From positions 744,001 to 808,000 of the forward strand of contig NZ_CP065521.1 in NCBI RefSeq assembly GCF_018986735.1: DNA of 64,000 bases. Reading direction: 5' to 3'. Source of the stretch: Schaalia sp. 19OD2882. GTDB lineage: Bacteria > Actinomycetota > Actinomycetes > Actinomycetales > Actinomycetaceae. The position numbers and the translations under genes were made by a program. Shown piece by piece: positions 1-64,000 of the stretch (position 1 is its first letter; every line of letters begins with the position of its first letter). The notes under the pieces were generated by a model that was not told the DNA's origin, ran no database searches, and worked only from the letters and a program-made list of their open reading frames with translations.

Positions 1-36
1 TGTGGGCGGGCCACACACACAGAGAGGACAAGACCC

Positions 37-741
37 ATGAGAGACCGCTACCAGTGGACCGACCAGGTCTCCGGCTGCTCGGACACCTGCCGACTCCAAG
101 CGTGGGCAGACGACCACACTCGCATCGAGTTCCACATCGCAGACGTCGACGGCTACATCGAATCTTCCTTCGTCGTCTTCCCCACGAGGGGACCTGCCGC
201 GTCCAGCGACGACACGGCCGAGTGGCCCACAGTCGAGGCGTACGTGCCCCGCACGGACTGGCCTGCCGAGATGCCCACCGGCAAGGGCGGGCCAGCCGCA
301 GACCAGCGGCACCCTGACCAGGCTGTCCTGGACGCGCTGGAGGACTACAGGTGCATGCTGGCAGACGATGACGAGGGGGACGGAGACGACACGTGGGTGG
401 ACGCCTACCTGGGAGACTCCGCCGATGAGACCTCAGGCGAGCAGAAGGAGCTGATCGTCCGCGCCGCCGCCCGCTTGGACGCTCTCATGCCAGGCCAGGA
501 CATGCGCGGCGAGCGGGAGACGGCCCTGGGCGGCGCTGTGAAAATCATCCTCGGCGACGAGACCGTGCAGGATGTGGGCCGCGCTGAGCGGCGCGCCGTG
601 CACGCGCTGGAGCAGGCGAAGCTTGCCACGACTGGCGCGATGGTCGCCGCTGAGCTCACTGGACGCACGATCACCGGCATCGCCGACATGACTGGTCTCA
701 CCAGGCGCACCGTGTACAAGCGGCTCGCTAGGCGAGGCTGA
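37..741 (+). CDS. Hypothetical prophage protein with C-terminal helix-turn-helix
   Basis: This 234-aa acidic protein is not recognised over most of its length. The last ~40 residues (TGRTITGIADMTGLTRRTVY) have the shape of a small helix-turn-helix, so a DNA-binding or regulatory role is possible. The ATG follows a purine-rich GAGAGGA. The gene is transcribed against the phage structural genes and stops one base before the GTG of the next gene, so the two are probably co-transcribed. It lies beyond the lysis cassette, a usual place for accessory phage genes. Confidence 0.6.
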   Translation: MRDRYQWTDQVSGCSDTCRLQAWADDHTRIEFHIADVDGYIESSFVVFPTRGPAASSDDTAEWPTVEAYVPRTDWPAEMPTGKGGPAADQRHPDQAVLDALEDYRCMLADDDEGDGDDTWVDAYLGDSADETSGEQKELIVRAAARLDALMPGQDMRGERETALGGAVKIILGDETVQDVGRAERRAVHALEQAKLATTGAMVAAELTGRTITGIADMTGLTRRTVYKRLARRG

Positions 742-742
742 C

Positions 743-1429
743 GTGGGCAGGAAAGCAGCCGACGGACGCTTCCACACAGACCTGGAGGCCCGCGAAGCCG
801 GGTACATCCCCACGCAGGAGGCGCTCGCCATCCTCGGCATGACCCGAGAGACGCTCCGCGAGATGGTCAAACGCGGTCGGGCACCTACCCCGACGCGGAT
901 CCGACATGGCTACTGGTGGAGCGAAGACGAGATCCGAGCATGGCATGAGCAGCGCGTGGAAGCCACAAAACCGCGTCCGTGCCAAGAGCCCGGCTGCGAA
1001 CGCGACGCGTGGGCCAAGGGGATGTGCCTCATGCACTACAAGCGCCGGTGGAAGGGACGTCTATGGTCTGGGCCGGCACTCGGAGCGCCGGCAGGAGCAG
1101 GCGAGTTCGGCATCCTGGATGAGACCGACGATGGGTTGCTGTGCCACGAGTGTGGGCGACGATTCGAGCACCTGGCAGCGCACGTGCGTCCAGCGCACGG
1201 CCTCACCGCAGCGGAGTACCGCGACCTGTACGGCCTGCCGCGAGGTACGCCACTTGTCACGTCGAGGATCAGCGCAGCGCACAGTGAGCGGGCGCGCAGG
1301 GTCGACAGCGCCGGGTACCTCGATGGTCACCGTGATCCCACGCGCGCGTCGCACTCGCGCGGGCCAGACGCCATACAGGCGGTGTCACGCAGTCGCATGC
1401 AGCGCGGGAGTGGTGGCCGGCGGACATGA
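743..1429 (+). CDS. HTH and double zinc-finger regulatory protein (MucR/Ros-like element)
   Basis: This 228-aa protein has three recognisable parts. Residues ~22-60 form an excisionase/MerR-like HTH (PTQEALAILGMTRETL). Residues 80-98 hold a C-x4-C-x9-C-x2-H cluster common in actinophage DNA-binding proteins. Residues 134-165 hold C-x2-C and H-x4-H followed by LTAAEYRDLYGLP, the typical MucR/Ros end. It is probably a transcriptional regulator; its target is unknown. The GTG start lies one base after the upstream stop. It converges on the lysis genes, with a terminator between them. Confidence 0.65.
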   Translation: MGRKAADGRFHTDLEAREAGYIPTQEALAILGMTRETLREMVKRGRAPTPTRIRHGYWWSEDEIRAWHEQRVEATKPRPCQEPGCERDAWAKGMCLMHYKRRWKGRLWSGPALGAPAGAGEFGILDETDDGLLCHECGRRFEHLAAHVRPAHGLTAAEYRDLYGLPRGTPLVTSRISAAHSERARRVDSAGYLDGHRDPTRASHSRGPDAIQAVSRSRMQRGSGGRRT

Positions 1430-1432
1430 CGA

Positions 1433-1474
1433 AACCGCCCCCACCACGGCGGTCATGCCATGGTGGGGGCGGTT
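1433..1474. terminator. Bidirectional hairpin between convergent transcripts
   Basis: A 14-bp perfect inverted repeat (1433-1446 AACCGCCCCCACCA with 1461-1474) and a 14-nt loop lie between the plus-strand regulator and the minus-strand lysis cassette. No clear T-tract follows. The position suggests it ends both transcripts. Confidence 0.65.
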
Positions 1475-1492
1475 CTCGAGCGCGCTGCTCGC

Positions 1493-1924
1493 TCATGTGT
1501 CCGGGACTGTCCTGGTGAGCGTGTCCACCCGCGCGTCGGCTCGCTGCACCGAGGCCTGCACAGCCTGCAGGTCCGTGCGCAGGCGGCCGAAATCCTCGCG
1601 GATGAGCCGGATGTCAGCGACCCGCTCGGCGTGCTCGCGCTCAGCTCTCGCGTCGGCCCTGCGTAGGGACAGCGAGATTGCCGTCATGCCCTCGCGGACC
1701 TGTCCCGCCAGAGCATCCACGTCCTCTCGCAGGTTGGTCGAGTGGCTGTTGACCGTGGACTCTCGGATCGCCTTCGTGTCCTCCCGACTCTCCTGGAGGT
1801 GCCTGCGGAGGTTGTTCAGGTAGGTGATGCCGACCCCGACTCCAGCAGCGGCCAGACCGAGGACGGCGACGAGGAGGGTGACCACGGCGGTGGCCACCTT
1901 CTCGTCGGCCAGGACCTCGATCAT
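1493..1924 (-). CDS. Membrane-anchored coiled-coil protein of the lysis cassette
   Basis: This 143-aa protein has one N-terminal transmembrane segment (residues ~11-34) followed by a long charged helical, probably coiled-coil, region with heptad-like repeats to the C-terminus. It resembles the DUF2746 type of actinophage lysis-region protein, but this is recognition by shape only. ATGA overlap with the holin gene couples its translation. Likely roles are a second holin, a holin regulator or an envelope-spanning accessory factor. Confidence 0.65.
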   Translation of the reverse strand: MIEVLADEKVATAVVTLLVAVLGLAAAGVGVGITYLNNLRRHLQESREDTKAIRESTVNSHSTNLREDVDALAGQVREGMTAISLSLRRADARAEREHAERVADIRLIREDFGRLRTDLQAVQASVQRADARVDTLTRTVPDT

Positions 1925-2172
1925 GCAGCGTCGCCTCCTCGATGCCTGAGCGCGTACGCGGGCTCGGCGTCGGTCGCAGTGGCCTTCGGGTCGGCGATGG
2001 AGGTCAGGACGGACGCGATGGTCGCGGTCGCGGTGATCGCGGCGATCGAGGTCCAGTCCAGGGCGGTGACGGCGGTGCCGACCGTGACCAGGGCCAGCAT
2101 GGTCTGCGCGGCCGTCTTGATCGCACGCTCGCCAGCGCCGACCCAGAACGTTGTGGTGGTGTAGATGCTCAC
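1921..2172 (-). CDS. Phage holin, r1t-like
   Basis: This 83-aa protein begins MSIYTTTTFWVGAGERAIKT and has two hydrophobic segments (residues ~20-37 and ~41-58), matching the r1t-type holin family in size and in the xERAIKT start. It would form the membrane lesion that releases the endolysin. It overlaps the endolysin gene by 4 bp upstream and the coiled-coil membrane gene by 4 bp downstream, giving a compact lysis operon. Confidence 0.8.
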   Translation of the reverse strand: MSIYTTTTFWVGAGERAIKTAAQTMLALVTVGTAVTALDWTSIAAITATATIASVLTSIADPKATATDAEPAYALRHRGGDAA

Positions 2173-3023
2173 TTGCGGCGTCCCTTCTGCTTGTTGACGG
2201 CTTTCTGCATGGCCGAGACCGTGTCCGGCCCAAGGATGGCGTCGATGGTGACGCCGTAGTAGGCCTGCATTCCTCGGGTGGTCTCAGGACCCCAGATGCC
2301 GTCGACGGTGACGCCGAAGGCCGTCTGGAGCGCGCGGACGAGGGTGGACCCTTCCGCAGGGTCGTCGACCCACTCCCACGAGTCGGCCGAGCACGCGGGC
2401 ATCTCCCGGCTCGACCCGCTCCACTGGTCCGAGATGACACCGTCCGCGGGGGTGCGGTTGATCTCCTGCAGGGCTCGCGTGGTCTGAGGCCCCCAAATGC
2501 CGTCGACGACGAGGGCGTCCAACACGGCGCTCGCGTGGTCGTAGGCGGGGCGGATCATCGCGCAGATGCTGCCCCAACCGCGGGTGCGCCGGTAGACGCC
2601 ACCGCCGTCCGACTGCGAGCCCGCCCACGATCCCGACGTGTTGAACTCAATCGTCTGCACGTACGAGCCGCGGTTGAGCTCGACGATGCCGATGTGATCA
2701 GCTTCGCCGTCGTCATCCCAGTCGAAGCAGACGAGGTCGCCGGGGGCCGCATCGTGGATGTCGACCAGACGCCCCTCACGGCGTGCAGCCGCGATCCCGG
2801 CAGGCACGTACGCGAAGTGACCGCCCGGAGGAGTCATTCCTGCGCGCGAGAGTGTCCAGGACACGCCCATGGCGCAGAACGGGACTCCGGAAGCCCCGAA
2901 GTAGGAACCGTGCGTCTGCGCGTACCAGCGCCCGTACTTCGTCCCCTCGGCTGGATCGTCGTATCGGTTGTAGCCGAGCTCACCCGTAGCGATTGCGAGA
3001 ACCTGTCGCGCGGTTGCCATCAT
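2169..3023 (-). CDS. Endolysin: CHAP amidase/peptidase with peptidoglycan-binding repeats
   Basis: This is a 284-aa peptidoglycan hydrolase. The N-terminal CHAP-like domain spans residues ~5-160, with candidate catalytic Cys50 (GVPFCAMGVSW) and His110 (EADHIGIVE). Three peptidoglycan-binding-like repeats follow at ~165-280, each marked by a DGIWGP/DAILGP motif (VDGIWGPQTTRALQ, VDGIWGPETTRGMQ, IDAILGPDTVSAMQ). The middle region is less regular. An AGGAGG lies 10 nt before the ATG. The start overlaps the stop of the upstream 42-aa gene (TGATG). Confidence 0.85.
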   Translation of the reverse strand: MMATARQVLAIATGELGYNRYDDPAEGTKYGRWYAQTHGSYFGASGVPFCAMGVSWTLSRAGMTPPGGHFAYVPAGIAAARREGRLVDIHDAAPGDLVCFDWDDDGEADHIGIVELNRGSYVQTIEFNTSGSWAGSQSDGGGVYRRTRGWGSICAMIRPAYDHASAVLDALVVDGIWGPQTTRALQEINRTPADGVISDQWSGSSREMPACSADSWEWVDDPAEGSTLVRALQTAFGVTVDGIWGPETTRGMQAYYGVTIDAILGPDTVSAMQKAVNKQKGRRK

Positions 3024-3151
3024 CAGTAGGTCACCTCCTGAGCCTCCGCGACGTCGGCCGGAGAGCTGTCTCCCGTGGCCGTCGCAGTGCGCATCAGCGT
3101 GACCTCATCCTCGACGCTCACGTCGGTGTCGGTCTCGATCTGATCGGACAT
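3023..3151 (-). CDS. Small acidic phage protein (42 aa)
   Basis: The protein begins MSDQIETDTDVSVEDEVTL and is strongly acidic with no known domain. AAGGAAGG sits at normal spacing before the ATG, and the stop overlaps the endolysin start (TGATG), so it is very probably translated. It could set translation of the endolysin or be a small tail-region accessory protein. Confidence 0.55.
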   Translation of the reverse strand: MSDQIETDTDVSVEDEVTLMRTATATGDSSPADVAEAQEVTY

Positions 3152-3187
3152 TCCGTTGCCTTCCTTCCTTGCTGCTGGCATGACAAA

Positions 3188-3211
3188 CCCCGCGCCAGCG
3201 GTGGCGCGGGG
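3188..3211 (-). terminator. Terminator-like hairpin between tail genes and lysis cassette
   Basis: A perfect 10-bp stem (CCCCGCGCCA/TGGCGCGGGG) with a 4-nt loop is followed on the minus strand by GTTTGT. It separates the tail operon from the 42-aa gene and endolysin, so it may attenuate read-through into lysis. Confidence 0.65.
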
Positions 3212-3244
3212 GAGTAGTTGTTCTGCGGCCTGTGGCCGCTGAGG

Positions 3245-3496
3245 TCAGCGGTCCGGGTGGTTCTTTCGGACGCTGTGCACCGCTTCCAGGATCGCCTTGT
3301 CACTGATGACGTCCTCGTACAGGCCAGGCCGGTCAATGTGCCTGGCGCACGCGGCCGCGTAGGCCGCGGCCAGTCCAGGCTGCATGGCGACATCGACGAT
3401 CCTGTCGATCAGCCACTGGGCCGGCGCCACGATGCCCTCCGCTCTCAGACAGACTCCGACTCTCGCTCGGAATTCCTGATCCTCCGCGTATGACAC
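3245..3496 (-). CDS. Hypothetical tail-region protein (83 aa)
   Basis: The GTG at 3496 is preferred over an upstream ATG at 3517 because GAGGAGGA lies 5 nt before it. The protein (VSYAEDQEFRARVGVCLRAE...) is helical and contains the phrase PAQWLIDRIVDVAMQPGL. No family is recognised. It follows the tail-tip genes in the same direction and lies before the hairpin at 3188-3211, so it is probably the last gene of the tail operon. Confidence 0.6.
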   Translation of the reverse strand: MSYAEDQEFRARVGVCLRAEGIVAPAQWLIDRIVDVAMQPGLAAAYAAACARHIDRPGLYEDVISDKAILEAVHSVRKNHPDR

Positions 3497-3518
3497 GCTT
3501 CCTCCTCGTCTCTTCATG

Positions 3519-4082
3519 TCACGACTTGGTCAGGCGCCAAGTCACCGATTTCAAGGCCGCCCTGTCGGCCGACCCGAATTGGACGGCGCGCGCAAGAATT
3601 TTTCCGCCGGCCGTCAGACCCGTCGTCACCCCGTGCACCAGCGTGAATCCTGTCGTTGTCGCCGTCGACAGAGCGAAAAACCACCCGGGCGGCGGCGCGA
3701 ATGGTGGGTCGATCTCGAAGCTCGTCGCCCACCACGGTGACGATGAGAGTCCCCACGCTGGGAGCCCGCGGACCTGGATTACGCCTGACGCCGGGTAGGC
3801 GACGCCGTCGATCATCAGAGTGTTCGGATCCGCTGGCCTGGCACCACCAGGACGACCGAGGACGTAGACGCGCCGCGCCGCGGTCACAGTCAGCACCCGG
3901 TCCCCAGCGGCGAGGCGGCCGCACAGGTCGACTGGCGATTCCGCGAGCGCCTGCGTGTCACCATCGAGGGTGACCCGCAGCGGAGACGCGCCGGTGACCT
4001 GCCCCCACCTCAGGGTCGGCATCTGCGCGGCCTGACGCTTGAGTCCTGCGATGACTGAGGCGAGGTAGTCGAGGCTTGTCAC
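3519..4082 (-). CDS. Tail-tip/minor tail protein (187 aa)
   Basis: The GTG start overlaps the upstream stop by 4 bp (GTGA) with GGAGGTGG upstream, which fixes the start inside a longer open frame. The protein starts VTSLDYLASVIAGLKRQAAQ and then contains a β-rich stretch (PLRVTLDGDTQALAESPVDL) resembling an OB/β-barrel as found in tail-tip proteins. A role in the baseplate or tail fibre is inferred from position. No enzymatic motif is seen. Confidence 0.65.
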   Translation of the reverse strand: MTSLDYLASVIAGLKRQAAQMPTLRWGQVTGASPLRVTLDGDTQALAESPVDLCGRLAAGDRVLTVTAARRVYVLGRPGGARPADPNTLMIDGVAYPASGVIQVRGLPAWGLSSSPWWATSFEIDPPFAPPPGWFFALSTATTTGFTLVHGVTTGLTAGGKILARAVQFGSADRAALKSVTWRLTKS

Positions 4083-5122
4083 AGGTCGACCACCTCCTTC
4101 AGTGTCGTCCTGCACAGGGCCGTCGGGTCGAGGCCGTAGGCGATCTCGTGGATGGTTGCTCTCGCCTTGTGGCCGCCGGTGTCCCAGGTGACGAGGTCGT
4201 TTGGGGAGAGGGGCAGCGGCATGTGGGTCATGCGGATCGTGGCCACCGGTGTGGAAGCGTCGATCAGGCGTCGTCTGGCCAGACTGTCGATGACCTCTTG
4301 GCTGGAGGCCTCGACCCCGGTCTCCGTGCGCGTTACCCACCTGCCGCGCGCTGGGAAGCCGAACGGACTGTCAGGGTCTTCGTTCGATGCGACCCCTACC
4401 AAGGCCGGCTTGTCGTCAGAGCCTTGGCCGACCAGTACCACCCGGTTCGGCACGTCTGCGAGATCCTGCTCCAGGTCCCACTTCGCCGAGTGAACGGCCT
4501 GCTCCCCCTCAGCGAACGTCCACGACTGTGGCCTGGCCGCCGGCCGGACGTATGGGCGAACCTGCAGGACGCCGGCGCCATCCGGGGAGAGCGCCCAGTA
4601 GCCGATCGCGTCGAGCAGATCGTTGATGACTGTCAGCTTGGAGGTGCCGGGGTCCCAGACCATCTGTGATTTGAGCGTCTCCGGCGAGTCGGTGACGGCC
4701 ATGCGAGTTTCCCCGGCCTCGGCGAGGATCTGCCTGACCGCGTCCGTCACCCGCGTCCCAGATGCCAGGGAGAGCGTGCTCACGGTCGCGTCTTGATCGA
4801 TGACTGCAAGTTTGCCGAGCAGCTCGACGCGCCTGGACACCATGCCGTCCTCGAACGACTGGGTCGGAGCCGACAGCAGGAACACACCGATCGGCCACGC
4901 CTGGCCGTTCGCCTCGTAGTCGATGCGGACACGGTCGGTCCCCCAGTCGATCTGCTGGCCGACCTCGTCGACCTGCAGCGTCCCCGAGGCCCGCAGGCGC
5001 GTGGCCGCCGACAGCGTCACGTCGCCGCCCGTGACCCCGTCCAGCAGACCCTTCTCCTGCTCGTCAGCGTCCAACAGGGTCACCGTGAACCCCGCAACCC
5101 TGTGCCCCGTCAGGTCAGCCAC
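4079..5122 (-). CDS. Siphophage tail-hub-like protein (Gp37/gp27 type)
   Basis: This ~347-aa β-rich protein begins VADLTGHRVAGFTVTLLDAD and contains TLSLASGTRVTDAVRQILAE and VINDLLDAIGYWALSPDGAG, both typical of tail-hub/Gp37-like proteins of actinobacterial siphophages. The GTG at 5122 is chosen because GAGGAGG lies 6 nt before it; a TTG at 5128 is the alternative. It overlaps the upstream Fn3 protein and is coupled by GTGA to the next gene. It likely forms part of the distal tail hub. Confidence 0.7.
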   Translation of the reverse strand: MADLTGHRVAGFTVTLLDADEQEKGLLDGVTGGDVTLSAATRLRASGTLQVDEVGQQIDWGTDRVRIDYEANGQAWPIGVFLLSAPTQSFEDGMVSRRVELLGKLAVIDQDATVSTLSLASGTRVTDAVRQILAEAGETRMAVTDSPETLKSQMVWDPGTSKLTVINDLLDAIGYWALSPDGAGVLQVRPYVRPAARPQSWTFAEGEQAVHSAKWDLEQDLADVPNRVVLVGQGSDDKPALVGVASNEDPDSPFGFPARGRWVTRTETGVEASSQEVIDSLARRRLIDASTPVATIRMTHMPLPLSPNDLVTWDTGGHKARATIHEIAYGLDPTALCRTTLKEVVDL

Positions 5123-7298
5123 GACCAACCTCCTCGACCTGCGCCTTTACCTTCCACGCGGTCGACAGCTGCCTGGACAGCTGGACGCCCGACAGGGACG
5201 CGAAGAGTCTGCGCCCCGCAGGATCCCGGTACAGGATCGGGCCTGGCGTCAGCGCCAGCTCCTCCAACCGCAGCAGCAGAGGCATGTCCTCATCGAGCAG
5301 CGTCGCCGAGATCCCGATGACCCGCGAGCGCTGTGTGCCGGCCATTTCGACGCCGAGTAGTCGGCCGGCGAAGTGGTGGACCTCCCGGTTGAGGAGGGCG
5401 GGCGCGAGCGTGTGCTCGGGGTCGTAGAACAGGCCGACGGTGGTCGTGCCGTCCTGCCCGCCTGTGAGCCAGATCGCCCAGGACTCTGCGTCCAGGGTGA
5501 CAGTGGTCGACGCGGACGAGGGGAGCGCCGAGACTGCGGAGACCCGGTACTGGGTCTGGCCGTTGGACAGGCCCTCCCTGTCCGTGAGGGCGGCGGACAC
5601 TGGCAGGTCGGTGGCTACCGGTTCCCAGGTTGCGCCGCCGTCGACGGAGCGTTCGACCGTGTTGGACACGGTCTCTGCCTGGTCTGCGCCTGCGGCCGGG
5701 TTGGTGATCTGAATCAGCGCCTGCCCCAGCTGGTCGTCCCATGTGACCTCGACCAGAGGCGCCGGCGGCTCGGGGTAGTCGACCGTGACATTTCGCGTGT
5801 CGACCTCGGACCATATGCCGTGGCCGGAGCGGACTCTGATGGTGATCGTGTAGGCGGCGCCGTCCTCGAAGCGCGTGTCCAGTGCCGCCTGCGTGGCTGG
5901 CCCTTGGACCTGCTTTTCCTCGATGACTTGGCCGCCTCTTGCGACCTCGACCTGCGCGCCCGCCTGCGCGGACCCTTGGGCTTGCCAGTAGGCCCAGGAG
6001 ACGGTGATCGAGGAGACCGCGACGGTCCCGTCAGGCGGGTTCGTGATCTGGACCGTGGGCGCGTCGACGACCATGAGGGTCTTGACTGCCGCCCACGGTG
6101 AGGCACCCTGTTCTTGCCCACTCATGTAGGAGCCCCAGGTTCTGGCCTGCCACTCCCAGGAGCCGACCTGCAGGTCGACCGCCGACTTCTGCGCCTGCCC
6201 CGTGACGATGCTGGTCGTCCACGAGGAGGCGCCCTGCTGGCGGTGGCGGACCTCGGCGCGTGTCTGCCTGGACGCGTCCGTCGGCGTGTGCACCCAGGTG
6301 AGCTCCACCTGGCCGGGCGTCGCATAGCCGCTCGGGGCTACCAGGGTCGGGGCGTCAGGCGGGGCGAGCAGGCGCACAGTCGGTGACGGGAGCGACTGCG
6401 CTGACGACAGTGCCGGCCGGATTGTCTTGGCGACCACCGTGTACGTGTGCGTGGTCGACGTCGACGGGCCGACGTGGGTCCACTGCTGGGATGCTCCGCC
6501 CTGCACCTGGCCGACCACGACCCCGCCGTCCAGGACGTCGTAGCCAGTGATGTAGCTGATCGGCGAGGACTTCTGCTCCCAGGAGACGATGACGTCCTGG
6601 CCGTCCTTGACGGCCTGCACGTTCACCGGAGTCGCCGGCCTCGTGTTGACCGTGCCTGCCCACGCCGCTGGTGACTGGCCCGCGCTGTTGTAGGCGACGA
6701 TCGCGTACTCGGTGTGTTCGTTGAGGGGAGCAGACGCGTCGTCGAACGCGGTCGCTGACCATGGCAGGACCGCGATCGTCCGCCATGTTTTGTCGGAGCC
6801 GGTGTACCGCTGGACGCGCACCCCCGACCAGGGCTGCGCTCCCGTGGCGCCCGTGTAGTCTCCCTCCCACGTGACCCTGGTGCGCCTGTCCGCGACCCAC
6901 GCGGCTGCCGGGTTCTTCGGTGGGCGCGGCGCCACGTGCGGGCGCGCTGGTAGCGTCACACCTGCCGTGACCTCCGGCCTGCCGCCATTCCAGATCGGCC
7001 CCAGCTGAGCGCTGAAATTCGCCCTCGTGGTCGCCCCATATTTCAGGGCGACGGTGGTGCGCTGGCGGGCGACCTCCTTGACGACCGTCTGGCCGAACCC
7101 GGACTGGAACGAGACCTCGACATCACCCGAGATCGACCCCGTCCGATGCAGGACGTTCGACCAGTTGTGTCCGTAGGCGTCCGACCTCAGGAAGTACGCG
7201 GCCTCCACCGTCATCGACCCTGAGGACGGGTTTCCCCACATCCCCAGCTCGATGCCGACTGACATGTAGCCAGACGACGAGCTCCACACGATCGCCAT
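5115..7298 (-). CDS. Minor tail protein with repeated Fn3-like domains
   Basis: This 727-aa protein starts with a β-sandwich (residues ~1-120, AIVWSSSSGYMSVGIELGMW). Several fibronectin-III-like repeats follow, marked by phrases such as VTWEGDYTGATG, ITGYDVLDGG, LTWVHTPTDASR and VTVSW-like strands up to ~residue 560. A C-terminal domain (LFYDPEHTLAPALLNREVHH) resembles the distal tail protein end. Fn3 arrays are common in tail fibres that touch cell-surface carbohydrate. The order after the tape measure fits a distal tail/receptor-binding role. Confidence 0.75.
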   Translation of the reverse strand: MAIVWSSSSGYMSVGIELGMWGNPSSGSMTVEAAYFLRSDAYGHNWSNVLHRTGSISGDVEVSFQSGFGQTVVKEVARQRTTVALKYGATTRANFSAQLGPIWNGGRPEVTAGVTLPARPHVAPRPPKNPAAAWVADRRTRVTWEGDYTGATGAQPWSGVRVQRYTGSDKTWRTIAVLPWSATAFDDASAPLNEHTEYAIVAYNSAGQSPAAWAGTVNTRPATPVNVQAVKDGQDVIVSWEQKSSPISYITGYDVLDGGVVVGQVQGGASQQWTHVGPSTSTTHTYTVVAKTIRPALSSAQSLPSPTVRLLAPPDAPTLVAPSGYATPGQVELTWVHTPTDASRQTRAEVRHRQQGASSWTTSIVTGQAQKSAVDLQVGSWEWQARTWGSYMSGQEQGASPWAAVKTLMVVDAPTVQITNPPDGTVAVSSITVSWAYWQAQGSAQAGAQVEVARGGQVIEEKQVQGPATQAALDTRFEDGAAYTITIRVRSGHGIWSEVDTRNVTVDYPEPPAPLVEVTWDDQLGQALIQITNPAAGADQAETVSNTVERSVDGGATWEPVATDLPVSAALTDREGLSNGQTQYRVSAVSALPSSASTTVTLDAESWAIWLTGGQDGTTTVGLFYDPEHTLAPALLNREVHHFAGRLLGVEMAGTQRSRVIGISATLLDEDMPLLLRLEELALTPGPILYRDPAGRRLFASLSGVQLSRQLSTAWKVKAQVEEVGRG

Positions 7299-7318
7299 GA
7301 CGGCGCCCCCTGTCCTTG

Positions 7319-10300
7319 TCAGATGCCCATCAGCTCACGAGCCCGCGAGCGCGAAACCGGCGCGGTGGCCGTGGCCACCGCGTTTTCCGCTTCGACGCGC
7401 ACCCGGCCGATGAGCGCGTTGTCCACGTCCTTGAGGATGAAGGTTTCAGGCATTCGGCTGTTGGAGGCGAGGGCTTCGAGGAGTCCCCACTGGCCGGCGG
7501 AGAAGACCGGCTCTGGCTTGCCGGTCCTGTTCTCAACGACGGAGACGCCCGGCTGGAGCCATCCGCCTGAGTCGTAGAGGAATCGTCCTGCGTGTGCGCC
7601 GCCGTATACGCCGGTCTCGCGCACGGTCATGCCGAACGTCGGGGCCTCGACGATCATGCCGTTGCCGGAGGCGACGGCGACGTGATGGGCTCCTCCGACT
7701 CCGGGCGCGCCGCCCCAGAACCACAGGTCGCCCGGCAGGACCGATCCTGCAGGGACCGCTTTGGATGCCGCCTGGAACGTGGAGGCTGTGTGCCTGGGCA
7801 CGGGCACGCCCATCTGGTGGAGGGCCCACACGATCAGGCCCGAGCAGTCGACGCCGCCTGGCACGTCGACGCCGCCCCACACGTAGGGGGTGCCGATCGC
7901 TCGGCGCGCCATCGCCACGAGGGCCGAGGACGACATGCCGGCGGTCTGGCTCTTCAGCAGCGACCCGATGCCGTCGACCCACAGGCCTGGGATCGCCTGG
8001 AGGATCTGCGACCAGGTGCCCTGCACCCCGATGCCAGAGAGCATGTTCGCGACCGGCGTGCGGATCAAGTTCTCCACGGCGCCCAGCGGGTCCTGAATGA
8101 TCGAGGCCACCGCCTCCTGTGCGCTTGCCACCCATGACATGGCGTCGGAGAACGACCCGGTGACCCGCTCCCAGATGCCGCCATCGGCGAACGCTTGAGT
8201 GTTTCCCCTGTCCCCGACAGATGACAGCGCCGCTCCGGAGCGGGCGGCGCGGTTCATAGCAGCCACGGCAGCCGGGCCGCCGACCGCGCGCACCCACTCG
8301 GGACGCATGATCGCTTCACCGCCAGACAGGCGCAGGTGGCCGCCACCGTTCGGACTGTAGAAATCGAAGACGTCCCTGCCCGGGGTGTAGCCGGGCAGGA
8401 CGCCGCCCGACGCGTACCCCTGGATCCCAGAGACTGCCGGCAGACGCAGAGACAGGCCGAGCTTCTCGGCGACCGTGTCGAACGTCCTCTTGATGCCGTT
8501 CATGTAGACCGTGTTGATGATGAAATTCACCGGCTTTGCGGCGATCTCCTTCACCTTGTCCCACACGACCCTGATGCCGTCGCGCATCAGCTCGAAGCCC
8601 TTGAGGATTCCTGACGTGACCGATTTGAAGCCGGCGAGGACCGTCCCCGTGTACCACTGGTACACGGCTGAAGCCGCAGATTTGATCCAGTCCCAGGCGC
8701 GGCCGATCCCATCGCCCATCACCCTGGCGCCAGCCGCCAGCCACTCGAACAGGACCTTCATGTTCGGCCACAGGGTCCGCATGAACCAGTCACCGACCGC
8801 AAGCGCCGCCGCCTTGATTCCCTCCCAGGCTGCGGTGACGATCGTTCGGAAGGTCTCAGAGTTGTTCCACGCGAGAACGAGGGCCCCGACCAGGGCGGCG
8901 ATCGCGAGGACGACCAGGCCGATCGGGTTGGCGTTGAGCGCCGCATTGAGCAGCCACTGTGCGGCCGTCTGCGCGTTTGCGACGGTGACCATCGCCCACA
9001 TGCCCTTGACGAACTCCACGATCGCGAAGGCCGTCATGAGGCCCTTCCACGTCGCGAAAGCGGCGACGACCGCCGTGAGCAGTTCCTTCATCGAAACGAC
9101 CGCCGCGATGAAATCGACGACGGCGCCGAAAGCCGGGGAACTCGCGACCTGGGACAGGAACCCGGTGATGCCGTTGAATAGGTCGGTGGCGATGGGGACC
9201 AAGTTGTCCTGGACCGCCGCCCACAGAGCCAGAGCTGATTCGCGCGCGTTGAACAGGAAGTCCACGAACGCTGAGTCCTCCTCGAAGCCGAAGATCGGGC
9301 CCGAGAAATCCCCGCTTGCGAGAATGTCCCACAGGCCCTTCACGCCCGGAATGAGGTCACCGGCGACGGTGTCGTAAAGTCCTGCCGCGTACTCGCGCGC
9401 TGTGAACAGGAAGTCGACGAGGGCCGAGTCCTCTTCGAGGCCGAAGATCGGGCCGGAGAAATCCCCGTTGGCGACGATGTCCCACAGGCGCTGGACGTTC
9501 GGGATGAGCGTGTCGATCACCCACGCGAACCCTTGCTCTGCTCCGTCGGACATGTGCTGCAGTGCGTTCGTGATCGATGGCTTGACCTGGTCGACGAGTT
9601 TTGTGGCGCCGGTGACCATGGTGGCCTCGAAATTGCCCCATGCGCCCTCCATCGTGGAGGTTGAAGTGGCCGCCTCCTTGGCCACGTCCGTCATGCCCAG
9701 GCCCATCAGCGCGTCGTTGAATTCTTCGGCGGAGATCTGCCCCTTCTCCATCGCCTCACGGAAATTGCCCGTGTACGCGCCGGCATCTGCGAGCGCCTGC
9801 TGGAGCTGGCCGGAGGCGCCCGGGATCGCGTTGGCCAGCTGATTCCAGTTCTCCGTCGTCAGCTTGCCGGCGCCTGCCGTCTGGGTGAGGACCATGCCGA
9901 CCGACTTGAAAGTCTCCGCGTTTCCGCCGGCCACCGCATTGAGGTTTCCGGCGGCTTCGGCGAGCTTGTCGAAATCTTTGACGTTGTTCGCGGCCAGCTG
10001 GGAGGTAATCGACTGGATGTCTCCCAGCCCGTAGACGGTCCGGTCGGCGTATTCCTTGGTCGAGGCCGTCAGCTTCTCGATGTCTGCCGCGCCGATCTTG
10101 GCGAAGCCCAGAGTCTTCTTGAATTTGTCGGTCGCATCCGAGGCGTTTAGGGCCTCGGTGACGACCTGGCTGAGGCCCAGGCTCAGTCCGGCGATGCCCG
10201 CGGCGCCCAGAGCGACCGAGGCGATCGACCCGACAGTCTTGAAGGCGCCGCCGAGGCCGGAAACTATCTTGGATTCCAGCTTGTCCGTACGGACTCCGCC

Positions 10301-10387
10301 GAGCTCGCGATTGATCTGCGGCGCGATTCCCTTGCCGCTGATCGCCACCTGCAGCCACGCGGTTCCCAAGTTGTAGCTTCCTGCCAC
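7319..10387 (-). CDS. Tape measure protein with C-terminal NlpC/P60 hydrolase domain
   Basis: This 1022-aa protein begins (GTG) with AGSYNLGTAWLQVAISGKGI, a typical actinophage tape measure start. The N-terminal half is helical with hydrophobic segments near residues 400-510. Residues ~826-945 are an NlpC/P60 peptidase: Cys848 in GGVDCSGLIVW and His902 in GGAHHVAVASG. It fixes tail length, and the hydrolase probably opens peptidoglycan during DNA entry. A tandem 51-aa repeat lies at residues ~300-380. The chaperone genes are upstream and the tail-tip genes downstream. Confidence 0.85.
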   Translation of the reverse strand: MAGSYNLGTAWLQVAISGKGIAPQINRELGGVRTDKLESKIVSGLGGAFKTVGSIASVALGAAGIAGLSLGLSQVVTEALNASDATDKFKKTLGFAKIGAADIEKLTASTKEYADRTVYGLGDIQSITSQLAANNVKDFDKLAEAAGNLNAVAGGNAETFKSVGMVLTQTAGAGKLTTENWNQLANAIPGASGQLQQALADAGAYTGNFREAMEKGQISAEEFNDALMGLGMTDVAKEAATSTSTMEGAWGNFEATMVTGATKLVDQVKPSITNALQHMSDGAEQGFAWVIDTLIPNVQRLWDIVANGDFSGPIFGLEEDSALVDFLFTAREYAAGLYDTVAGDLIPGVKGLWDILASGDFSGPIFGFEEDSAFVDFLFNARESALALWAAVQDNLVPIATDLFNGITGFLSQVASSPAFGAVVDFIAAVVSMKELLTAVVAAFATWKGLMTAFAIVEFVKGMWAMVTVANAQTAAQWLLNAALNANPIGLVVLAIAALVGALVLAWNNSETFRTIVTAAWEGIKAAALAVGDWFMRTLWPNMKVLFEWLAAGARVMGDGIGRAWDWIKSAASAVYQWYTGTVLAGFKSVTSGILKGFELMRDGIRVVWDKVKEIAAKPVNFIINTVYMNGIKRTFDTVAEKLGLSLRLPAVSGIQGYASGGVLPGYTPGRDVFDFYSPNGGGHLRLSGGEAIMRPEWVRAVGGPAAVAAMNRAARSGAALSSVGDRGNTQAFADGGIWERVTGSFSDAMSWVASAQEAVASIIQDPLGAVENLIRTPVANMLSGIGVQGTWSQILQAIPGLWVDGIGSLLKSQTAGMSSSALVAMARRAIGTPYVWGGVDVPGGVDCSGLIVWALHQMGVPVPRHTASTFQAASKAVPAGSVLPGDLWFWGGAPGVGGAHHVAVASGNGMIVEAPTFGMTVRETGVYGGAHAGRFLYDSGGWLQPGVSVVENRTGKPEPVFSAGQWGLLEALASNSRMPETFILKDVDNALIGRVRVEAENAVATATAPVSRSRARELMGI
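9251..9488 (-). repeat. Tandem 153-bp-period duplication inside the tape measure gene
   Basis: Segments 9251-9335 and 9404-9488 are near-identical in frame, 153 bp (51 codons) apart. Both encode versions of GDFSGPIFG[FL]EEDSA[FL]VDFLF. Substitutions are mostly synonymous or conservative. This looks like a recent unit duplication in a length-determining protein. Confidence 0.8.
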
Positions 10388-10424
10388 GACGGCCCCCTTC
10401 CCATATTCAGTTCACCGGCCAGGC

Positions 10425-10841
10425 TCAGGCCTGCACTTCCGGATGGCGTGCGAGCCAGTTCTCCAGCTTCCGCAACTGCTTGTCCTCGCGTGCGGCCGCC
10501 TTGTCCAACCAGCCCGGCTCCGGAGGCTCCGGCGCCGGAGGACGCTTCGCCCCCTTGCCAGCCAGCAACTGGACGACGACGTCGCGCAGCAGCCACCCCT
10601 CCTCATGGACGGCGGCGACCTCGTTCGACCAAGCCGCGCGCCCGCCCTCAAGGAACGCCGTCGTCGACCCCGGCGGCATCCCCCGGACGAGGACAGCGAG
10701 ACGACGCAGCGTGAGCTCCCCCCGGAACAGACCCAACAGGTCAACGCCGTAGACGCGCAGCAGATCCGCTTCGATCGCCTCCCACCGCCTGGCAAGCAGG
10801 CTCAGGAGGCCCGGGATTCCGGGTCGAGTGCCCCCAGGCAC
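10425..10841 (-). CDS. Tail assembly chaperone, frameshifted extension (gpT-like)
   Basis: This 138-codon frame overlaps the end of the gpG-like gene in the -1 frame, the usual layout for tail chaperones of long-tailed phages. It encodes a helical segment (GLLSLLARRWEAIEADLLRV) and a Lys/Arg-rich end. The GTG at 10841 has no good ribosome site, so it is most likely made only as a gpG-T fusion through the slip region at 10831-10839. It lies directly before the tape measure gene, whose product it would bind. Confidence 0.7.
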   Translation of the reverse strand: MPGGTRPGIPGLLSLLARRWEAIEADLLRVYGVDLLGLFRGELTLRRLAVLVRGMPPGSTTAFLEGGRAAWSNEVAAVHEEGWLLRDVVVQLLAGKGAKRPPAPEPPEPGWLDKAAAREDKQLRKLENWLARHPEVQA

Positions 10842-11188
10842 TTGGACATGATTTCCTGCAGCACGGAGAGCGGGGCCGCTCCGTTGTTTTCTCGGCGGAT
10901 CGCCGCGATCACGCGGTCGAGGTCAGCGCCCAGCATGTGCTTGACCGCCAGTAGACCGGCCTTGAAACGCTCGGCCTCCGGCTCGCTCTCGTCCTCCATC
11001 TTCAGCAGCTGGAAGGTGTAGCCGAGGTCGTTGACGATGCTCGGGCTGATCGTCACTGTGGCTCCCCACAGGTCGACCTCGACCGGCTCCGACGCCTCCC
11101 CGGTGTCCTGCTGTGCCTGCGCCTCACGGCGCGCCAGCTCCGCCGCCGACGGCGCCTTCCGCTTGCCTCGTCCTCGCTTGTTGCTCAT
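10802..11188 (-). CDS. Tail assembly chaperone (gpG-like)
   Basis: This 128-aa protein begins with a basic stretch (MSNKRGRGKRKAPSAAELAR). A small folded part follows (PVEVDLWGATVTISPSIVND) with conserved helices, as in other actinophage chaperones between the major tail and tape measure genes. It should coat the tape measure before tail polymerisation. It ends 40 nt inside the gpT-like frame. Confidence 0.75.
   Translation of the reverse strand: MSNKRGRGKRKAPSAAELARREAQAQQDTGEASEPVEVDLWGATVTISPSIVNDLGYTFQLLKMEDESEPEAERFKAGLLAVKHMLGADLDRVIAAIRRENNGAAPLSVLQEIMSKCLGALDPESRAS
10831..10839 (-). other. Candidate programmed -1 frameshift site
   Basis: On the minus strand the gpG frame reads TGC CTG GGG GCA, and the overlapping frame reads CCT GGG GGC. 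The run of five G lets the GGG codon re-pair after a -1 slip. It is not a canonical X XXY YYZ heptamer in both sites, so the exact slip codon is uncertain; the overlap spans 10802-10841. Confidence 0.5.
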
Positions 11189-11241
11189 GTGTCGGTCCCT
11201 TTCACTCGTCAGTGTCGGCCGGCCCCTGGTGGTCTGTGGTG

Positions 11242-11279
11242 CCCGCCCGGGCCGGGGACCGACAACCGGCCCGGGCGGG
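11242..11279 (-). terminator. Strong hairpin after the major tail protein gene
   Basis: A 14-bp perfect stem (11242-11255 with 11266-11279) and 10-nt loop lie between the major tail protein gene and the chaperone gene, without a T-tract. A hairpin here could partly end or protect the abundant major-tail mRNA and reduce chaperone and tape measure expression. Confidence 0.6.
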
Positions 11280-11287
11280 AGCATGCG

Positions 11288-11878
11288 TCAGGCGGGAATC
11301 ATCGCCTTGTGATTGGTGAGCAGGTAGTACTCGCCGATCACCTGAAGCGTGTACTTCCACGCGGTGATCTCACCGACCTTGAGCTGGACTCCCTCGCGCT
11401 CACCCAGCTCGAGCGTCGGGAAGAGCACGCGCCACTGGATGGACGAGTCCGACGTGTCGAACGCGTCGATCACGCCCGACAAGCGACGCACCTTGCGGGC
11501 TGCCGGCACCGTGAGCTTTGCGATGTCGACCTGCTCGGAGCCGACTGTCTCCTTGAGCTTGGCGACCTTCGCGTCCAGGTTCCACTCGACCGTCTTCAGC
11601 TTCGATTCGAGAAAGACCGCGCTGATCTTCGTCGTTGAATCCGACATGAACGTTCGAACCGTGCCGTGGCCCTGGTGGCCCTTGATCTCAGAGACCGAGT
11701 CCGCCAGGTCGAGCGAGAGCCCGTCCTCGCTGACCCACCCCATGTCAATCAGGGTCTGAGGGATCTCCGCCTTGAGGCCCGTGATTCCCTTCACGTCGTC
11801 CGGGGAGTGCTCCCCCAGGTAGAGCGAGTCGTTGTCCGACCCGAACATGAGCGCATTGAGCGCATTCAGAGTTGCCAT
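11288..11878 (-). CDS. Major tail protein (tail tube)
   Basis: This 196-aa protein reads MATLNALNALMFGSDNDSLY and contains AEIPQTLIDMGWVSEDGLSL and a VDIAKLTVPAARKVRRL segment near the end, the pattern of siphophage tail-tube proteins. Placement between the tail terminator and the chaperone pair agrees. GAAAGGGG precedes the ATG. It should be one of the most abundant late products. Confidence 0.8.
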   Translation of the reverse strand: MATLNALNALMFGSDNDSLYLGEHSPDDVKGITGLKAEIPQTLIDMGWVSEDGLSLDLADSVSEIKGHQGHGTVRTFMSDSTTKISAVFLESKLKTVEWNLDAKVAKLKETVGSEQVDIAKLTVPAARKVRRLSGVIDAFDTSDSSIQWRVLFPTLELGEREGVQLKVGEITAWKYTLQVIGEYYLLTNHKAMIPA

Positions 11879-11879
11879 T

Positions 11880-12260
11880 TCACGGCCCCTTTCGCTTCAT
11901 CTTGGTGGTGATCTGGTAGGTGGCCGTGTATCTCGGCCTGTCAGTCCTGTCAGGATCCGGGAGCTCCCCCGGAGTCGAGCCGACCACGTGAGCGATCAGC
12001 TCCGGAGACGCCGGCAGAGCGTGCACGAGATCATCGACCTTGGCCGCGAGCGCAGCCGCCTGGCCGGTGCTCAGCGCGTAGGAGTCGACGGTGAGCGAGG
12101 CCGTGGTGAGGACCTTCTGGGAGCGGCCGGGGCCGCCCAGGACGGTGATCACGACGAACTCGTCTGGCACGTCACTGTCGGGCCGTTTGGAGACCACGGG
12201 GAGTTTCAGTGCCTCTCCGAGGTGGCGGAGCAGGATTTCCTTCGGATCTGGATTGGTCAC
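11880..12260 (-). CDS. Tail terminator/tail completion-like protein
   Basis: This 126-aa protein begins TNPDPKEILLRHLGEALKLP, followed by FVVITVLGGPGRSQKV and an α/β pattern resembling the gpU/tail-terminator fold (TASLTVDSYALSTGQAAALA, RYTATYQITTKM). It lies directly before the major tail gene and overlaps the previous gene by 4 bp. The exact family is assigned by position and fold pattern. Confidence 0.65.
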   Translation of the reverse strand: MTNPDPKEILLRHLGEALKLPVVSKRPDSDVPDEFVVITVLGGPGRSQKVLTTASLTVDSYALSTGQAAALAAKVDDLVHALPASPELIAHVVGSTPGELPDPDRTDRPRYTATYQITTKMKRKGP

Positions 12261-12499
12261 AGTGGTCCTCCTGACGCTGCGCGTTCGAGCGCGTGGTTTG
12301 CTGCGGCCCTCTTGGCCGCCGGTGTGAGGGCGCGGACGTATGCGCGCGCCCTTGACGTGGTGGACGGCAGGACGCCGAAGCCGCTGCCAGCTCTGCGCGC
12401 GATCTCGGTCGCCAAGGTGTTCACTGCGATCTGTGCCCTTGGTGAGGTGAGCATCGCTTTGACGGCAGCGTCATCGAGTTGGATCCACACCTTCTTCAT
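12257..12499 (-). CDS. Head-tail joining protein (80 aa, HK97 gp10-like)
   Basis: This 80-aa, strongly basic helical protein (MKKVWIQLDDAAVKAMLTSP ... TSRARAYVRALTPAAKRAAA) is typical of the short neck proteins between the head-closure and tail-terminator genes. ATGA overlaps exist on both sides, so translation is coupled. The long open frame extending upstream of this ATG is a shadow of the neighbouring gene. Confidence 0.65.
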   Translation of the reverse strand: MKKVWIQLDDAAVKAMLTSPRAQIAVNTLATEIARRAGSGFGVLPSTTSRARAYVRALTPAAKRAAANHALERAASGGPL

Positions 12500-12831
12500 G
12501 CCATACCCCTCCCCGTTGACGCCCGCAGTTCCGCGACGAGGCCTTTGGGCCATGTGGATGGCCGGCCTTCGACCTCCCACGTGATGCCGTCGACCTCGAC
12601 CTGGTCGCCCGCCTGGACGTCCGGGTGCTGGCCTCGCCAGTACAGAGACGCCGTGGAGATGACCGGTGCGCGGCCTGGTGCGAGCGGCTCGGCGGAGGAG
12701 GCTGGCGCGAACAGCGCAGGCGGAAGCACGGTGCGTTCCAGCTGCCCCGGGATGGGCTCTCCATACTGGTCGACGCCAGCGGGCGTGCTTCGGATCCTGG
12801 TGACCTGGACCAGCCATTCACTGTCGATCAC
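12496..12831 (-). CDS. Head closure/connector protein (111 aa)
   Basis: The GTG at 12831 overlaps the upstream stop (GTGA) with GGAGGTG upstream, so it is preferred to the GTG/ATG further up. The β-rich protein (VIDSEWLVQVTRIRSTPAGV, then DVQAGDQVEVDGITWEVEGR) resembles Siphoviridae head-closure proteins such as HK97 gp7/SPP1 gp16. It sits exactly where the stopper gene is expected. Confidence 0.65.
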   Translation of the reverse strand: MIDSEWLVQVTRIRSTPAGVDQYGEPIPGQLERTVLPPALFAPASSAEPLAPGRAPVISTASLYWRGQHPDVQAGDQVEVDGITWEVEGRPSTWPKGLVAELRASTGRGMA

Positions 12832-13394
12832 CGGACACCTCCCACCCACACGTTCACGCGCCGTGGCCGGTAGGACCTGGCCAACGCCAGATCGTCAGGG
12901 GAGAGAAGCCCCTGGCCGCCCACCGTCCAGGCCGCGAACGACGACGACTCGCTGAACGGCCCCGTGGTGGTCGAGGCCTGGGTTTGGCCGGCGGCGGCCC
13001 GCGGGTCTGCACGCAGCAGCCGGGCGACCGAGTCAGCGACCTGCAGGCGGACCCGGTCCGGAACCTTGTCGAGGCCAGACGTGTAGGTGACTGTCACGAA
13101 CTCGTCCGACGGCAGGTCGACGACGACGGCGCCGGCACGCACCCGGAACGGGATCGCCAGGCCGTCATCGTCAACCACGCTCTGGACCGACTGGATCGGA
13201 ACGATGGGAGGGTAAGCCTGCCCGCCGTTGACCTTCACCCGGTGCGTGCGCTCCGACTTGGTGAAGCTGCAACGCGCCTCAGCCTCGAACTTCGCGGAGA
13301 TCAGATCAAGCAGATGCTCGATCCGCGCCGCCTCGCCCTCACTGAGGTCGCGCCCAAGCGCCGCCTGAACGTCAGACTTGCTAGCGAGCTGCAT
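12828..13394 (-). CDS. Head-tail adaptor protein (188 aa)
   Basis: The N-terminal helices (ASKSDVQAALGRDLSEGEAA) and the SFTKSERTHRVKVNGGQAYP stretch are typical of gp6/gp15-type adaptors that bind the portal ring. A DEFVTVTYTSGLDKVPDRVR segment follows. It lies between the capsid genes and the closure protein and is coupled downstream. The family assignment is by pattern. Confidence 0.7.
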   Translation of the reverse strand: MQLASKSDVQAALGRDLSEGEAARIEHLLDLISAKFEAEARCSFTKSERTHRVKVNGGQAYPPIVPIQSVQSVVDDDGLAIPFRVRAGAVVVDLPSDEFVTVTYTSGLDKVPDRVRLQVADSVARLLRADPRAAAGQTQASTTTGPFSESSSFAAWTVGGQGLLSPDDLALARSYRPRRVNVWVGGVR

Positions 13395-13420
13395 GCCTCA
13401 CCCTCCCCTCGCACCGCCTG

Positions 13421-13624
13421 TCAGGACTTGGCCCCACGCTTCGGCTTGGCCTCCGCCTCTTGGCCGGCCTCTCCGTCGGACTCCGCTTCCTCGGGCGCCG
13501 CTTCCTCGGACGCCGGCGCCTGGGTGGCGTCGTCGACCAGCTCCGCATGGCCTGCGCCGACCAAGCCAGTGCCGACCGACTCAGGCACTTCGATCACCAG
13601 GCCGCTTCGTCCCTTGATCTTCAT
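13421..13624 (-). CDS. Small capsid-adjacent protein with acidic tail (67 aa)
   Basis: The first 33 residues (MKIKGRSGLVIEVPESVGTG) form a compact β unit seen in many actinophages just after the capsid gene. The rest is a low-complexity Ala/Glu linker ending in KPKRGAKS. A role as capsid decoration or adaptor factor is an inference. It starts 2 bases after the capsid stop and ends 26 bp before the adaptor start. Confidence 0.6.
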   Translation of the reverse strand: MKIKGRSGLVIEVPESVGTGLVGAGHAELVDDATQAPASEEAAPEEAESDGEAGQEAEAKPKRGAKS

Positions 13625-13626
13625 GA

Positions 13627-14475
13627 TCAGGCCCCCTTGTAGACCTGGACAGCGGTGGGGCGCAGGATCGCGGCGCCGTAGACGTGCAGGCCGCGCACAC
13701 GGTCGGCGAATTTCTCCTCCGACCGCATCGCCTCGATCCTGTCGATCTGGGAGACGTAGGCGACCGAAGGCTTGTGAACGCCGATCGCTGTGGGCTTGGC
13801 GTTGTCCATCCACGGGGAGGTCACCACGTCGAAGCCCAGCAGGCGCCCGATCGCCGCCTCGCGCAGACCATCGGTCGAGTTGGAGGTGTCGAACGCGGTC
13901 AGCTTCGATCCGTCGGCGAGCAGACCCTGCTCGAACGCCGCATTGATGAACAGGACACGATCCGACTGGGGGACCTTGGCCGCCGACAGCGCGCCACGGG
14001 TGGCCAGGACGGCTGCGTAGGCAGACGGCCAATCGGTGACGGCCACCGTGCCCGGCATCACCGTCCCGTTCGCAGTGACCAGAGCGGTCAGGAACGCCTC
14101 GGCATCCTCGACCAGGCCGATGGCCGCCGAGCGCGTGTAGGCGTCGAAGGACGCCGCCGCCTGTGTGCGGTCGATGTCGTCGACCAGGAAATCGAAAGAC
14201 TTCTCCTGATCGACGACCAGGTCAATGCCCGTGTCAGCGAGGGCGTCCGGTGCGGTCGTGCGCGGAATCGTTCCGCCACCACCAGGTTTGGGAACGACCC
14301 CGGTCTTGTAGTCCTTGACCCTCACGTCAACGATCCCCGGGATGTGCACCTTCGAGCCCGACGACAAGGCGTCCTCGTACTCGCGATTGGTCAGGCCGGT
14401 GAAGACCGCCTGGTTGTGGAAGTTCTCGAGGATGGATGCGGACCAGACCTCGGGAATGAAGTGCTGCAAAGCCAT
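13627..14475 (-). CDS. Major capsid protein (P22-like/HK97 fold)
   Basis: The ATG at 14475 (MALQHFIPEVWSASILENFH) has GAAAGGGG upstream; an in-frame extension above it is not needed. The 282-aa protein contains SGSKVHIPGIVDVRVKDY, FDFLVDDIDRTQAAASFDAY and a C-terminal LRPTAVQVYKGA, the signature of P22-coat-like capsids in actinophages. It follows the scaffold gene and precedes the small capsid-adjacent gene. Confidence 0.85.
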   Translation of the reverse strand: MALQHFIPEVWSASILENFHNQAVFTGLTNREYEDALSSGSKVHIPGIVDVRVKDYKTGVVPKPGGGGTIPRTTAPDALADTGIDLVVDQEKSFDFLVDDIDRTQAAASFDAYTRSAAIGLVEDAEAFLTALVTANGTVMPGTVAVTDWPSAYAAVLATRGALSAAKVPQSDRVLFINAAFEQGLLADGSKLTAFDTSNSTDGLREAAIGRLLGFDVVTSPWMDNAKPTAIGVHKPSVAYVSQIDRIEAMRSEEKFADRVRGLHVYGAAILRPTAVQVYKGA

Positions 14476-14515
14476 CGCTTGGCCCCTTTCAATGTTGATC
14501 TTTTCTCGCCCGCTG

Positions 14516-15067
14516 TCAGCGGCCGAGCAGCGTGTCCAGGCGCCCCTCACGACGCGCCTTGTTGATCTCCTCCGGGGTCATCCCCTTCAGATCCTCACGA
14601 GTGAGCTGAGCAGCCCCCCGGATCTCGTCCCCGCGGTTGCCCGCGTGCGAGGCCGACGTCGAGGCCGGAGGCGCCGAATCCCCCGCGGCCTCCTGGACAT
14701 GCCCATGGAACGCGAGCAGCGCATCCGCCGACGCCATCAGCTCCTCCTCCGTCGTCCCGGACAGCAGATTGGCAGGTACGCCCTTCGATGCTGCGACACT
14801 CGCGCGCAGCAGCTGCGCCTCAGCCGATGCCGCACGCTTCTCGGCCGCCTCTCTGGCCTCCACAACCCGCTGCATTTCGCTCTTGGACTGCTCCTCGATC
14901 TCATCGAGGCGACGCGCCTTCTCCGCGTTCTCCTTCGCCTTCGCTTCGTTTCGACGCGACAGCGCCTTCCACTTCTCGGCCTCAGCCCGGTAGTCCACCG
15001 TTTCGGCGGCCTCGGACTCGACGGTTTCCTGCGGCGCCGCAGCCTGCTGTTCAGTCGTGTCACTCAT
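14516..15067 (-). CDS. Capsid scaffolding protein
   Basis: This 183-aa protein has a central coiled coil (residues ~26-90: WKALSRRNEAKAKENAEKAR) and a C-terminal TREDLKGMTPEEINKARREG, the hallmark end of many siphophage scaffolds. It guides capsid assembly and is not kept in the virion. The ATG at 15067 follows GGGAGAGGAAACC. A hairpin lies 30 bp upstream. Confidence 0.8.
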   Translation of the reverse strand: MSDTTEQQAAAPQETVESEAAETVDYRAEAEKWKALSRRNEAKAKENAEKARRLDEIEEQSKSEMQRVVEAREAAEKRAASAEAQLLRASVAASKGVPANLLSGTTEEELMASADALLAFHGHVQEAAGDSAPPASTSASHAGNRGDEIRGAAQLTREDLKGMTPEEINKARREGRLDTLLGR

Positions 15068-15097
15068 GGTTTCCTCTCCCGTTTCGGGTACGAAAAG

Positions 15098-15122
15098 AGG
15101 CCCCGCCTTTTCGGTAGGGCCT
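15098..15122 (-). terminator. Hairpin with T-run upstream of the scaffold gene
   Basis: On the minus strand AGGCCCTACC pairs with GGCGGGGCCT (one mismatch, one G-T pair, GAAAA loop), followed by CTTTTC. It lies in the 172-bp gene-free stretch between the MuF gene and the scaffold (15068-15239). It may attenuate transcription after the MuF-toxin gene; a separate scaffold/capsid promoter is not evident. Nothing else is recognised in the stretch. Confidence 0.55.
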
Positions 15123-15239
15123 TGAAACTCCGCCCAGCTGCCGCGGGCGGACATCTTCTGTTGGACGCAGCAAAAAGGTCAGGCGGCTGGCCTTCCCCAA
15201 ATGCCTTACGGCGACGGTGGGACGGCTGCCACCTGACAG

Positions 15240-16499
15240 CTACAGCGTACCACCACTTGTCGTGCGCGTCAGGCGCGTCAGCTCTCCTGCATGGTCGATC
15301 ACCATGATCTCGACGAATTTCTGACGCCCGAAGAATCGCCTCCGAATCTGCTCGAGTGCGACCTCATCAGAAAGCCCGCAGCGCCGCAGATCTATGACAA
15401 GGCGATCAGCTTGCTTTGCGCCTCGCTTGAACTGGTCAGAGATTGTGTTCCTCTCAGAGGACCCCCTGGGAGATTTGAACTCCCACACGTGGCCCTCGAT
15501 GATTGCGTCCGGGTTCTTGGCGCCCTTCTCATGCGAAAGCGGCCGAAATTCCACGTCGATGCCAGCAGCCGCCAGCGTTTCACCTGTGGCGATCTCGTGA
15601 GCTTTGACCTTGAGGCCGCGCGGAATTTTGACTTGGCCAAGCCCAGCACGTCTGGCGGCAGACTCTTCCGCTTTGTGCCCCTGGCGCTCGGCTTTCTTCG
15701 CCTTCTTGCGGCTCTTCGCTTTCGTCTCCTTGAAGGAGATGACCGGCCCGTATTCGCCATGCTCGGTTTCCAGAATCAAGTGACGATAGTCCGGCAGGCG
15801 CCCGCTCCTGTCAGACACGCCTGTGCGCGCTTCCACCACCTGATGTGCGCGCTCCAACGTCTCCTCGTCAATCACCTGACGCATCGCGAGTTCCGGCGGT
15901 AGGGGTCCCACATTGCAGTCACACCCCGGATGGATCGGCAGCAGGTCCTTCACGTGGTAGCGCTGCGTCGACGCAATCACGCACAGGGCGCAATTCTCGC
16001 GACCAGTGAGAATTCGCCGGTAGTACTGGCCGCCCATCGCGCGCATCGAATCGCGTGATTGAACGCGCTTTGCGTTCTGCATGTCCCCACCAATGAGCTG
16101 AATCAACCTCAGCTCCCCAGCGCGGACCGCAGCGTCCAGTGGTTTTCCTTCGGACAGCCCATTCCACACCTGCACGCCAGGACGCCGATACACGGCCTGC
16201 GGATCAACTCCCCGCAGCCCCGTGACCGCCTCCTCGTCGATGGGCGGAAGCGCGAGCTTCCACCCCAACTCGCGCGCACACTCGACCATGTAGGCGCGAG
16301 TGAGGTTCGCGGTCTGCAACTGGCCGGCACGAACGCGCGGCACGATCGCCGCGATCATCTCCTCGATCGCAGAATCCCGGTAGTAGGGCAGACTCGCCCA
16401 GACAGCGCGACCGAATGCTTCGACCGCCGACCGTATCTCGTGCACCTGAGCGTCGTAGACCTGGGCGAGCTCATCCAACCTGCCGACGTCAGGCATCAC
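15240..16499 (-). CDS. MuF-type head morphogenesis protein fused to a CdiA-like nuclease toxin
   Basis: Residues ~1-200 are a MuF/SPP1 gp7 head protein. The typical motif includes Cys170, Cys173, YHVKDLLPIHPGCDC (181-195). After a very basic linker (255-290) comes a C-terminal domain (~295-410) resembling the CdiA C-terminal tRNase fold: Glu302, NPDAII (Asp331), VWEFKSP (Glu340, Lys342) and QFKRGAKQA (Gln356-Ala364), giving a PD-(D/E)XK arrangement. MuF proteins with polymorphic toxin tails are known in temperate phages. The basic linker may be cleaved or aid delivery. GTG 16499 or ATG 16496 is the start, after AAGGGGTG. No immunity gene is recognised beside it. Confidence 0.8.
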   Translation of the reverse strand: MMPDVGRLDELAQVYDAQVHEIRSAVEAFGRAVWASLPYYRDSAIEEMIAAIVPRVRAGQLQTANLTRAYMVECARELGWKLALPPIDEEAVTGLRGVDPQAVYRRPGVQVWNGLSEGKPLDAAVRAGELRLIQLIGGDMQNAKRVQSRDSMRAMGGQYYRRILTGRENCALCVIASTQRYHVKDLLPIHPGCDCNVGPLPPELAMRQVIDEETLERAHQVVEARTGVSDRSGRLPDYRHLILETEHGEYGPVISFKETKAKSRKKAKKAERQGHKAEESAARRAGLGQVKIPRGLKVKAHEIATGETLAAAGIDVEFRPLSHEKGAKNPDAIIEGHVWEFKSPRGSSERNTISDQFKRGAKQADRLVIDLRRCGLSDEVALEQIRRRFFGRQKFVEIMVIDHAGELTRLTRTTSGGTL

Positions 16500-16628
16500 T
16501 CACCCCTTCATCCGAACGCCCTCCAGCCCTAAGACCTCGACCTCGGCCGTCAGATCGCCGGCATCCTCAGCCCACCCTCGCAGCCCGTGAAGACACGTCA
16601 GCGGAGCCGATCGGGGCCAGCTGCCCAC
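16500..16628 (-). CDS. Possible small gene overlapping the portal end (42 aa)
   Basis: A frame with a GTG at 16628 ends in TGA immediately before the MuF GTG. It would encode ...AEDAGDLTAEVEVLGLEG..., whose acidic end looks protein-like, but the ribosome site is weak. The first 60 bp overlap the portal gene in another frame. It could be a short leader that couples MuF translation. Confidence 0.3.
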   Translation of the reverse strand: MGSWPRSAPLTCLHGLRGWAEDAGDLTAEVEVLGLEGVRMKG

Positions 16629-17997
16629 CAGATTTCGGCTGAGGAGTCACCCCCTGCGCGGCCTGCAGGCCGAGCGCCAGAGCCATCTGCTCTTCCGCGC
16701 GCCGCTGCTTGTCCTGCGCAATCTGCTCAGGCGAATACCCCAGGATGTTCTCCTGAATCGTCTCCAACGCCTCGCCAGCACCCCTGGCCTGCGCAGCAGC
16801 CGCGTACCGCTCCGTCATGCTGATCGTCGCCGGCGGAGCGAACTTCGCCTCGACCGTCGCGCCATCCAGCTGCGCGCCCTCGATCTGCAGAGCGCGCACC
16901 AACATGACCGCGAGCGCGGGCTTGAAGCGGCGGATGCGGTCCTCTGCCTTGGAGACGAGTTGCGCCATGGGCTGTTCGGCTCCTGATGCGGACTGGTTCG
17001 CGGCGTCTGGGAGCATCGCGGAGAGCGGGGTGCGGGTGGCGCCTGCGAGTTCGCGCCAGTCGTCCTTCACGGCGCTGAGCATGGGGGTGAGGTCGACGGT
17101 CTGGGATTCCCAGATCTCCACGCCAGGTGGGAGTTCCCACAGGGCGCCTGGGCCGGGTTCGAAGATCGCCTGGTAGTCGATCTGGTCGCCCTTCTCGTCC
17201 GTGTCCGGCAGGCCAGGGGCGTCTGGCGAGGAGGCCTTGAGGGCGCGCTGCCTGTAGGTCTGCATCGCCATTGTGACGAGGCGGTAGAGGATGCCGGTGT
17301 TGATGCGGTCGATGATGCCCGTGTGGGCCTCGAACTCACCCATCTCGTCCTTGTTGACCAGGAGGATGACGGGCGGGTCTCCTGCGTACTCGGAGAGCCG
17401 GGTGATGTTCCAGTCTCCGCGGACACGTTCGATGAGTTTGGCGTCCCTGCCGTATGAGTCGCGCGCGTATTCGGCGCAGACGCCGTCGACCCACACGACC
17501 ATGTGGTCGGTGTGGTCCGACATGGTTCGCCAGACCTTGACGGCGGCCCGGGCTTTCCACGGGCGGACCGGGTCCGGCTCGGCGTAGAACTGCTCCGGCC
17601 GTTCCCGTGTGACGACGGCTTCCCCGTTGTCGTCGACGGTCTCCAGCATGTAGCCGACGCCGACGGTGAAGGCATCGCGAGCTGCGTCCTGGAAAGCGAC
17701 GTCAAGGCGGTTGTCCCGCCAGATCCGTCGCGCCTGTTCCGCGAGGGGCGAATCAGGTGAGTTGCCGACGAGGATCCCGTTCGGATGGATGCGCTCGGCC
17801 AGGGAATCGACGATGAGAGCGGCCGAGTTTGCCAAGGCGCGCCGCTGGAAGGCCGCCCATGACTTGCGCAGGTTCGGCCCCATCTCCGGTAGGGGAGCGT
17901 TGCCGTTGGTGTAGCCGCGCAGCCTGTCGATCCTGGGACGCGCCTTGTCCATCCGCTCGGTGAGGAAGGAGACCCACTGGTCCATCGTCTTCGGCAT
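16567..17997 (-). CDS. Portal protein (SPP1 gp6-like)
   Basis: This 476-aa protein begins MPKTMDQWVSFLTERMDKAR. It has the SPP1-type portal features RIDRLRGYTNGNAPLPEMGP near the N-terminus, VILLVNKDEMGEFEAHTGI in the middle, and a C-terminal stem/crown rich in Ala/Gln helices. It forms the dodecameric DNA entry ring and binds the terminase. Start and position next to the large terminase agree. Confidence 0.85.
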   Translation of the reverse strand: MPKTMDQWVSFLTERMDKARPRIDRLRGYTNGNAPLPEMGPNLRKSWAAFQRRALANSAALIVDSLAERIHPNGILVGNSPDSPLAEQARRIWRDNRLDVAFQDAARDAFTVGVGYMLETVDDNGEAVVTRERPEQFYAEPDPVRPWKARAAVKVWRTMSDHTDHMVVWVDGVCAEYARDSYGRDAKLIERVRGDWNITRLSEYAGDPPVILLVNKDEMGEFEAHTGIIDRINTGILYRLVTMAMQTYRQRALKASSPDAPGLPDTDEKGDQIDYQAIFEPGPGALWELPPGVEIWESQTVDLTPMLSAVKDDWRELAGATRTPLSAMLPDAANQSASGAEQPMAQLVSKAEDRIRRFKPALAVMLVRALQIEGAQLDGATVEAKFAPPATISMTERYAAAAQARGAGEALETIQENILGYSPEQIAQDKQRRAEEQMALALGLQAAQGVTPQPKSGGQLAPIGSADVSSRAARVG

Positions 17998-18020
17998 GCG
18001 GTTCCCCTTCCCCTGGTCTC

Positions 18021-19688
18021 TCAGTAGATGCGGCGCGGGCGGCGCCTGGCCGTCTGCCTGGCGGCGCCCTTTCCGACGGCGTCGAGGCCCGCCTTGAACG
18101 CGAACATGGCGCCCCAGGCGGCGTCGATCTTGCTGCAGTCCTGATCGTCTGGCGGCTTGACGAGGACGTACCCGGCCTGCCTTGGCGCCTTACGCGCGTT
18201 GAGCAGGTGAGCAGTGAACGTCGGGTCCCCGTCGTAGGTGACCTCGCACAAGCGGATCGCGGAGAGCATGTCCGCGAAGTTTTGACACGTCTGCGAGACG
18301 TTGCGCTGCGGGTAGCGGATCGGCTCGCTGGCGCTGATCTTCGCTTTCAGGCGCCCGTGGTAGGCCGCCTCCCACTCCTTGACGAGCTGCGCCCACCCTG
18401 CCGACGGGTCAGCGTAGAAGCCAACGACATTGAACCGCTCGAACGCCGCCTTCACGGTCTGCTCGATCTCCAACTTGGGCGGCGTCCACCCCTCGCCCGC
18501 CGGCCCGTCAGGCTGGGACCAGATGCCCACCCTGAAAAAGTGCTTCTGTGTAACCGAGTACCCGATGAGGACCGTGGAGTCAGCGAGACCGATCTTGCGA
18601 CCCTCGGACCCGTCGAAGCCAAGCGTGATCGGCTCGGTCGATGACACGACCTTGGTGCGGTCCTCGATCGCCCGCAGCTCAGGCATCGACAGCCACGCGT
18701 CAGACGCCGACGTGATTTGGTTGAGGAAGTCGGACGACATCTGCGCCGGGTCGGCCGACGGCGCCCAGAACTCCGCAGTGATCGTCTCAAGATTCACCCA
18801 CCCAGGAGTGCACGGCGGATCGTGCAGCACGCACCCACGCGGATCTCTCGAGGAATCACCGTAGGCTACCCGCAGCCCCTCGATCAGACTGTCGTGGTCC
18901 GCCAGGTCCGTCGTCAGCGGCGCTTCCCGGTGATCGTAGAGAAGGGTCCTTGCGGCGAGCTCCTTCACCTTGCCAGCCGCGATGAGGTCCGCTTCCCTCG
19001 CTGTCATCTCAGCGACACTGCGCTCACCAACCGTGTACGCGTTCGGCGTTTCCACCGTGGTTCCGCCGACCTTCCGCGCGTTCGAGCGAAGAGTGCGCGC
19101 CAGCTTGATGCCCCCGTTGCCCGGCAGCCACGTCTCCGTCTGATCCATGACAGCGAACACAGCTCGAGCACCCTTGACCGACGTCGCGGACGAGGTGCGC
19201 GTCTCGATCCGGCCGCGCCGCAGCGCGACGAACGAGTCCATCACATCAAGCCTGTACTCGTCCTGTGCCGGCGAGCCACGCAGCATTTCCAACAGCGGGT
19301 CCCACGTGTTCGACGTCTGGTCATCAGTCGTCGCCGTCGCCTGCACCAGCGGTGTCCGCCGGGTCGACCACGGGACCCCCACGGGCTGACCCTGAGCGTC
19401 CCACCCGTCGCACAGGACCGGCCCCATGGCCTCCACAGCCGCCAAGGCCGCCACGAACGGCGACTTGCCCCACCCTCGAGGCCGCGACAGAACTCCGCGC
19501 GTCTTGACGCGCTCACAGGTGATCGGATCGACCTCGTAGAAGTTCACGAGGAAGTCCAACTGCTCCTGCGTCGGGACGAACGGCTCAGCGTTGTCAGTGT
19601 CCGGACGCAGCAGGTAGGCAGTCATCCAGTCCGCCACGTCGAACCCCAGCGTCGGGAACTCGTCCCCCTCGAGAGGCTTCCATGGCAT
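18021..19688 (-). CDS. terL: Terminase large subunit
   Basis: This 555-aa DNA packaging motor has an N-terminal ATPase with a Walker A-like SRPRGWGKSPF (residues 68-78), Walker B plus catalytic glutamate in VFAVMDQTETW, and a coupling region ~240-300. The C-terminal RNase-H-like nuclease starts at TLGFDGSEG, with a later acidic DQDCSKIDAAW. It is transcribed after the small subunit with 11 bp between. Confidence 0.9.
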   Translation of the reverse strand: MPWKPLEGDEFPTLGFDVADWMTAYLLRPDTDNAEPFVPTQEQLDFLVNFYEVDPITCERVKTRGVLSRPRGWGKSPFVAALAAVEAMGPVLCDGWDAQGQPVGVPWSTRRTPLVQATATTDDQTSNTWDPLLEMLRGSPAQDEYRLDVMDSFVALRRGRIETRTSSATSVKGARAVFAVMDQTETWLPGNGGIKLARTLRSNARKVGGTTVETPNAYTVGERSVAEMTAREADLIAAGKVKELAARTLLYDHREAPLTTDLADHDSLIEGLRVAYGDSSRDPRGCVLHDPPCTPGWVNLETITAEFWAPSADPAQMSSDFLNQITSASDAWLSMPELRAIEDRTKVVSSTEPITLGFDGSEGRKIGLADSTVLIGYSVTQKHFFRVGIWSQPDGPAGEGWTPPKLEIEQTVKAAFERFNVVGFYADPSAGWAQLVKEWEAAYHGRLKAKISASEPIRYPQRNVSQTCQNFADMLSAIRLCEVTYDGDPTFTAHLLNARKAPRQAGYVLVKPPDDQDCSKIDAAWGAMFAFKAGLDAVGKGAARQTARRRPRRIY

Positions 19689-19699
19689 GGCGCCCCCTC

Positions 19700-20194
19700 T
19701 CAGGCGTCGACAGCCGCCAGGCGAGTCACCCGCGAGCGCGCGCGCTGTCGAGCGCTCCCCAGGCCGTCGACGAGTCTTGGCTCACCTGCTTCTACCATGT
19801 CAGCGTCAGCGAACGTGATGCGCAGGCGCGCCCTGTCCTCGGGCGTCGCACCGAACTTTGCGACCCGCAGACGCAGTTCCGACTCGAACCGCAAGTCTCC
19901 TGACCACACAGCCGCGTGAAGTAGCGCCGTATCCAGCAGGAACGACCAGTCCGTCTCGGTGAAATCCCCCGACAGTGGGGATTGTGCCCACATCTGCCAC
20001 CAGCGCCTTGTGACCGCCGGCCACACGAACAGCTTCTTGCGGGGAACCCCATCCTCGCCAACGACCTCTCGGTAGAACTTGGGGAGTGGCGGCTGCTCGG
20101 TGGGGATCGCCGGGATGATCTTCAACGGCGCCGGGTCGGCGTTGCGACGGGCCCTCTTGGTCGGATCCTTTGGCTGCGGGCCGCGTCCAGCCAT
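19700..20194 (-). CDS. terS: Terminase small subunit
   Basis: The ATG at 20194 (MAGRGPQPKDPTKRARRNAD) follows GGGGGTGA and lies within a longer open frame. The basic N-terminus and the TDWSFLLDTALLHAAVWSGD segment match the phage small terminase type of actinobacteria (164 aa). It would recognise the packaging site, probably nearby, and hand DNA to TerL. Confidence 0.8.
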   Translation of the reverse strand: MAGRGPQPKDPTKRARRNADPAPLKIIPAIPTEQPPLPKFYREVVGEDGVPRKKLFVWPAVTRRWWQMWAQSPLSGDFTETDWSFLLDTALLHAAVWSGDLRFESELRLRVAKFGATPEDRARLRITFADADMVEAGEPRLVDGLGSARQRARSRVTRLAAVDA

Positions 20195-20240
20195 GCGCAG
20201 ATCACCCCCAACAGTCAGATCCCCCAACGGGTTTTCGCGT

Positions 20241-20246
20241 TACAAT
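20241..20246 (+). promoter_or_regulatory. -10 element TACAAT of a leaderless promoter
   Basis: TACAAT lies exactly 6 nt before the GTG at 20253, so transcription would start at or next to the start codon. No convincing -35 or ribosome site is seen. Confidence 0.65.
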
Positions 20247-20252
20247 GGTTGC

Positions 20253-20804
20253 GTGAGGATCTGTCAGAACGCCTGGTGCGGGCGCCCCATCCCCTCGTCC
20301 AAGAGAGTCGGAACGAGGTTCTGCTCGACGCGCTGCCGAGTCGCCGCTCACCGGTCGGCCCGCGCCGGGAATGTCCCGACCGAGATGATCTCACAGCCCA
20401 GGTGGGTCAACCACCTTGACAAGCGGCCGATCAATCCAAGGACCGGGCAGGCGGCCTCATCGACCAACCCCGCCACCTGGGGGACCTACGATGCTGCCCG
20501 CGAGCGCGACCCCGAGCACCTGGGCTACGTCCTCGGCGCCGGCATCGGATGCATCGACCTCGACCACTGCCTCGACGAGGACGGGACCCCGAACGAGGCG
20601 ACCGTCGAGCTCCTCGACTTCTACGCTGGCTCCTACGTGGAGGCCAGCCCGAGCGGACGCGGCTTGCACATCTGGGGAACCTCGTGCGAGCGCCCCGGAT
20701 TCAGGCGCACCTGGAAGGGTCAGAGCGTCGAGTTCTACTCGGTCGGCAGGTACATCACCGTCACCGGCCGAGTGTTCCGCGCCGGGCGCCTCCTACCCCT
20801 GTAA
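20253..20804 (+). CDS. Stand-alone AEP/PrimPol primase domain with N-terminal zinc motif
   Basis: This 183-aa protein begins with a zinc-knuckle-like stretch (Cys5, Cys9, Cys24, Cys28). It then shows the three signatures of the archaeo-eukaryotic primase fold found in phage/plasmid replicases: CIDLDH (DxD at 102-104), EASPSGRGLHIWG (131-142) and EFYSVGRYITVTG (160-172). Family members usually continue into a helicase, but this one stops just after the domain. It is transcribed divergently from terminase from a leaderless promoter. Confidence 0.7.
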   Translation: MRICQNAWCGRPIPSSKRVGTRFCSTRCRVAAHRSARAGNVPTEMISQPRWVNHLDKRPINPRTGQAASSTNPATWGTYDAARERDPEHLGYVLGAGIGCIDLDHCLDEDGTPNEATVELLDFYAGSYVEASPSGRGLHIWGTSCERPGFRRTWKGQSVEFYSVGRYITVTGRVFRAGRLLPL

Positions 20805-20941
20805 CGCCGCTCGAATCCCCCGTCAAAACCCTCACGGGAGGGACACCCGCACCCCGACTTTTCTGTGTAACGTCAACGAAAAGTCCCCATCTCCGAATCC
20901 CCAGACCCGTACAAACAAAATCCGACAGCACCTCTTGGTGC

Positions 20942-21280
20942 TCAGGTCGGGCGGGGGAGGGGGTCCCCACCCCCTGGGCTGGTCAGACCCGGGTGTGGGC
21001 GGGGCGGCGGCGCGGTCCGGCGTCGCGCCTCGGCCAGGGCCTGCTGGGCCTCGACGCGGGTCTTGCGCTTGTGGTGCCACGAGCACAACCACTGAAGGTT
21101 CTCGACCCGATGGTCATCCCCCCGTTGCACGTGGTCGCAGTCCGTCCCCCATGCTGGGCAGCGCGTCCCGTCGTGAAGCATGGCCTCGCACTGTCCGCCT
21201 GCCCTTGCCTGGACGAAACGCCGGCGCTCCTGCCAGTCGCGCGGCAGCCGGGCGCGGCGCCCGCTGGACTCCCAGCCCAC
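20942..21280 (-). CDS. HNH endonuclease
   Basis: This 112-aa protein has the HNH motif CDHVQRGDDHRVENLQWLCS followed by WHHKRKT, and a zinc pair Cys31/Cys41. Small HNH nucleases beside terminase genes assist DNA packaging cleavage in many cos-type phages. The 137 bp between it and the primase gene (20805-20941) contain no gene I can support; a cos/packaging site could lie here but is not seen. Confidence 0.8.
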   Translation of the reverse strand: MGWESSGRRARLPRDWQERRRFVQARAGGQCEAMLHDGTRCPAWGTDCDHVQRGDDHRVENLQWLCSWHHKRKTRVEAQQALAEARRRTAPPPRPHPGLTSPGGGDPLPRPT

Positions 21281-21282
21281 GG

Positions 21283-21921
21283 TCAGCGCCCGTCTCTTCC
21301 GTTCGCGCGCCTGGCTTCACGTGCTTCCCGGTATCGGGTCAGGTGCGCGGGCATCTGGTAGATGTACTGAAGCAGGGACGACATGAACGCGAGCACGTCG
21401 TCGCATTCCTCCTCGGTGACGTCAGCGACGAAGTCTCCGAGCGCCATCTCGTTGCCGAGGTGGCGGATCTCGTGAGCGGTCTCAACCAGCAAGCCCGGCA
21501 GCTCGGCCACCTCGGCCAAGTGGTCGATCTTCGAGGAGAGTGTGCCTGATGTCAGGCCCTTGTCCTTCGCGACAGCCTCAATGACTGATCGCGCGAGAAG
21601 GATCGCTGCCCTGTACGAGCGGATCGAGTAGCAGGCGTACGCCTCGGACGCGGCATCGCAGATCGGATGTGGCACGTCGACGAACCTCCTCCCCAGGCCG
21701 CGAACCGGCAGCCACTCAGCCTGGTGGTCGGACGCCTCCAGGATTGTCCGCACCTCGATGCGGTCCATGCCGTCGAGGTCAGCGGTCGAAGTCATTGACA
21801 GGTACCCGCAGCTGTCGCACTTGAAGACCTGCCACCACAATCCATCGGCGGCCTGCGTCACGTCTGAGTGCGCAGTCAGGTGCGCTACCTGTTCACAGTT
21901 CCAGCAGATTCGTGAAGCCAT
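21283..21921 (-). CDS. DUF4145 protein with N-terminal zinc ribbon
   Basis: The ATG at 21921 begins MASRICWNCEQVAHLTAHSD. Two CxxC pairs (ICWNC and KCDSC) form a zinc ribbon. A C-terminal helical DUF4145 domain follows (CYSIRSYRAAILLARSVIEA, KGLTSGTLSSKIDHLAEVAE, TAHEIRHLGNEMALGDF). DUF4145 occurs alone or fused to nuclease/defence proteins; its biochemical role is unclear. The gene stops 2 bp before the HNH gene start. Confidence 0.75.
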   Translation of the reverse strand: MASRICWNCEQVAHLTAHSDVTQAADGLWWQVFKCDSCGYLSMTSTADLDGMDRIEVRTILEASDHQAEWLPVRGLGRRFVDVPHPICDAASEAYACYSIRSYRAAILLARSVIEAVAKDKGLTSGTLSSKIDHLAEVAELPGLLVETAHEIRHLGNEMALGDFVADVTEEECDDVLAFMSSLLQYIYQMPAHLTRYREAREARRANGRDGR

Positions 21922-21947
21922 GAGCCAATCATGCCCCCTCAACACGA

Positions 21948-22002
21948 ACGCCCCGACCTGCATGGGCGGGGCGTGGGCACACTGGTGGCACTGACACCAG
22001 TG
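21948..22002. repeat. Two adjacent inverted repeats between DUF4145 and the HTH gene
   Basis: The first is ACGCCCCG (21948-21955) pairing with 21967-21974, terminator-like. The second is CACTGGTG (21980-21987) pairing with CACCAGTG (21995-22002), a 23-bp operator-like palindrome. They fill the 117-bp space upstream of the DUF4145 gene. They could terminate the early operon and control DUF4145. Confidence 0.5.
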
Positions 22003-22038
22003 TGACACCCCGGCCAAAGGACGGCAACTCACCCCACA

Positions 22039-22248
22039 TCAGTGTGCCCCCGCGTGCGGACGAGAAGCGTGGCGACCCCGCTTCTCCTGCGCCATTGCGT
22101 CTGGCCAGCGCACCCAGCGGCGGCCCGCAACCAGGACCGACTGGACCCTGCCCCGTGCGATCCACTGCCTGACCCTGCACGCGTCGATGCCCATGCGGTC
22201 GGCGACCTCGGCCACCGTCAGCCACTCGATCCCGTCAGGCGCTCGCAC
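22039..22248 (-). CDS. Small HTH DNA-binding protein (excisionase-like)
   Basis: The GTG at 22248 overlaps the end of the upstream gene with GAGGTGG upstream. The 69-aa product contains a winged-HTH of the AlpA/HTH_17 type (LTVAEVADRMGIDACRVRQW then ARGRVQSVLVAGRRWVRW). Such proteins act as excisionases or early regulators. The longer open frame above is a shadow. Confidence 0.7.
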   Translation of the reverse strand: MRAPDGIEWLTVAEVADRMGIDACRVRQWIARGRVQSVLVAGRRWVRWPDAMAQEKRGRHASRPHAGAH

Positions 22249-23050
22249 GCTCGGCCACCTCCTCGACCAGGTCCGGGCGAGCGAGCACCAGCTCGACCGT
22301 CCGCGTCCACGCGTCCTCGACCCACAGGCGACCGCAGTCCTCGCTGTCGCAGGACACCAAGGCCGCATCCCCCGCCTCACGAGGAGGCCAGTACACCAGG
22401 GACCGCAGACCGCAGCAGGGGCAGGGCATCGGCACCCTGTGCGCCGGCTCCTCGACGGGCCACCGGGCCTTGGCGGTCGACACCGCCGCGTCGAGCTCGG
22501 CACGCATGTCGCCCGCCCACGACTGGGCGGCCACCCACGCCAGGTGAGGCAGCAGCCACTTCGATGCAGAGCGGACCGCGTCGACTGACGCTCCCAACCG
22601 GTGCTCGGCCGGAAGGAATACCTTGCCCGAGGCCGGGTCCACCTGGCGTTCGGGTGCCGAGAACCTCCACCCCCACGCCGATGGGCCACGCAACCCAGCC
22701 GGGTGCAGACGAACCACTTCGTCGATCCACGACCCGAGCAGCGCCGCCAACTCGTCAGCCGCGTCGAGAGCCGCAGGGAACAACACCCTGGACCCAGGAA
22801 CCGAACCACCACCCGAGTCGCCACGACCCATCGGCGACTGGATCGACGGAACCGCCTCGAAGTGCAGATGCTCCACCAGGCCAGGCATGTCCACCACCGC
22901 ACCTGTCAGACGCTGGAAACACCACCGGCACAGGCGACCCACCTCCGCAGGCCTGGGCGCACACCCCCTGCAAGGCTCACCCCCACAGGACCCCAGGTGC
23001 CTACCCGAGACCCGGCAGCCACATACACACCATAAGTCACCCGTCATCAA
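22235..23050 (-). CDS. Zinc-cluster-rich prophage protein
   Basis: This 271-aa protein has many N-terminal cysteines (CVCGCRVSGRHLGSCGG, CRGCAPRPAEVGRLCRWC), a helical middle (DAADELAALLGSWIDEVVRL) and a C-terminal CPCCGLRSLVYWPP plus CDSEDC ribbon. No family function is known to me. It is coupled by 4 bp to the upstream HNH-type gene and overlaps the HTH gene downstream. Co-occurrence suggests a role in early DNA metabolism or regulation. Confidence 0.65.
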   Translation of the reverse strand: MMTGDLWCVCGCRVSGRHLGSCGGEPCRGCAPRPAEVGRLCRWCFQRLTGAVVDMPGLVEHLHFEAVPSIQSPMGRGDSGGGSVPGSRVLFPAALDAADELAALLGSWIDEVVRLHPAGLRGPSAWGWRFSAPERQVDPASGKVFLPAEHRLGASVDAVRSASKWLLPHLAWVAAQSWAGDMRAELDAAVSTAKARWPVEEPAHRVPMPCPCCGLRSLVYWPPREAGDAALVSCDSEDCGRLWVEDAWTRTVELVLARPDLVEEVAERASA

Positions 23051-24210
23051 GGCACACTCCTCCCACGGTTCGACCTTCGCTTCCTGCGCCTCCCAGGCGG
23101 CGCGCCCTGCCTCCCCGTCCCGTCCAGACCAGGCCCTTCCCTGCCCGACCCGCCCCCACCCGTCCCTTCCCTACCCGGAAAGTCGCGACTTGCAGAGGCA
23201 CTGAGTCGCGACTGAGTCATGACTGAGTCAGCGACTAGTGGGCTGACTCTGCCCTGACTCTGGCCTGACTCGCAGCGACCAGGGCCGCCGTCCTCATGCG
23301 CGGGCCCCGCGGTGCCGGAGTCATCCCGGGAGGGCGTCACAGCGCCACTGGCAGTGGCACAGACTTCACTCTGTGGAGGATCACAGTCCCGCCCCGCATG
23401 CGAGGGCAGGCAGATCACCTCCCGGGAGATACTCGCGGGCGCACCATCGGCGTCCGACGTACGGCCCCCACCGATCTCAAGGACCTGGTCCGGGGACTCG
23501 CCCGACGAGGGCGAACCTGAGACCTCATCCGAGATCAAGGCAGGAGTCGGAGCAGCAGGCTCCCGAAGGAATCCGCGCTCCACGAGGTAGCGGCGAGACC
23601 ACTTGCCGTACCTGGGCTGGGCAGGCGCTGGAAGCAGCTGGTGATAGGTCGACCAGGTGCCCATGTCGTCCTGCTGGCGAGCGCTGTTGCAGGGCATGCA
23701 GGCGACCACCATCGTGTCCACCGTCCCCGGCTTGCCCGGCTCCAGGTGGTCGATGGTCGCCTTGTACTTGCCGTGAGGGCCAGACCACGTGACGTGCTTG
23801 CCGCACCACCTGCAGGTGTCCCCGTCGCGCAGAATCACCGGCCCCTTGAGATTCGGGTTCCGCGTGTCGTTGTTCTGCTGCCGGTCGTGCTCGACGTCCT
23901 CCTTCAGCCTGATGTGAATGAAAGCAGGGTCGTCGATCAGGCGGACCTTGCGGGCCCCGTCGACTTCGATGTACTCGAGAAGGCCGGCGGCAACCGCCTG
24001 CTCGAGGACGGCCAGGTTGCCGTTCGCGAACATGACGGCGGTACCCATGTCCAGCACGTAGTCGGTCATGTGCTTGGCCGACAGGGTCGCCAGTCGCACG
24101 ATGTAGCCGAAGACCTCATTCGTGCTCCTCGCGTCCGCACCTGGGACACTCATGACATCCATGAGCTTCGGGTGCGTCGCCGCCTCATCACCTACGCGTG
24201 TCCACGACAC
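23047..24210 (-). CDS. Early phage protein with internal HNH nuclease domain
   Basis: This 387-aa protein starts (GTG, GAGGGGGAG upstream) SWTRVGDEAATHPKLMDVMS, a conserved N-terminal unit also present in the neighbouring remnant. Residues ~132-185 are an HNH domain (CRWCGKHVTW ... ATIDHLEPGKPGTVDTMVVA ... CMPCNSARQQ). The C-terminal ~150 residues are low-complexity Gly/Ser/Arg, encoded by GACTGAGTCA-like short repeats near 23200-23280. It is probably a nuclease acting in replication or host takeover. Confidence 0.7.
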   Translation of the reverse strand: MSWTRVGDEAATHPKLMDVMSVPGADARSTNEVFGYIVRLATLSAKHMTDYVLDMGTAVMFANGNLAVLEQAVAAGLLEYIEVDGARKVRLIDDPAFIHIRLKEDVEHDRQQNNDTRNPNLKGPVILRDGDTCRWCGKHVTWSGPHGKYKATIDHLEPGKPGTVDTMVVACMPCNSARQQDDMGTWSTYHQLLPAPAQPRYGKWSRRYLVERGFLREPAAPTPALISDEVSGSPSSGESPDQVLEIGGGRTSDADGAPASISREVICLPSHAGRDCDPPQSEVCATASGAVTPSRDDSGTAGPAHEDGGPGRCESGQSQGRVSPLVADSVMTQSRLSASASRDFPGREGTGGGGSGREGPGLDGTGRQGAPPGRRRKRRSNRGRSVP

Positions 24211-24248
24211 GTGAACTCCCCCTCAGCTGCTGCACCGACACTCGCCGG

Positions 24249-24356
24249 TCACCCGTGGACCTCGTTGATGGTCCGCGAATCGAAGCCCTCACACTCGGAC
24301 AAGGCCATCAGCCGAGCGTTCATGTCCGACTCGTCACCGAGCTTGACCCAGCTCAT
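24249..24356 (-). pseudogene. Truncated copy of the N-terminus of the SWTRVGDE-type protein
   Basis: A 35-codon ORF, beginning MSWVKLGDESDMNARLMALS and ending RTINEVHG, matches residues 1-35 of the downstream HNH protein (MSWTRVGDE ... STNEVFG) and then stops. The next frame reads VTGECRCSS, almost the tail of the 22-aa protein at 24954-25022. It looks like a deletion product joining two genes, though a functional 35-aa peptide cannot be excluded. The ATGA overlap upstream is retained. Confidence 0.5.
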
Positions 24357-24469
24357 GCCTTCACCGCCTCTGGGCCGCAAGGCATCTTCACTGTCGCGAC
24401 TTCACGGAGTGCCCGCAAGGTGCACCCACCACACAAGATGTACGGCGCGCCGCCCAATGCAACCCCCAT
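24353..24469 (-). CDS. Small cysteine-containing protein (38 aa)
   Basis: The ORF reads MGVALGGAPYILCGGCTLRA and ends in ...MPCGPEAVKA. CxxC plus a later Cys suggest metal binding. AGGAG lies 13 nt before the ATG. The stop overlaps the next ATG (ATGA). Its leader region coincides with the promoter region of the divergent 35-aa gene. Function unknown. Confidence 0.45.
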   Translation of the reverse strand: MGVALGGAPYILCGGCTLRALREVATVKMPCGPEAVKA

Positions 24470-24553
24470 ATGTAGTGCTTGTCTCCTATAGTCTTCCGTT
24501 GGCACTCGCGAAGTGCGGGTGCCAGAAATGAAGACCGAAAGGAGGTGAGCCAG

Positions 24554-24661
24554 ATGGGTAAGAAGAGTGGCGGCCGTCACAAATCCGCAGTGACCGGGAA
24601 GTTCGTGACGGCCGCGTACGCGAAGAGCCACCCGAACACGACCTACAAGATCTCGAAGTGA
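24554..24661 (+). CDS. Conserved short basic protein (35 aa)
   Basis: The gene has an excellent ribosome site (AAAGGAGGTGAG) before ATG 24554. The product begins MGKKSGGRHKSAVTGKFVTA and ends in ...YKISK. Similar RHKSAVTGKFV-type small proteins are widespread, and often multicopy, in actinobacteria and their phages; no function is established. It is transcribed against all surrounding phage genes. A TATAGT -10-like element lies at 24487-24492. Confidence 0.7.
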   Translation: MGKKSGGRHKSAVTGKFVTAAYAKSHPNTTYKISK

Positions 24662-24734
24662 CCGCTCGGAGATCTGAAAGCGGCGGGTGGCCTCGTCACG
24701 GAGTCTACGTGGCGAGGCCACCCTCGTCCGCAGT

Positions 24735-24944
24735 TCAACGCGCTTCACGCGAGGTGTCACCTCCCATCCACCTGTCGACATCGTCAGCCCTGTACCTGAC
24801 GATCTGCCCGCGCTTGTGGAACCTCGGGCCAGCACCTGACTGCCTGAGCCTCATCAGAGTCCGCTTCGAGACTGCCAAGCGGTCTGCCGCCTGCGCAGTC
24901 GTCAGCCAAATGCGGTTCGCCTTTGTCTCCTCGCTCACGCTCAC
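24735..24944 (-). CDS. Small HTH_17 (excisionase-like) DNA-binding protein
   Basis: The 69-aa product contains WLTTAQAADRLAVSKRTLMR and GPRFHKRGQIVRYRADDVD, the classic AlpA/Xis-type winged HTH. The GTG start follows GGGGTGAGGA. It may be the phage excisionase or an early regulator; with no integrase in the window, the first role is only possible. Confidence 0.75.
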   Translation of the reverse strand: MSVSEETKANRIWLTTAQAADRLAVSKRTLMRLRQSGAGPRFHKRGQIVRYRADDVDRWMGGDTSREAR

Positions 24945-24953
24945 TCCTCACCC

Positions 24954-25022
24954 CTAGTCGCTGCACCGGCACTCGCCGGTCAGCGGATTGATCACACCAC
25001 CACACGAATCACACACTTCCAT
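24954..25022 (-). CDS. Tiny zinc-ribbon-like protein (22 aa)
   Basis: The product reads MEVCDSCGGVINPLTGECRC and ends SD. Four cysteines in CxxC...CxC form a minimal zinc-binding knuckle. GGAGAGGGGGTG lies upstream and TGATG overlap with the preceding gene couples its translation. It is followed by the HTH gene after 9 bp. Confidence 0.5.
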   Translation of the reverse strand: MEVCDSCGGVINPLTGECRCSD

Positions 25023-25252
25023 CACCCCACCCCCTCTCCACCTGATCCCTGGTCGGACCACGAGTGCCCCGTGACCCTGTCGAAGTGCCTGGCCTGACCA
25101 GGACGCGCCACATGCGACCTGTGCAAGTCACAGAACAGCGTGCGCGCATGCTCCAGGTCGGGCCGAGGCCTGTTGTCCACCCACGGGACAACCCGGAACG
25201 CGCCGCGCGCGCCACAGTGGAACGACTCCTCTGGATGCGGTTTCAGAGCCAT
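25022..25252 (-). CDS. Hypothetical early phage protein (76 aa)
   Basis: The product begins MALKPHPEESFHCGARGAFR and is rich in His, Arg and Cys (FCDLHRSHVA). No domain is recognised. Its ATG lies inside the end of the upstream 28-aa membrane gene (10-bp overlap), and its stop overlaps the next start. Tight packing supports expression. Confidence 0.5.
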   Translation of the reverse strand: MALKPHPEESFHCGARGAFRVVPWVDNRPRPDLEHARTLFCDLHRSHVARPGQARHFDRVTGHSWSDQGSGGEGVG

Positions 25253-25329
25253 GAGTCACCCCACACGAGGACGGCACCGACCACGGCCACGCACACCAGG
25301 GTGACGATCACGACCAAGCCAGCGCTCAC
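25243..25329 (-). CDS. Single-pass membrane peptide (28 aa)
   Basis: The product is MSAGLVVIVTLVCVAVVGAV followed by LVWGDSWL, almost entirely a transmembrane helix. The GTG start overlaps the upstream stop by 4 bp (GTGA) with GAGGGGGA upstream. Small early membrane peptides are common in phage early operons. Function unknown. Confidence 0.5.
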   Translation of the reverse strand: MSAGLVVIVTLVCVAVVGAVLVWGDSWL

Positions 25330-25502
25330 CCCGCGTCCCCCTCGTCATCGTCACGTCTCGCGATCTCTCTGACGGCCTCTCTGGCCAGGTCGAGCATGCC
25401 GAGCTGCGTGCACAAGCCGATGTCCCCCTCGACTCTGATGTGCACGTCCTCGCTCCCGTCGCCTGCGATGAGGAGCCGCATGGTGATCGATCCGACCTCC
25501 AT
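25326..25502 (-). CDS. Hypothetical early protein (58 aa)
   Basis: The ATG at 25502 has GGAGGA just upstream and overlaps the stop of the resolvase gene. The product (MEVGSITMRLLIAGDGSEDV ... RREDDDEGDAG-like acidic end) forms a β-hairpin then a helix. No family recognised. The longer frame above it is a shadow. Confidence 0.55.
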   Translation of the reverse strand: MEVGSITMRLLIAGDGSEDVHIRVEGDIGLCTQLGMLDLAREAVREIARRDDDEGDAG

Positions 25503-25942
25503 CACTCCTCCGCTCCGCCGACGTCGCGAACGACCGCGATGGCCACGCCTGGCTGGCCGCCCTGTCCCACGTACACCTTGTCGGCAGCCCATCTGACGAT
25601 CCGCGAGTCCTCTCGCAACAGTCGGGTTCCCAAGGCGTCACCGACAGCGCGGACGAGCTTGTCCAAATCGGGTTTCACCGCCGGCAATGCTCGGCCCGGC
25701 GCGCTCTTGGGGCGCGGCATGAAGAACTTGGTCGTGACCGACACTGGCTCGTCCAATGGAAGGTCCCAGCCGGCTTTCGCCGCCTCGTTCGCGGCCACCA
25801 GGGCGACGGCCTGCCGCCACGCCACCAGATCGGGGCTGTCGTGCACGATGATTGGACGACCTCCTCGGTGCCCGAGGTATTTTGTCGACCCCTCAGGCAC
25901 TGGAGTGCCGGCCACGAAGAACTCGATCTCCCGCCCGGTCAT
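25502..25942 (-). CDS. rusA: RusA-family Holliday junction resolvase
   Basis: This 146-aa nuclease starts at ATG 25942 with GGAGG upstream and ATGA overlap with the ParB-like gene. The N-terminal IEFFVAGTPVPEGSTKYLGH and the core KPDLDKLVRAVGDAL carry the RusA aspartates, followed by EDSRIVRWAADKVYVGQGGQ. It would resolve branched DNA during phage replication and recombination before packaging. Confidence 0.8.
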   Translation of the reverse strand: MTGREIEFFVAGTPVPEGSTKYLGHRGGRPIIVHDSPDLVAWRQAVALVAANEAAKAGWDLPLDEPVSVTTKFFMPRPKSAPGRALPAVKPDLDKLVRAVGDALGTRLLREDSRIVRWAADKVYVGQGGQPGVAIAVVRDVGGAEE

Positions 25943-27414
25943 TTCTTGCCTCCCCGCTCGGTTTTCGCGTTCTCGGCGGCAACCAGCTTTTCGCAGGCCT
26001 CGCAGTACTCGCGCTCGACGTCGGCCAGTGCGTAGCCCTGTCGTGCGAGGAATCGCAGGTACCAGCACTCCATCGGCACGCGGAACGGGCGATGGCCGAA
26101 TCCGCCTGCGGCCCTGACATGTCGCCAGAAGCTGCGGCCCATCCGGTTTTCGCAGGTTGTCAACACGGCTGCCAAGAGTGTCTTCTTCGCCTGTGCTTGG
26201 TTCAACCGCCCCCACGCTTCCACTGTGACTTTTGCTGGCAGCACTCCTGCGTCCTGCAGCAGGGCCGCGGGCGGGTCCAGCACCCACCCGGCGTGGCCGC
26301 CGGCATGGCCGAAGAAATCGACCAGAGTCGTCAAAATGCTCTCACTCGTCCCCTGACGTACCAGTGCCTGCGCGTAGGCTGTTCGCACTTCCTTGGCCGC
26401 GTCGGACGCTCTGTTCCCCTCGATGACCCTGCGGCGTTCAGCCGCTTCAGCCGCCCGCTCCTCGTCAGTCTTCTCGGCCGCTTTCGGCGCGCTCTGACTG
26501 AAGTACCACCGGTCCACCAGGCCGGCCGCCTTGTCACGGTGGCAGCAGTAGCTCGCGATCACGCCGTCCGTTGTGTCTCGCAGGACGACGACCAGGCCCG
26601 GGCGTCTCTCCTGCTCCTGCTCCTCCAGCGGTTTCCCGGTTTTCTTGTCCACGAGGGTCGAGTACCGCGCCAGCCTGCTTCCGCCGGCCGCTACCCAGTC
26701 CTCGGACCTTTCGCGCACGCACGTGATGCCGCGTTCGGCGAAGCTCGCCTCGAGCTCACGCATCCGCTCCTCGACCTGCACGTCCTTCAACGCTTTGGCG
26801 ATGATGTGATCCCCCTGCTCCGGAGATCCCGTCAGCTGCTCCTCGATTCCGCGCAACGTCTCCTCGTCGCAGGCCGGCGACTCCGCCAGCTCTGCCAAGC
26901 GTGCGGCCTGCACGATCGTCAGGTCAGGCAGACGTCTGACCACCGCAGCCGCCTCACGCGATGCGGCAGCGCGCAGAAGGTGCCTGACCTCCGCCGGGCG
27001 GCGGCCTACCTTGCGGGCGATCGTGTCAGGCTCCATGCCGAACAGCTCCAGCTGGCGGGCCGCGTCAGCCAGCTCGCCAGTCGTCAGCGCCGCCCTGGCC
27101 TCGTTCAACGCGAGCTGCTCGACCACCCTGGCCTCCGGCGAGCCGGGCGCTGGCGCGATCAGCACTGGGATCCGTGCCAAGCCGATCTTGCGGGCGGCCA
27201 GCACGCGCCGCTGTCCGTCATGCACGATGATCTGCCCTAGGGCGTCACGTGAAGCCACCACCGGGGCGATCACGCCCAAGGCCTCGACCGAAGCCAAGAA
27301 CTCATCGGACAGGGCCGTGTCCTTGCGAACGTTGTCGTCCAGCTGCACCTGGTCCGGCGCGAGCTCCACGACCTCCAACTCCGCTGCATCTGCCATCGTC
27401 TCCATCGTGCTCAC
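25939..27414 (-). CDS. ParB/Srx-like nuclease-domain protein
   Basis: This ~491-aa protein starts at GTG 27414 (GTGA overlap). The N-terminal ParB domain shows VVELAPDQVQLDDNVR (box I region) and IIVHDGQRRVLAARKIG (box II at 66-70), followed by HTH-like helices (LFGMEPDTIARKVGRRPAEV). The remaining ~300 residues are unique and have Cys/His motifs (SYCCHRDKAAGL; CEACEKL). No ParA gene is nearby, so a phage replication or regulatory use is more likely than partition. Confidence 0.75.
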   Translation of the reverse strand: MSTMETMADAAELEVVELAPDQVQLDDNVRKDTALSDEFLASVEALGVIAPVVASRDALGQIIVHDGQRRVLAARKIGLARIPVLIAPAPGSPEARVVEQLALNEARAALTTGELADAARQLELFGMEPDTIARKVGRRPAEVRHLLRAAASREAAAVVRRLPDLTIVQAARLAELAESPACDEETLRGIEEQLTGSPEQGDHIIAKALKDVQVEERMRELEASFAERGITCVRERSEDWVAAGGSRLARYSTLVDKKTGKPLEEQEQERRPGLVVVLRDTTDGVIASYCCHRDKAAGLVDRWYFSQSAPKAAEKTDEERAAEAAERRRVIEGNRASDAAKEVRTAYAQALVRQGTSESILTTLVDFFGHAGGHAGWVLDPPAALLQDAGVLPAKVTVEAWGRLNQAQAKKTLLAAVLTTCENRMGRSFWRHVRAAGGFGHRPFRVPMECWYLRFLARQGYALADVEREYCEACEKLVAAENAKTERGGKK

Positions 27415-27674
27415 TCGCCGTCTCCCGTCGTATCCGTGTTGTCGTTGTCGTCGAAGTCGCGCGCGCCACACGCGAAATTCAGCCGGAAGTCCTCTTCCGC
27501 CTGCTGCAGCGCTGAGATCAGCTCCCGCAGGCCGTCCGCGTCGAACCAGCAGTTCGCGAACCAGCAGGACGTGGTTGAGTGCAGTCGGATTCGCGGTTCG
27601 GGGCCGCCCACCACCTTCACGGCCACATCCGTGCCGGGCCTGCCGCGCAAATTCCTCACGAAAGCCTTCTTCAT
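27411..27674 (-). CDS. Hypothetical early protein (87 aa)
   Basis: The ATG at 27674 has GAAGC-rich upstream sequence and a 4-bp overlap with the preceding gene. The product has a basic N-terminus (MKKAFVRNLRGRPGTDVAVK), a CWFANCWF aromatic/cysteine motif, helical ELISALQQAEEDFRL, and an acidic end. No family recognised. Confidence 0.6.
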   Translation of the reverse strand: MKKAFVRNLRGRPGTDVAVKVVGGPEPRIRLHSTTSCWFANCWFDADGLRELISALQQAEEDFRLNFACGARDFDDNDNTDTTGDGE

Positions 27675-28642
27675 GCCTGCTTCACTCTCACGGTCATCGC
27701 CATTTCCCTTGTCTCCGGGTGCCGCCTCACGCGGGGCCTGGTGCTCGCGACCAAGCCGTGCGCGCTCAGCGCTGACTTCGTCGCCTCCGCCAGGACGCGC
27801 CGCATCCGGCGCACATCCGCGTCGCCGGCGACCAGGCGCACCGCGCAACGCACAACCAGCGCGCCCTGCACGCGCGTCGCGCTGAGCGCCGACACCTCCA
27901 GCAACGGCACGGCGTCGAATCGGCCGTGCTGCAACGGTCGCGCCCCCTTGGCTTCCAAATCCCTGCCCGCCCACTGCGCTGGCTCCGCCCATCCGAGCGA
28001 ACGCGCCACAGCCTCCCGGCTCGCCGAGTCCGGCGACTCCCAGCTGGCTGGCCGGCGCAAGCACAACACGTCATACGCAGTCGCGATCCGACTCGCCTCC
28101 GCCGCCGGTAGCTCCACGACTTCGTCGTCCGCTGTGATGCCCTCCACGCGAGCCGCGCTCACACCAATGCGCTGTGCCAAGGCGTTGGCATCCCACCCCA
28201 GGACCGCCAAAGCGCGCAAGCGCCGAGTCGCTCCCCACGCCGGCACCAGCACTTCACCGCGGCGAGCCTTGACGTCCTCCACCGAGATGCTCATGATCCG
28301 GCGCGCGGTCGAGGCCGCGACTTTGTTGCTCCGGTAGAAATAGTTGGACACCGCTTTCACCGACATTCCTGTCGCGCACGCGATCTCCGCCCTCGTCACC
28401 CCCTGACTCCTCAGGCCAGTCAGGTGCTCCCGCAGGACACCCGCCGCGACCCACCTGGACTCCGCTTCCTGTTTCCGCCAGGACGCGCAGGAGGCGGCGT
28501 GCGCATTCGTGCAGGGATCGCACCTGCAGCCGTCCTGCTCATACGCGTGGTTCGTCCCGTGCGTGTGCTTGACGCGCTTGTGGAGGCACGGTTTCGGCCG
28601 GCGGTCCGTGCCCGACTTCCGCTCACCGGCCACCGCGACCAC
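27671..28642 (-). CDS. Early regulatory protein with zinc and HTH motifs
   Basis: The ~323-aa product contains HGTNHAYEQDGCRCDPC, a Cys/His motif common in actinophage regulators. It is followed by an HTH (GVTRAEIACATGMSVKAVSN) and a second HTH-like part (LAQRIGVSAARVEGITADDE). It probably binds DNA. GTG 28642 or GTG 28633 are possible starts; both overlap the upstream gene. It is the largest regulator of the early operon and may replace a middle/late activator. Confidence 0.6.
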   Translation of the reverse strand: MVAVAGERKSGTDRRPKPCLHKRVKHTHGTNHAYEQDGCRCDPCTNAHAASCASWRKQEAESRWVAAGVLREHLTGLRSQGVTRAEIACATGMSVKAVSNYFYRSNKVAASTARRIMSISVEDVKARRGEVLVPAWGATRRLRALAVLGWDANALAQRIGVSAARVEGITADDEVVELPAAEASRIATAYDVLCLRRPASWESPDSASREAVARSLGWAEPAQWAGRDLEAKGARPLQHGRFDAVPLLEVSALSATRVQGALVVRCAVRLVAGDADVRRMRRVLAEATKSALSAHGLVASTRPRVRRHPETREMAMTVRVKQA

Positions 28643-28802
28643 CCCACACCAGGGCGACCCCCACAGTCATGGTGATGACGCCCAGCAGGCCGAACCCTCC
28701 CCCGACCGTCCCCCAGGCCAGCGACGTCATGCAGTTGACGGCGCCCAGGACCAGGGCGGCCACTATGAGGCGCAGCCCCCACTTGACCAGGCCTGCGTTC
28801 AC
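28623..28802 (-). CDS. Small two-helix membrane protein (59 aa)
   Basis: The GTG at 28802 overlaps the upstream stop (GTGA). The product has two hydrophobic segments (LRLIVAALVLGAVNCMTSLAW-like, and LLGVITMTVGVALVW) and a basic GGRGGR end. Function unknown. It is a typical member of a run of small coupled early genes. Confidence 0.5.
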   Translation of the reverse strand: MNAGLVKWGLRLIVAALVLGAVNCMTSLAWGTVGGGFGLLGVITMTVGVALVWGGRGGR

Positions 28803-28993
28803 TGTGCTCGCCCCCCCAGCTTGATCGCGGTCTGCAGGACACCCGCTGCCACCAGGAGCTCCTCGTGAGCGCGGGTCAACGCCTCCTGCGTGGCTTCGGT
28901 CACCAGATCGTGCGCTTCCTCGATGCAGCCCTCGGCGTAGCCCAGCATGAACTCCCGGCCCCGCACCGCCGCGGACTCGTCGATCCCGCTCAC
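28799..28993 (-). CDS. Hypothetical early protein (64 aa)
   Basis: The GTG at 28993 follows GGAGGAGG and overlaps the upstream stop. The product is helical and acidic (SGIDESAAVRGREFMLGYAE ... EATQEALTRAHEELLVAAGV). An in-frame ATG at 29117 with AAAGGAG upstream would give a 105-aa form with a Gly-rich extension; the short form fits better. No family recognised. Confidence 0.5.
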   Translation of the reverse strand: MSGIDESAAVRGREFMLGYAEGCIEEAHDLVTEATQEALTRAHEELLVAAGVLQTAIKLGGRAQ

Positions 28994-29109
28994 GCTGCCT
29001 CCTCCACGCTCTGCACCACCGGACGGGCCCTTCGAGCCGCCAGCTTGGCTTCTGATGCCCGCGAGGCCACACAGCCCCAATTGCGGGTCCCACTTGATAC
29101 GATTGCCAT
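28990..29109 (-). CDS. Small basic early protein (39 aa)
   Basis: The product begins MAIVSSGTRNWGCVASRASE and ends with a basic helix (AKLAARRARPVVQSVEEAA). Its stop overlaps the next GTG (GTGA), and AAAGGAG is 13 nt before the ATG. An alternative frame starting at ATG 29117 uses the same ribosome site. The two readings cannot be settled by sight. Confidence 0.4.
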   Translation of the reverse strand: MAIVSSGTRNWGCVASRASEAKLAARRARPVVQSVEEAA

Positions 29110-29193
29110 CGAGCATTCGAAACTCCTTTCTGCTCTGCCCCGCCCACACCACCGCCCGGGCGGGGCGCTTCACATTTCCTCTGTGTCCCGGTC

Positions 29194-29430
29194 TCACGCG
29201 GCTGGCGGTGGGCCGATCGGCACCATCAACGAGTTCAGGTCCCTCCCCAGGAACCGGACCGAGCCGCGGATCTTCATGCCGCGCACCAAGCCCTCTGAGC
29301 ACCACCTGTCCACCGTCTGCCTGGTCACCGACAAGCGCCGCGCAATCTCGCGGGCCGCGTACCAGACCTCCGGGTCGAACAGAGCCTCCGGCGGGGGAGC
29401 AGAACCCCCAGGCCGTTTGCGAGCACTCAC
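29194..29430 (-). CDS. Small HTH DNA-binding protein
   Basis: The GTG at 29430 has GGGAGGTGG upstream. The 78-aa product carries WYAAREIARRLSVTRQTVDR and LVRGMKIRGSVRFLGRDL, an excisionase-type winged HTH. It is divergent from the plus-strand gene at 29461, separated by only 30 bp, so it may control that gene and the early operon it heads. Confidence 0.7.
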   Translation of the reverse strand: MSARKRPGGSAPPPEALFDPEVWYAAREIARRLSVTRQTVDRWCSEGLVRGMKIRGSVRFLGRDLNSLMVPIGPPPAA

Positions 29431-29448
29431 CAGGCCACCTCCCGCCTG

Positions 29449-29454
29449 TAGGGT
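29449..29454 (+). promoter_or_regulatory. -10 element TAGGGT of a leaderless promoter
   Basis: TAGGGT is 6 nt before ATG 29461. No ribosome site is present. The element lies inside the 30-bp divergent intergenic region. Confidence 0.55.
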
Positions 29455-29460
29455 CGGGCC

Positions 29461-30156
29461 ATGAGCAACCCAGCGCAGGAACTCCTCGACCTCATCGACA
29501 CCTGGACCGACGAACGCTCCGTCGTCATCTCCCGCGGGTCCGAAACCAACGACCCCAACTCCCAGGCCTTCTGGGAAGCCCAGAAGCGCGCCGCGACGCT
29601 CCTCGAACAGGTCGAGCAATTCCTCCGCGACGACGGGTCGTACGAGGATGAGGCGCCCACGCTCACCGAGTTCTTGTGCGAGGTCTTCCCGCCCCGCGCC
29701 GACTGGTGCGTCACCGCGCCCTTGCCCAAAGCCTCCCAGGGCGCCCGGTCCATGCTCCGCCAAGTCGGACGACGCATGGAACGCGAACTAGTGCCGCCCA
29801 CCGAGATCACCCCCGAGATTGCGCAAGGTCTGCGCGAGGCCCTTGTGGAAATCGACCAGCAGCTCAGGGAACTGACCCAACTGCCGGTTGAAGAACGCGA
29901 CCGCCTCCTCCAACTCGTCCGGCACGCGCAACGGCTCCTCGACGACGGCGCGCCCGGCGACCAAGTCCGCTCCGCCACCTGCGAAGTAGCTGGTGCCGTC
30001 CTGCCGACCTTTCAGCATGTCCCCGAGGACCGCCGCGAAGGCTTCCTCGCCGCTGTCGGCCGACTCACCTGCACCTGGGTGGCCAGCGCCACCGCCGGCG
30101 CCGCCGGGAACCTCCTGACCGCCGGCATCACGACCATCGCCGGGCTCCTCAACTGA
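29461..30156 (+). CDS. Hypothetical prophage accessory protein (231 aa)
   Basis: The protein begins MSNPAQELLDLIDTWTDERS and is largely α-helical, with a possible hydrophobic C-terminus (WVASATAGAAGNLLTAGITT) that could touch the membrane. No family recognised. It is expressed against the early operon from its own leaderless promoter, as typical for lysogenic conversion or immunity genes. Its 3' part overlaps an antisense minus-strand frame. Confidence 0.65.
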   Translation: MSNPAQELLDLIDTWTDERSVVISRGSETNDPNSQAFWEAQKRAATLLEQVEQFLRDDGSYEDEAPTLTEFLCEVFPPRADWCVTAPLPKASQGARSMLRQVGRRMERELVPPTEITPEIAQGLREALVEIDQQLRELTQLPVEERDRLLQLVRHAQRLLDDGAPGDQVRSATCEVAGAVLPTFQHVPEDRREGFLAAVGRLTCTWVASATAGAAGNLLTAGITTIAGLLN

Positions 30157-30219
30157 CCCGCGCGCAGGCGCACCGAACATCGCCGACAGCGTCGCGACGA
30201 ACTCATCCTGGGCGTTCAC
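29788..30219 (-). CDS. Doubtful ORF antisense to the 231-aa gene
   Basis: The GTG at 30219 overlaps the stop of the upstream minus gene (GTGA), and the first residues (NAQDEFVATLSAMFGAPARG) look natural. After ~25 codons the frame becomes Gly-rich and lies antisense to the plus gene for 369 bp. Only the first part may be truly coding, or the ORF may be a chance product. Confidence 0.25.
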   Translation of the reverse strand: MNAQDEFVATLSAMFGAPARGSVEEPGDGRDAGGQEVPGGAGGGAGHPGAGESADSGEEAFAAVLGDMLKGRQDGTSYFAGGGADLVAGRAVVEEPLRVPDELEEAVAFFNRQLGQFPELLVDFHKGLAQTLRNLGGDLGGRH

Positions 30220-30656
30220 CACTGCCCCTTGTGCTCGTCCGCCCAGGCCAGCGCCATGCGCGCCACCCCACGGGCGACTCTGGTGGCAACGAACTCCGGA
30301 CGCCCCGTCCCGAACGGCATCAGCCTCGTGTGCGCCAGCGCCTCATCAACGAACTCGACCAGACGATCGGCAATCTCAGCCGGGATCCGGTGGATGCCGA
30401 ACAAGACCGTCTCCCCCTCGTACTTACTCCAGAGGAAGCCCGACCAAGTCAGCGCCTCCACCGCGCCGACATGCATCGCTGCACGCGCGACCTCCAACGT
30501 CAGGCCCTGAGACTCTTTGATGCGGAGCGCACGGTCGACGACCTCGTCGATCGCGGCCTTGTCGACCTTGACGCGCAATGCCCACGGCAGGTCATCGGCA
30601 GTCACCTGGCCGGGAATCACGCGGGCGTACGCCGCATACCCGCTCTTCTCAGGCAC
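30216..30656 (-). CDS. Hypothetical early protein (146 aa)
   Basis: The GTG start at 30656 reads VPEKSGYAAYARVIPGQVTA, then helices rich in charged residues (AAIDEVVDRALRIKESQGLT, AEIADRLVEFVDEALAHTRL). GC3 is high in this frame, supporting coding. AGGAGGAA lies 15 nt upstream with GGGAGC nearer. The same frame stays open to 31340, so an alternative is that this is the C-terminal part of one longer protein. Confidence 0.5.
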   Translation of the reverse strand: MPEKSGYAAYARVIPGQVTADDLPWALRVKVDKAAIDEVVDRALRIKESQGLTLEVARAAMHVGAVEALTWSGFLWSKYEGETVLFGIHRIPAEIADRLVEFVDEALAHTRLMPFGTGRPEFVATRVARGVARMALAWADEHKGQW

Positions 30657-31340
30657 GCTCCCGCTGGGTTCCTCCTCGGTAGGGTTGGAAGCGCCAACCA
30701 CCGAACCCCCTACCGAGGAGGAAGAATCATGAATTTCGAGTTCCCCGCGACCGTCAGGCCCGAGATCGCCGCCAGGGCCCTGCAGTTCGCCCGCGATGAG
30801 GACCTCACCGTCGAGATCGCCATCTGCGACGACGAGCACACCGACTTCGGCACGATCTTGCTCCGGCCCGGCTTCAGGTTCAGCACCACCGAGCACATGG
30901 TCCGGGCGACCGACAGTCTCGACGATGACCTGGTCAACGCCTGGATCCGAGAGCACCCCCGCAGGAGCGTTGCTGGAGAGCCCCTCGTGTACCTCATCGA
31001 GATCCAGCCGAGCGGAATCAGCCTGTCCCACATTCTGCCCGAGCCTCAGTGACGAGCCGGCGAAACGCTCCCGCATCTGCGCTCTGTTCGCCTCGGCCAC
31101 GCGTGCCACTTTCGCGAACTGAGCATCCAAGTACTCAAGGTTTCGACGAGCACGTCGCTGCCCTTGAGACTTTGCGTTGACGCTTCTCGGAGGATCCTCG
31201 AACAAGAGGGGCATGCCCTGCGACGCGGTCGCCAGCCGCTTCGTCAGCTTCTCCACTTCCTCGACGACCTCGGTGACATCCAAGTCCACTTGACGCCACA
31301 CGCGCCGAGACCTGCAAAACAACTCCTCGTAGCTGGTCAT
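30216..31340 (-). CDS. Alternative long reading: 374-aa ORF spanning the divergent gene
   Basis: One minus frame runs from ATG 31340 (MTSYEELFCRSRRVWRQVDL, coiled-coil-like VVEEVEKLTKRLATASQ) to 30216. The first ~97 codons (31053-31340) look coding: TGATG overlap with the repressor gene and a helical sequence (ARRNLEYLDAQFAKVARVAE). The middle (30660-31052) is antisense to a well-formed plus gene, and there base 1 of minus codons carries the extreme GC, unlike real coding. So either two minus genes flank a plus insert, or one protein spans it. Confidence 0.35.
   Translation of the reverse strand: MTSYEELFCRSRRVWRQVDLDVTEVVEEVEKLTKRLATASQGMPLLFEDPPRSVNAKSQGQRRARRNLEYLDAQFAKVARVAEANRAQMRERFAGSSLRLGQNVGQADSARLDLDEVHEGLSSNAPAGVLSDPGVDQVIVETVGRPDHVLGGAEPEAGPEQDRAEVGVLVVADGDLDGEVLIAGELQGPGGDLGPDGRGELEIHDSSSSVGGSVVGASNPTEEEPSGSVPEKSGYAAYARVIPGQVTADDLPWALRVKVDKAAIDEVVDRALRIKESQGLTLEVARAAMHVGAVEALTWSGFLWSKYEGETVLFGIHRIPAEIADRLVEFVDEALAHTRLMPFGTGRPEFVATRVARGVARMALAWADEHKGQW
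30669..30723. repeat. 16-bp perfect inverted repeat masking a ribosome site
   Basis: TTCCTCCTCGGTAGGG (30669-30684) is the exact reverse complement of 30708-30723, with a 23-nt spacer that holds a further TTGG/CCAA pair. The right arm contains the ribosome site AGGAGGAA of the gene at 30729. The left arm contains TAGGGT, a possible -10. On the minus strand the left arm likewise supplies AGGAGGAA toward the gene starting at 30656. Confidence 0.75.
30729..31052 (+). CDS. Hypothetical prophage protein (107 aa)
   Basis: The ATG has a perfect GAGGAGGAA ribosome site. The product (MNFEFPATVRPEIAARALQF ... DEDLTVEIAICDDEHTDFGT) has an α/β pattern with very high GC3. No family recognised. Its leader forms the inverted repeat at 30669-30723. 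The gene is antisense to a continuous minus frame and may be a cargo insertion with its own promoter. Confidence 0.6.
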   Translation: MNFEFPATVRPEIAARALQFARDEDLTVEIAICDDEHTDFGTILLRPGFRFSTTEHMVRATDSLDDDLVNAWIREHPRRSVAGEPLVYLIEIQPSGISLSHILPEPQ

Positions 31341-31603
31341 CACGCCACCTCCCCAGACGAAGCCGCGAGCGCTGTGTTCTCGGCTTCGGTCACGAGGGCG
31401 GCGGCAGTTGTGCCCATGGTGTTGGCGATGAGTTCAAGTTCCTCGACTGTGAAGCCGGAGCCCGTGTTGAGTCTGCGGATGAGTGTTGCCCGTGGGATTC
31501 CGCTCTCGTTGCTGAGGGCGACGACGGATTTCCCTGCTTGGGTTCGCTTCCGATCGATGAGCTTGGCGACCTTTGCGCCGAGTCCGATGTGCGTGATGAC
31601 CAT
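31340..31603 (-). CDS. XRE-family repressor heading the early operon (Cro/CI-like)
   Basis: This 87-aa single-domain HTH protein contains GKSVVALSNESGIPRATLIR and TVEELELIANTMGTTAAALV. It starts leaderless: TAAACT (31615-31610) is 6 nt before the ATG, and O1 (31617-31632) abuts it. Divergent from a second XRE gene across a three-operator region, it is the first gene of the leftward early operon, the position of Cro, though it could equally be the lysogeny repressor. Confidence 0.75.
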   Translation of the reverse strand: MVITHIGLGAKVAKLIDRKRTQAGKSVVALSNESGIPRATLIRRLNTGSGFTVEELELIANTMGTTAAALVTEAENTALAASSGEVA

Positions 31604-31701
31604 GTAGGCAGTTTAAGTGCCCAGTTGGGCACCGGCGCAAGTTTGGACATCCTTTGTCCCAGAACTGATACTTCTAGTGTCCAATGTGGCACACTTGTGT
31701 C
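31604..31701. promoter_or_regulatory. Divergent promoter region with three operator-like palindromes
   Basis: O1 is GTGCCCAGTTGGGCAC (31617-31632), a perfect palindrome. O2 is GGACATCCTTTGTCC (31645-31659, 5-bp arms). O3 is GTGTCCAATGTGGCAC (31677-31692), 12/16 identical to O1. Spacing is ~28 and ~32 bp. The minus -10 TAAACT (31610-31615) and a weak plus -10 CACACT (31690-31695) lie 6 nt before the start codons. This is the likely lysis/lysogeny switch. Confidence 0.7.
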
Positions 31702-32112
31702 ATGGTTTCACGAGACGGCACACACGGAAGTGGCCTCAACGCCGCCTTGGCGGCGGAGGTCCGTGCTGAACGCGCGGCGCAGCAGCTGACCATCGCTGAC
31801 CTCGCTGCCAGCAGCGGGATCCCAGCGCGGACGCTGATCCGCCTGCTGAAGGCTGAGCGCGCCATCACCGTCAACTCCCTAGCCGACATTGCTTCTGGCC
31901 TCGGGTTGTCAAGTGGCCTTCTGCTTCAGCGCGCCGAACAACGCGCTGCCCGAGATGGCGCATCCGCCCCCGTTTCGCTACCTTCTGCGCCCCCTGCTGA
32001 CACGGGTGATTTCGGCGAGGGTGGGTTCGACTGGTTGCAGATGGCCGCCCACGACGTTGGCTACGCGCCGGAGGACGAGCAGGGGAGTGGTGGGTTCGTG
32101 GACGGGGCCTGA
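31702..32112 (+). CDS. XRE-family transcriptional repressor (136 aa)
   Basis: The ATG at 31702 (MVSRDGTHGSGLNAALAAEV) is preferred over 31684 because it leaves the divergent operators outside the gene. The HTH reads QQLTIADLAASSGIPARTLI ... ITVNSLADIASGLGLSSGLL, related to the divergent repressor. A Pro/Gly linker and an acidic end follow (FDWLQMAAHDVGYAPEDE). Being read in the rightward lysogenic direction, it may be the CI-like lysogeny repressor. Confidence 0.75.
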   Translation: MVSRDGTHGSGLNAALAAEVRAERAAQQLTIADLAASSGIPARTLIRLLKAERAITVNSLADIASGLGLSSGLLLQRAEQRAARDGASAPVSLPSAPPADTGDFGEGGFDWLQMAAHDVGYAPEDEQGSGGFVDGA

Positions 32113-32248
32113 GGTGCCCAGTTTCGTGTCGGAAGTGTTACAGCCGGACGGCCGCCCAAGGGCTGCGTCGCGGTGTGACGTGCCAGTCGCGCGCCTGATC
32201 GGGGGCGCATGAGCCAGGGAAGCAACTCAGTAGCGAAAGGACACCAAG

Positions 32249-33589
32249 GTGTTTGGCGCGAAGAAGGCAAGGATTCAGGAACTCGAGCAGAAGCTCGCCG
32301 TCGGTGAGAAGCAATACCTCGATGCACTGAGGAGCATCGAGGAGCTGCGTGGGATCCTCGAACGCACCGGCGGGGGCGATATCGTTCGGCTGCAAGCACT
32401 CGCCTCATCGATGGCCGCCGATCTCGAAGAACGCAAGACTGCTGGAGCGCGCGAGCTTGCCGACTTGGACGCACTTCTCGAAGCGCGTCGACGCGAGGCC
32501 GACACCATTGCCCAAGAGATCCGGGAGAAGCAGAAGGAACTGACCGCCCTTGGTAGCCGTATTGAGCATGTGCGAATCTTCTCCGAATTTGGCCTGAGCG
32601 AATACACCCATCCCGCTGAGTCCTCGGTCCAACTCGGTGACGAGCTCGCTAAAGTTCGATCCAGGATCAAGGAGATGATCCGCGCCAAGAGTGCCGTCGT
32701 TGCCAACACAGACTTCACGTTCAACGGCTCCAAAGCCCAAGGCCGCAAGTTCGTGTCCGACATGTCCAAGATGATGCTTCGCGCCTACAACGCCGAAGCT
32801 GAGAACTGCGTCCTCACCGTGAAGGCTGGGAATGGTGAAGCCGCGCAGAAGCGCCTCGAACGTGCTCGCGACCAGGTCAAGGCGCTCGGAAAGCTCATCA
32901 ACCTCCATATCAGTTCGCAGTATCACGCCCTTCGTCAGCGCGAGCTCATCTTGGCTCTGCGATACCTGAACGCAAAGAAGGCAGAGAAGGAGGCCGAGCG
33001 CGAAGAGCGCGCAAGGCTGCGCGAGGAAGCGCGAGCCCAGAAGGAGTTCGAGGCGGCGCGAGAGAAGCTCGCCAAACAGAAGGCGCACTACGAGAATGTT
33101 CTTGCCGCGCTCGAAGCGCAAGGGCGTGTCGACGAGGCGGCGCAGATCCGCGCCAATCTCACCCAGGTTGAAGCCGAGATTCAGTCCGTTGAATTCCGCG
33201 CCGCAAACATTCGGGCAGGCTACGTGTATGTCATCTCGAACATCGGAGCCTTCGGTGAACGCATGGTCAAAATCGGCATGACTCGACGTCTCGAGCCAAT
33301 GGACCGCGTGCGCGAACTCGGCGACGCATCCGTCCCTTTCAATTTCGACGTCCACGCCCTGTTCTTCTCCGAAGACGCAGTCGGAGTCGAGGCGGAACTT
33401 CACCGCCGCTTTGCTGATCGACGCGTGAACCGCATCAACGCGCGCCGCGAATTCTTCTGCGCCACCCCTGCTGAGGTCCGGACCGAGCTTGCCTCCATCG
33501 CCGGCAACCTCCTCGAATTCGTAGAAGAGCCTGAAGCCGAGCAATACCGCCTCAGCCAAGCCGAGGCCATGGCCAACGACAAGCTCTGA
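32249..33589 (+). CDS. DUF4041 plus GIY-YIG (Mug113/T5orf172) nuclease, SNIPE-like
   Basis: This 446-aa protein (GTG, GAAAGGA upstream) has an N-terminal coiled coil (residues 1-110), a DUF4041-type region (~110-240: EHVRIFSEFGLSEYTHP, SRIKEMIRAKSAVVANTDFT), a second coiled coil, and a C-terminal GIY-YIG nuclease starting at GYVYVISN (Gly324, Tyr325, Tyr327) with KIGMTRRLEPMDRVREL and AELHRRF. Proteins with DUF4041 and this nuclease include the anti-phage SNIPE system, which cuts entering phage DNA. No transmembrane helix is seen here. It sits beside the repressor in the lysogenic orientation. Confidence 0.75.
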   Translation: MFGAKKARIQELEQKLAVGEKQYLDALRSIEELRGILERTGGGDIVRLQALASSMAADLEERKTAGARELADLDALLEARRREADTIAQEIREKQKELTALGSRIEHVRIFSEFGLSEYTHPAESSVQLGDELAKVRSRIKEMIRAKSAVVANTDFTFNGSKAQGRKFVSDMSKMMLRAYNAEAENCVLTVKAGNGEAAQKRLERARDQVKALGKLINLHISSQYHALRQRELILALRYLNAKKAEKEAEREERARLREEARAQKEFEAAREKLAKQKAHYENVLAALEAQGRVDEAAQIRANLTQVEAEIQSVEFRAANIRAGYVYVISNIGAFGERMVKIGMTRRLEPMDRVRELGDASVPFNFDVHALFFSEDAVGVEAELHRRFADRRVNRINARREFFCATPAEVRTELASIAGNLLEFVEEPEAEQYRLSQAEAMANDKL

Positions 33590-33630
33590 ATTCACGCCCC
33601 CCTTCGGGAGAAGAAGCAGCACCCGCACAT

Positions 33631-33827
33631 GTGGGTGACCAGGCCGATCATGCACGTGTGACCATCACACTCGTGGGCCTCCTCGACCGCCTCGACGACG
33701 AGGGCGTGCAGGTACGCGAATGCTCCACTCTCCCGGCGGGGTGGTGGGGCGCCTCATCCTCGACTACCAGACCCTCCTCGCCCGCGAGCGCGGCGTTCGC
33801 GTGGCACGGGGATGGCACGGCGTGTAG
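33631..33827 (+). pseudogene. Probable frameshifted gene remnant
   Basis: One frame reads ...TITLVGLLDRLDDEGVQVRE...LPAGWWG, and after a -1 shift near 33745 another continues RLILDYQTLLARERGVRVAR to a stop at 33827. Together they resemble the start of an ImmA/IrrE-like metallopeptidase, but no HExxH remains and the match is weak. It lies in the 450-bp stretch 33590-34039 that otherwise holds only a terminator. Confidence 0.3.
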
Positions 33828-33891
33828 CGCCCTCGATGTTTTGGCTGGTCATGCCAGGTTGTGTTGAGTTTCCCCCCATCTCCACCATCTG

Positions 33892-33926
33892 CGAGGGGCT
33901 GAAGAGCTGTAGCTCTCAGCCCCTCG
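33892..33926 (+). terminator. Strong hairpin, probable terminator
   Basis: CGAGGGGCTG + A + AGAGCT pairs with AGCTCT + CAGCCCCTCG around a GT loop (16 paired bases, one bulged A). No long T-run follows. It lies 3' of the SNIPE-like gene and upstream of the 562-aa gene. Confidence 0.65.
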
Positions 33927-34039
33927 GTGTGGTGTCTGCCGCGAGGCTGCATTCGTTGTGACCACGGCCAGTGGTGTCTGCGACAATGGTCTTTCGAGTG
34001 CCGGGAGTGAGACGGCCACTGGCGAGAAAGCGAACCCAC

Positions 34040-35728
34040 ATGGACGACGCACGCGACAACCCCCGCGGTGACGAGGCCGTTTGTCGGACAAACAGCGAAA
34101 ACGGTCAGATCAGGTCTGACGCACTTGAACTGGTTCCATCCACGACCCTCGTCGAGGTGACTCCAGGTGTCGCGGTCGTGTTCGGCGAGGTCCCCGACGG
34201 TCTTGAGCTCATCAGCATTGACATGCTGCCGTCATTCGACCGTGCTCAGCTCTCCGCCGCACTTGGCTCGCTTGGCAACGCAGGCACGATCGTCGGCAAC
34301 ATTGCAGAGGCCGTATCGAGCGCGCAAGGACTCTTCCGTGTCAACGATGCGACGCTGTCTCTCCTGAAGAGTGGCGGACAGATGGCAACAAAGGAAGGAG
34401 CCAAACTCGGGACAATCTTCAAGAACGGCAAACTGGTCGCTCAGGCGCGTTTTGTCCCCGCCTCGATGACGGCCGCAACAGCGATCGCCGCCATCGGTCC
34501 GGCCGTGGCAATGATCGCTCTCCAGATGCAACTTGGCGAGATCTCCGGCCTCGTCCGCTCCAACATTCAGCTCACGACACAAACGCTCAAAGCCATCCGA
34601 AACGAGCAATGGGCAGAACTTGAGGGGCTGTCGGAATCCGTCGATGAGGCGGTCAAGGAGACCCGCGAACTGGACGCCATCACCGATTCTGTCTGGGAAC
34701 CGATTGCCGCCAGCGCCCCCAGCATCCGCAAGCAACAGAAACTGTACCGCAAGAACGTTGCGGGCCACATCGACGAACTCGGAAAGGTGGAGGGTTCTGC
34801 CCGCCGCCACTACGTCGAATCCAACGCCGAAGCAATCGTCTTCGATACCTACGCGCTTCTGAGCTCGCTGAAGACCTACGCCGAGTACCAAGCTGTCCGC
34901 GCTGCTCTCGCCAGAAAGCGAAGCGTCGGCGACGAGAGTGAAGCGCAGCTCTTCGACCGGATCACCCGAAACACGCCGGACGAGATCGACGAGTCGCTCA
35001 CCGAAATTCGCCTGCTGACTGATTCGCTCGTGCGTGAGCTGCGGATCATCGCCGAGCTCTCCGGTCCCGCCACCGTGCCCCTGACAAAGAAGAGGAAGGA
35101 TGCGAAGGCATCCCAGTTCACTTGCAGGCAGCTCCTCGAAGCCATCGAGCCCCTGGCAAAGGTGCTCAGGCCAGTGGCCGAGACGCCAGTGGTGCCGAAG
35201 ATCGTGTGTGCACCCGAGGGGATCGACTTGGATCGCTACTTGCGTATCCTCCGATGGTTCCTTGCAGACGGCGAGACTCTTCGAGGCGTGGCATTCCCAT
35301 TCGAGAGAACGCCCAGCTCCGACAGAGTTCAGCTACTGCTTCTCACCAAGCTTGACAGGGCCTGGAACCGGGTCGCATCGGGAAGGGGCGACAAATTCGG
35401 TGAGAAGCGCCCACCGAAGATCTTCGTTGCGGTGACCGATCGACGAATCATCACCGCGCGCCCGACAGACTTCCTCGAACGAGGCGAACTCGAACAGATC
35501 TACTCACTGAACGATGTGCGATACGTGCGCGTTCGCGCCAATCGCGAAGGGAACCTTCGGCGAACTGTCGACGTGTTCACCGAGCAGCAAGACATTCACT
35601 GGACGTTCCCTGACGCGGCTTCCGAGTCGGATATCGACAGCTTGGCAGCTGTTCTCTCCGAGGCTGGCTGCCACGCGACCCCGGTGCCTGCAGTGGTTGA
35701 GCAGTCGTCCCCTGGAGTCCTGGCCTGA
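34040..35728 (+). CDS. Large prophage cargo protein with membrane segment and PH-like C-terminus
   Basis: The ATG at 34040 (MDDARDNPRGDEAVCRTNSE) is chosen over 33971; the ribosome site (GAGAAAG) is weak. The 562-aa product has helices, a hydrophobic stretch (MTAATAIAAIGPAVAMIALQ), long helices (~190-400) and a C-terminal β-rich region (PPKIFVAVTDRRIITARPTD, YVRVRANREGNLRRTVDVFT) resembling a bacterial PH domain. Function unknown. Lysogenic orientation next to the SNIPE-like gene suggests superinfection exclusion or defence. Confidence 0.6.
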   Translation: MDDARDNPRGDEAVCRTNSENGQIRSDALELVPSTTLVEVTPGVAVVFGEVPDGLELISIDMLPSFDRAQLSAALGSLGNAGTIVGNIAEAVSSAQGLFRVNDATLSLLKSGGQMATKEGAKLGTIFKNGKLVAQARFVPASMTAATAIAAIGPAVAMIALQMQLGEISGLVRSNIQLTTQTLKAIRNEQWAELEGLSESVDEAVKETRELDAITDSVWEPIAASAPSIRKQQKLYRKNVAGHIDELGKVEGSARRHYVESNAEAIVFDTYALLSSLKTYAEYQAVRAALARKRSVGDESEAQLFDRITRNTPDEIDESLTEIRLLTDSLVRELRIIAELSGPATVPLTKKRKDAKASQFTCRQLLEAIEPLAKVLRPVAETPVVPKIVCAPEGIDLDRYLRILRWFLADGETLRGVAFPFERTPSSDRVQLLLLTKLDRAWNRVASGRGDKFGEKRPPKIFVAVTDRRIITARPTDFLERGELEQIYSLNDVRYVRVRANREGNLRRTVDVFTEQQDIHWTFPDAASESDIDSLAAVLSEAGCHATPVPAVVEQSSPGVLA

Positions 35729-35993
35729 CCGTGCAGGACGCTGCGCCCGTGTTGGGTGTGACGGAGGGCCGAGCCTCCCAGCTTGCGCGCACCTGACCCG
35801 CCCCTTTGTACGTTTGTGCCTCCACGCGCACTTCGCCCTCGACAAAGGCGCCACTTGGCCCGTCGGGTCATGTTGGCGGGCTGCACGGAGCCCTTCTCAA
35901 CCGCCACATGCTGGCCGTTGGTCTGACAGTGCGTGACCGCTCAAACCGGAGCGCCCGATGACGTGGTCGGAGCGTGCGAAGACGGTTGCCGTG

Positions 35994-36067
35994 AGTGGTG
36001 CCGAAAGCGACAAGAGGTGCCGATGTGTGGGCGGATTTCGACACCTCTTGTCGTCATCGGCACCACT
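35994..36067. repeat. Long imperfect inverted repeat in a 530-bp gene-free region
   Basis: 35994-36022 (AGTGGTGCCGA, CGACAAGAGGTG) pairs with 36038-36067 around a 15-nt loop, with a 3-nt internal mismatch and one further mismatch. GGTGCCGA occurs twice in the left arm. The element could be a REP/MITE-like unit or a terminator. The region 35729-36258 shows no supportable gene and is the most likely place for the prophage right boundary, but no direct-repeat att core was identified. Confidence 0.55.
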
Positions 36068-36258
36068 TGTTGTCTGCGAGGGACAAGGGCGGGGGGCGTC
36101 ATGCCGGGAGGAGGCCGACACATGCGCCCCGAACTCCACTTTGATGCTCCGAAGTCAGCGTGATCCCGGGTTCTTCCAGCCCTGGTGGACCTTCATCCGG
36201 CAGATGTTGACAGTACCCAGTATCTGAGCAGCCTTGAATGGTGTAATACGACAATCGC

Positions 36259-36507
36259 ATGGTGGAGACGATCAAGGGCGTGTCAGCCACCGAAGAACAG
36301 ATTGCTTCCTGGGCTGAGGAAGCAGAGGTTGGGTGTGACGCCGAAGTCCTTCGCAGGCGCGGCCGGGGCCGGCCAAGGCGCGGAACGGCGCCGAGCAGGG
36401 TGGTCACGGTCCGATTCACTGAACAGGAGTTGGCCTTCATCGATGCCAAGGCGGCGCGGCTGAACAAGACGCGATCCGAGCTCTTGCGCGAAGCGGTGTT
36501 TGTGTGA
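36259..36507 (+). CDS. Ribbon-helix-helix antitoxin
   Basis: This 82-aa protein has a C-terminal RHH DNA-binding motif (RVVTVRFTEQELAFIDAKAA, RLNKTRSELLREAVFV) and an N-terminal acidic helix (TEEQIASWAEEAEVGCDAEV) that would bind a toxin. It is followed by the toxin gene with a GTGA overlap. TAATAC lies at 36244-36249, 9 nt before the ATG, so it is probably (nearly) leaderless and autoregulated. Confidence 0.75.
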   Translation: MVETIKGVSATEEQIASWAEEAEVGCDAEVLRRRGRGRPRRGTAPSRVVTVRFTEQELAFIDAKAARLNKTRSELLREAVFV

Positions 36508-36734
36508 AGATCTCGGTCCATGGCTCGGCTCGCAGACATGGAGTTTCGGATGTGGACATCGTGCAGGCGGCGACCTGGCCCATGTGGGTCGAGCCGCATG
36601 AAGAGGAGGATCTGCAGCGGGAGTCACGGCTGGGTTTCGACACGAATGGACGTCTTCTCGAAGTGGTTGTCCTCATCTTCGACAGTGGATGCGAACTGGT
36701 CGTTCATGCCATGAAGGCGGGTCGCCACCACTGA
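36504..36734 (+). CDS. Toxin of the RHH toxin-antitoxin pair
   Basis: The GTG at 36504 overlaps the antitoxin stop. The 76-aa product (KISVHGSARRHGVSDVDIVQ ... LGFDTNGRLLEVVVLIF ... HAMKAGRHH) matches the small actinobacterial BrnT/RelE-like toxins with an HGV-DxDI start and LLEVVV strand near the end. A ribonuclease role is inferred from the fold. Confidence 0.7.
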   Translation: MKISVHGSARRHGVSDVDIVQAATWPMWVEPHEEEDLQRESRLGFDTNGRLLEVVVLIFDSGCELVVHAMKAGRHH

Positions 36735-36822
36735 GGCGATGGCCATCCTGTCGGGCGAAATGGGCGGCTCCGGCTTCGAGGTCCAGGGTTCGCCGTTGCG
36801 CGAGTGAGCAGGTGGACGTCAA

Positions 36823-36855
36823 CGGGCCCCGCGCCGACGAGGGGTGCGGGGCCCG
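36823..36855. terminator. Bidirectional hairpin between toxin and PAS genes
   Basis: CGGGCCCCGC (36823-36832) pairs perfectly with 36846-36855 around a 13-nt loop, between two convergent genes. The rest of the 171-bp gap (36735-36905) shows nothing else. Confidence 0.6.
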
Positions 36856-36905
36856 GGGCCTGTCAGCCACAGGCGTGCCGGCGGCCCGCTCGAGGGTGCG
36901 CAGGC

Positions 36906-38261
36906 TCAGTTGGTGATCGACTCGGCGATCGCGCAGACTTTGAAGACCTTCTCGCGCACAAGGCTCAGATCTGCTTTTTCGCCCAGTTCGACGCAGCGGC
37001 GCGACAGCGCGTGCAGCTCCTTGAGGTTGTTGTCGACGACGATCACCAGGCGCTCGATGATCTGCGACATCAGCGCAGCGTCGGCGGGCAGGTCCTTCTT
37101 GAAGTTGGACTGGGTCCACATGGTCAGAAGCTGGTGCGGCATCTCCATGAAGACCGCAGTGCGGTCGACGGAGGTCACGGCGCGCCTGCCGTAGTCCAGG
37201 GCCAGGGCGGACTGCTTGTCCAACTGGGTCATGCCGTCACGCAGGGATGCCGCAAGGTCCGGCAGGGCATGGACGGAGGTCTCGTGGTCGCCGACGCCGT
37301 CGATCAGCTCGGCGGCGAAGTTCGCGATGACATTGGTGTGCAGGCGCGCCAAGGCGATGCGGAAGCCCACGCGGCCCGTGGTCAACGCCAATGCGGAGAG
37401 CCGGTCGAGCAGACCATCGGCGGGCTCCTGGACGTTGCCCTGCATGCGGGTCCACAGGTCGAGCACTTCGCCCAGGGCCTTGACTGTGGGGTTGGATCGA
37501 TCCAGAGCGGCGATCTTGTCCGGGGTCAGGCGGCGGTCCTTCGAGGCGCTGGTCAGGTCTGCTCCGACGCGGCGCAGCGAGGACGCCAGATTGACGAGTT
37601 CTTCCTGGTGCGCAGTCCATGCCCCCAGTGCTTCTGCCAACTCCTGGGAGGCGGTGAGCAGCTCAGCCAACTGGCCGGTGGCGCCGGGGCGGGTGGGCAG
37701 GCCGGCTGACACCTTGGCGCGTGCGGTGACCTCTTCGGGCAGGGCGATGAGCTGCAACTCTTCGTAGGAACCCAGGCCCAGGTCGCCCAGTCGGGCGACA
37801 ATGCGACCGACGCCTTCGACGGCGGCGTCGCGGCGGTTCATGCCGTTGGCCATCGCCGCCAGCTCGACCTCGCGCGCGTCCCGGTAGACGTCGAGCACTG
37901 TCTCGTAGATGTCGGGGTTCATCACGCGCGAGCGCACCGAGAGGTAGCCGCCGTCCGGCAGGGGGGTGACGGTGGCGAAGACGTCGTACTCGCTTCCGTC
38001 GCCCGCAAGGTTGCGGACATATGCGGCGAAGGGCTCGCCCGACTCCAGGGTGTCCCACATGGCGCGGAAGGCGCCGCCGGGCATGTCAGGGTGGCGGATG
38101 ATGTTGTGCGGTGCGCCGGTGAGTTCTTCGCGAGGGTGGCGGGAGAGTTCGACGAAGACTTCATTCGACCGCTGGATGACACCGCGCGCATCGGTCGTGG
38201 AGAAGAAGAGGTCGTCGACACCGACCTCGTGGGTGGCGCCGGTGGGAGTCGTGGTGGTCAC
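36906..38261 (-). CDS. Aer-like PAS-domain protein with α-helical C-terminus
   Basis: The GTG at 38261 follows AAGGAC; the frame above it is not needed. The 451-aa product has an N-terminal PAS domain of the Aer type (~residues 15-115: FFSTTDARGVIQRSNEVFVE, NIIRHPDMPGGAFRAMWDTL). It is followed by ~300 residues of helices without HAMP, MCP or kinase motifs (e.g. RRVGADLTSASKDRRLTPDK). It may sense redox or a ligand and pass on the signal by protein contact. It is unlinked to chemotaxis genes here. Confidence 0.75.
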   Translation of the reverse strand: MTTTTPTGATHEVGVDDLFFSTTDARGVIQRSNEVFVELSRHPREELTGAPHNIIRHPDMPGGAFRAMWDTLESGEPFAAYVRNLAGDGSEYDVFATVTPLPDGGYLSVRSRVMNPDIYETVLDVYRDAREVELAAMANGMNRRDAAVEGVGRIVARLGDLGLGSYEELQLIALPEEVTARAKVSAGLPTRPGATGQLAELLTASQELAEALGAWTAHQEELVNLASSLRRVGADLTSASKDRRLTPDKIAALDRSNPTVKALGEVLDLWTRMQGNVQEPADGLLDRLSALALTTGRVGFRIALARLHTNVIANFAAELIDGVGDHETSVHALPDLAASLRDGMTQLDKQSALALDYGRRAVTSVDRTAVFMEMPHQLLTMWTQSNFKKDLPADAALMSQIIERLVIVVDNNLKELHALSRRCVELGEKADLSLVREKVFKVCAIAESITN

Positions 38262-38651
38262 GGGAGTCCTTGAGGTTGACGGGAGATCGGTTTGGGCATT
38301 TGCGGACAACTGAACCCAATACGCCTCTGAGATTATCAAACCGACTGCACGGGAAGTCCGGTCTTGGGCCCCGGTCGGGGCTCTGGTGGGCGCTTCGGGG
38401 CGCCACTGGCTGCTCGTGGTGTGCACCCGAGTGAGGGAGCGGTGGCGGCGATGGGCGTGATGGGGCCGATCACCGCCGGTTCACGTGCCAATGCAGACTC
38501 GTCGGGCCTGCGGGTGGGGTGTCGAAGAACTTGGACATGACGAGCGGGCGTTCCACGGGCGGATCGCTGCGTGTGGGGGCAGTCCGACCCGGGGTCACGA
38601 GGGCGGGGCGGGTGCTTCCCGACACCCCCCGGCACAGGTGACGAGGGCGGT
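38262..38651. other. Gene-free stretch upstream of the PAS gene and sugar operon
   Basis: No supportable gene is present. The minus strand has TGATAATCT near 38330 that could be a -10 for the PAS gene. GACGAGGGCGG-type G-rich repeats recur around 38597-38650. The divergent control region for the sugar operon starts at 38652. Confidence 0.4.
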
Positions 38652-38711
38652 GTGAACGTTATCGAATCGTTGCTGAGCTCGGTTGCCCGACATTGATGTG
38701 ATCGTTAACGT
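38652..38711 (+). promoter_or_regulatory. Promoter with two LacI-family-like boxes before the ChvE-type operon
   Basis: -35 TTGCCC (38683-38688) and -10 TAACGT (38706-38711) are 17 bp apart. GTGATCGTTAAC (38698-38709) overlaps the -10, and GTGAACGTTATC (38652-38663) lies 46 bp upstream. Both resemble the box at 47727 (GTTAGCGCTAAC). The arrangement suggests repression, possibly with looping. Confidence 0.65.
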
Positions 38712-38800
38712 GGTCCCGTCAGACATCGGACGCGGACGTCCGAGAGCTGCCGGACCAGTCGAACCGATCCATCGGTCGATCGCTCAATGAGGAGAAATCA

Positions 38801-40018
38801 ATGAACATTCGTCGCGCATTCGGTGGCCGCGCCGCAGGTGCTGCCGCCATCTTCGCAACCGGAGCCATCCTCCTGTCCGCCTGCGGCGGCAGTGGTGCGG
38901 GTGGGGCCGGCTCGGACGCCACCGGCTCGGGCGCTTCGGCGCAGTCGGGCGACGCTTCGACCGGATTCTCGCTGGCCAAGGGCGACACCATCGGCGTGGC
39001 CATGCCCACCCAGACCTCCGAGCGCTGGATCGCCGACGGCAACGCGGTGAAGGAAGGCCTGGAGAAGGCCGGCTACAAGGTCGACCTGCAGTTCGCCAAC
39101 GACGACATCCCCACCCAGACCCAGCAGGTCGACCAGATGATCACCAATGGCGCCAAGGTCCTCGTCCTGGCCTCGATCGACGGCACCGCACTGTCCTCGC
39201 AGCTGGACAAGGCCGCCCAGGCCGGCATCAAGGTGATCTCCTACGACCGCCTGATCCGCGACAACAAGAACGTCGACTACTACGTCTCCTTCGACAACTA
39301 CAAGGTCGGTGTCGCCCAGGGCACCGCTCTGCTGCGCGGCATGGGCATCGTCGACAAGGACGGCAAGGAGGTCGCCGGACACCCGACCGGCCTGAACATC
39401 GAGCTCTTCGCCGGCTCCAACGACGACAACAACTCGCAGTTCTTCTTCAACGGCGCGATGGAGGCCCTCAAGCCCTACATCGACAACAAGACCCTGGTGG
39501 TCAAGTCCGGCCAGACCAACTTCGACCAGGTCGCCACGCTGCGTTGGCAGCAGGACGTCGCCCAGAAGCGCATGGAGGACCTCATCACCTCCACCTATGG
39601 TGGCGGCTCCGGCAAGATCGCCGGTGTCCTGTCTCCCTACGACGGAATCTCCCGCGGCATCATCACCGCTCTGCAGGGCGCCGGTTACGGCAAGGACATC
39701 GCCGCCGGACTGCCGATCGTCACCGGTCAGGACGCCGAGATCGCCTCGGTCAAGCTCATCAATGACGGTGTCCAGTCCTCGACCATCTTCAAGGACACCC
39801 GCTCCCTGGCCGAGCAGACCATCAAGACCGTGACCGCACTGGGTGAGGGCAAGGAGCCCGAGATCAACAACACCACCGACTACGACAACGGTGTGAAGGT
39901 CGTGCCGTCCTACCTGCTCGAGGTCAAGACGATCTTCAAGGAGGACATCGAGTCCGAGATCATCGGTTCGGGCTACTGGACCGCCGACGAGGTCAAGGCC
40001 GGCGTCGCCGCCAAGTGA
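38801..40018 (+). CDS. chvE: Sugar-binding lipoprotein of a ChvE-type ABC transporter
   Basis: This 405-aa lipoprotein has a signal peptide (residues 1-29) ending in the lipobox LLSAC and a Gly/Ser linker. The periplasmic-binding-protein 4 fold follows (TIGVAMPTQTSERWIADGNA, VLVLASIDGTALSSQLDKAA, NIELFAGSNDDNNSQFFFNG), as in ChvE/multiple monosaccharide-binding proteins. It captures aldoses such as L-arabinose, xylose or galactose outside the cell. GAGGAGA precedes the ATG. It is followed by mmsA- and mmsB-like genes. Confidence 0.85.
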   Translation: MNIRRAFGGRAAGAAAIFATGAILLSACGGSGAGGAGSDATGSGASAQSGDASTGFSLAKGDTIGVAMPTQTSERWIADGNAVKEGLEKAGYKVDLQFANDDIPTQTQQVDQMITNGAKVLVLASIDGTALSSQLDKAAQAGIKVISYDRLIRDNKNVDYYVSFDNYKVGVAQGTALLRGMGIVDKDGKEVAGHPTGLNIELFAGSNDDNNSQFFFNGAMEALKPYIDNKTLVVKSGQTNFDQVATLRWQQDVAQKRMEDLITSTYGGGSGKIAGVLSPYDGISRGIITALQGAGYGKDIAAGLPIVTGQDAEIASVKLINDGVQSSTIFKDTRSLAEQTIKTVTALGEGKEPEINNTTDYDNGVKVVPSYLLEVKTIFKEDIESEIIGSGYWTADEVKAGVAAK

Positions 40019-40117
40019 TCTCCGCCTGGAACGGGGCGGGGTGGGCGTGGCCCTGGGGTCGCGCCCGTCCCGCCCCTTCCTCCATCACCCGCCACATTCG
40101 GCAGATTTGGAAGTGAC

Positions 40118-41665
40118 ATGGCGTCAAATATTCTGGAGATGCGGGACATCGACAAAGGCTTTTCCGGCGTCCAGGTGCTCAAACACGTCAACCTGGAGGT
40201 CCGCACCGGAGAGGTCCATGCCCTGTGCGGAGAGAACGGGGCCGGCAAGTCGACCCTCATGAAGGTTCTTTCCGGTGTCTACCCCCACGGACAGTACGAC
40301 GGCACGATCGTCTTCGACGGCAAGGAGGTGCGATTCTCCAACGTCAAGGACTCCGAGCGTCTCGGCATCGGCATCATCCACCAGGAGCTGGCTCTGATCC
40401 CGTACCTGTCGGTGGCCGAGAACCTTTTCCTCGGTTCCGACAAGCCCATGACGGGCGGCCTCATCAACTGGCACGAGGTCAACCGCCAGGCCGAGGAGAT
40501 CCTGGCCAAGGTGGGATTGCACGAGAACGTCCTGACCCCCGTCGGTCAGCTCGGTGTCGGCAAGCAGCAGCTCATCGAGATCGGCAAGGCCCTGGCCAAG
40601 GACGTGCGCCTGCTCATCCTGGACGAACCCACCGCCGCCCTCAACGACAACGACTCGGCCCAACTGCTGGACCTCATCCGCCAGCTGCGCGACCAGGGCG
40701 TGTCGATCGTCATCATCTCGCACAAGCTCAACGAGATCGCGGCCATCGCGGATCGCACGACGATCCTGCGTGACGGCCAGTCCATCGAGACCATCGACAT
40801 GTCGGACCCGGCCTCGACCCAGAACAGGATCATCTCGCTCATGGTGGGTCGAGAACTCTCACAGCGCTACCCCGCACGTGAGTCCCACATCGGTGAGGAG
40901 ATCCTGCGCGTGGAGGACTGGACCGTCCACCACCCGACCCAGGAAGGACGCGTGGTCGTCAAGGACGCTTCCTTCACGGTCCGTCACGGCGAGGTGGTCG
41001 GCATCGCGGGCCTCATGGGTGCCGGCCGCACGGAGCTGGCCATGAGCATCTTCGGCCGTTCCTACGGTCGGGACATCTCCGGACGCATCTACAAGGACGG
41101 CAAGGAGATCCGGGTTCGCACGGTCTCCGAGGCCATCCACCACGGCATCGCCTACGCCACTGAGGACCGCAAACACTTCGGTCTGAACCTCATCGACGAC
41201 ATCCGACACAATGTCGCCATGGCAGGCATGTTCAAATTGGCCCGCCGCGGAATGGTCAACGGCAATGAGGAACTGGCCGTTGCCAATGAGTACAAGCGTC
41301 GGATGAACATCCGTTCCCAGTCCGTGCTCCAGCGGGTGGGCTCGCTGTCGGGCGGAAACCAGCAGAAGGTCGTCCTGTCCAAGTGGCTCTACACCGATGC
41401 GGACGTGCTCATCCTGGACGAACCGACCCGCGGCATCGACGTGGGTGCCAAGTTCGAGATCTACACGCTCATCAACGAGATGGTGGCCGCAGGAAAGGCC
41501 GTCATCGTCATCTCCTCCGAACTCGAAGAGATTCTCGGTGTCTCGGACCGCATCTACACCTTGGCCTACGGCAGGGTCACCGGCGAGATGCCCGTGGCCG
41601 ATGCCACCCAGGAAAAACTCATGGAACTCATGACAATCGAACCTGCAAGGGAGCAAGGAAAGTGA
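40118..41665 (+). CDS. mmsA: ATP-binding subunit of the ChvE-type sugar transporter
   Basis: This 515-aa protein contains two fused ABC ATPase domains. The first has GENGAGKSTLMKVLSG and the unusual signature LGVGKQQLIEIGKALA, with Walker B LLILDEPTAAL. The second has a degenerate P-loop (GLMGAGRTELAMSIFG) and canonical LSGGNQQKVVLSKWL and LILDEPTRGIDVG. This is the usual GguA/MmsA pattern. It energises sugar uptake with the permease encoded after a 4-bp overlap. Confidence 0.85.
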   Translation: MASNILEMRDIDKGFSGVQVLKHVNLEVRTGEVHALCGENGAGKSTLMKVLSGVYPHGQYDGTIVFDGKEVRFSNVKDSERLGIGIIHQELALIPYLSVAENLFLGSDKPMTGGLINWHEVNRQAEEILAKVGLHENVLTPVGQLGVGKQQLIEIGKALAKDVRLLILDEPTAALNDNDSAQLLDLIRQLRDQGVSIVIISHKLNEIAAIADRTTILRDGQSIETIDMSDPASTQNRIISLMVGRELSQRYPARESHIGEEILRVEDWTVHHPTQEGRVVVKDASFTVRHGEVVGIAGLMGAGRTELAMSIFGRSYGRDISGRIYKDGKEIRVRTVSEAIHHGIAYATEDRKHFGLNLIDDIRHNVAMAGMFKLARRGMVNGNEELAVANEYKRRMNIRSQSVLQRVGSLSGGNQQKVVLSKWLYTDADVLILDEPTRGIDVGAKFEIYTLINEMVAAGKAVIVISSELEEILGVSDRIYTLAYGRVTGEMPVADATQEKLMELMTIEPAREQGK

Positions 41666-42837
41666 GCAGCACCAAGAACCTCGTCGAGATGTTCAAGGGG
41701 AACATCCGTCAGAGTGGCATCTTCGTCGCCTTCGCGGCGATCGTCATCCTGTTCTCCGTGCTCAGCCCCTCGTTCCTGAGCCCGCCGAACATCAACAACA
41801 TCGTCCAGCAGTACTCCTACGTCTTCATCCTGACCATCGGCATGCTCTTCGTCATCGTGCTGGGCCAGATCGACCTGTCGGTCGGCTCGGTGGTCGCGGT
41901 GACGGGAGCCATCGCCGGTGTGCTCATCATCAAGCAGGGCTTGCCCTGGTGGGTGGGCATCCTGGCCGCCTTGGCAGCCGGTGTCCTCATCGGTGCCTGG
42001 CAGGGTTTCTGGGTCGCCTACGTGGGCATCCCCGGCTTCATCGTGACCCTGGCCGGCATGCTCCTCTTCCGCGGCCTGACCTTCGTCGTGACGAACAACG
42101 TGTCGGTCTCTCCCTTCCCCGAGGCCTACAAGGCGATTGGTCAGGGCCACCTCAACGGCCTGCTCGGCGGTCACGGGTACGACGTATTCACCCTGGTGGT
42201 CTTCGGCATCGGAGTCCTGGGCTTCGCCTACTCCCAGTGGCGTTCGCGTCAGGCGCGCATCGCCTACAACCAGGTCATCGAAGCCATGTGGATCTTCATC
42301 GTGAGGATCGTCCTCATCGGTCTGGTCGTCATGGCCTTTGCCTGGCAGTTGGCGCACGAGCGCGGCCTGCCGATCGTCCTGATCCTCCTGGCCGTCCTCG
42401 TCCTCATCTACGGGGTCATGTCGAACTCGACCGTGTTCGGCCGTGACGTGTACGCCATCGGCGGCAACAAGGCCGCAGCGGCCCTGTCCGGCATCAGTGT
42501 CCGCGCGGTGACCTTCTGGACCTACGTCCACATGGGTCTGCTGGCCGGTATCGCCGGCGTCGTCTACTCCTCGCGCATGTCCGCCGCCCAGCCGGGCGCC
42601 GGCAACATGTTCGAACTCGACGCCATCGCCGCGTGCTTCATCGGCGGCGCGTCGACCACTGGCGGCATCGGACGCATCTCCGGTGCCCTCATCGGTGGTC
42701 TCATCATGGCGGTCCTGTCCAACGGCATGCAGTTGCTGGGTGCCGACACCGCCACCCAGCAGATGGTCAAGGGCATGGTCCTGCTGTTGGCTGTCGCCTT
42801 CGACGTGTGGAACAAGCGTCGTTCCGGCAACCAGTGA
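41662..42837 (+). CDS. mmsB: Permease of the ChvE-type sugar transporter
   Basis: The GTG at 41662 overlaps the ATPase stop (GTGA) with AAGGAA upstream. The 391-aa polytopic membrane protein has ~10 hydrophobic segments and the BPD_transp_2 motif (GQIDLSVGSVVAVTGAIAGV, FVVTNNVSVSPFPEAY, CFIGGASTTGGIGRISGALI). The large internal domain between helices is typical of GguB. A hairpin terminator follows. Confidence 0.85.
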   Translation: MSSTKNLVEMFKGNIRQSGIFVAFAAIVILFSVLSPSFLSPPNINNIVQQYSYVFILTIGMLFVIVLGQIDLSVGSVVAVTGAIAGVLIIKQGLPWWVGILAALAAGVLIGAWQGFWVAYVGIPGFIVTLAGMLLFRGLTFVVTNNVSVSPFPEAYKAIGQGHLNGLLGGHGYDVFTLVVFGIGVLGFAYSQWRSRQARIAYNQVIEAMWIFIVRIVLIGLVVMAFAWQLAHERGLPIVLILLAVLVLIYGVMSNSTVFGRDVYAIGGNKAAAALSGISVRAVTFWTYVHMGLLAGIAGVVYSSRMSAAQPGAGNMFELDAIAACFIGGASTTGGIGRISGALIGGLIMAVLSNGMQLLGADTATQQMVKGMVLLLAVAFDVWNKRRSGNQ

Positions 42838-42861
42838 GTCGAGCCCGTCCCACACGGTGAC

Positions 42862-42903
42862 GAGGGCGGGGCGTTCAGGCGATCGCGCCTGAGCCCTGCC
42901 CTC
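42862..42903 (+). terminator. Hairpin after the sugar transporter operon
   Basis: GAGGGC-GGGGC-GT-TCAGGCG pairs with CGCCTGA-GCCCT-GCCCTC around ATCG (18 pairs, one G-T, a 2-nt bulge). No long T-run follows. Confidence 0.7.
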
Positions 42904-42954
42904 GCACCATCGGGAAGGGACAGCGCTCGCCCGCATTGACTGAGGAGAGGGCCA

Positions 42955-43989
42955 ATGGCCACAGGTCGAAACCGCAGGCGACCGCCGTCGATCCTCGACG
43001 TGGCCGCCGCAGCGGGGGTGTCGCACCAGACGGTCTCCCGCGTGCTCAACAAGTCGGCGAATGTCGCCGAACACACCCGCGAGAAGGTGCAGGCCGCCAT
43101 CGAGGCCTTGGGCTACCGCCGCAACTCGGTGGCCCGCGCACTGGTCACCCGCCGCTCCGGGGTCATCGGCATCGTCACCACCACCTCATGGCACTACGGG
43201 CCGACCTCGATCCTGTTGTCCGTGGAGATCGCCGCGCGGGCCGCCGGCTACTACACGGTGGTGGCACCCATCGACGACGAGGCCGAGGTCGACGAGGTCG
43301 CCAGGGCCCTGGACGATTTCCTGGGCCTGCCCGTCGAAGGCCTGGTGTTCATCGCCCCCACACGTGACATCGCCCGGGACTTGCAGGGCATTTCCTTGCC
43401 GGTTCCGATGGTTGCCGTGACCTCGGCGCAGATCGGCGCCATGAGTGGCATCATCGGTGTCCACATCGCCCAGGAGGGCGGCGCGGACGCCGTGATGGAC
43501 CACCTGCTCGGCCTGGGGCATCGGGACATCGCCCATGTGGCCGGTCCCGACGGGGCCTACGAGGCCCGTATCCGCGAATCCGTGTGGCGCGCCGGACTGG
43601 CCGAGCGCGGGCTCACGGTGCGCGAGCCATTGGGCCACGCGTGGGACTGCGACTCCGGCTACGAGGCCGGCAGGGTCCTGGTCAAGGAGGGACTGCCCAC
43701 CGCGGTGTTCTGCGCGAATGACGAATTGGCACTGGGGCTGTACCGCGCTTTCGCAGAGTCAGGGGTCCGCATTCCCGAGGATGTTTCCGTGGTCGGATTC
43801 GACGACCTGCCCTCCGCCCCGTTCTACGTTCCTCCTCTGACGACGGTCGCCCAGGATTTCGAGGCACTGGGCGAGCAGATCGTCGCGGCTTTGAAGGAGG
43901 CCCTCGCCGGCGAGTCGCTCCCGCAGGAGGCGCACCTGCCCACGCGACTGGTCGTGCGAGGCTCCACCGCCGCGCCGCGACACGCCTGA
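42955..43989 (+). CDS. LacI-family transcriptional regulator 1
   Basis: This 344-aa regulator has an N-terminal LacI HTH (ILDVAAAAGVSHQTVSRVLN, hinge TREKVQAAIEALGYRRNSVA) and a periplasmic-binding-like effector domain (EGLVFIAPTRDIARDLQGIS, AVFCANDELALGLYRAFAES, VVGFDDLPSAPFYVPPLTTV). The ATG follows GAGGAGAGGGCC. It is a close paralogue of the next gene and probably controls sugar uptake and L-arabinose genes around it. Confidence 0.85.
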   Translation: MATGRNRRRPPSILDVAAAAGVSHQTVSRVLNKSANVAEHTREKVQAAIEALGYRRNSVARALVTRRSGVIGIVTTTSWHYGPTSILLSVEIAARAAGYYTVVAPIDDEAEVDEVARALDDFLGLPVEGLVFIAPTRDIARDLQGISLPVPMVAVTSAQIGAMSGIIGVHIAQEGGADAVMDHLLGLGHRDIAHVAGPDGAYEARIRESVWRAGLAERGLTVREPLGHAWDCDSGYEAGRVLVKEGLPTAVFCANDELALGLYRAFAESGVRIPEDVSVVGFDDLPSAPFYVPPLTTVAQDFEALGEQIVAALKEALAGESLPQEAHLPTRLVVRGSTAAPRHA

Positions 43990-44095
43990 GAGCCTTTCCG
44001 GGAAAGCTGCCGCAGGCGCCCGGTGGGTCGTGCGACCATGGCGAGACCGACACGACGGCCGTGAGCGCGGCTGTGAGGCAGTTCGGAGGACGCCA

Positions 44096-45127
44096 ATGAG
44101 GAGTGCGGGTGGGGGGCACAGGGCCCCGGCCATGACGGATGTCGCGAGGATCGCGGGGGTGTCGCACCAGACGGTCTCCCGCGTGCTCAACGGCAGTGGG
44201 CGGGTGGCCGAGGAGACCCGACGCAAGGTCCTGGACGCCATCGAACAGACCGGCTACCGGCGCAACTCCGTGGCGCGGGCACTGGCGCGCAACAGGTCCG
44301 AGACCATCGGCGTGGTGAGCACCTCCGGGTTGTTCCACGGCCCGATGTCGACTCTTCTGGCCGTCGAGGTGGCTGCCCGCACCCACGGCTACTACACGGT
44401 GGTGGCCCCTGTCGACGATGACGACCCGGGCGCCGTACGTGCGGTCATCGACCACTTCCTCAGCCTGCCCGTGGACGGGGTGGTCCTCATCTCTCCTGTG
44501 CGTGACGTGGCCGCCGACCTGGCGAACCTGTCCCTTCCGGTGCCCGTCGTCGCCGTGACGGCTGCCGATCCGGGGCCGGGCTGCGGGGTCATCACCATCT
44601 CCATCGACCAGCAGGCCGGCGCCCGCGCGGCCATGGAGCACCTGTTGGACCTGGGGCACACGGACATTGCGCACGTGCCGGGTCCGCGCTCCTACTTCGA
44701 GGCGCGCATCAGGTGCCGCGTGTGGCGCGGGATGCTGGAGGATCGGGGTCTTGCGGTGCGTGAGCCGCACGACGGTGGATGGGAGTTCGAGGTCGGGTAC
44801 CGCGAAGGCCTGCGCATGCACGCCCAAGGGCTTCCCACGGCGGTCTTCTGTGCGAACGACCAGTCCGCCCTGGGTCTGTACAGGGCCTTCGGGCAGTTGG
44901 GGGTGCGCATTCCGCAGGAGGTGTCCGTGGTCGGATTCGACGACATGCCGGCCGCGGCCCACTACCTGCCCTCGTTGACCACCATCGGGCAGGACTTCAC
45001 GCGGATGGGCCGCAGGGCGGTCGATGCTCTGGTGCGGGCCATTGACGAGGGCGAGGCGGTCGAGACTTCGATGCTCGCCCCCACACTGGTGGTGCGCGAG
45101 TCCACTGCGCCCCCGCGCACCGGGTGA
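44096..45127 (+). CDS. LacI-family transcriptional regulator 2
   Basis: This 343-aa paralogue of the preceding regulator starts at ATG 44096 with GGAGGACGCC. The HTH (MTDVARIAGVSHQTVSRVLN) shares the recognition helix SHQTVSRVL with regulator 1, and the effector domain follows the same pattern (AVFCANDQSALGLYRAFGQL, VVGFDDMPAAAHYLPSLTTI). The effector pockets differ, so it may respond to another sugar or metabolite while sharing operators. Confidence 0.85.
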   Translation: MRSAGGGHRAPAMTDVARIAGVSHQTVSRVLNGSGRVAEETRRKVLDAIEQTGYRRNSVARALARNRSETIGVVSTSGLFHGPMSTLLAVEVAARTHGYYTVVAPVDDDDPGAVRAVIDHFLSLPVDGVVLISPVRDVAADLANLSLPVPVVAVTAADPGPGCGVITISIDQQAGARAAMEHLLDLGHTDIAHVPGPRSYFEARIRCRVWRGMLEDRGLAVREPHDGGWEFEVGYREGLRMHAQGLPTAVFCANDQSALGLYRAFGQLGVRIPQEVSVVGFDDMPAAAHYLPSLTTIGQDFTRMGRRAVDALVRAIDEGEAVETSMLAPTLVVRESTAPPRTG

Positions 45128-45229
45128 AGGGGCAGGGGTGAACCCGTGGTGTGGACGGCTCCCGTGGACGGGGGCGAAGGCGGGGCCTTCGTGGCCCTTG
45201 GAAGGGGGGTGCGGGCCGCCCTCGAATCG

Positions 45230-45259
45230 TGGACATGCCAACGATGTGAGCGCTAACCT
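45230..45259 (+). promoter_or_regulatory. araD promoter with LacI-type box
   Basis: TGGACA (45230-45235) and TAACCT (45254-45259) are 18 bp apart. GTGAGCGCTAAC (45246-45257) overlaps the -10 and is 11/12 identical to the box at 47727. Confidence 0.65.
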
Positions 45260-45300
45260 TGGGGGGTCCGCAGGGACGTGCCCCAATGAAGGAGGACATC

Positions 45301-46014
45301 GTGGACCACAGGGATCCGACGACGTGGACGCAGGAGTTCACGGCAGAGGTCGCACGGACAAGGCAGGTCGTGGCGAAGCTCCACGGGGAACTCACCCGGT
45401 GGGGGCTGGTCGTGTGGACAGCCGGCAACGTGTCCCAGAGGGTGAAGGGTCCGGCCGAGGACGCTTCGCAGGACCTTCTTGTCATCAAGCCCTCCGGGGT
45501 CGCCTATGAGGACCTCACACCGGAGAACATGGTGGTGTGCGACCTCGACGGCGCCCTCGTCCAAGGGGACGCCTCGCCCTCCTCCGACACCGCCGCCCAC
45601 GCCTACGTCTACACGCACATGCCGCAGGTCGGTGGAGTGGTCCACACCCACTCCACCTACGCCACCGCTTGGGCTGCACGCGGCGAGGAGATCCCCTGCG
45701 TCCTGACCATGATGGGCGACGAGTTCGGCGGCCCGGTACCCGTGGGCCCCTTCGCCCTGATCGGCGACGACTCCATCGGACGCGGCATTGTCGAGACCCT
45801 GTCGACCTCGCGCAGCCCCGCGGTGCTCATGCGAAACCACGGGCCCTTCACCATCGGCAAGGACGCCCGCGCCGCCGTCAAGGCCGCCGCCATGGTCGAG
45901 GAGGTCGCCCGCACCGTGCACATCAGCCGGCAACTCGGTGAGCCCATCCCGATTCCCCAGGACAGGATCGATTCCCTGTACGCCCGCTACCAGAACGTCT
46001 ACGGTCAGCACTGA
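45301..46014 (+). CDS. araD: L-ribulose-5-phosphate 4-epimerase
   Basis: This 237-aa class II aldolase/epimerase converts L-ribulose-5-P to D-xylulose-5-P, the last step of L-arabinose breakdown. The GTG is fixed by GAAGGAGGA; an in-frame ATG lies 15 nt upstream. The motif [11 protein letters not shown] gives metal-binding His115 and His117, with His180 in [15 protein letters not shown] is the phosphate-binding loop. It is followed by araA after 37 bp. Confidence 0.9.
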
Positions 46015-46051
46015 GAGGGCCGGAAGAATCCACGAGGAAGGAACTGTCCCC

Positions 46052-47560
46052 ATGTCGAGCTTCTACGAAGGCCGTGAGGTCTGGTTCTTCACCGGCAGCC
46101 AGGACCTCTACGGCGAGCAGACCCTGCGTCAGGTAGCCGAACAGTCCCAGGAGGTGGTCCGCCTGCTCAACGAGTCCGGGGTCCTTCCCGCGCCGATCGT
46201 GTGGAAGCCGGTCCTCAAGGACTCCGAGGCGATCCGCCGGGCCATGCTCGACGCCTCCGCCGATGACAGGGTCCTGGGTGTCATCTCCTGGATGCACACC
46301 TTCAGCCCGGCGAAGATGTGGATCCGTGGCCTGGAGGTCCTGTCCAAGCCGCTGCTGCACCTGGCCACCCAGGCCAATGTCGAGATCCCTTGGGACTCCA
46401 TCGACATGGACTTCATGAACCTCAACCAGGCCGCACACGGCGACCGCGAGTACGCCTACATCCTCACGCGCCTGGGGGTGGCGCGCACGACGGTGGTCGG
46501 GCACGCGTCGAATCCGCAGGTCGGCGAGAAGGTGGGCACGTGGATGCGTGCCGCCGCCGGCTGGGCCGCCACCCACGAACTGCGTGTCGTGCGCTTCGGT
46601 GACAACATGCGCAATGTGGCCGTCACCGAGGGCGACAAGACCGAGGCCGAACGCCAACTCGGCGTCTCGGTGAACACGTGGGGCGTAAACGACCTGGTCG
46701 CTGCGGTCGGGGCCGTCGACGAGTCCGACGTGGATGCGCTGGTCAGCCTGTACGAGGAGCTCTACGACGTCGCCGAGGAGCTGCGAAAGGGGGCACCTCG
46801 CCACGAGTGCCTGCGCTACGCCGCCCGCCAGGAGATCGCCATCCGTTCCTTCCTGGACGAGAGGGGGGCCAAGGCCTTCACCACGAACTTCGAGGACTTG
46901 GGGGCGCTGCGTCAGCTTCCGGGCCTGGCGGTCCAGCGCCTGATGGCGGACGGATACGGCTTCGGCGCCGAGGGTGACTGGAAGACCGCCGTGCTGGTGC
47001 GCGCTGCCAAGGTCATGGGGGAAGGGCTTGCCGGTGGGGCCTCCCTCATGGAGGACTACACCTACAACCTGGTGCCCGGCCAGGAACTCATCCTGGGGGC
47101 GCACATGCTCGAGATCTGCCCGAGTCTGACCACCGCCAGGCCCCGTGTCGAGATCCACCCGCTGGGCATCGGCGGCAAGGAGGATCCCGTGCGCATGGTC
47201 TTCGACGCCTCAGCCGGCGCCGGCGTGGTCGTGGCCCTGTCGGACATGCGGGACCGTTTCCGACTGACGGCCAATGTCGTCGAGGTGGTCGAGCCGGCCC
47301 ACCCGATGCCGAAGTTGCCGGTGGCGCGCGCGATGTGGCGCCCCGAACCGGACCTGTACACCTCGATCGAGGCGTGGTTGACCGCCGGCGGAGCCCACCA
47401 CACGGTGATGACCACCCAGGTCGGTGTCGAGGTGTGGGACCAGTTCGCCCGGATCGCCGGTATGGAGCTGCTGGTCATCGACGAGTCGACGACCGCCCGC
47501 GACTTCCATCAGCGTGTGCGGTGGAACCAAGCCTACCACCGCCTGGCGCAGGGTCTGTGA
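46052..47560 (+). CDS. araA: L-arabinose isomerase
   Basis: This 502-aa enzyme (usual length ~500) converts L-arabinose to L-ribulose with a divalent metal. The N-terminus ([20 protein letters not shown]) and [48 protein letters not shown] and [20 protein letters not shown] are family blocks. A terminator follows. The kinase AraB, needed between AraA and AraD, is not in the window. Confidence 0.95.
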
Positions 47561-47591
47561 GGCGCTGAATCGCCGCGCTGCGGGTGCAGCT

Positions 47592-47631
47592 GGGTGGAGG
47601 GCCCGCGGGAGTAGGCACGGGCCCTCCACCC
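47592..47631 (+). terminator. Terminator hairpin after araA
   Basis: GGGTGGAGGGCCCG (47592-47605) pairs perfectly with 47618-47631 around a 12-nt loop, 31 bp after the araA stop. Confidence 0.75.
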
Positions 47632-47726
47632 TTGTGGCTGGAATGCCCTCTGACGTCGTCAGAGGCCTTCGTCAAAGAGGGTCACAATATGATTACGAAT
47701 GAGAGAATGCTCACAGTGGATCTGGT

Positions 47727-47738
47727 GTTAGCGCTAAC
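47727..47738 (+). promoter_or_regulatory. LacI-type operator before the second sugar transporter
   Basis: GTTAGCGCTAAC is a perfect 12-bp palindrome 76 bp before the binding-protein ATG. A TAACCT -10-like hexamer overlaps its right end (47735-47740). It shares its core with boxes at 45246 and 38698. Confidence 0.75.
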
Positions 47739-47813
47739 CTCCAAGTGTCTGAACAGGGTCCGAAGGCGTGACCGGCACGCGCGGACCTTCTGGGATCGTT
47801 CGAGGAGGAACCC

Positions 47814-48812
47814 ATGTCCCACACCGGAAAGTGGCCGCGTCTGGCCGCTGTCGCAGCTTCTGCCGTTGTCGCCCTCTCCCTGGCCGCCTGCGGATCCGGT
47901 GGCGGGGGAGGCGGAGCCGAGTCCGGGGCCGCCAGTGGAGGCGGCGCCGGAGGAACCATCAAGATCGGCTTCTCCCAGTTGGGCGCCGAGTCCGGATGGC
48001 GCACCGCCAGCACCGAGTCCATCAAGTCCTCACTCACCGCGGACAAGGGTTTCGACCTCACCTTCGTCGATGCGCAGCAGAAGCAGGAGAACCAGATCAA
48101 GGCCCTGCGCGACTTCATCGCCCAGGACGTCGATGTCATCGCATTCGCCCCGGTCATCGAGACCGGATGGGACGAGGTCCTCCAAGAGGTCAAGGACGCC
48201 GGTATTCCTGTGATCCTCGTCGACCGCACGATCAAGACCAGCGTCGACAAGTCCTACGTCACGCACATCGGCTCCGACATGGCCTCCGAGGGCAAGGCCG
48301 CCGGCGAATGGGTGAAGAAGAACGTCCCCGACGCCAAGATCTTCGAATTGCAGGGCACGATGGGCTCGGGCCCGCAGATCGACCGTGAGAAGGCCTTCGA
48401 CGAGGTCGTCGGCGCCGACAAGATCCTGGGCAAGGCCTCAGGCAACTTCACCCGCGCCGAAGGCAAGACCGCGATGGAGGCCGCCCTGCAGGCCCACCCG
48501 AACATGAACCTCGTCTTCGCCCACAACGACGACATGGGTCTGGGAGCCATCGAAGCCATCGAAGCGGCCGGCAAGGTTCCGGGAAAGGACATCAAGATCG
48601 TCACCATCGACGGCGTGCGCGACGGCCTGCAGGCCCTGGTGGACAAGAAGTTCAACTACGTCGTCGAGTGCAACCCGATCTTCGGTGAGCAGTTGGCCGA
48701 ACTGGTCAAGAAGGTCGCCGCCGGAGAATCCGTCCCTGAAAAGACCGTCGTCGAGGACAAGGCCTTCGACCAGACGATCACCCAGGCGGAGGTCGACGCC
48801 CGCGCCTACTGA
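47814..48812 (+). CDS. ytfQ: Sugar-binding lipoprotein (YtfQ-like)
   Basis: This 332-aa lipoprotein has a signal peptide with lipobox LSLAAC, a Gly-rich linker and a LacI/RbsB-type binding fold (IKIGFSQLGAESGWRTASTE, AQQKQENQIKALRDFIAQDV, MNLVFAHNDDMGLGAIEAIE). QLGAESGWRTA is typical of YtfQ, the galactofuranose/arabinofuranose-type binder. In this context L-arabinose is a likely ligand. GAGGAGG precedes the ATG. Confidence 0.85.
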   Translation: MSHTGKWPRLAAVAASAVVALSLAACGSGGGGGGAESGAASGGGAGGTIKIGFSQLGAESGWRTASTESIKSSLTADKGFDLTFVDAQQKQENQIKALRDFIAQDVDVIAFAPVIETGWDEVLQEVKDAGIPVILVDRTIKTSVDKSYVTHIGSDMASEGKAAGEWVKKNVPDAKIFELQGTMGSGPQIDREKAFDEVVGADKILGKASGNFTRAEGKTAMEAALQAHPNMNLVFAHNDDMGLGAIEAIEAAGKVPGKDIKIVTIDGVRDGLQALVDKKFNYVVECNPIFGEQLAELVKKVAAGESVPEKTVVEDKAFDQTITQAEVDARAY

Positions 48813-48866
48813 TCGGGCGCGTCGGCGCACAGGACAATGGGCTGCGAGTGAGGAAAGAAGAACTCG

Positions 48867-50450
48867 ATGAGTGCCACAGGCGGCGGCGGGCGCGAACCGG
48901 TCGTCGAAATGACGGGGATCACCGTCACCTTCCCGGGGGTACGAGCCCTTGACGCAGTGGATTTCACACTGGCCAAGGGGGAGGTCCACGCCCTCATGGG
49001 CGAGAACGGCGCTGGCAAGTCGACCCTGATCAAGGCGCTGACCGGCATCAACGCCCTTGCCGGCGGTGCCATCAGCCTCTTGGGTCGGCCCTGTGCGCCC
49101 ACGGGCCCTGAGGACGCCCAAAGACGGGGAATCGCCACCGTCTACCAGGAGGTGAACCTCTGCCCGAACATGACCGTCGCCGAGAACGTCATGCTGGGCC
49201 ACGAGGTCCACATCGGGCCCTTCATCGACTGGCGTGCCACTCGCCGCATCGCCGCGGAGAACCTGGCCCGCATGCACCTGGACATCGACCCCAGGTCGCA
49301 ACTGTCCTCGCACAGCGTCGCCGTCCAACAACTGTGCGCCATCGCCCGCGCCCTCGTCACCGACGCGAAGGTCCTCATCCTGGACGAGCCGACCTCGTCC
49401 CTGGACCCCAGCGAGGTCGACCAGCTCTTCACGATCGTCCGGGAGCTGCGGGACCAAGGGGTCTCCATCATCTTCGTCTCGCACTTCCTCGACCAGGTCT
49501 ACGAGATCACCGATAGGATGACCGTCCTGAGAAATGGGCGTCTGGTCGCCGAATTCGTCACCGACGAGGTTTCGCGCCGCGACCTGGTCTCGGCCATGGT
49601 CGGACACACCGTCGACTCCCTCACACAGATCGAGTCCACCGCCCGGTCCTTGGCCGACGACGAGGAGGTCCGCCCCACCTTCCTCCAAGCGCGGGCCCTG
49701 GGGCGCAACCACAGCGTCGCACCCTTCGACCTGAGCGTCCACAAGGGGCAGATCATCGGCCTGGCGGGCCTGCTCGGCTCGGGGCGCACCGAGGCGGCGC
49801 GCCTGCTGTGCGGCGCCGACCAGGTCGACACCGGGCACATCGAGATCCGTGGGCACGAGGTCGCCTTGAAGAACCCGTTGGTGGCCCTCAAGGAAGGCAT
49901 CGCCTACTCCACCGAGGACAGGAAGAAGGATGGCATCATCGCGGACCTCACGGTGCGCGAGAACATCGCCCTGGCTCTCCAATCCGCGCGTGGGACGCTG
50001 TGCCCCATCCCCCGCAAGGAACTCGACGAGATCGTCCGGCGTTTCATGGAGGCCATGAACATCCGCCCGCGCGACCCCGAAGCGCTCATCAAGAACCTCT
50101 CCGGCGGAAACCAGCAGAAGGTCCTCCTGGCACGCTGGCTGGCCACCGACCCCTCACTGCTGTTGTTGGACGAACCCACGCGCGGCATCGACGTGGGTGC
50201 CAAGGCCGAGATCCAAAAGCTCGTCACGCAACTCGCCTCTGAGGGAATGTCCGTCATGTACATCTCCTCCGAACTCGACGAGGTCGTACGCCTGTGCCAC
50301 AAGGTCTGCGTCATGAGGGACCGGCGGATGATCGCCACCATCGACAACGGTCCCGAGGTCACCCAGGAAACGGTCCTCGAAGCCATCGCCTCGGCGCGAG
50401 GAGCCCAGGACGAGGACGGGGCCGCAGGTGAAGGAGTCGCACATGAGTGA
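48867..50450 (+). CDS. ytfR: ATP-binding subunit of the YtfQ-type transporter
   Basis: This 527-aa double ABC ATPase has GENGAGKSTLIKALTG in the N-terminal half, a degenerate signature (SSHSVAVQQLCAIARAL) with Walker B VLILDEPTSSL. The C-terminal half has GLLGSGRTEAARLL and the canonical LSGGNQQKVLLARWLATDPS. It powers import with the two permeases that follow. The C-terminus overlaps the next gene by 8 bp. Confidence 0.85.
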   Translation: MSATGGGGREPVVEMTGITVTFPGVRALDAVDFTLAKGEVHALMGENGAGKSTLIKALTGINALAGGAISLLGRPCAPTGPEDAQRRGIATVYQEVNLCPNMTVAENVMLGHEVHIGPFIDWRATRRIAAENLARMHLDIDPRSQLSSHSVAVQQLCAIARALVTDAKVLILDEPTSSLDPSEVDQLFTIVRELRDQGVSIIFVSHFLDQVYEITDRMTVLRNGRLVAEFVTDEVSRRDLVSAMVGHTVDSLTQIESTARSLADDEEVRPTFLQARALGRNHSVAPFDLSVHKGQIIGLAGLLGSGRTEAARLLCGADQVDTGHIEIRGHEVALKNPLVALKEGIAYSTEDRKKDGIIADLTVRENIALALQSARGTLCPIPRKELDEIVRRFMEAMNIRPRDPEALIKNLSGGNQQKVLLARWLATDPSLLLLDEPTRGIDVGAKAEIQKLVTQLASEGMSVMYISSELDEVVRLCHKVCVMRDRRMIATIDNGPEVTQETVLEAIASARGAQDEDGAAGEGVAHE

Positions 50451-51531
50451 CAACGGGCGCGCCGCCTCACTCGACATCGGCGCGGTTTTGCGGAAAGCCT
50501 CCGGGCATTCGACCTTCTGGCCCTCGATCGCGCTGGTGGCCCTGGTCATCGCCTGTGGAGTCAAGAGCCCCGGCTTCCTCGACGTCACCGTGCAGGACGG
50601 GCACCTCTTCGGACAGCCCGTGGACATCCTGAGGAACTCCGCCACACCGCTGCTGCTTGCCCTGGGGATGTGCCTGGTGATCGCCACCAGCGGCATCGAC
50701 CTGTCAGTGGGTGCCGTCATGGCGATCTCCCTGGCCGTCTCGCTCACGTGGATCGACTCCTCACCCGCGGGAGGCGACCCCGGCACCGTGGTCGTCGCCC
50801 TGCTGCTCGGCCTGCTGGTCGCCCTGGTCATCGGCGTGTTCAACGGGTTCCTGGTCACGGTGTTGGAGATCCAACCCTTCATCGCCACGATGATCCTCAT
50901 GGTCGCCGGTCGCGGAATCGCCATGCTGCTCACCCAAGGGCAGATCACCACCGTCACCTCACCCCCGTTCAAGGCGATCGGTTCCGGGTTCTTCCTGGGC
51001 ATCCCCAACCCTGTCGTCATCGCGGCCGTCGTCTTCACCCTGCTCGCCCTGCTGGTGCGACGCACGGCCTTCGGGATGATGCTGGAGTCGATCGGCATCA
51101 ACCGGGAGGCTTCGCGCCTGGCAGGTGTGCGCGCCGCCAGCACCACATGGATCGTCTACGTGGTCTGCGGGTTGCTGGCGGGACTGGCCGGCATCGTCTA
51201 CGGCGCGCCGACCATGGCCGCCGACGCGAACAACATCGGCCTCATGAAGGAGATGGACGCGATCATGGTCGTGGTCCTGGGCGGGACGAAACTCGACGGC
51301 GGCCGGTTCTCCTTGGCCGGTACGGTCGTCGGCGCGCTCATCCTTTCCGCACTGGAAAGGGCCGTCGTCATCTTCGAACTGCCCTCCCAGACCACGCCCC
51401 TGTTCAAGGCGGTGGTGCTCATCGCCGTGTGTGTGGCGGCCTCGCCGCTGTTCGCCGAAAGGATGCGACTGCGCAGGGCGCGCGCTGAAGCCGCCCGCGC
51501 AGGAGCCATGACCAGCGAGGTGGTCGCATGA
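50443..51531 (+). CDS. ytfT: Sugar ABC permease (YtfT-like)
   Basis: The ATG at 50443 has GAAGGAG upstream. The 362-aa protein has about ten hydrophobic helices and the family motifs ATSGIDLSVGAVMAISLAVS and MVVVLGGTKLDGGRFSLAGT. It pairs with the following permease as a heterodimer. It ends with an ATGA overlap onto the next gene. Confidence 0.85.
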   Translation: MSDNGRAASLDIGAVLRKASGHSTFWPSIALVALVIACGVKSPGFLDVTVQDGHLFGQPVDILRNSATPLLLALGMCLVIATSGIDLSVGAVMAISLAVSLTWIDSSPAGGDPGTVVVALLLGLLVALVIGVFNGFLVTVLEIQPFIATMILMVAGRGIAMLLTQGQITTVTSPPFKAIGSGFFLGIPNPVVIAAVVFTLLALLVRRTAFGMMLESIGINREASRLAGVRAASTTWIVYVVCGLLAGLAGIVYGAPTMAADANNIGLMKEMDAIMVVVLGGTKLDGGRFSLAGTVVGALILSALERAVVIFELPSQTTPLFKAVVLIAVCVAASPLFAERMRLRRARAEAARAGAMTSEVVA

Positions 51532-52544
51532 ACACCGCGCATGCCACTTTGCGACGGGTGCCCAGGATCGACCGCCGCTTCCTGCCGGTCATCGGGACCG
51601 TGCTGACCTTGGCGGTCATTCTCCTGATCGGCGAGCTCCGCTACGGGCTGGGCAGCGGGTCGCGCGCCTTCATCTCGATGAAGCTCCTGTCGAATCTGCT
51701 GGTCGACAACTCCTACCTGCTGGTCCTGGCCGTGGGGATGACCTTCGTCATCCTCACCGGCGGCATCGACCTGTCGGTGGGGGCCGTGGTGGCCCTGGTC
51801 GGCCTGGTCACCGCCAAACTCTTCATGGCGGGGGCCTCCCTGCCCGTGGTCGTCATCGTCGGAGTTCTCATCGGCACCACCTGTGGACTGGTCATCGGGG
51901 TCCTGGTCCAGGTCTTCGACATCCAACCCTTCATCGCCTCGCTGGCCGTCATGTTCCTTGCCCGCGGTCTGGCCAATGTCGTCTCGGTGCAATCCTTGCC
52001 GATCGAGGACCAGGGTTTTGCGGCGCTGGCCGCGTGGTCCCTGAAATTCGGTGAGGGAAAGTCGCTGTGGCGGATCAATGCGTCAATGATCGTGGCCGGG
52101 ATCGTGCTGCTCGTCGGTTTCCACATCCTCCACCACACCCGCTTCGGGCGAACCGTGTACGGCCTTGGCGCGGGGGACCAGGGGCAGGCTGTTCGGCTCA
52201 TGGGCCTGAGTGAGGGGCGCACGCGGGTGCTTGTCTACGTGATCTCCGGGACGTGTGCGGGAATCGCGGGAATTCTCTTCGCGCTGTACACGAAGTCGGG
52301 GTTCAATCTCACGGGCATCGGAATGGAACTCGACGCCATTGCCTCGGTGGTCATCGGCGGGACATTGCTCGTGGGCGGCTACGGTTTCGTCCTGGGTTCG
52401 GCAGTGGGTGTCCTGGTCTACGGGCTCATCCAGGTCCTCATTGCCCGCGAAGGTCTGGATTCGTGGTGGACGAAGGTCTTCATCGGAGTCGTCCTGCTGG
52501 GATTCGTCATCTTGCAGAAGATCGTGGCGGTGAAGAGGCAATAG
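51528..52544 (+). CDS. yjfF: Sugar ABC permease (YjfF-like)
   Basis: This 338-aa polytopic protein of the BPD_transp_2 family contains LTGGIDLSVGAVVALVGLVT and ASVVIGGTLLVGGYGFVLGS. Together with the preceding gene it forms the membrane channel of a YtfQRT-YjfF-type transporter. It is the last gene of the operon. Confidence 0.85.
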   Translation: MNTAHATLRRVPRIDRRFLPVIGTVLTLAVILLIGELRYGLGSGSRAFISMKLLSNLLVDNSYLLVLAVGMTFVILTGGIDLSVGAVVALVGLVTAKLFMAGASLPVVVIVGVLIGTTCGLVIGVLVQVFDIQPFIASLAVMFLARGLANVVSVQSLPIEDQGFAALAAWSLKFGEGKSLWRINASMIVAGIVLLVGFHILHHTRFGRTVYGLGAGDQGQAVRLMGLSEGRTRVLVYVISGTCAGIAGILFALYTKSGFNLTGIGMELDAIASVVIGGTLLVGGYGFVLGSAVGVLVYGLIQVLIAREGLDSWWTKVFIGVVLLGFVILQKIVAVKRQ

Positions 52545-52639
52545 CAGGCGACGAGGGGGCGCAGCGGCCCGGGAGGCGCCTTCGGGGCCCGTGGAGTGCA
52601 CGAGTGTCGTCTGAATTGTGCGAAACAGCGGGTCTCGAC

Positions 52640-52668
52640 CTGACAACATCGACTGTTTTACGTACTGT
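52640..52668 (+). promoter_or_regulatory. Promoter of the HU gene
   Basis: CTGACA (52640-52645) and TACTGT (52663-52668) are separated by 17 bp, a good vegetative promoter, ~50 nt upstream of the HU start. The 176-bp gap holds nothing else. Confidence 0.65.
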
Positions 52669-52720
52669 GTCCCCTGTGACCACCATTGTGGCCCCGAAAC
52701 TACGAGGAATGAGGTTCCCG

Positions 52721-53002
52721 ATGTCCGTCAACCGCACCGAACTCGTCGCCAAGATCGCTGAGCGCGCCAACCTGACCAAGGTCCAGGCTGACGCTGCCCT
52801 TGCCGCCTTCCAGGAAGTCCTGGTCGAGTCGCTGGCTGCTGGCGAGTCCGTCAAGGTGACCGGTCTGCTGTCGGTGGAGCGCGTCGAGCGCGCCGCCCGT
52901 ACCGGCCGCAACCCCCGCACCGGCGAGGAGATCCAGATCCCCGCGGGCTTCGGCGTGAAGCTTTCGGCCGGCTCGACCCTGAAGAAGGCCGTCTCCGCCT
53001 GA
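52721..53002 (+). CDS. hup: DNA-binding protein HU
   Basis: This 93-aa nucleoid protein contains MSVNRTELVAKIAERANLTK, the body VTGLLSVERVERAARTGRNP and the RTGRNPRTGEEIQIPAGFGV arm that wraps DNA. It bends DNA and supports nucleoid structure. The ATG at 52721 has GAGG 6 nt upstream. It lacks the long Lys/Ala-rich tail of mycobacterial HU. Confidence 0.9.
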   Translation: MSVNRTELVAKIAERANLTKVQADAALAAFQEVLVESLAAGESVKVTGLLSVERVERAARTGRNPRTGEEIQIPAGFGVKLSAGSTLKKAVSA

Positions 53003-53022
53003 TCGGTCGACACGACCCGCGT

Positions 53023-53055
53023 GAAGGGGCCTGTCCACCTCGGACGGGCCCCTTC
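53023..53055 (+). terminator. Terminator after HU
   Basis: GAAGGGGCC-TGTCC pairs with GGACG-GGCCCCTTC around ACCTC (14 bp including one G-T) with TCT after. It lies 20 bp 3' of the HU stop. Confidence 0.75.
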
Positions 53056-53205
53056 TCTGTCCCCGGAAACCCACATGAGCGATGTTTCTTGACGATTAGT
53101 GACTCAGAACGCGCACAAGTACGCATTTTCGTGTGTGAGAAGGCGTAGACTGGCACCTGCGAACGCCGCGACCTGCGGCACCTTCAATGTTGAGGAGCCT
53201 TCTCC

Positions 53206-53985
53206 ATGAGGATTGCCATCCTGCCCGACGCCGCCGCCATCGCCGGCCTCGCCGCAGACAGAATCGAAGCCCTGTACCGGCGCAAACCCGCTTTCGTCCT
53301 CGGTCTGGCCACCGGATCGACCCCCCTGCCGCTCTACGCCGAACTGGTCGAACGCCACAAGGCCGGCCGCATCTCCTTCGCCGAGGTCTCCTCCTACAAC
53401 CTCGACGAATACGTCGGCCTGCCCCGCGACCACGTCGAGGGCTACTCGAACTTCATCCACCGCCACCTCGTCGACCTCGTCGACTTCCGTGAGGGCGCCG
53501 CACACGGACCTGACGCCTGGACCGGTGACAGCCACGCGGCCGCAGCCGCCTACGACGCCGCCATCCGCGAAGCGGGCGGCATCGACCTGCAGGTCCTGGG
53601 CATCGGCTCGGACGGACACATCGGATTCAACGAACCCGCAGGATCCCTGACCTCCCGCACCCACGTGGGAGTCCTGACCGAACAGACCCGCCGCGACAAC
53701 TCCCGCTTCTTCGACGGCGACATCGACGCGGTCCCCACCCACTGCATCACCCAGGGCCTGGGCACCATCATGGAGGCTCGGGAGAACCTCATGATCTGCA
53801 CCGGCGAAGGCAAGGCCGAAGCCGTGCGCGAACTCGTCGAGGGGCCCGTTTCCCAGCGCTGGCCCGCCACCATCCTCCAGATGCACCCCAACACCGTGGT
53901 CTTCCTCGACGAGGCCGCCGCCTCCCGCCTGGAGATGAAGGACTTCTACCGCGAGGTGTGGGAGAAGGAACAGCTTCCGCTCTGA
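53206..53985 (+). CDS. nagB: Glucosamine-6-phosphate deaminase
   Basis: This 259-aa enzyme (usual ~265) turns glucosamine-6-P into fructose-6-P and ammonia for amino-sugar catabolism. It shows GLATGSTPLPLYAELV (phosphate loop), SSYNLDEYVGL (catalytic Asp) and LGIGSDGHIGFNEPAGSL. GAGGAG precedes the ATG. TAGACT lies near 53147 as a possible -10. No nagA or nag regulator is beside it; a DasR-like site was not seen. Confidence 0.9.
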   Translation: MRIAILPDAAAIAGLAADRIEALYRRKPAFVLGLATGSTPLPLYAELVERHKAGRISFAEVSSYNLDEYVGLPRDHVEGYSNFIHRHLVDLVDFREGAAHGPDAWTGDSHAAAAAYDAAIREAGGIDLQVLGIGSDGHIGFNEPAGSLTSRTHVGVLTEQTRRDNSRFFDGDIDAVPTHCITQGLGTIMEARENLMICTGEGKAEAVRELVEGPVSQRWPATILQMHPNTVVFLDEAAASRLEMKDFYREVWEKEQLPL

Positions 53986-54107
53986 GCGCACCCCGCCGTA
54001 CCCGAAGGCCCGGGCCCGTTGGAACCACGCGGTTTCGGCGGGCCCGCCCTCGTCCCTTGGCCGCATCGACGCCCAACGCGAGCAGTGGCCCCACCGCCGC
54101 GCCCGGC

Positions 54108-54113
54108 TACCAT
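54108..54113 (+). promoter_or_regulatory. -10 TACCAT, leaderless promoter of the DUF3039 gene
   Basis: TACCAT lies 7 nt before ATG 54121, without a ribosome site. Confidence 0.55.
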
Positions 54114-54120
54114 GGAGCCC

Positions 54121-54459
54121 ATGCGCGCACTCGACGAACCCACCGGCCCGGGAGCACCCGAAGGCCCGGCGACCCAGTCCTCGACCGGACTGCTCGAGCG
54201 CACCGAGGTCGAACGCGAGAAGTCACCCGGAGACGGTGACCGCTTCGCGCACTTCGTGCGCAAGGACAAGGCCAACTCGTCGATGATCACCGGCCAGCCG
54301 GTGGTCGCCCTGTGCGGAAAGGTGTGGATCCCCACCAGGGACGCCTCGAAATTCCCCGTGTGCCCCACATGCCGGAAACTGCGCGAGGAGATGGGACGCA
54401 ATGGGCGCAACTGGCCCTTCTCCGACGGGGGCTCCGGGTCTGGAGGCGGCCGGCAGTGA
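54121..54459 (+). CDS. DUF3039 family protein
   Basis: The 112-aa protein has a variable N-terminus and the DUF3039 core DGDRFAHFVRKDKANSSMIT, GQPVVALCGKVWIPTRDASK, FPVCPTCRKLRE with Cys residues that could bind metal. The function is unknown; it is a conserved actinobacterial gene. It overlaps the helicase gene by 4 bp, so the two are probably functionally linked. Confidence 0.8.
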   Translation: MRALDEPTGPGAPEGPATQSSTGLLERTEVEREKSPGDGDRFAHFVRKDKANSSMITGQPVVALCGKVWIPTRDASKFPVCPTCRKLREEMGRNGRNWPFSDGGSGSGGGRQ

Positions 54460-56267
54460 GGCCCACGCCCGCACGGCCGGGTGGTCCCGCACACGCGTCG
54501 ACCTCGGCCGCTCAGTCCATGTCGCCCTCTTTCCCCGCCAGAGCCGCGTGGGGCACCGCACAGAACCTGCGCAAGTGGCAGGCGGAAGCCCTGTCCCTGT
54601 ACATGCACTCCGCTCCGCAGGACTTCCTGGCCGTGGCCACCCCCGGGGCCGGCAAGACCACCTTCGCCCTGCGCATCGCCGTGGAGCTCATGGGTCAGGG
54701 CGTCGTCGACAAGGTGACGATCGTCTGCCCGACCGAGCACCTCAAGGTCCAGTGGGCCGATGCCGCAGCGCGTGTGGGCATCCACGTGGACCCCGCCTTC
54801 ACCAACTCCCAAGGCCTTGCCGGCTCCCACTTCGACGGGGTGGCCGTCACCTACGCGCAGGTCGCCGCCAACCCGATGGTCCACTGCGCGCGCACGCGCA
54901 CCCACCGCACCCTGGTCATCCTCGACGAGATCCACCACGCCGGAGACTCCCTGTCGTGGGGCGACGGTGTGCGTGAAGCCTTCGAGGACGCCACGCGCAG
55001 ACTGGCGCTGACGGGAACGCCCTTCCGCTCCGACACCTCACCCATTCCCTTCGTCCGCTACGTCGAGGACGACTCCGGGGTGCGCCGCTCACGCGCCGAC
55101 TACACCTATGGCTACGGGGACGCCCTGCGAGACGGGGTCGTGCGGCCGGTCCTGTTCATGTCCTACTCCGGGCAGATGTCCTGGCGCACCTCGATGGGCG
55201 ACGAGTACACGGCGCGCCTGGGCGAGCCGCTGACGAAGGACCTCATGAAACAGGCCTGGCGCACCGCCCTGGACCCGTCGGGGGAATGGATCCGACAGGT
55301 CCTCCAGGCCGCCGACCAGCGCCTGGAGGAAGTGCGACGCCAAGTTCCCGACGCCGGAGGACTGGTCATCGCCGCCGACCAGAACCAGGCGCGCGCCTAC
55401 GCCCGCCACCTGCGTTCCATCACCGGACGCGGAGCCACCGTGGTCCTGTCCGACGACGCGGACGCCTCCGAACGCATCGACGCCTTCCGCGAATCCACCG
55501 ACAAGTGGATGGTGGCCGTGCGCATGGTCTCCGAGGGCGTGGACGTGCCGCGCCTGGCGGTGGGCGTGTACGCGACGAACACCTCGACCTCGCTCTTCTT
55601 CGCCCAGGCGGTGGGCCGATTCGTGCGGGCACGCCGCCGCGGAGAGACCGCGACCGTCTTCATCCCGTCCGTGGTGCCCCTGCTGGACCTGGCCGGACAG
55701 ATGGAGGTCGAACGCGACCACGCACTCGACCGGAAACCGGCGGAGGGCGGGGACCCCGAGTGGAGTCCCGAGGACGCCTTGGTGGCCCGGGCCAACCGTG
55801 AGGAAAAGGCCTCGGCCGAACTCACGGGTTCCTTCCGGGCCCTGGGAGCGGATGCGGAGTTCGACGCCGTCCTCTTCGACGGCGCCGCATGGGGCACGGG
55901 AGCGCAGGTCGGCTCCATCGAGGAACAGGAGTACCTGGGCATTCCCGGGCTGCTGGAACCCGAACAGGTGACCACCCTGCTGCGGGCCCGCCAGAAGGAA
56001 CAGATCGCCCAGCAGAGGAGGTCCTCGGAGGCGGCACGCGTGCGTGAGGCGAATTCCGGGATCGCCGACCACCGCCGGCGCGCCGCCAAGCGCAAGGAAC
56101 TCTCGCACCTGGTCTCGTCGTGGTCACGCAGGTCGGGGGAGTCCCACGCGAACATCCACTCGGCGCTTCGCAGGCGCTGCGGGGGCCCCGAGGTCGCCCA
56201 GGCCACCACCGAGCAGATCGAGGCGCGCATCGCGCTGCTGCGCGAGTGGTTCGTCGGACGTTCCTGA
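54456..56267 (+). CDS. DEAD/DEAH-box superfamily 2 helicase
   Basis: This 603-aa protein starts at GTG 54456 (GTGA overlap; GGAGG upstream). The N-terminal ATPase has AVATPGAGKTTFALR (Walker A, 60-74), IVCPTEHLKVQWADAA, LVILDEIHHAGD (DEIH box) and LALTGTPFRSD (motif III). The C-terminal half has VRMVSEGVDVPRLAVGVYAT and AVGRFVRARRRGE (motifs V-VI). It is related to the actinobacterial DUF3039-linked DNA-repair-type helicases. Its substrate is unknown. Confidence 0.85.
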   Translation: MRPTPARPGGPAHASTSAAQSMSPSFPARAAWGTAQNLRKWQAEALSLYMHSAPQDFLAVATPGAGKTTFALRIAVELMGQGVVDKVTIVCPTEHLKVQWADAAARVGIHVDPAFTNSQGLAGSHFDGVAVTYAQVAANPMVHCARTRTHRTLVILDEIHHAGDSLSWGDGVREAFEDATRRLALTGTPFRSDTSPIPFVRYVEDDSGVRRSRADYTYGYGDALRDGVVRPVLFMSYSGQMSWRTSMGDEYTARLGEPLTKDLMKQAWRTALDPSGEWIRQVLQAADQRLEEVRRQVPDAGGLVIAADQNQARAYARHLRSITGRGATVVLSDDADASERIDAFRESTDKWMVAVRMVSEGVDVPRLAVGVYATNTSTSLFFAQAVGRFVRARRRGETATVFIPSVVPLLDLAGQMEVERDHALDRKPAEGGDPEWSPEDALVARANREEKASAELTGSFRALGADAEFDAVLFDGAAWGTGAQVGSIEEQEYLGIPGLLEPEQVTTLLRARQKEQIAQQRRSSEAARVREANSGIADHRRRAAKRKELSHLVSSWSRRSGESHANIHSALRRRCGGPEVAQATTEQIEARIALLREWFVGRS

Positions 56268-56291
56268 GGGCGCCGGCGGCGCGAGCAGCAC

Positions 56292-57632
56292 TCAGAGTGC
56301 GATGTGGCGGGTGGGAATCGCCGTCTCGCCCTCGGACAGTCGCCACGCCTGGTAGGGCAGTTCATTGCGGGAACGCAGGTGACGCTCCTTGGCCCGCTCC
56401 AAGGCGTCGGGGCCCCACGCCTCGGCGTCGATGACCCCGTCGCGCACCAGGACCACCTGCAGGGGCCGGGCCCCCAGCCGCTCCAACTCCGCCATGGCGG
56501 CCTCCTCACTGGGGGCGGTCACCAGGACCTCTTCGGCGGCGTAGCCGTCCTCGTCCACCGTGCGGCCGGCCCACTTGCGCCCACCCACCGTCGACTTGGC
56601 CTCGGACTTCTTGGCCACCGGATGCATGGCCCCGTCCTCGCCCTCACGCTGGACGACCTTGTAGACGAGGGCGGCCGTGGGCACCCCGGAACCGGTGACG
56701 AGTTTCGTGCCCACACCGTAGGAGTCGACGGGCGCGGCGCCCAGGGCGGCGATCGCGTACTCGTCCAGGTCGTTGGTCACCGTGATCTTCGTCGTCGTGG
56801 CCCCCATGGCGTCCAGTTGACCGCGCACCGTGAAAGCCTGGGCCACCAGGTCACCCGAGTCCAGGCGCACCGCGCCGAGCTCACCCCCGGCGGCACGCGC
56901 CGCCTCCACGGCATTGCGTACCCCCTGGGCCACGTCGTAGGTGTCGACCAGCAGGGTCGTGGCGGTTCCCAAGGAGGCGATCTGGGCGTCGAAGGCCTCA
57001 CGCTCGCAGTCGTGGAGCAGGGTGAAGCTGTGCGCGGCAGTGCCGATTGCGCGGATGCCGTAGCGCTTGGCGGCCTCCAGGTTCGAGGTGCCGGCGAAGC
57101 CACCGATGTAGGCGGCCCGGGCCGCAGAAATCGCCGCGCGCTCGTGGGCGCGGCGGGCTCCCATGTCATTGCAGGGCCGTCCGTGGGCGGCAATGGTCAT
57201 TCGCGAGGCCGCCGAGGCGATCGCACAGTCGTGGTTGAGCACCGACAGCAGCAGGGTCTCCAACACCGTGCATTCGGCGAAGGTGCCTTCCACGGTGAGC
57301 AGAGGCGACCCGGGGAAATAACACTCGCCCTCGGCGTATCCGAAGATGTTGCCCGAGAATCGGAAATTCGCCAAGTACTCCAGCGTCTCCTCGCTGACGA
57401 TTCCCAGCCCGCGCAGCCACTGGATCTGTTCGGGTTCGAACTCGAAACGCTCCAGCGCCTCCAGGATGCGTCCGGTCCCGGCCACCACCCCGAATCGGCG
57501 GGTCGCCGGCAGGCGACGTCCGAAGAGCTCGAAGACGCAATGGCGTGATGCCGTGCCCGAACGCAAGGCGGCATCGAGCATCGTGAGTTCGTACATGTCC
57601 GTCAACAGCGACGTGGAGAAGGAAGCAGGCAT
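56292..57632 (-). CDS. pncB: Nicotinate phosphoribosyltransferase
   Basis: This 446-aa enzyme makes nicotinate mononucleotide for NAD synthesis/salvage. It shows SLLTDMYELTMLDAALRSG near the N-terminus, SNLEAAKRYGIRAIGTAAHS, LDSGDLVAQAFTVRGQLDAM, KITVTNDLDEYAIAALG and GVGTKLVTGSG. It is transcribed toward the helicase gene, 24 bp apart, with a leaderless promoter (TAGGTT 6 nt before ATG). Confidence 0.9.
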   Translation of the reverse strand: MPASFSTSLLTDMYELTMLDAALRSGTASRHCVFELFGRRLPATRRFGVVAGTGRILEALERFEFEPEQIQWLRGLGIVSEETLEYLANFRFSGNIFGYAEGECYFPGSPLLTVEGTFAECTVLETLLLSVLNHDCAIASAASRMTIAAHGRPCNDMGARRAHERAAISAARAAYIGGFAGTSNLEAAKRYGIRAIGTAAHSFTLLHDCEREAFDAQIASLGTATTLLVDTYDVAQGVRNAVEAARAAGGELGAVRLDSGDLVAQAFTVRGQLDAMGATTTKITVTNDLDEYAIAALGAAPVDSYGVGTKLVTGSGVPTAALVYKVVQREGEDGAMHPVAKKSEAKSTVGGRKWAGRTVDEDGYAAEEVLVTAPSEEAAMAELERLGARPLQVVLVRDGVIDAEAWGPDALERAKERHLRSRNELPYQAWRLSEGETAIPTRHIAL

Positions 57633-57638
57633 GTCCCA

Positions 57639-57644
57639 AACCTA
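57639..57644 (-). promoter_or_regulatory. -10 TAGGTT, leaderless promoter of pncB
   Basis: On the minus strand TAGGTT is 6 nt before ATG 57632, without a ribosome site. Confidence 0.55.
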
Positions 57645-57698
57645 ACGCACCATGCCCCGGCTCCGACCGAAACGCCGCGGCGAAGGACCGGGGCCTCC

Positions 57699-57704
57699 TA
57701 GTCT
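57699..57704 (+). promoter_or_regulatory. -10 TAGTCT, leaderless promoter of clpS
   Basis: TAGTCT is 6 nt before ATG 57711. Short GGAG next to the ATG is too close to serve as a normal ribosome site. Confidence 0.6.
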
Positions 57705-57710
57705 TGGAGC

Positions 57711-58001
57711 ATGTCAGCCGACGTGGAGGTTCGTCCGGACTCGCGCGTGGACACGGTCAGAGCCCCGCTGTCCACGTGGCGAACTGTCGTGTGGGACGAC
57801 CCGGTCAATCTCATGGAGTACGTCACCGAGGTCTTCCTGCGTCACTTCGGTTACCCCCGCTCCACCTGCGAGGCCCTCATGCTGCAGGTGCACGTCGAAG
57901 GGCGCGCAGTGGTCTCGACGGGGATGCGGGAGCGCATGGAGGCCGACGTGGTCGCCCTGCACGGCTACGGGCTGCGCGCCACCTTGGAGCGTGACGAATG
58001 A
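57711..58001 (+). CDS. clpS: ATP-dependent Clp protease adaptor ClpS
   Basis: This 96-aa adaptor delivers N-degron substrates to ClpC/ClpA-ClpP. It shows the family core [40 protein letters not shown] and [19 protein letters not shown]. It overlaps the DUF2017 gene by 4 bp (ATGA), the conserved pairing in actinobacteria. Confidence 0.9.
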
Positions 58002-58570
58002 TCGGCCACTTCGAACGCGCTCCGGGTGGGTACCGGGCGTCGCTCGACGGGGACCACTCGCTGCTGTTCCAACAGCTCCTGCGGGAGATCCTGTTGGTCC
58101 TGGACGACCCGGGGGTCTCCAGCCCGGTCCTGGCGGCCATCGACGAGGAGACCGACCGGCCCGCACCCCACGACCCCGCACTGGGACACCTCCTGCCGTC
58201 GATGAGCCTGGAACCGCAGGAGGCCGAACGCATGCGTGCCCTGACGGAGGACTTCCTGCGCGCGGAAAAGTCCTCACGCCTGCGTCGTGTTCGCCAGGAG
58301 ATGAGCCGTGCGCGTCTTGCCGCACGACCGGTGTGGGTCGACGAAGACGACGTGTGGGACTGGCTGGCCGCCCTCAATGACGTGCGCCTGGCCCTTTCCG
58401 GGGAACTGGGACTGGAGGACCAGTCGGACGCAGAACGTGTCGAACGCCTCGCCATGGAGCAGGAAGAGTCCCGCGCAAGGGAGAACAACGTCGCCGCGGT
58501 GTACATGATGGTCACCTGGTGGCAAGGTTCACTGCTTGGCGCGATGCGTGCGGGAGTACCCACCAACTAG
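57998..58570 (+). CDS. DUF2017 family protein
   Basis: This 190-aa helical protein shows [31 protein letters not shown], a middle [20 protein letters not shown] and the end [21 protein letters not shown] [16 protein letters not shown]. It always follows clpS in actinobacteria and may help ClpS-linked proteolysis; its function is unproven. Confidence 0.85.
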
Positions 58571-58573
58571 TGT
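58568..58573 (+). promoter_or_regulatory. -10 TAGTGT, leaderless promoter of murI
   Basis: TAGTGT overlaps the DUF2017 stop codon (TAG) and lies 7 nt before ATG 58581, so murI may have its own start inside the operon. Confidence 0.5.
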
Positions 58574-58580
58574 CCGGAGC

Positions 58581-59444
58581 ATGGACAACGCGCCGATCGG
58601 GATCTTCGACTCGGGCCTGGGAGGCCTGACCGTCGCGCGTGCAGTCATCGACAAACTCCCCGACGAACACATCATCTACCTGGGCGACACGGCGAACACC
58701 CCCTACGGCCCCAAACCCATCGCCACCGTCCGTGAACACACCTTGGCAGGCCTGGACGAACTGGCCTCCCGGGGAGTCAAAGCCCTGGTCATCGCCTGCA
58801 ACACGGCCACGGCCGCCGCAGTGTCGGATGCGCGGGAACGCTACTGGATCGATGCGGGAATCCCCGTCATCGAAGTCATCACCCCGGCGGCCCGCGCAGC
58901 GGTCAACGCCACCCGCAACCGCCGGATCGGCGTCATCGGCACCGAGGCGACGATCCGCTCGGAGGCCTACAGTTCGGCCCTTGCCGCAGTGCCCGGACTC
59001 GAATTGCACGCCCGAGCGTGCCCGCGATTCGTCGAATTCGTCGAAGCGGGCATCACCCACGGGCCGGATCTTGAGTCCGTCGCCCGCGAATACCTGGTCC
59101 CGCTCAAGAGCGCCGGAGTCGACACCCTGGTCCTGGGCTGCACGCACTACCCGCTGCTCACAGGCGTCATCGGGCGCGTCATGGGCGAGGGCGTCACCCT
59201 GGTGACCTCCTCGGAGGCCACCGCCAACGTCACCTACAACGAATTGGTCGACAGGGACATGCTCCACGTGCCCCTGGGGCCCGGCGAGCGCCAAGAACAC
59301 CTCTTCCTCACCACCGAGGCCGAAGGAGCCTTCCCGCAACTGGCCAGACGATTCCTGGGTCCCGAGGTCCAACAGGTCCACCACGTCGACGTCGACTCCC
59401 ACGGCGGCGGACGCAGGGGCAGGACGGCCACGGGATGGAACTGA
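58581..59444 (+). CDS. murI: Glutamate racemase
   Basis: This 287-aa enzyme makes D-glutamate for peptidoglycan. It shows [33 protein letters not shown], catalytic Cys73 (VIACNTAT) and Cys187 (LGCTHYPLL). The ATG at 58581 ([10 protein letters not shown]) is preferred to 58536. The end overlaps the next gene by 10 bp. Confidence 0.95.
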
Positions 59445-60376
59445 GGATCGTCGGGTGCACGGGGTCGATGTCCGGCCCGCACTCCTCAGCCTCCTGTTAC
59501 CTGGTCCGCGCTCGCGGCATGGATCCCGTCACCGGGGTGGTGCGCTGGTGGAACCTGGCCCTGGACCTGGGCCCGGGTTCCTTCGGACAGCTGTGGCGCC
59601 ACATCGATCCGGTGGACCTGGACGCCGTGGTCTTCTCGCACTGCCATGCCGACCACATGGCTGATGTCATCTCCTTGCACGTGCACCGCCGTTGGGGGCC
59701 GGCCAAGGGGCGGGCGCCGATCGTCGTGGCGGGCCCGGCGGGCACCATCGACCGCATCCGCGACATCGACGGCTGCGGTCCGGGCGAGGACTACGCGGGG
59801 GAGTTCCGCGTCCAGGAGTTGATCGCCGGCCAGAACGTGCAGATCGGGCCGCTCTCGCTGGTGCCCAGCCCCGCTTGGCATTCGGTTCCGGCCTTCGGCG
59901 TGCGCATCTCCGGCCCGGACGAGGCCGACCCCTTCCGCACGGTCACCCTCTTCTACACGGGGGACACCGACGAGTGCGACACGATCCTCGAGGGCGCGCG
60001 CGGTGTCGACCTGCTGCTCACCGAGGTGGGCTTCACCAGAGCCGACACCGCCCGAGGCATCCACATGGACGGGGAACGTGCGGGACGCCTGGCCACCAGG
60101 GCCGAGGTCTCGGCCGTGGTGGCGACCCACATCCAGCCCTGGACCCCTGTCGAGGTCGCGCTGGAGGAGGTGCGCCGCACGTGGTCCGGGCCCCTCGTGG
60201 CCGCCCAGGCCGGCCAGTGCTTCACGGTGGGACGCAGCTTCGGTCGTTCCCTGCGTCACGGGCGGGCCGGAGCCACCCCGCAATTGTCAGAGCTGCGGGT
60301 CCCAGTTGGGACCATTCCTCGCGACGTGTCCGCGCAGGCGGGTGACGAACTGGCCGGCGGCGTCCTCGTCCCCTGA
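59435..60376 (+). CDS. MBL-fold metal-dependent hydrolase
   Basis: This 313-aa β-lactamase-fold protein shows the motif [12 protein letters not shown] (HxHxDH) and further metal ligands in [13 protein letters not shown] and [10 protein letters not shown]. Such genes sit between murI and rph/rdgB in many actinobacteria. The substrate is unknown (cyclic nucleotide phosphodiesterase or tRNase Z-like are options). Its last 90 bp overlap the convergent LysR gene. Confidence 0.8.
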
Positions 60377-61213
60377 GCCCCGGCGTCTGCGCAGGAGGAT
60401 TCGCCGCACGCCCAGGCCCGCCATGGCGCTCAGGCGGATGCCGGTGGTGTCCACCCGGTGCAGCGCCATGGCCGGCAGAACCGTGGACCCGATTCCTTCG
60501 CGTACGAGGGCCAGCGCGACCTCGTAGGTGAGGTAGGAGAAGTCGACGACCTCCAGTTCACCGACCCGGGACTGGATGCGTCGAAGGGGTTCCGTGCCGG
60601 TCATCCCGGCCGAGACGCGCAACCACCGCAGGCGCGCGAGGTCGTCCAGGGTGGCCACCGTCGGTGCGGATTCGGGGGAGACCACCACCCACTTCTCGTC
60701 CAGCAGGGGCAGATCCTCCCAGCCGCGTGGGGTGGGGGAGACGTCGGTGTCCTTTTCCAGGACGAGGGCGTCGAGGCGACCTGAGCGCAGTGCCGCCATT
60801 CCGGGGCCCTCGTCGACCTCGCGCAGACTCACCTCCACGCCGGGAAGTTCTTCGCGCAGGTGGGGCAGGGCCGGCAGAAGGAGGGCGCGGGTGACGGTGG
60901 CGAAGGCGCCGATGGTCACCGTTCCGGTGACATGACCGGCCAGCGGACGCAGCTCGGTCGTCATCCGGTCGATCTCGCCGGTGATCCGCTCTGCGCCTTG
61001 GGCAAGGACCAGGCCCGCGGGGGTGAGGACCAGGCCGGAGCCGGTGCGTTGGACCAGGGTCAGACCGACCTCGTCCTCCAGGTGACGCAGCTGTTGTGAC
61101 ACGGCCGATGCTGAGATGTGCAACACGTCCGCAGCTGCGACGACGCCCCCTTCCTGGTGGACTGCCAGGAGGAATGGCAGTCTTCGCGGGTCAATGTGCA
61201 CCGACACCCCCAT
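60287..61213 (-). CDS. LysR-family transcriptional regulator
   Basis: This 308-aa regulator has the LysR HTH (LPFLLAVHQEGGVVAAADVL, HISASAVSQQLRHLEDEVGL) and a C-terminal effector-binding domain. It is divergent from a small membrane protein gene; palindromes in the 76-bp intergenic region are likely operators. It resembles regulators such as ArgP/LysG in general plan only. Convergent 3' overlap with the MBL gene. Confidence 0.85.
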   Translation of the reverse strand: MGVSVHIDPRRLPFLLAVHQEGGVVAAADVLHISASAVSQQLRHLEDEVGLTLVQRTGSGLVLTPAGLVLAQGAERITGEIDRMTTELRPLAGHVTGTVTIGAFATVTRALLLPALPHLREELPGVEVSLREVDEGPGMAALRSGRLDALVLEKDTDVSPTPRGWEDLPLLDEKWVVVSPESAPTVATLDDLARLRWLRVSAGMTGTEPLRRIQSRVGELEVVDFSYLTYEVALALVREGIGSTVLPAMALHRVDTTGIRLSAMAGLGVRRILLRRRRGSGDEDAAGQFVTRLRGHVARNGPNWDPQL

Positions 61214-61217
61214 GAAT

Positions 61218-61244
61218 GAAGCAATGCTTCACGAGGTGTGAAGC
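61218..61244. promoter_or_regulatory. LysR-type operator palindromes
   Basis: GCTTCAC-GAGGT-GTGAAGC (61226-61244) is a perfect 7-bp-arm repeat that contains a TTCAC-N5-GTGAA LysR T-N11-A motif. GAAGCAATGCTTC (61218-61230) overlaps its left half. They lie between the divergent regulator and membrane protein genes. Confidence 0.65.
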
Positions 61245-61289
61245 AGGGTTCCATTGTGCTACATCCCGGGTGGCGTCGACGATCATGCA

Positions 61290-61658
61290 ATGACCTTCTC
61301 GATCGGCGCAGTGGCGATGGTTCTCGGATGGGTGGGGGCCGCCAGCTCCATGGCCGCCTACTACCTTGTCTCCAGCGGCCGCTTCGCGCCCGACTCGCTG
61401 CGCTACCACGCGCTGAACATGGCCGCGTGCGCCATGCTCGCCTTCGCATGCCTGGCCACCCGGTCCTGGCCCTCGATGGTCACCAACCTCATGTTCATGG
61501 CGATCGGCGTGCACATGACGTGGAAGGTCCGTGACCGCATCCTCGTGCGCGCCAAGCGCGTCCTGGCCGGCGCCGGACCGCGCCCGGTGGGCGCTCCGCA
61601 GGAAGCCCCGGCCGAGGCCCTGCCGATCCCCGTTGCCGCTGCGGTCGGCGTCAACTGA
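61290..61658 (+). CDS. Small membrane protein (CBU_0592-like)
   Basis: The ATG at 61290 (MTFSIGAVAMVLGWVGAASS) starts a 122-aa protein with three hydrophobic helices (~1-20, ~40-55, ~62-80) and a Pro/Ala-rich C-terminus. The helix pattern fits the CBU_0592 family of small integral membrane proteins of unknown function. It is probably controlled by the divergent LysR gene. Its end overlaps the convergent rdgB by 8 bp. Confidence 0.7.
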   Translation: MTFSIGAVAMVLGWVGAASSMAAYYLVSSGRFAPDSLRYHALNMAACAMLAFACLATRSWPSMVTNLMFMAIGVHMTWKVRDRILVRAKRVLAGAGPRPVGAPQEAPAEALPIPVAAAVGVN

Positions 61659-62289
61659 GGACGCCCTCACCCTCGCGCAGGGTAGCGACGATGGCGGGGG
61701 TCAGCGCCCTGAACGCAATGCCCCGGTGACTGATGGCGTTCTTCTGCTCGGGTGACATCTGCGCAGTGGTCTCCTCGAAACCGTCGGGCACGAAGATCGG
61801 GTCGTAACCGAAGCCCCCCTCGCCACGTCTCAGTCGCAGCAGACGCCCGTGGACCTCGCCCCTTTCGACGAACTCCCGCCCGTCGGGCAGGACCAGAGCC
61901 GCCACCGACACGAATGAGGCGCCCCGCAGGCGGTCAGGAACATCCGTCAACTGGGCGAGCAGCAGGTCCAGATTGGCCGCATCGTCCCCGTGACGCCCAC
62001 ACCAGCGCGCCGAGAAGATCCCCGGAGCGCCACCCATGACCTCGACGCTCAGACCCGAGTCGTCGGCGATCGCCGGCAGCCCGGTGAACTCCACCAGGGC
62101 GCGGGCCTTGAGCAGGGAGTTCTCCTCGAAAGAGGCTCCGTCCTCGATGGGCTCGGGCGCGCCCAGATCCGACATGCGGGCAATGGTCCCGGCCTCGTAT
62201 CCCTGCCACGCGGGCGCCAGGATTGCCTCCAATTCAGAGATCTTGTGGGCGTTGCCGGTGGCGAAGACCAGGCGAGGGCGCACACTCAC
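61651..62289 (-). CDS. rdgB: Non-canonical purine NTP pyrophosphatase
   Basis: This 212-aa HAM1-type enzyme removes dITP/XTP from nucleotide pools. It shows [48 protein letters not shown] and [10 protein letters not shown]. The start overlaps the rph stop, so the two are co-translated. Confidence 0.9.
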
Positions 62290-63050
62290 AGCGTGACCGT
62301 CTCACCCCGGGCCGCCTCCAGGCAGCGTTTTTGCACATCGGCCAACTGCGCATTGCCCAAGGCCGCAAGGTCCAGCAGGGCGCCCAACTCGTCCCGGTCG
62401 AAGGGGGCGTGCTCGGCCGTGCCCTGCACCTCGACGAAGGCGCCCGAGCCCACCTGGACGACATTCATGTCGGTGTGGGCGCGCACGTCCTCGACATAGG
62501 GCAGGTCCAGCATTGGCGTGCCGTCGATGATGCCCACGGAGATCGCACTGACCGAATCCGTGAGGACCGGGCGGGCGGCCCGCGGGACGATGAGCCCCTC
62601 CTGTGTGCCCCAACGCACCGCCTCGGCCAGGGCCACGTAGGCGCCGGTGACGGACGCCGTGCGCGTGCCGCCGTCGGCGCGCAGGACGTCACAGTCCAGG
62701 ACGATCGTGTTCTCACCCAGGGCGGCCACGTCCACCACGGCACGCAGGGAGCGTCCGATCAGACGCGAGATCTCCTGGGTGCGCCCACCGACCTTGCCCT
62801 TGACGGACTCGCGCTGGGAGCGTTCGGAGGTGGCGCGCGGAAGCATCGCGTACTCGGCAGTCACCCACCCTTGGCCGCTGCCCTTGCGCCACCTGGGAAC
62901 GCCTTCGGTCAAGGAGGCGACGCACAGGACGCGTGTGTCGCCGAACTCCACCAGGACGGAACCTTCACCGGTGCCCGACCACCCGCGGGTCAGTCGCACA
63001 GGTCGGAGCTGGTCGGGGGTGCGCCCGTCGGCGCGCGTGTTCGCAGTCAT
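62286..63050 (-). CDS. rph: Ribonuclease PH
   Basis: This 254-aa phosphorolytic 3' exoribonuclease trims tRNA ends. It shows [60 protein letters not shown] and [20 protein letters not shown]. Leaderless start: TAACGT (63062-63057) 6 nt before ATG. It heads the rph-rdgB operon, divergent from nudC. Confidence 0.95.
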
Positions 63051-63056
63051 GCCCCC

Positions 63057-63062
63057 ACGTTA
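63057..63062 (-). promoter_or_regulatory. -10 TAACGT, leaderless promoter of rph
   Basis: On the minus strand TAACGT is 6 nt before ATG 63050; GGGGG follows it but is next to the start codon. Confidence 0.5.
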
Positions 63063-63071
63063 GCCGGGCGC

Positions 63072-63077
63072 TACCGT
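63072..63077 (+). promoter_or_regulatory. -10 TACCGT, leaderless promoter of nudC
   Basis: TACCGT is 7 nt before ATG 63085, so rph and nudC have back-to-back leaderless promoters. Confidence 0.5.
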
Positions 63078-63084
63078 GGTCGTC

Positions 63085-64000
63085 ATGGACGCCCGACTGC
63101 CGCTGGCCCGTGGACTGATCGACCCGATGGTTTCCTTCAGGCAGACCTTGGGCGAGACGGACCTCGTGGTGGAGGGGTCGATCGCAGGAGTCCGACGCAT
63201 CGAGTACCTGGTGGTCGGGGACCGTGGAGCGGTTCTCCTGGCCTCGCAACCCGCGAACGGGCGGCAGGTGGGGCTGCTGCGGGGCGGGGCGCAGCTGCGT
63301 GAGATGGTCGCGGGCCGGACCAGTCACGTCCTCGCCCTGGGGGTCACCGCCGAGGGCACCTTCCACGTGGCGCTGCACGTGCCCAGGACCTGCGCTTCGG
63401 CCGGGCCCGGCAGATGTGAGGCCCGCGTCGAAGGCGCCGGCGTGGAGGAGTTCGGGGGCGTGTGGTCCGACCTCAGGCGAGTGGGGCACCTGCTCGGCGA
63501 CGAGGACGCGGCCCTGGCGACCTCGGCCTGCGCATTGGTGGCCTGGCACGGCGAGGTCTCCTTCTGCCAGAGTTGCGGCGCGCCGTCCCACGTCAGTGGC
63601 GGCGGCTGGACGCGCACGTGTTCTGCCTGCGGACGCCTGGAGTACCCCCGGCAGGACCCGGCGGTCATCGCCTTGGTCACCGACGAGGACGATCGTGTGC
63701 TCCTGGCCCACAACACCGCGTGGCGACCGCGCTTCATGTCCCTGCCGGCGGGCTTCGTCGACGCAGGCGAATCACCTGAACGCACGGTGGTGCGGGAACT
63801 GCGTGAGGAGGTGGGCCTGGAGGTCACAGGAGTCGACTACCTGGCGAGCCAACCTTGGCCCTTCCCGCGCTCGATGATGATGGCGTTCCGGGCGCACTTG
63901 GCGCCGGGCAGTGCGCGGACGCCCACACCCGACGGGGTCGAGATCGACAGGGCGTGTTTCCTCAGCCGCAGCGAACTGGTCGAGGCCGTCACCGCCGGTG
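63085..64000 (+). CDS. nudC: NAD+/NADH pyrophosphatase NudC (partial, runs off the edge)
   Basis: This Nudix hydrolase acts on NADH or NAD-capped RNA ends. The first 305 codons are present. It has a four-Cys zinc ribbon (CQSCGAP ... CSACG) and a Nudix box GFVDAGESPERTVVRELREE followed by VGLEV, preceded by YPRQDPAVIALVTDEDDRVL and followed by LASQPWPFPRSMMMAF, the SQPWPFPxS signature. The reading frame is open at 64000; no stop was seen. Confidence 0.9.
   Translation, partial: MDARLPLARGLIDPMVSFRQTLGETDLVVEGSIAGVRRIEYLVVGDRGAVLLASQPANGRQVGLLRGGAQLREMVAGRTSHVLALGVTAEGTFHVALHVPRTCASAGPGRCEARVEGAGVEEFGGVWSDLRRVGHLLGDEDAALATSACALVAWHGEVSFCQSCGAPSHVSGGGWTRTCSACGRLEYPRQDPAVIALVTDEDDRVLLAHNTAWRPRFMSLPAGFVDAGESPERTVVRELREEVGLEVTGVDYLASQPWPFPRSMMMAFRAHLAPGSARTPTPDGVEIDRACFLSRSELVEAVTAG

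Follow-up and report, generated by a model that had tools for sequence, protein, structure and literature searches.

In the window (the whole 64,000-nucleotide stretch of Schaalia sp. 19OD2882 analyzed here), a phage minor head protein carries at its C-terminus a domain of the CdiA_C (PF18451) family, with the predicted fold and the conserved active-site residues of a PD-(D/E)XK nuclease. The reading that we find rather likely is that of a prophage minor head protein with a putative PD-(D/E)XK nuclease, probably a tRNase, which would be carried in the virion and injected. The first-pass annotation had proposed a MuF head protein fused to a CdiA-like PD-(D/E)XK domain, and the profile, the fold and the active-site residues support this for what is here termed a MuF-like protein; the ORF 15240-16499 that it gave does exist, on the (-) strand, which was left unstated. 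The features of the region are listed below.

743-1429: excisionase-like gene
13627..14550, (-) strand: major capsid protein (Phage_capsid_4, E 2e-12)
14516..15154, (-) strand: head scaffolding protein, the next gene (phrog_2592, E 2.6e-52); its real start is probably within this ORF, near MSDTT
15155..15239, (-) strand: gap of 85 bases between the MuF gene and the scaffold gene, with no space for an immunity gene
15240..16499, (-) strand: MuF-like minor head protein with CdiA_C nuclease-like domain (single ORF; phrog_1522; Pfam CdiA_C)
15264..15632, (-) strand: CdiA_C PD-(D/E)XK nuclease-like domain, residues 290-412
15411..15596, (-) strand: predicted active site, Glu302, Asp331, Glu340-x-Lys342 and Gln363 (row conservation)
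15633..15731, (-) strand: basic helical linker, residues 257-289 (predicted helix 260-283; block pLDDT ~65-77)
15732..16499, (-) strand: MuF/VG15-like core, residues 1-256, a long helical region followed by a Cys/His cluster
16567..17997, (-) strand: portal protein, directly upstream of the MuF gene (SPP1_portal, E 3.8e-18)
18021..19688, (-) strand: terminase large subunit (phrog_9, E 9.6e-53)

Fusion gene and protein domains

Counted from GTG, the fusion ORF has 419 codons for amino acids, the first two being GTG-ATG. The ATG at 16496 is the likelier start (418 aa), since close relatives begin at this codon. A chance or frameshifted ORF is ruled out by the E-values and by the relatives with the same architecture. 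The gene lies in the packaging module and adjoins the portal gene, the position by which MuF polymorphic toxins are recognized.

The C-terminal domain is matched by Pfam CdiA_C at residues 328-406 (E 1.8e-18; 66.9 bits, with a curated cut-off of 26.6), and its predicted structure matches the fold of the solved member PDB 4g6v; the homology and fold comparisons suggested in the first-pass annotation have thus both returned a nuclease family. The PD-(D/E)XK signature is present (E302, D331, E340-x-K342, together with the motif glutamine Q363), and the residues singled out earlier are found in place, with NPD ending at 331, WEFK at 339-342 and QFKRGAKQ at 356-363. In the 12 rows collected by profile, D331, K342 and Q363 are invariant (12/12). 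In a set of 31 rows, D331 and K342 occur in 31, Q363 in 30 and E302 in 27, while position 340 is E in 24 and D in 7; most of these rows were collected with patterns that contain active-site residues, which makes the 12 profile-derived rows the fairer basis. From the fold and the conserved residues, the domain is predicted to be a metal-dependent nuclease of the CdiA_C (PF18451, Bp1026b) family. A second protease was considered as the identity of the extra domain and dropped, the domain being nuclease-like. The Tox-CdiAC family, as described by Zhang et al. 2012 (PMC3482391), is all-beta and metal-independent, which conflicts with the predicted model if the two are the same family.

The core contains the motif C170-x2-C173 ... 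H190-x2-C193-x-C195, with C170, C173, H190, C193 and C195 invariant in 33/33 aligned rows, a possible zinc-binding cluster. It matches 344 of 50,697 phage records, and the 60 matches listed all fall inside residues 3-256. Pfam VG15 matches 28 of the 33 core members (best E 1.2e-9) and the window protein itself with E 0.0036; hhalign between the core profile and VG15 carriers gives prob 94.2. The same comparison with Phage_min_cap2 carriers gives prob 5.7 (not significant) and with Angel gp4, the published MuF4 seed, prob 0.4, with no phmmer match either; the Pfam search of the core matches neither Phage_Mu_F nor Phage_min_cap2. The core is a distant VG15 relative, and it is called MuF-like because the link runs through VG15, the Phage_min_cap2 and Angel gp4 comparisons not being significant. 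MuF proteins had been expected to end at about residue 200. The shared core instead reaches about residue 256, and 80 toxin-free relatives stop 8-41 residues past the aligned core, which contradicts the shorter limit.

Against PHROGs, the fusion protein matches phrog_1522 ("head maturation protease") with E 5.7e-89 over residues 5-367, so that the match to this profile of 591 positions continues into the toxin domain; some phrog_1522 members may have an extension at that place. A search of NCBIfam with the fusion protein gives no match, and Pfam at E up to 1 yields CdiA_C and a weak VG15 only, with no two-partner secretion exoprotein. The toxin domain is, from these searches, the sole CdiA-like part, and the protein does not belong to a CDI system (CdiB/CdiA/CdiI).

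Carriers of the domain and known relatives

Among 81 sampled core relatives (the best 80 of 426 viral-contig loci plus xhp1, with 41 distinct tails and many near-identical mycobacteriophages), 80, including xhp1, lack the domain; the sole exception is L084, on the same contig as L039. The toxin-bearing relative L050 comes from another scan and lies outside this set, and Angel, examined alongside the 81, gives no core match. Since the domain is missing from 80 of 81 relatives and is borne by other MuF carrier types, it is, at the level of sequence, an add-on to this core. In the host's own family, the core is matched in 7 of 213 genomes. In four of these (the window, G169, G016 and G022), the domain is present, and no further core match lies in a long open frame of the appropriate type; G126 continues into a different C-terminus, and G113 and G122 are fragments. 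Judged by these matches, cores of this type that bear the domain are no rarity within the family.

The survey of the domain covered genome searches, viral-contig and genome-contig scans, and phage and plasmid records. CdiA_C matches occur in 11 of 213 genomes of the host's family (10 above the cut-off) and in 8 of 396 sampled from its order, four being genomes already counted in the family. The viral-contig scan gave 15 CdiA_C-type loci and the genome-contig scan 17. The C-domain matches 2 of 50,697 phage records, both MalagasyRose, and no plasmid record at E 0.001. Carriers are found with cores of the phrog_1522 type (the window, L039, L050, L054, L056, L060), of the VG15 type (L034, L035, L040, L049, L055 and MalagasyRose, with L035 scoring 22.3 bits, under the cut-off of 26.6), of the Phage_min_cap2 type as confirmed by test (L041, L044, L047, L059) and of the Phage_Mu_F type (L053 above the cut-off, L052 below). 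Outside phage heads, the domain occurs on a 964-aa WXG-like protein of Terrabacter (L061; WXG100 E only 0.034) and in stand-alone CdiA_C proteins of roughly 130-170 aa.

Some of the stand-alone CdiA_C-like genes (L062:2334-2723, L067:1043-1552, L069:3796-4200) are on contigs labelled Candidatus Saccharibacteria, for which binning errors are possible. Cultured Candidatus Saccharibacteria live on Actinomyces or Schaalia hosts. In a same-genus genome (G150; L011 / L025), a CdiA_C copy is decayed and interrupted by two TGA codons in its frame. In the host's family, one MuF-core stretch (L030:955-2319) continues into a different C-terminal region, which shows an E-H-K motif and is matched by no Pfam family, and its frame also includes a repetitive stretch resembling a CRISPR array.

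In the fusion gene, GC3 is 0.76 for residues 1-258 and 0.67 for residues 285-419; in the terminase, portal, scaffold and capsid genes, it is 0.78-0.85. The MuF proteins of L060 and L050 are 90-95% identical in the first 240 residues and 47-63% identical from residue 321 on; in the DNA, identity is 67 and 54% in the final two 200-base bins of the gene and 82% in the bin after them, and it averages 74% over the following 2.6 kb. The A. johnsonii and A. oris copies are 95-100% identical in the bins of the C-domain. The GC3 values and these patterns of divergence and identity fit a movable, maintained C-terminal domain.

Toxin domains on MuF proteins of temperate phages, named in the first-pass annotation as a known kind, have indeed been published: Jamet et al. 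2017 define the MuF polymorphic toxins and propose their delivery with the phage DNA (PMC5576092). In that account, cd13442, given as the toxin domain of Bp1026b CdiA-2, is named among the MuF-borne domains (we equate it with PF18451 by way of 4g6v), a small ORF (<150 aa) lies downstream of 89.4% of 191 MuF toxin genes, and toxin-bearing MuF proteins are mostly in Firmicutes (PMC5576092). The window gene resembles the toxins so described in its place directly after the portal and in a C-terminal toxin domain common to other toxin families (here the L061 protein and the CDI toxin). It differs from them in its actinobacterial host, its VG15-like/phrog_1522 core and the scaffold as next gene.

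The solved member, CdiA-CT II of B. pseudomallei 1026b (4g6v; PF18451), is delivered by CdiB/CdiA secretion and bound by a CdiI immunity protein, unlike the protein here. The catalytic lysine published for it, K242, is aligned with K358, a position that is not conserved (K in 12 of 31 rows), the lysine conserved here being K342. In SitA3 of Myxococcus xanthus, the same PF18451 toxin domain is attached to a delivery protein unrelated to this one, described as a lipoprotein passed by outer-membrane exchange (PMC8546572), in contrast to the window protein. MalagasyRose gp9 (NC_073465, L083), annotated "capsid maturation protease and MuF-like fusion protein", is also a head protein with CdiA_C (E 1.7e-14), in the same gene order (portal before, annotated scaffold after), but it has a VG15-type N-terminus and a C-domain 35.6% identical over the matched stretch. 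Bxa (Bacteroides) and Apk2 are likewise head-module MuF fusions whose toxin domains are reported to inhibit bacteria on expression; unlike here, these domains are an ADP-ribosyltransferase and a (p)ppApp synthetase, neutralised by adjacent immunity genes (PMC11699363, PMC12226406). On sequence grounds, the architecture is thus of a known kind, distinguished by the actinobacterial VG15-like carrier and by the lack of a neighbouring antidote, the latter in most related loci.

The position downstream of the fusion gene

No small immunity ORF lies directly downstream of the window gene, where the 85-base gap is followed by the scaffold gene. Among 21 MuF-CdiA_C loci, 17 continue with a scaffold gene, a gene in scaffold position or a neck gene, without an intervening coding-like ORF (small ORFs with GC3 minus GC2 <=0.12 were ignored as non-coding-like, a measure that is weak for the low-GC L052 and L053), three (L043, L048, L051) have an opposite-strand membrane-like ORF before the scaffold, and one (L035) has an abutting small ORF. 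The absence of a downstream ORF weakens membership as a classical toxin-immunity system, but not the architecture.

The 21 loci comprise the phrog_1522 type (the window, L050, L054, L056, L060), the VG15 type (L034, L035, L040, L049, L055, MalagasyRose), the Phage_min_cap2 type (L041, L043, L044, L046, L047, L048, L051, L059, of which L043, L046, L048 and L051 are typed by likeness to L047 or to one another and not by their own Pfam scan) and the Phage_Mu_F type (L053 and, below the cut-off, L052). Ten next-gene calls were made with PHROGs, those of L054, L056 and L060 from the same places and that of MalagasyRose from its annotation; in seven (L034, L035, L043, L046, L047, L048, L051), the next gene was judged by eye. 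In the ten representatives compared with PHROGs, the next gene is a scaffold in six, a neck protein in two and, in two (L041, L044), a member of families of unknown function that are also matched by L059. Left outside the 21 were L039 (the contig ends), L042 (unclear), L025 (decayed), L033 (no MuF family match, with a next ORF resembling a scaffold start), the loci without a MuF N-terminus, the repeats L014, L015, L016, L017, L021, L022, L045 and L058, and L019 and L020, near-copies of L055 in one genome.

The opposite-strand membrane-like ORFs (L051:6540-7166, L048:6574-6990, L043:4343-5116) occupy the same place, between the MuF-CdiA_C and scaffold genes. They were rejected as cognate immunity genes, the toxin domains being 88-97% identical and the ORFs unlike one another apart from a single 33-residue stretch (70% identity, L043 vs L051); they look like exchangeable accessory genes. 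The ORF in L035 (L035:1763-2071, 102 aa) abuts the VG15-CdiA_C fusion before the scaffold, where an immunity gene is expected; it has no Pfam match and no relative among 168 loci and the window. In L061, a 251-aa ORF overlaps the end of the toxin gene by 4 bases.

In the host genome, the L061 candidate gives one weak match (E 0.087); the L035 candidate and CdiI_4 give none, in searches run without a positive control. Gene content was also compared, using 48 heuristic picks left of window position 40,000 (a set in which small genes may be missed), with three toxin-bearing relatives and the toxin-free xhp1. Two picks are in all three toxin-bearing relatives and not in xhp1, g28 (271-aa, DNA-binding-like) and g34 (510-aa, ParB-like); from their sequences, neither resembles an immunity protein. 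In the open-licence literature, no title was found on antidote-free MuF-CdiA_C fusions.

Possible roles and the prophage setting

MuF toxins have been known for years, and they may act as weapons, as switches towards lysogeny or as enzymes of host takeover. As a classical MuF polymorphic toxin, the window protein would be a weapon that virions or lysates deliver to competitors, the lysogen being protected by an immunity protein from elsewhere in the prophage or genome. This is the role proposed by Jamet et al. 2017 (PMC5576092), and several observations agree with it: the domain is common to bacterial toxins, including the WXG-like protein of L061 with its overlapping 251-aa ORF; the divergent VG15-type L035 has its abutting 102-aa ORF; and the related prophages L060 and L050 differ most in the toxin domain. 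We nevertheless hold it to be rather unlikely, as the window has no adjacent immunity gene, the host genome gives one weak match to the L061 candidate and none to the L035 candidate or CdiI_4, and g28 and g34, the sole picks that track the toxin-bearing relatives, are not immunity-like. The lack of an adjacent immunity gene fits takeover somewhat better than a weapon, without deciding between them.

The probable assignment to tRNA as target is by analogy with two family members listed as tRNases, PF18451 standing beside them in a review table (PMC9990079); tRNase activity is published for the Bp1026b and SitA3 domains. Other PD-(D/E)XK CDI toxins are DNases, and K358 is poorly conserved while K342 is conserved, so that the chemistry or the target may differ from that of Bp1026b. 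A virion-borne DNase attacking host, plasmid or rival DNA after injection is, in our estimate, unlikely. A structural or nucleic-acid-binding role in the head, with a domain non-catalytic in practice, is suggested by its place in a structural protein without an adjacent immunity gene, and an inactive nuclease-like domain is described for phage Mu F in a study of polyvalent proteins (PMC5512222); such a role is very improbable, given active-site residues conserved across carrier types and 80 of 81 sampled core relatives whose heads do without the domain.

With an injected, probably tRNA-cutting nuclease as the favoured reading, the events could run as follows. Through its MuF-like core, the protein would probably sit at the portal within the capsid, in one or a few copies, as we infer from SPP1 Gp7 in the description of PMC5576092. 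It would reach the cell together with the DNA at infection, and the putative nuclease, probably by cutting tRNA, would slow translation early. The outcome may be a shift to lysogeny or phage growth, or else harm to rivals and host defence. The phage may tolerate few molecules, keep the domain quiet until injection or have a protecting gene elsewhere. A broader proposal can be put forward only tentatively. MuF-linked CdiA_C would form a widespread class of virion-injected nucleases without need of a neighbouring antidote. In bacterial secretion systems, this domain serves as a weapon and is paired with an immunity gene; at least four head-protein types would have acquired it repeatedly as an early effector directed at the host of the phage itself, probably at its tRNA and at survivable doses of a few molecules. 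Injection of the domain and early tRNA cleavage, if confirmed, would show that toxin-family enzymes are delivered from phage heads as a normal means of infection. The MuF-CdiA_C prophages, mostly without an adjacent antidote, and the toxin-free relative xhp1 offer a direct way to test the role.

The window is part of a chromosome of 2,563,835 bases, with the phage genes inside it. A tyrosine integrase match (G000:C1:742698-743369) ends 769 bases left of the window and is adjoined by a tRNA-Thr, just outside the window. No attachment site or direct repeat was found on comparing the left flank with the right part of the window and at the neighbouring tRNA-Thr. The MuF-CdiA_C gene, from its surroundings, probably belongs to a temperate prophage.

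A T5orf172/DUF4041 protein (32249-33589, (+) strand), encoded close to where the phage-like region ends on the right, matches PADLOC PD-Lambda-1 with E 1.4e-106 and is a candidate for anti-phage defence. At 36259-36734 of the window ((+) strand), a gene for a ribbon-helix-helix protein is followed by an overlapping 76-aa ORF, in a small toxin-antitoxin-like arrangement.
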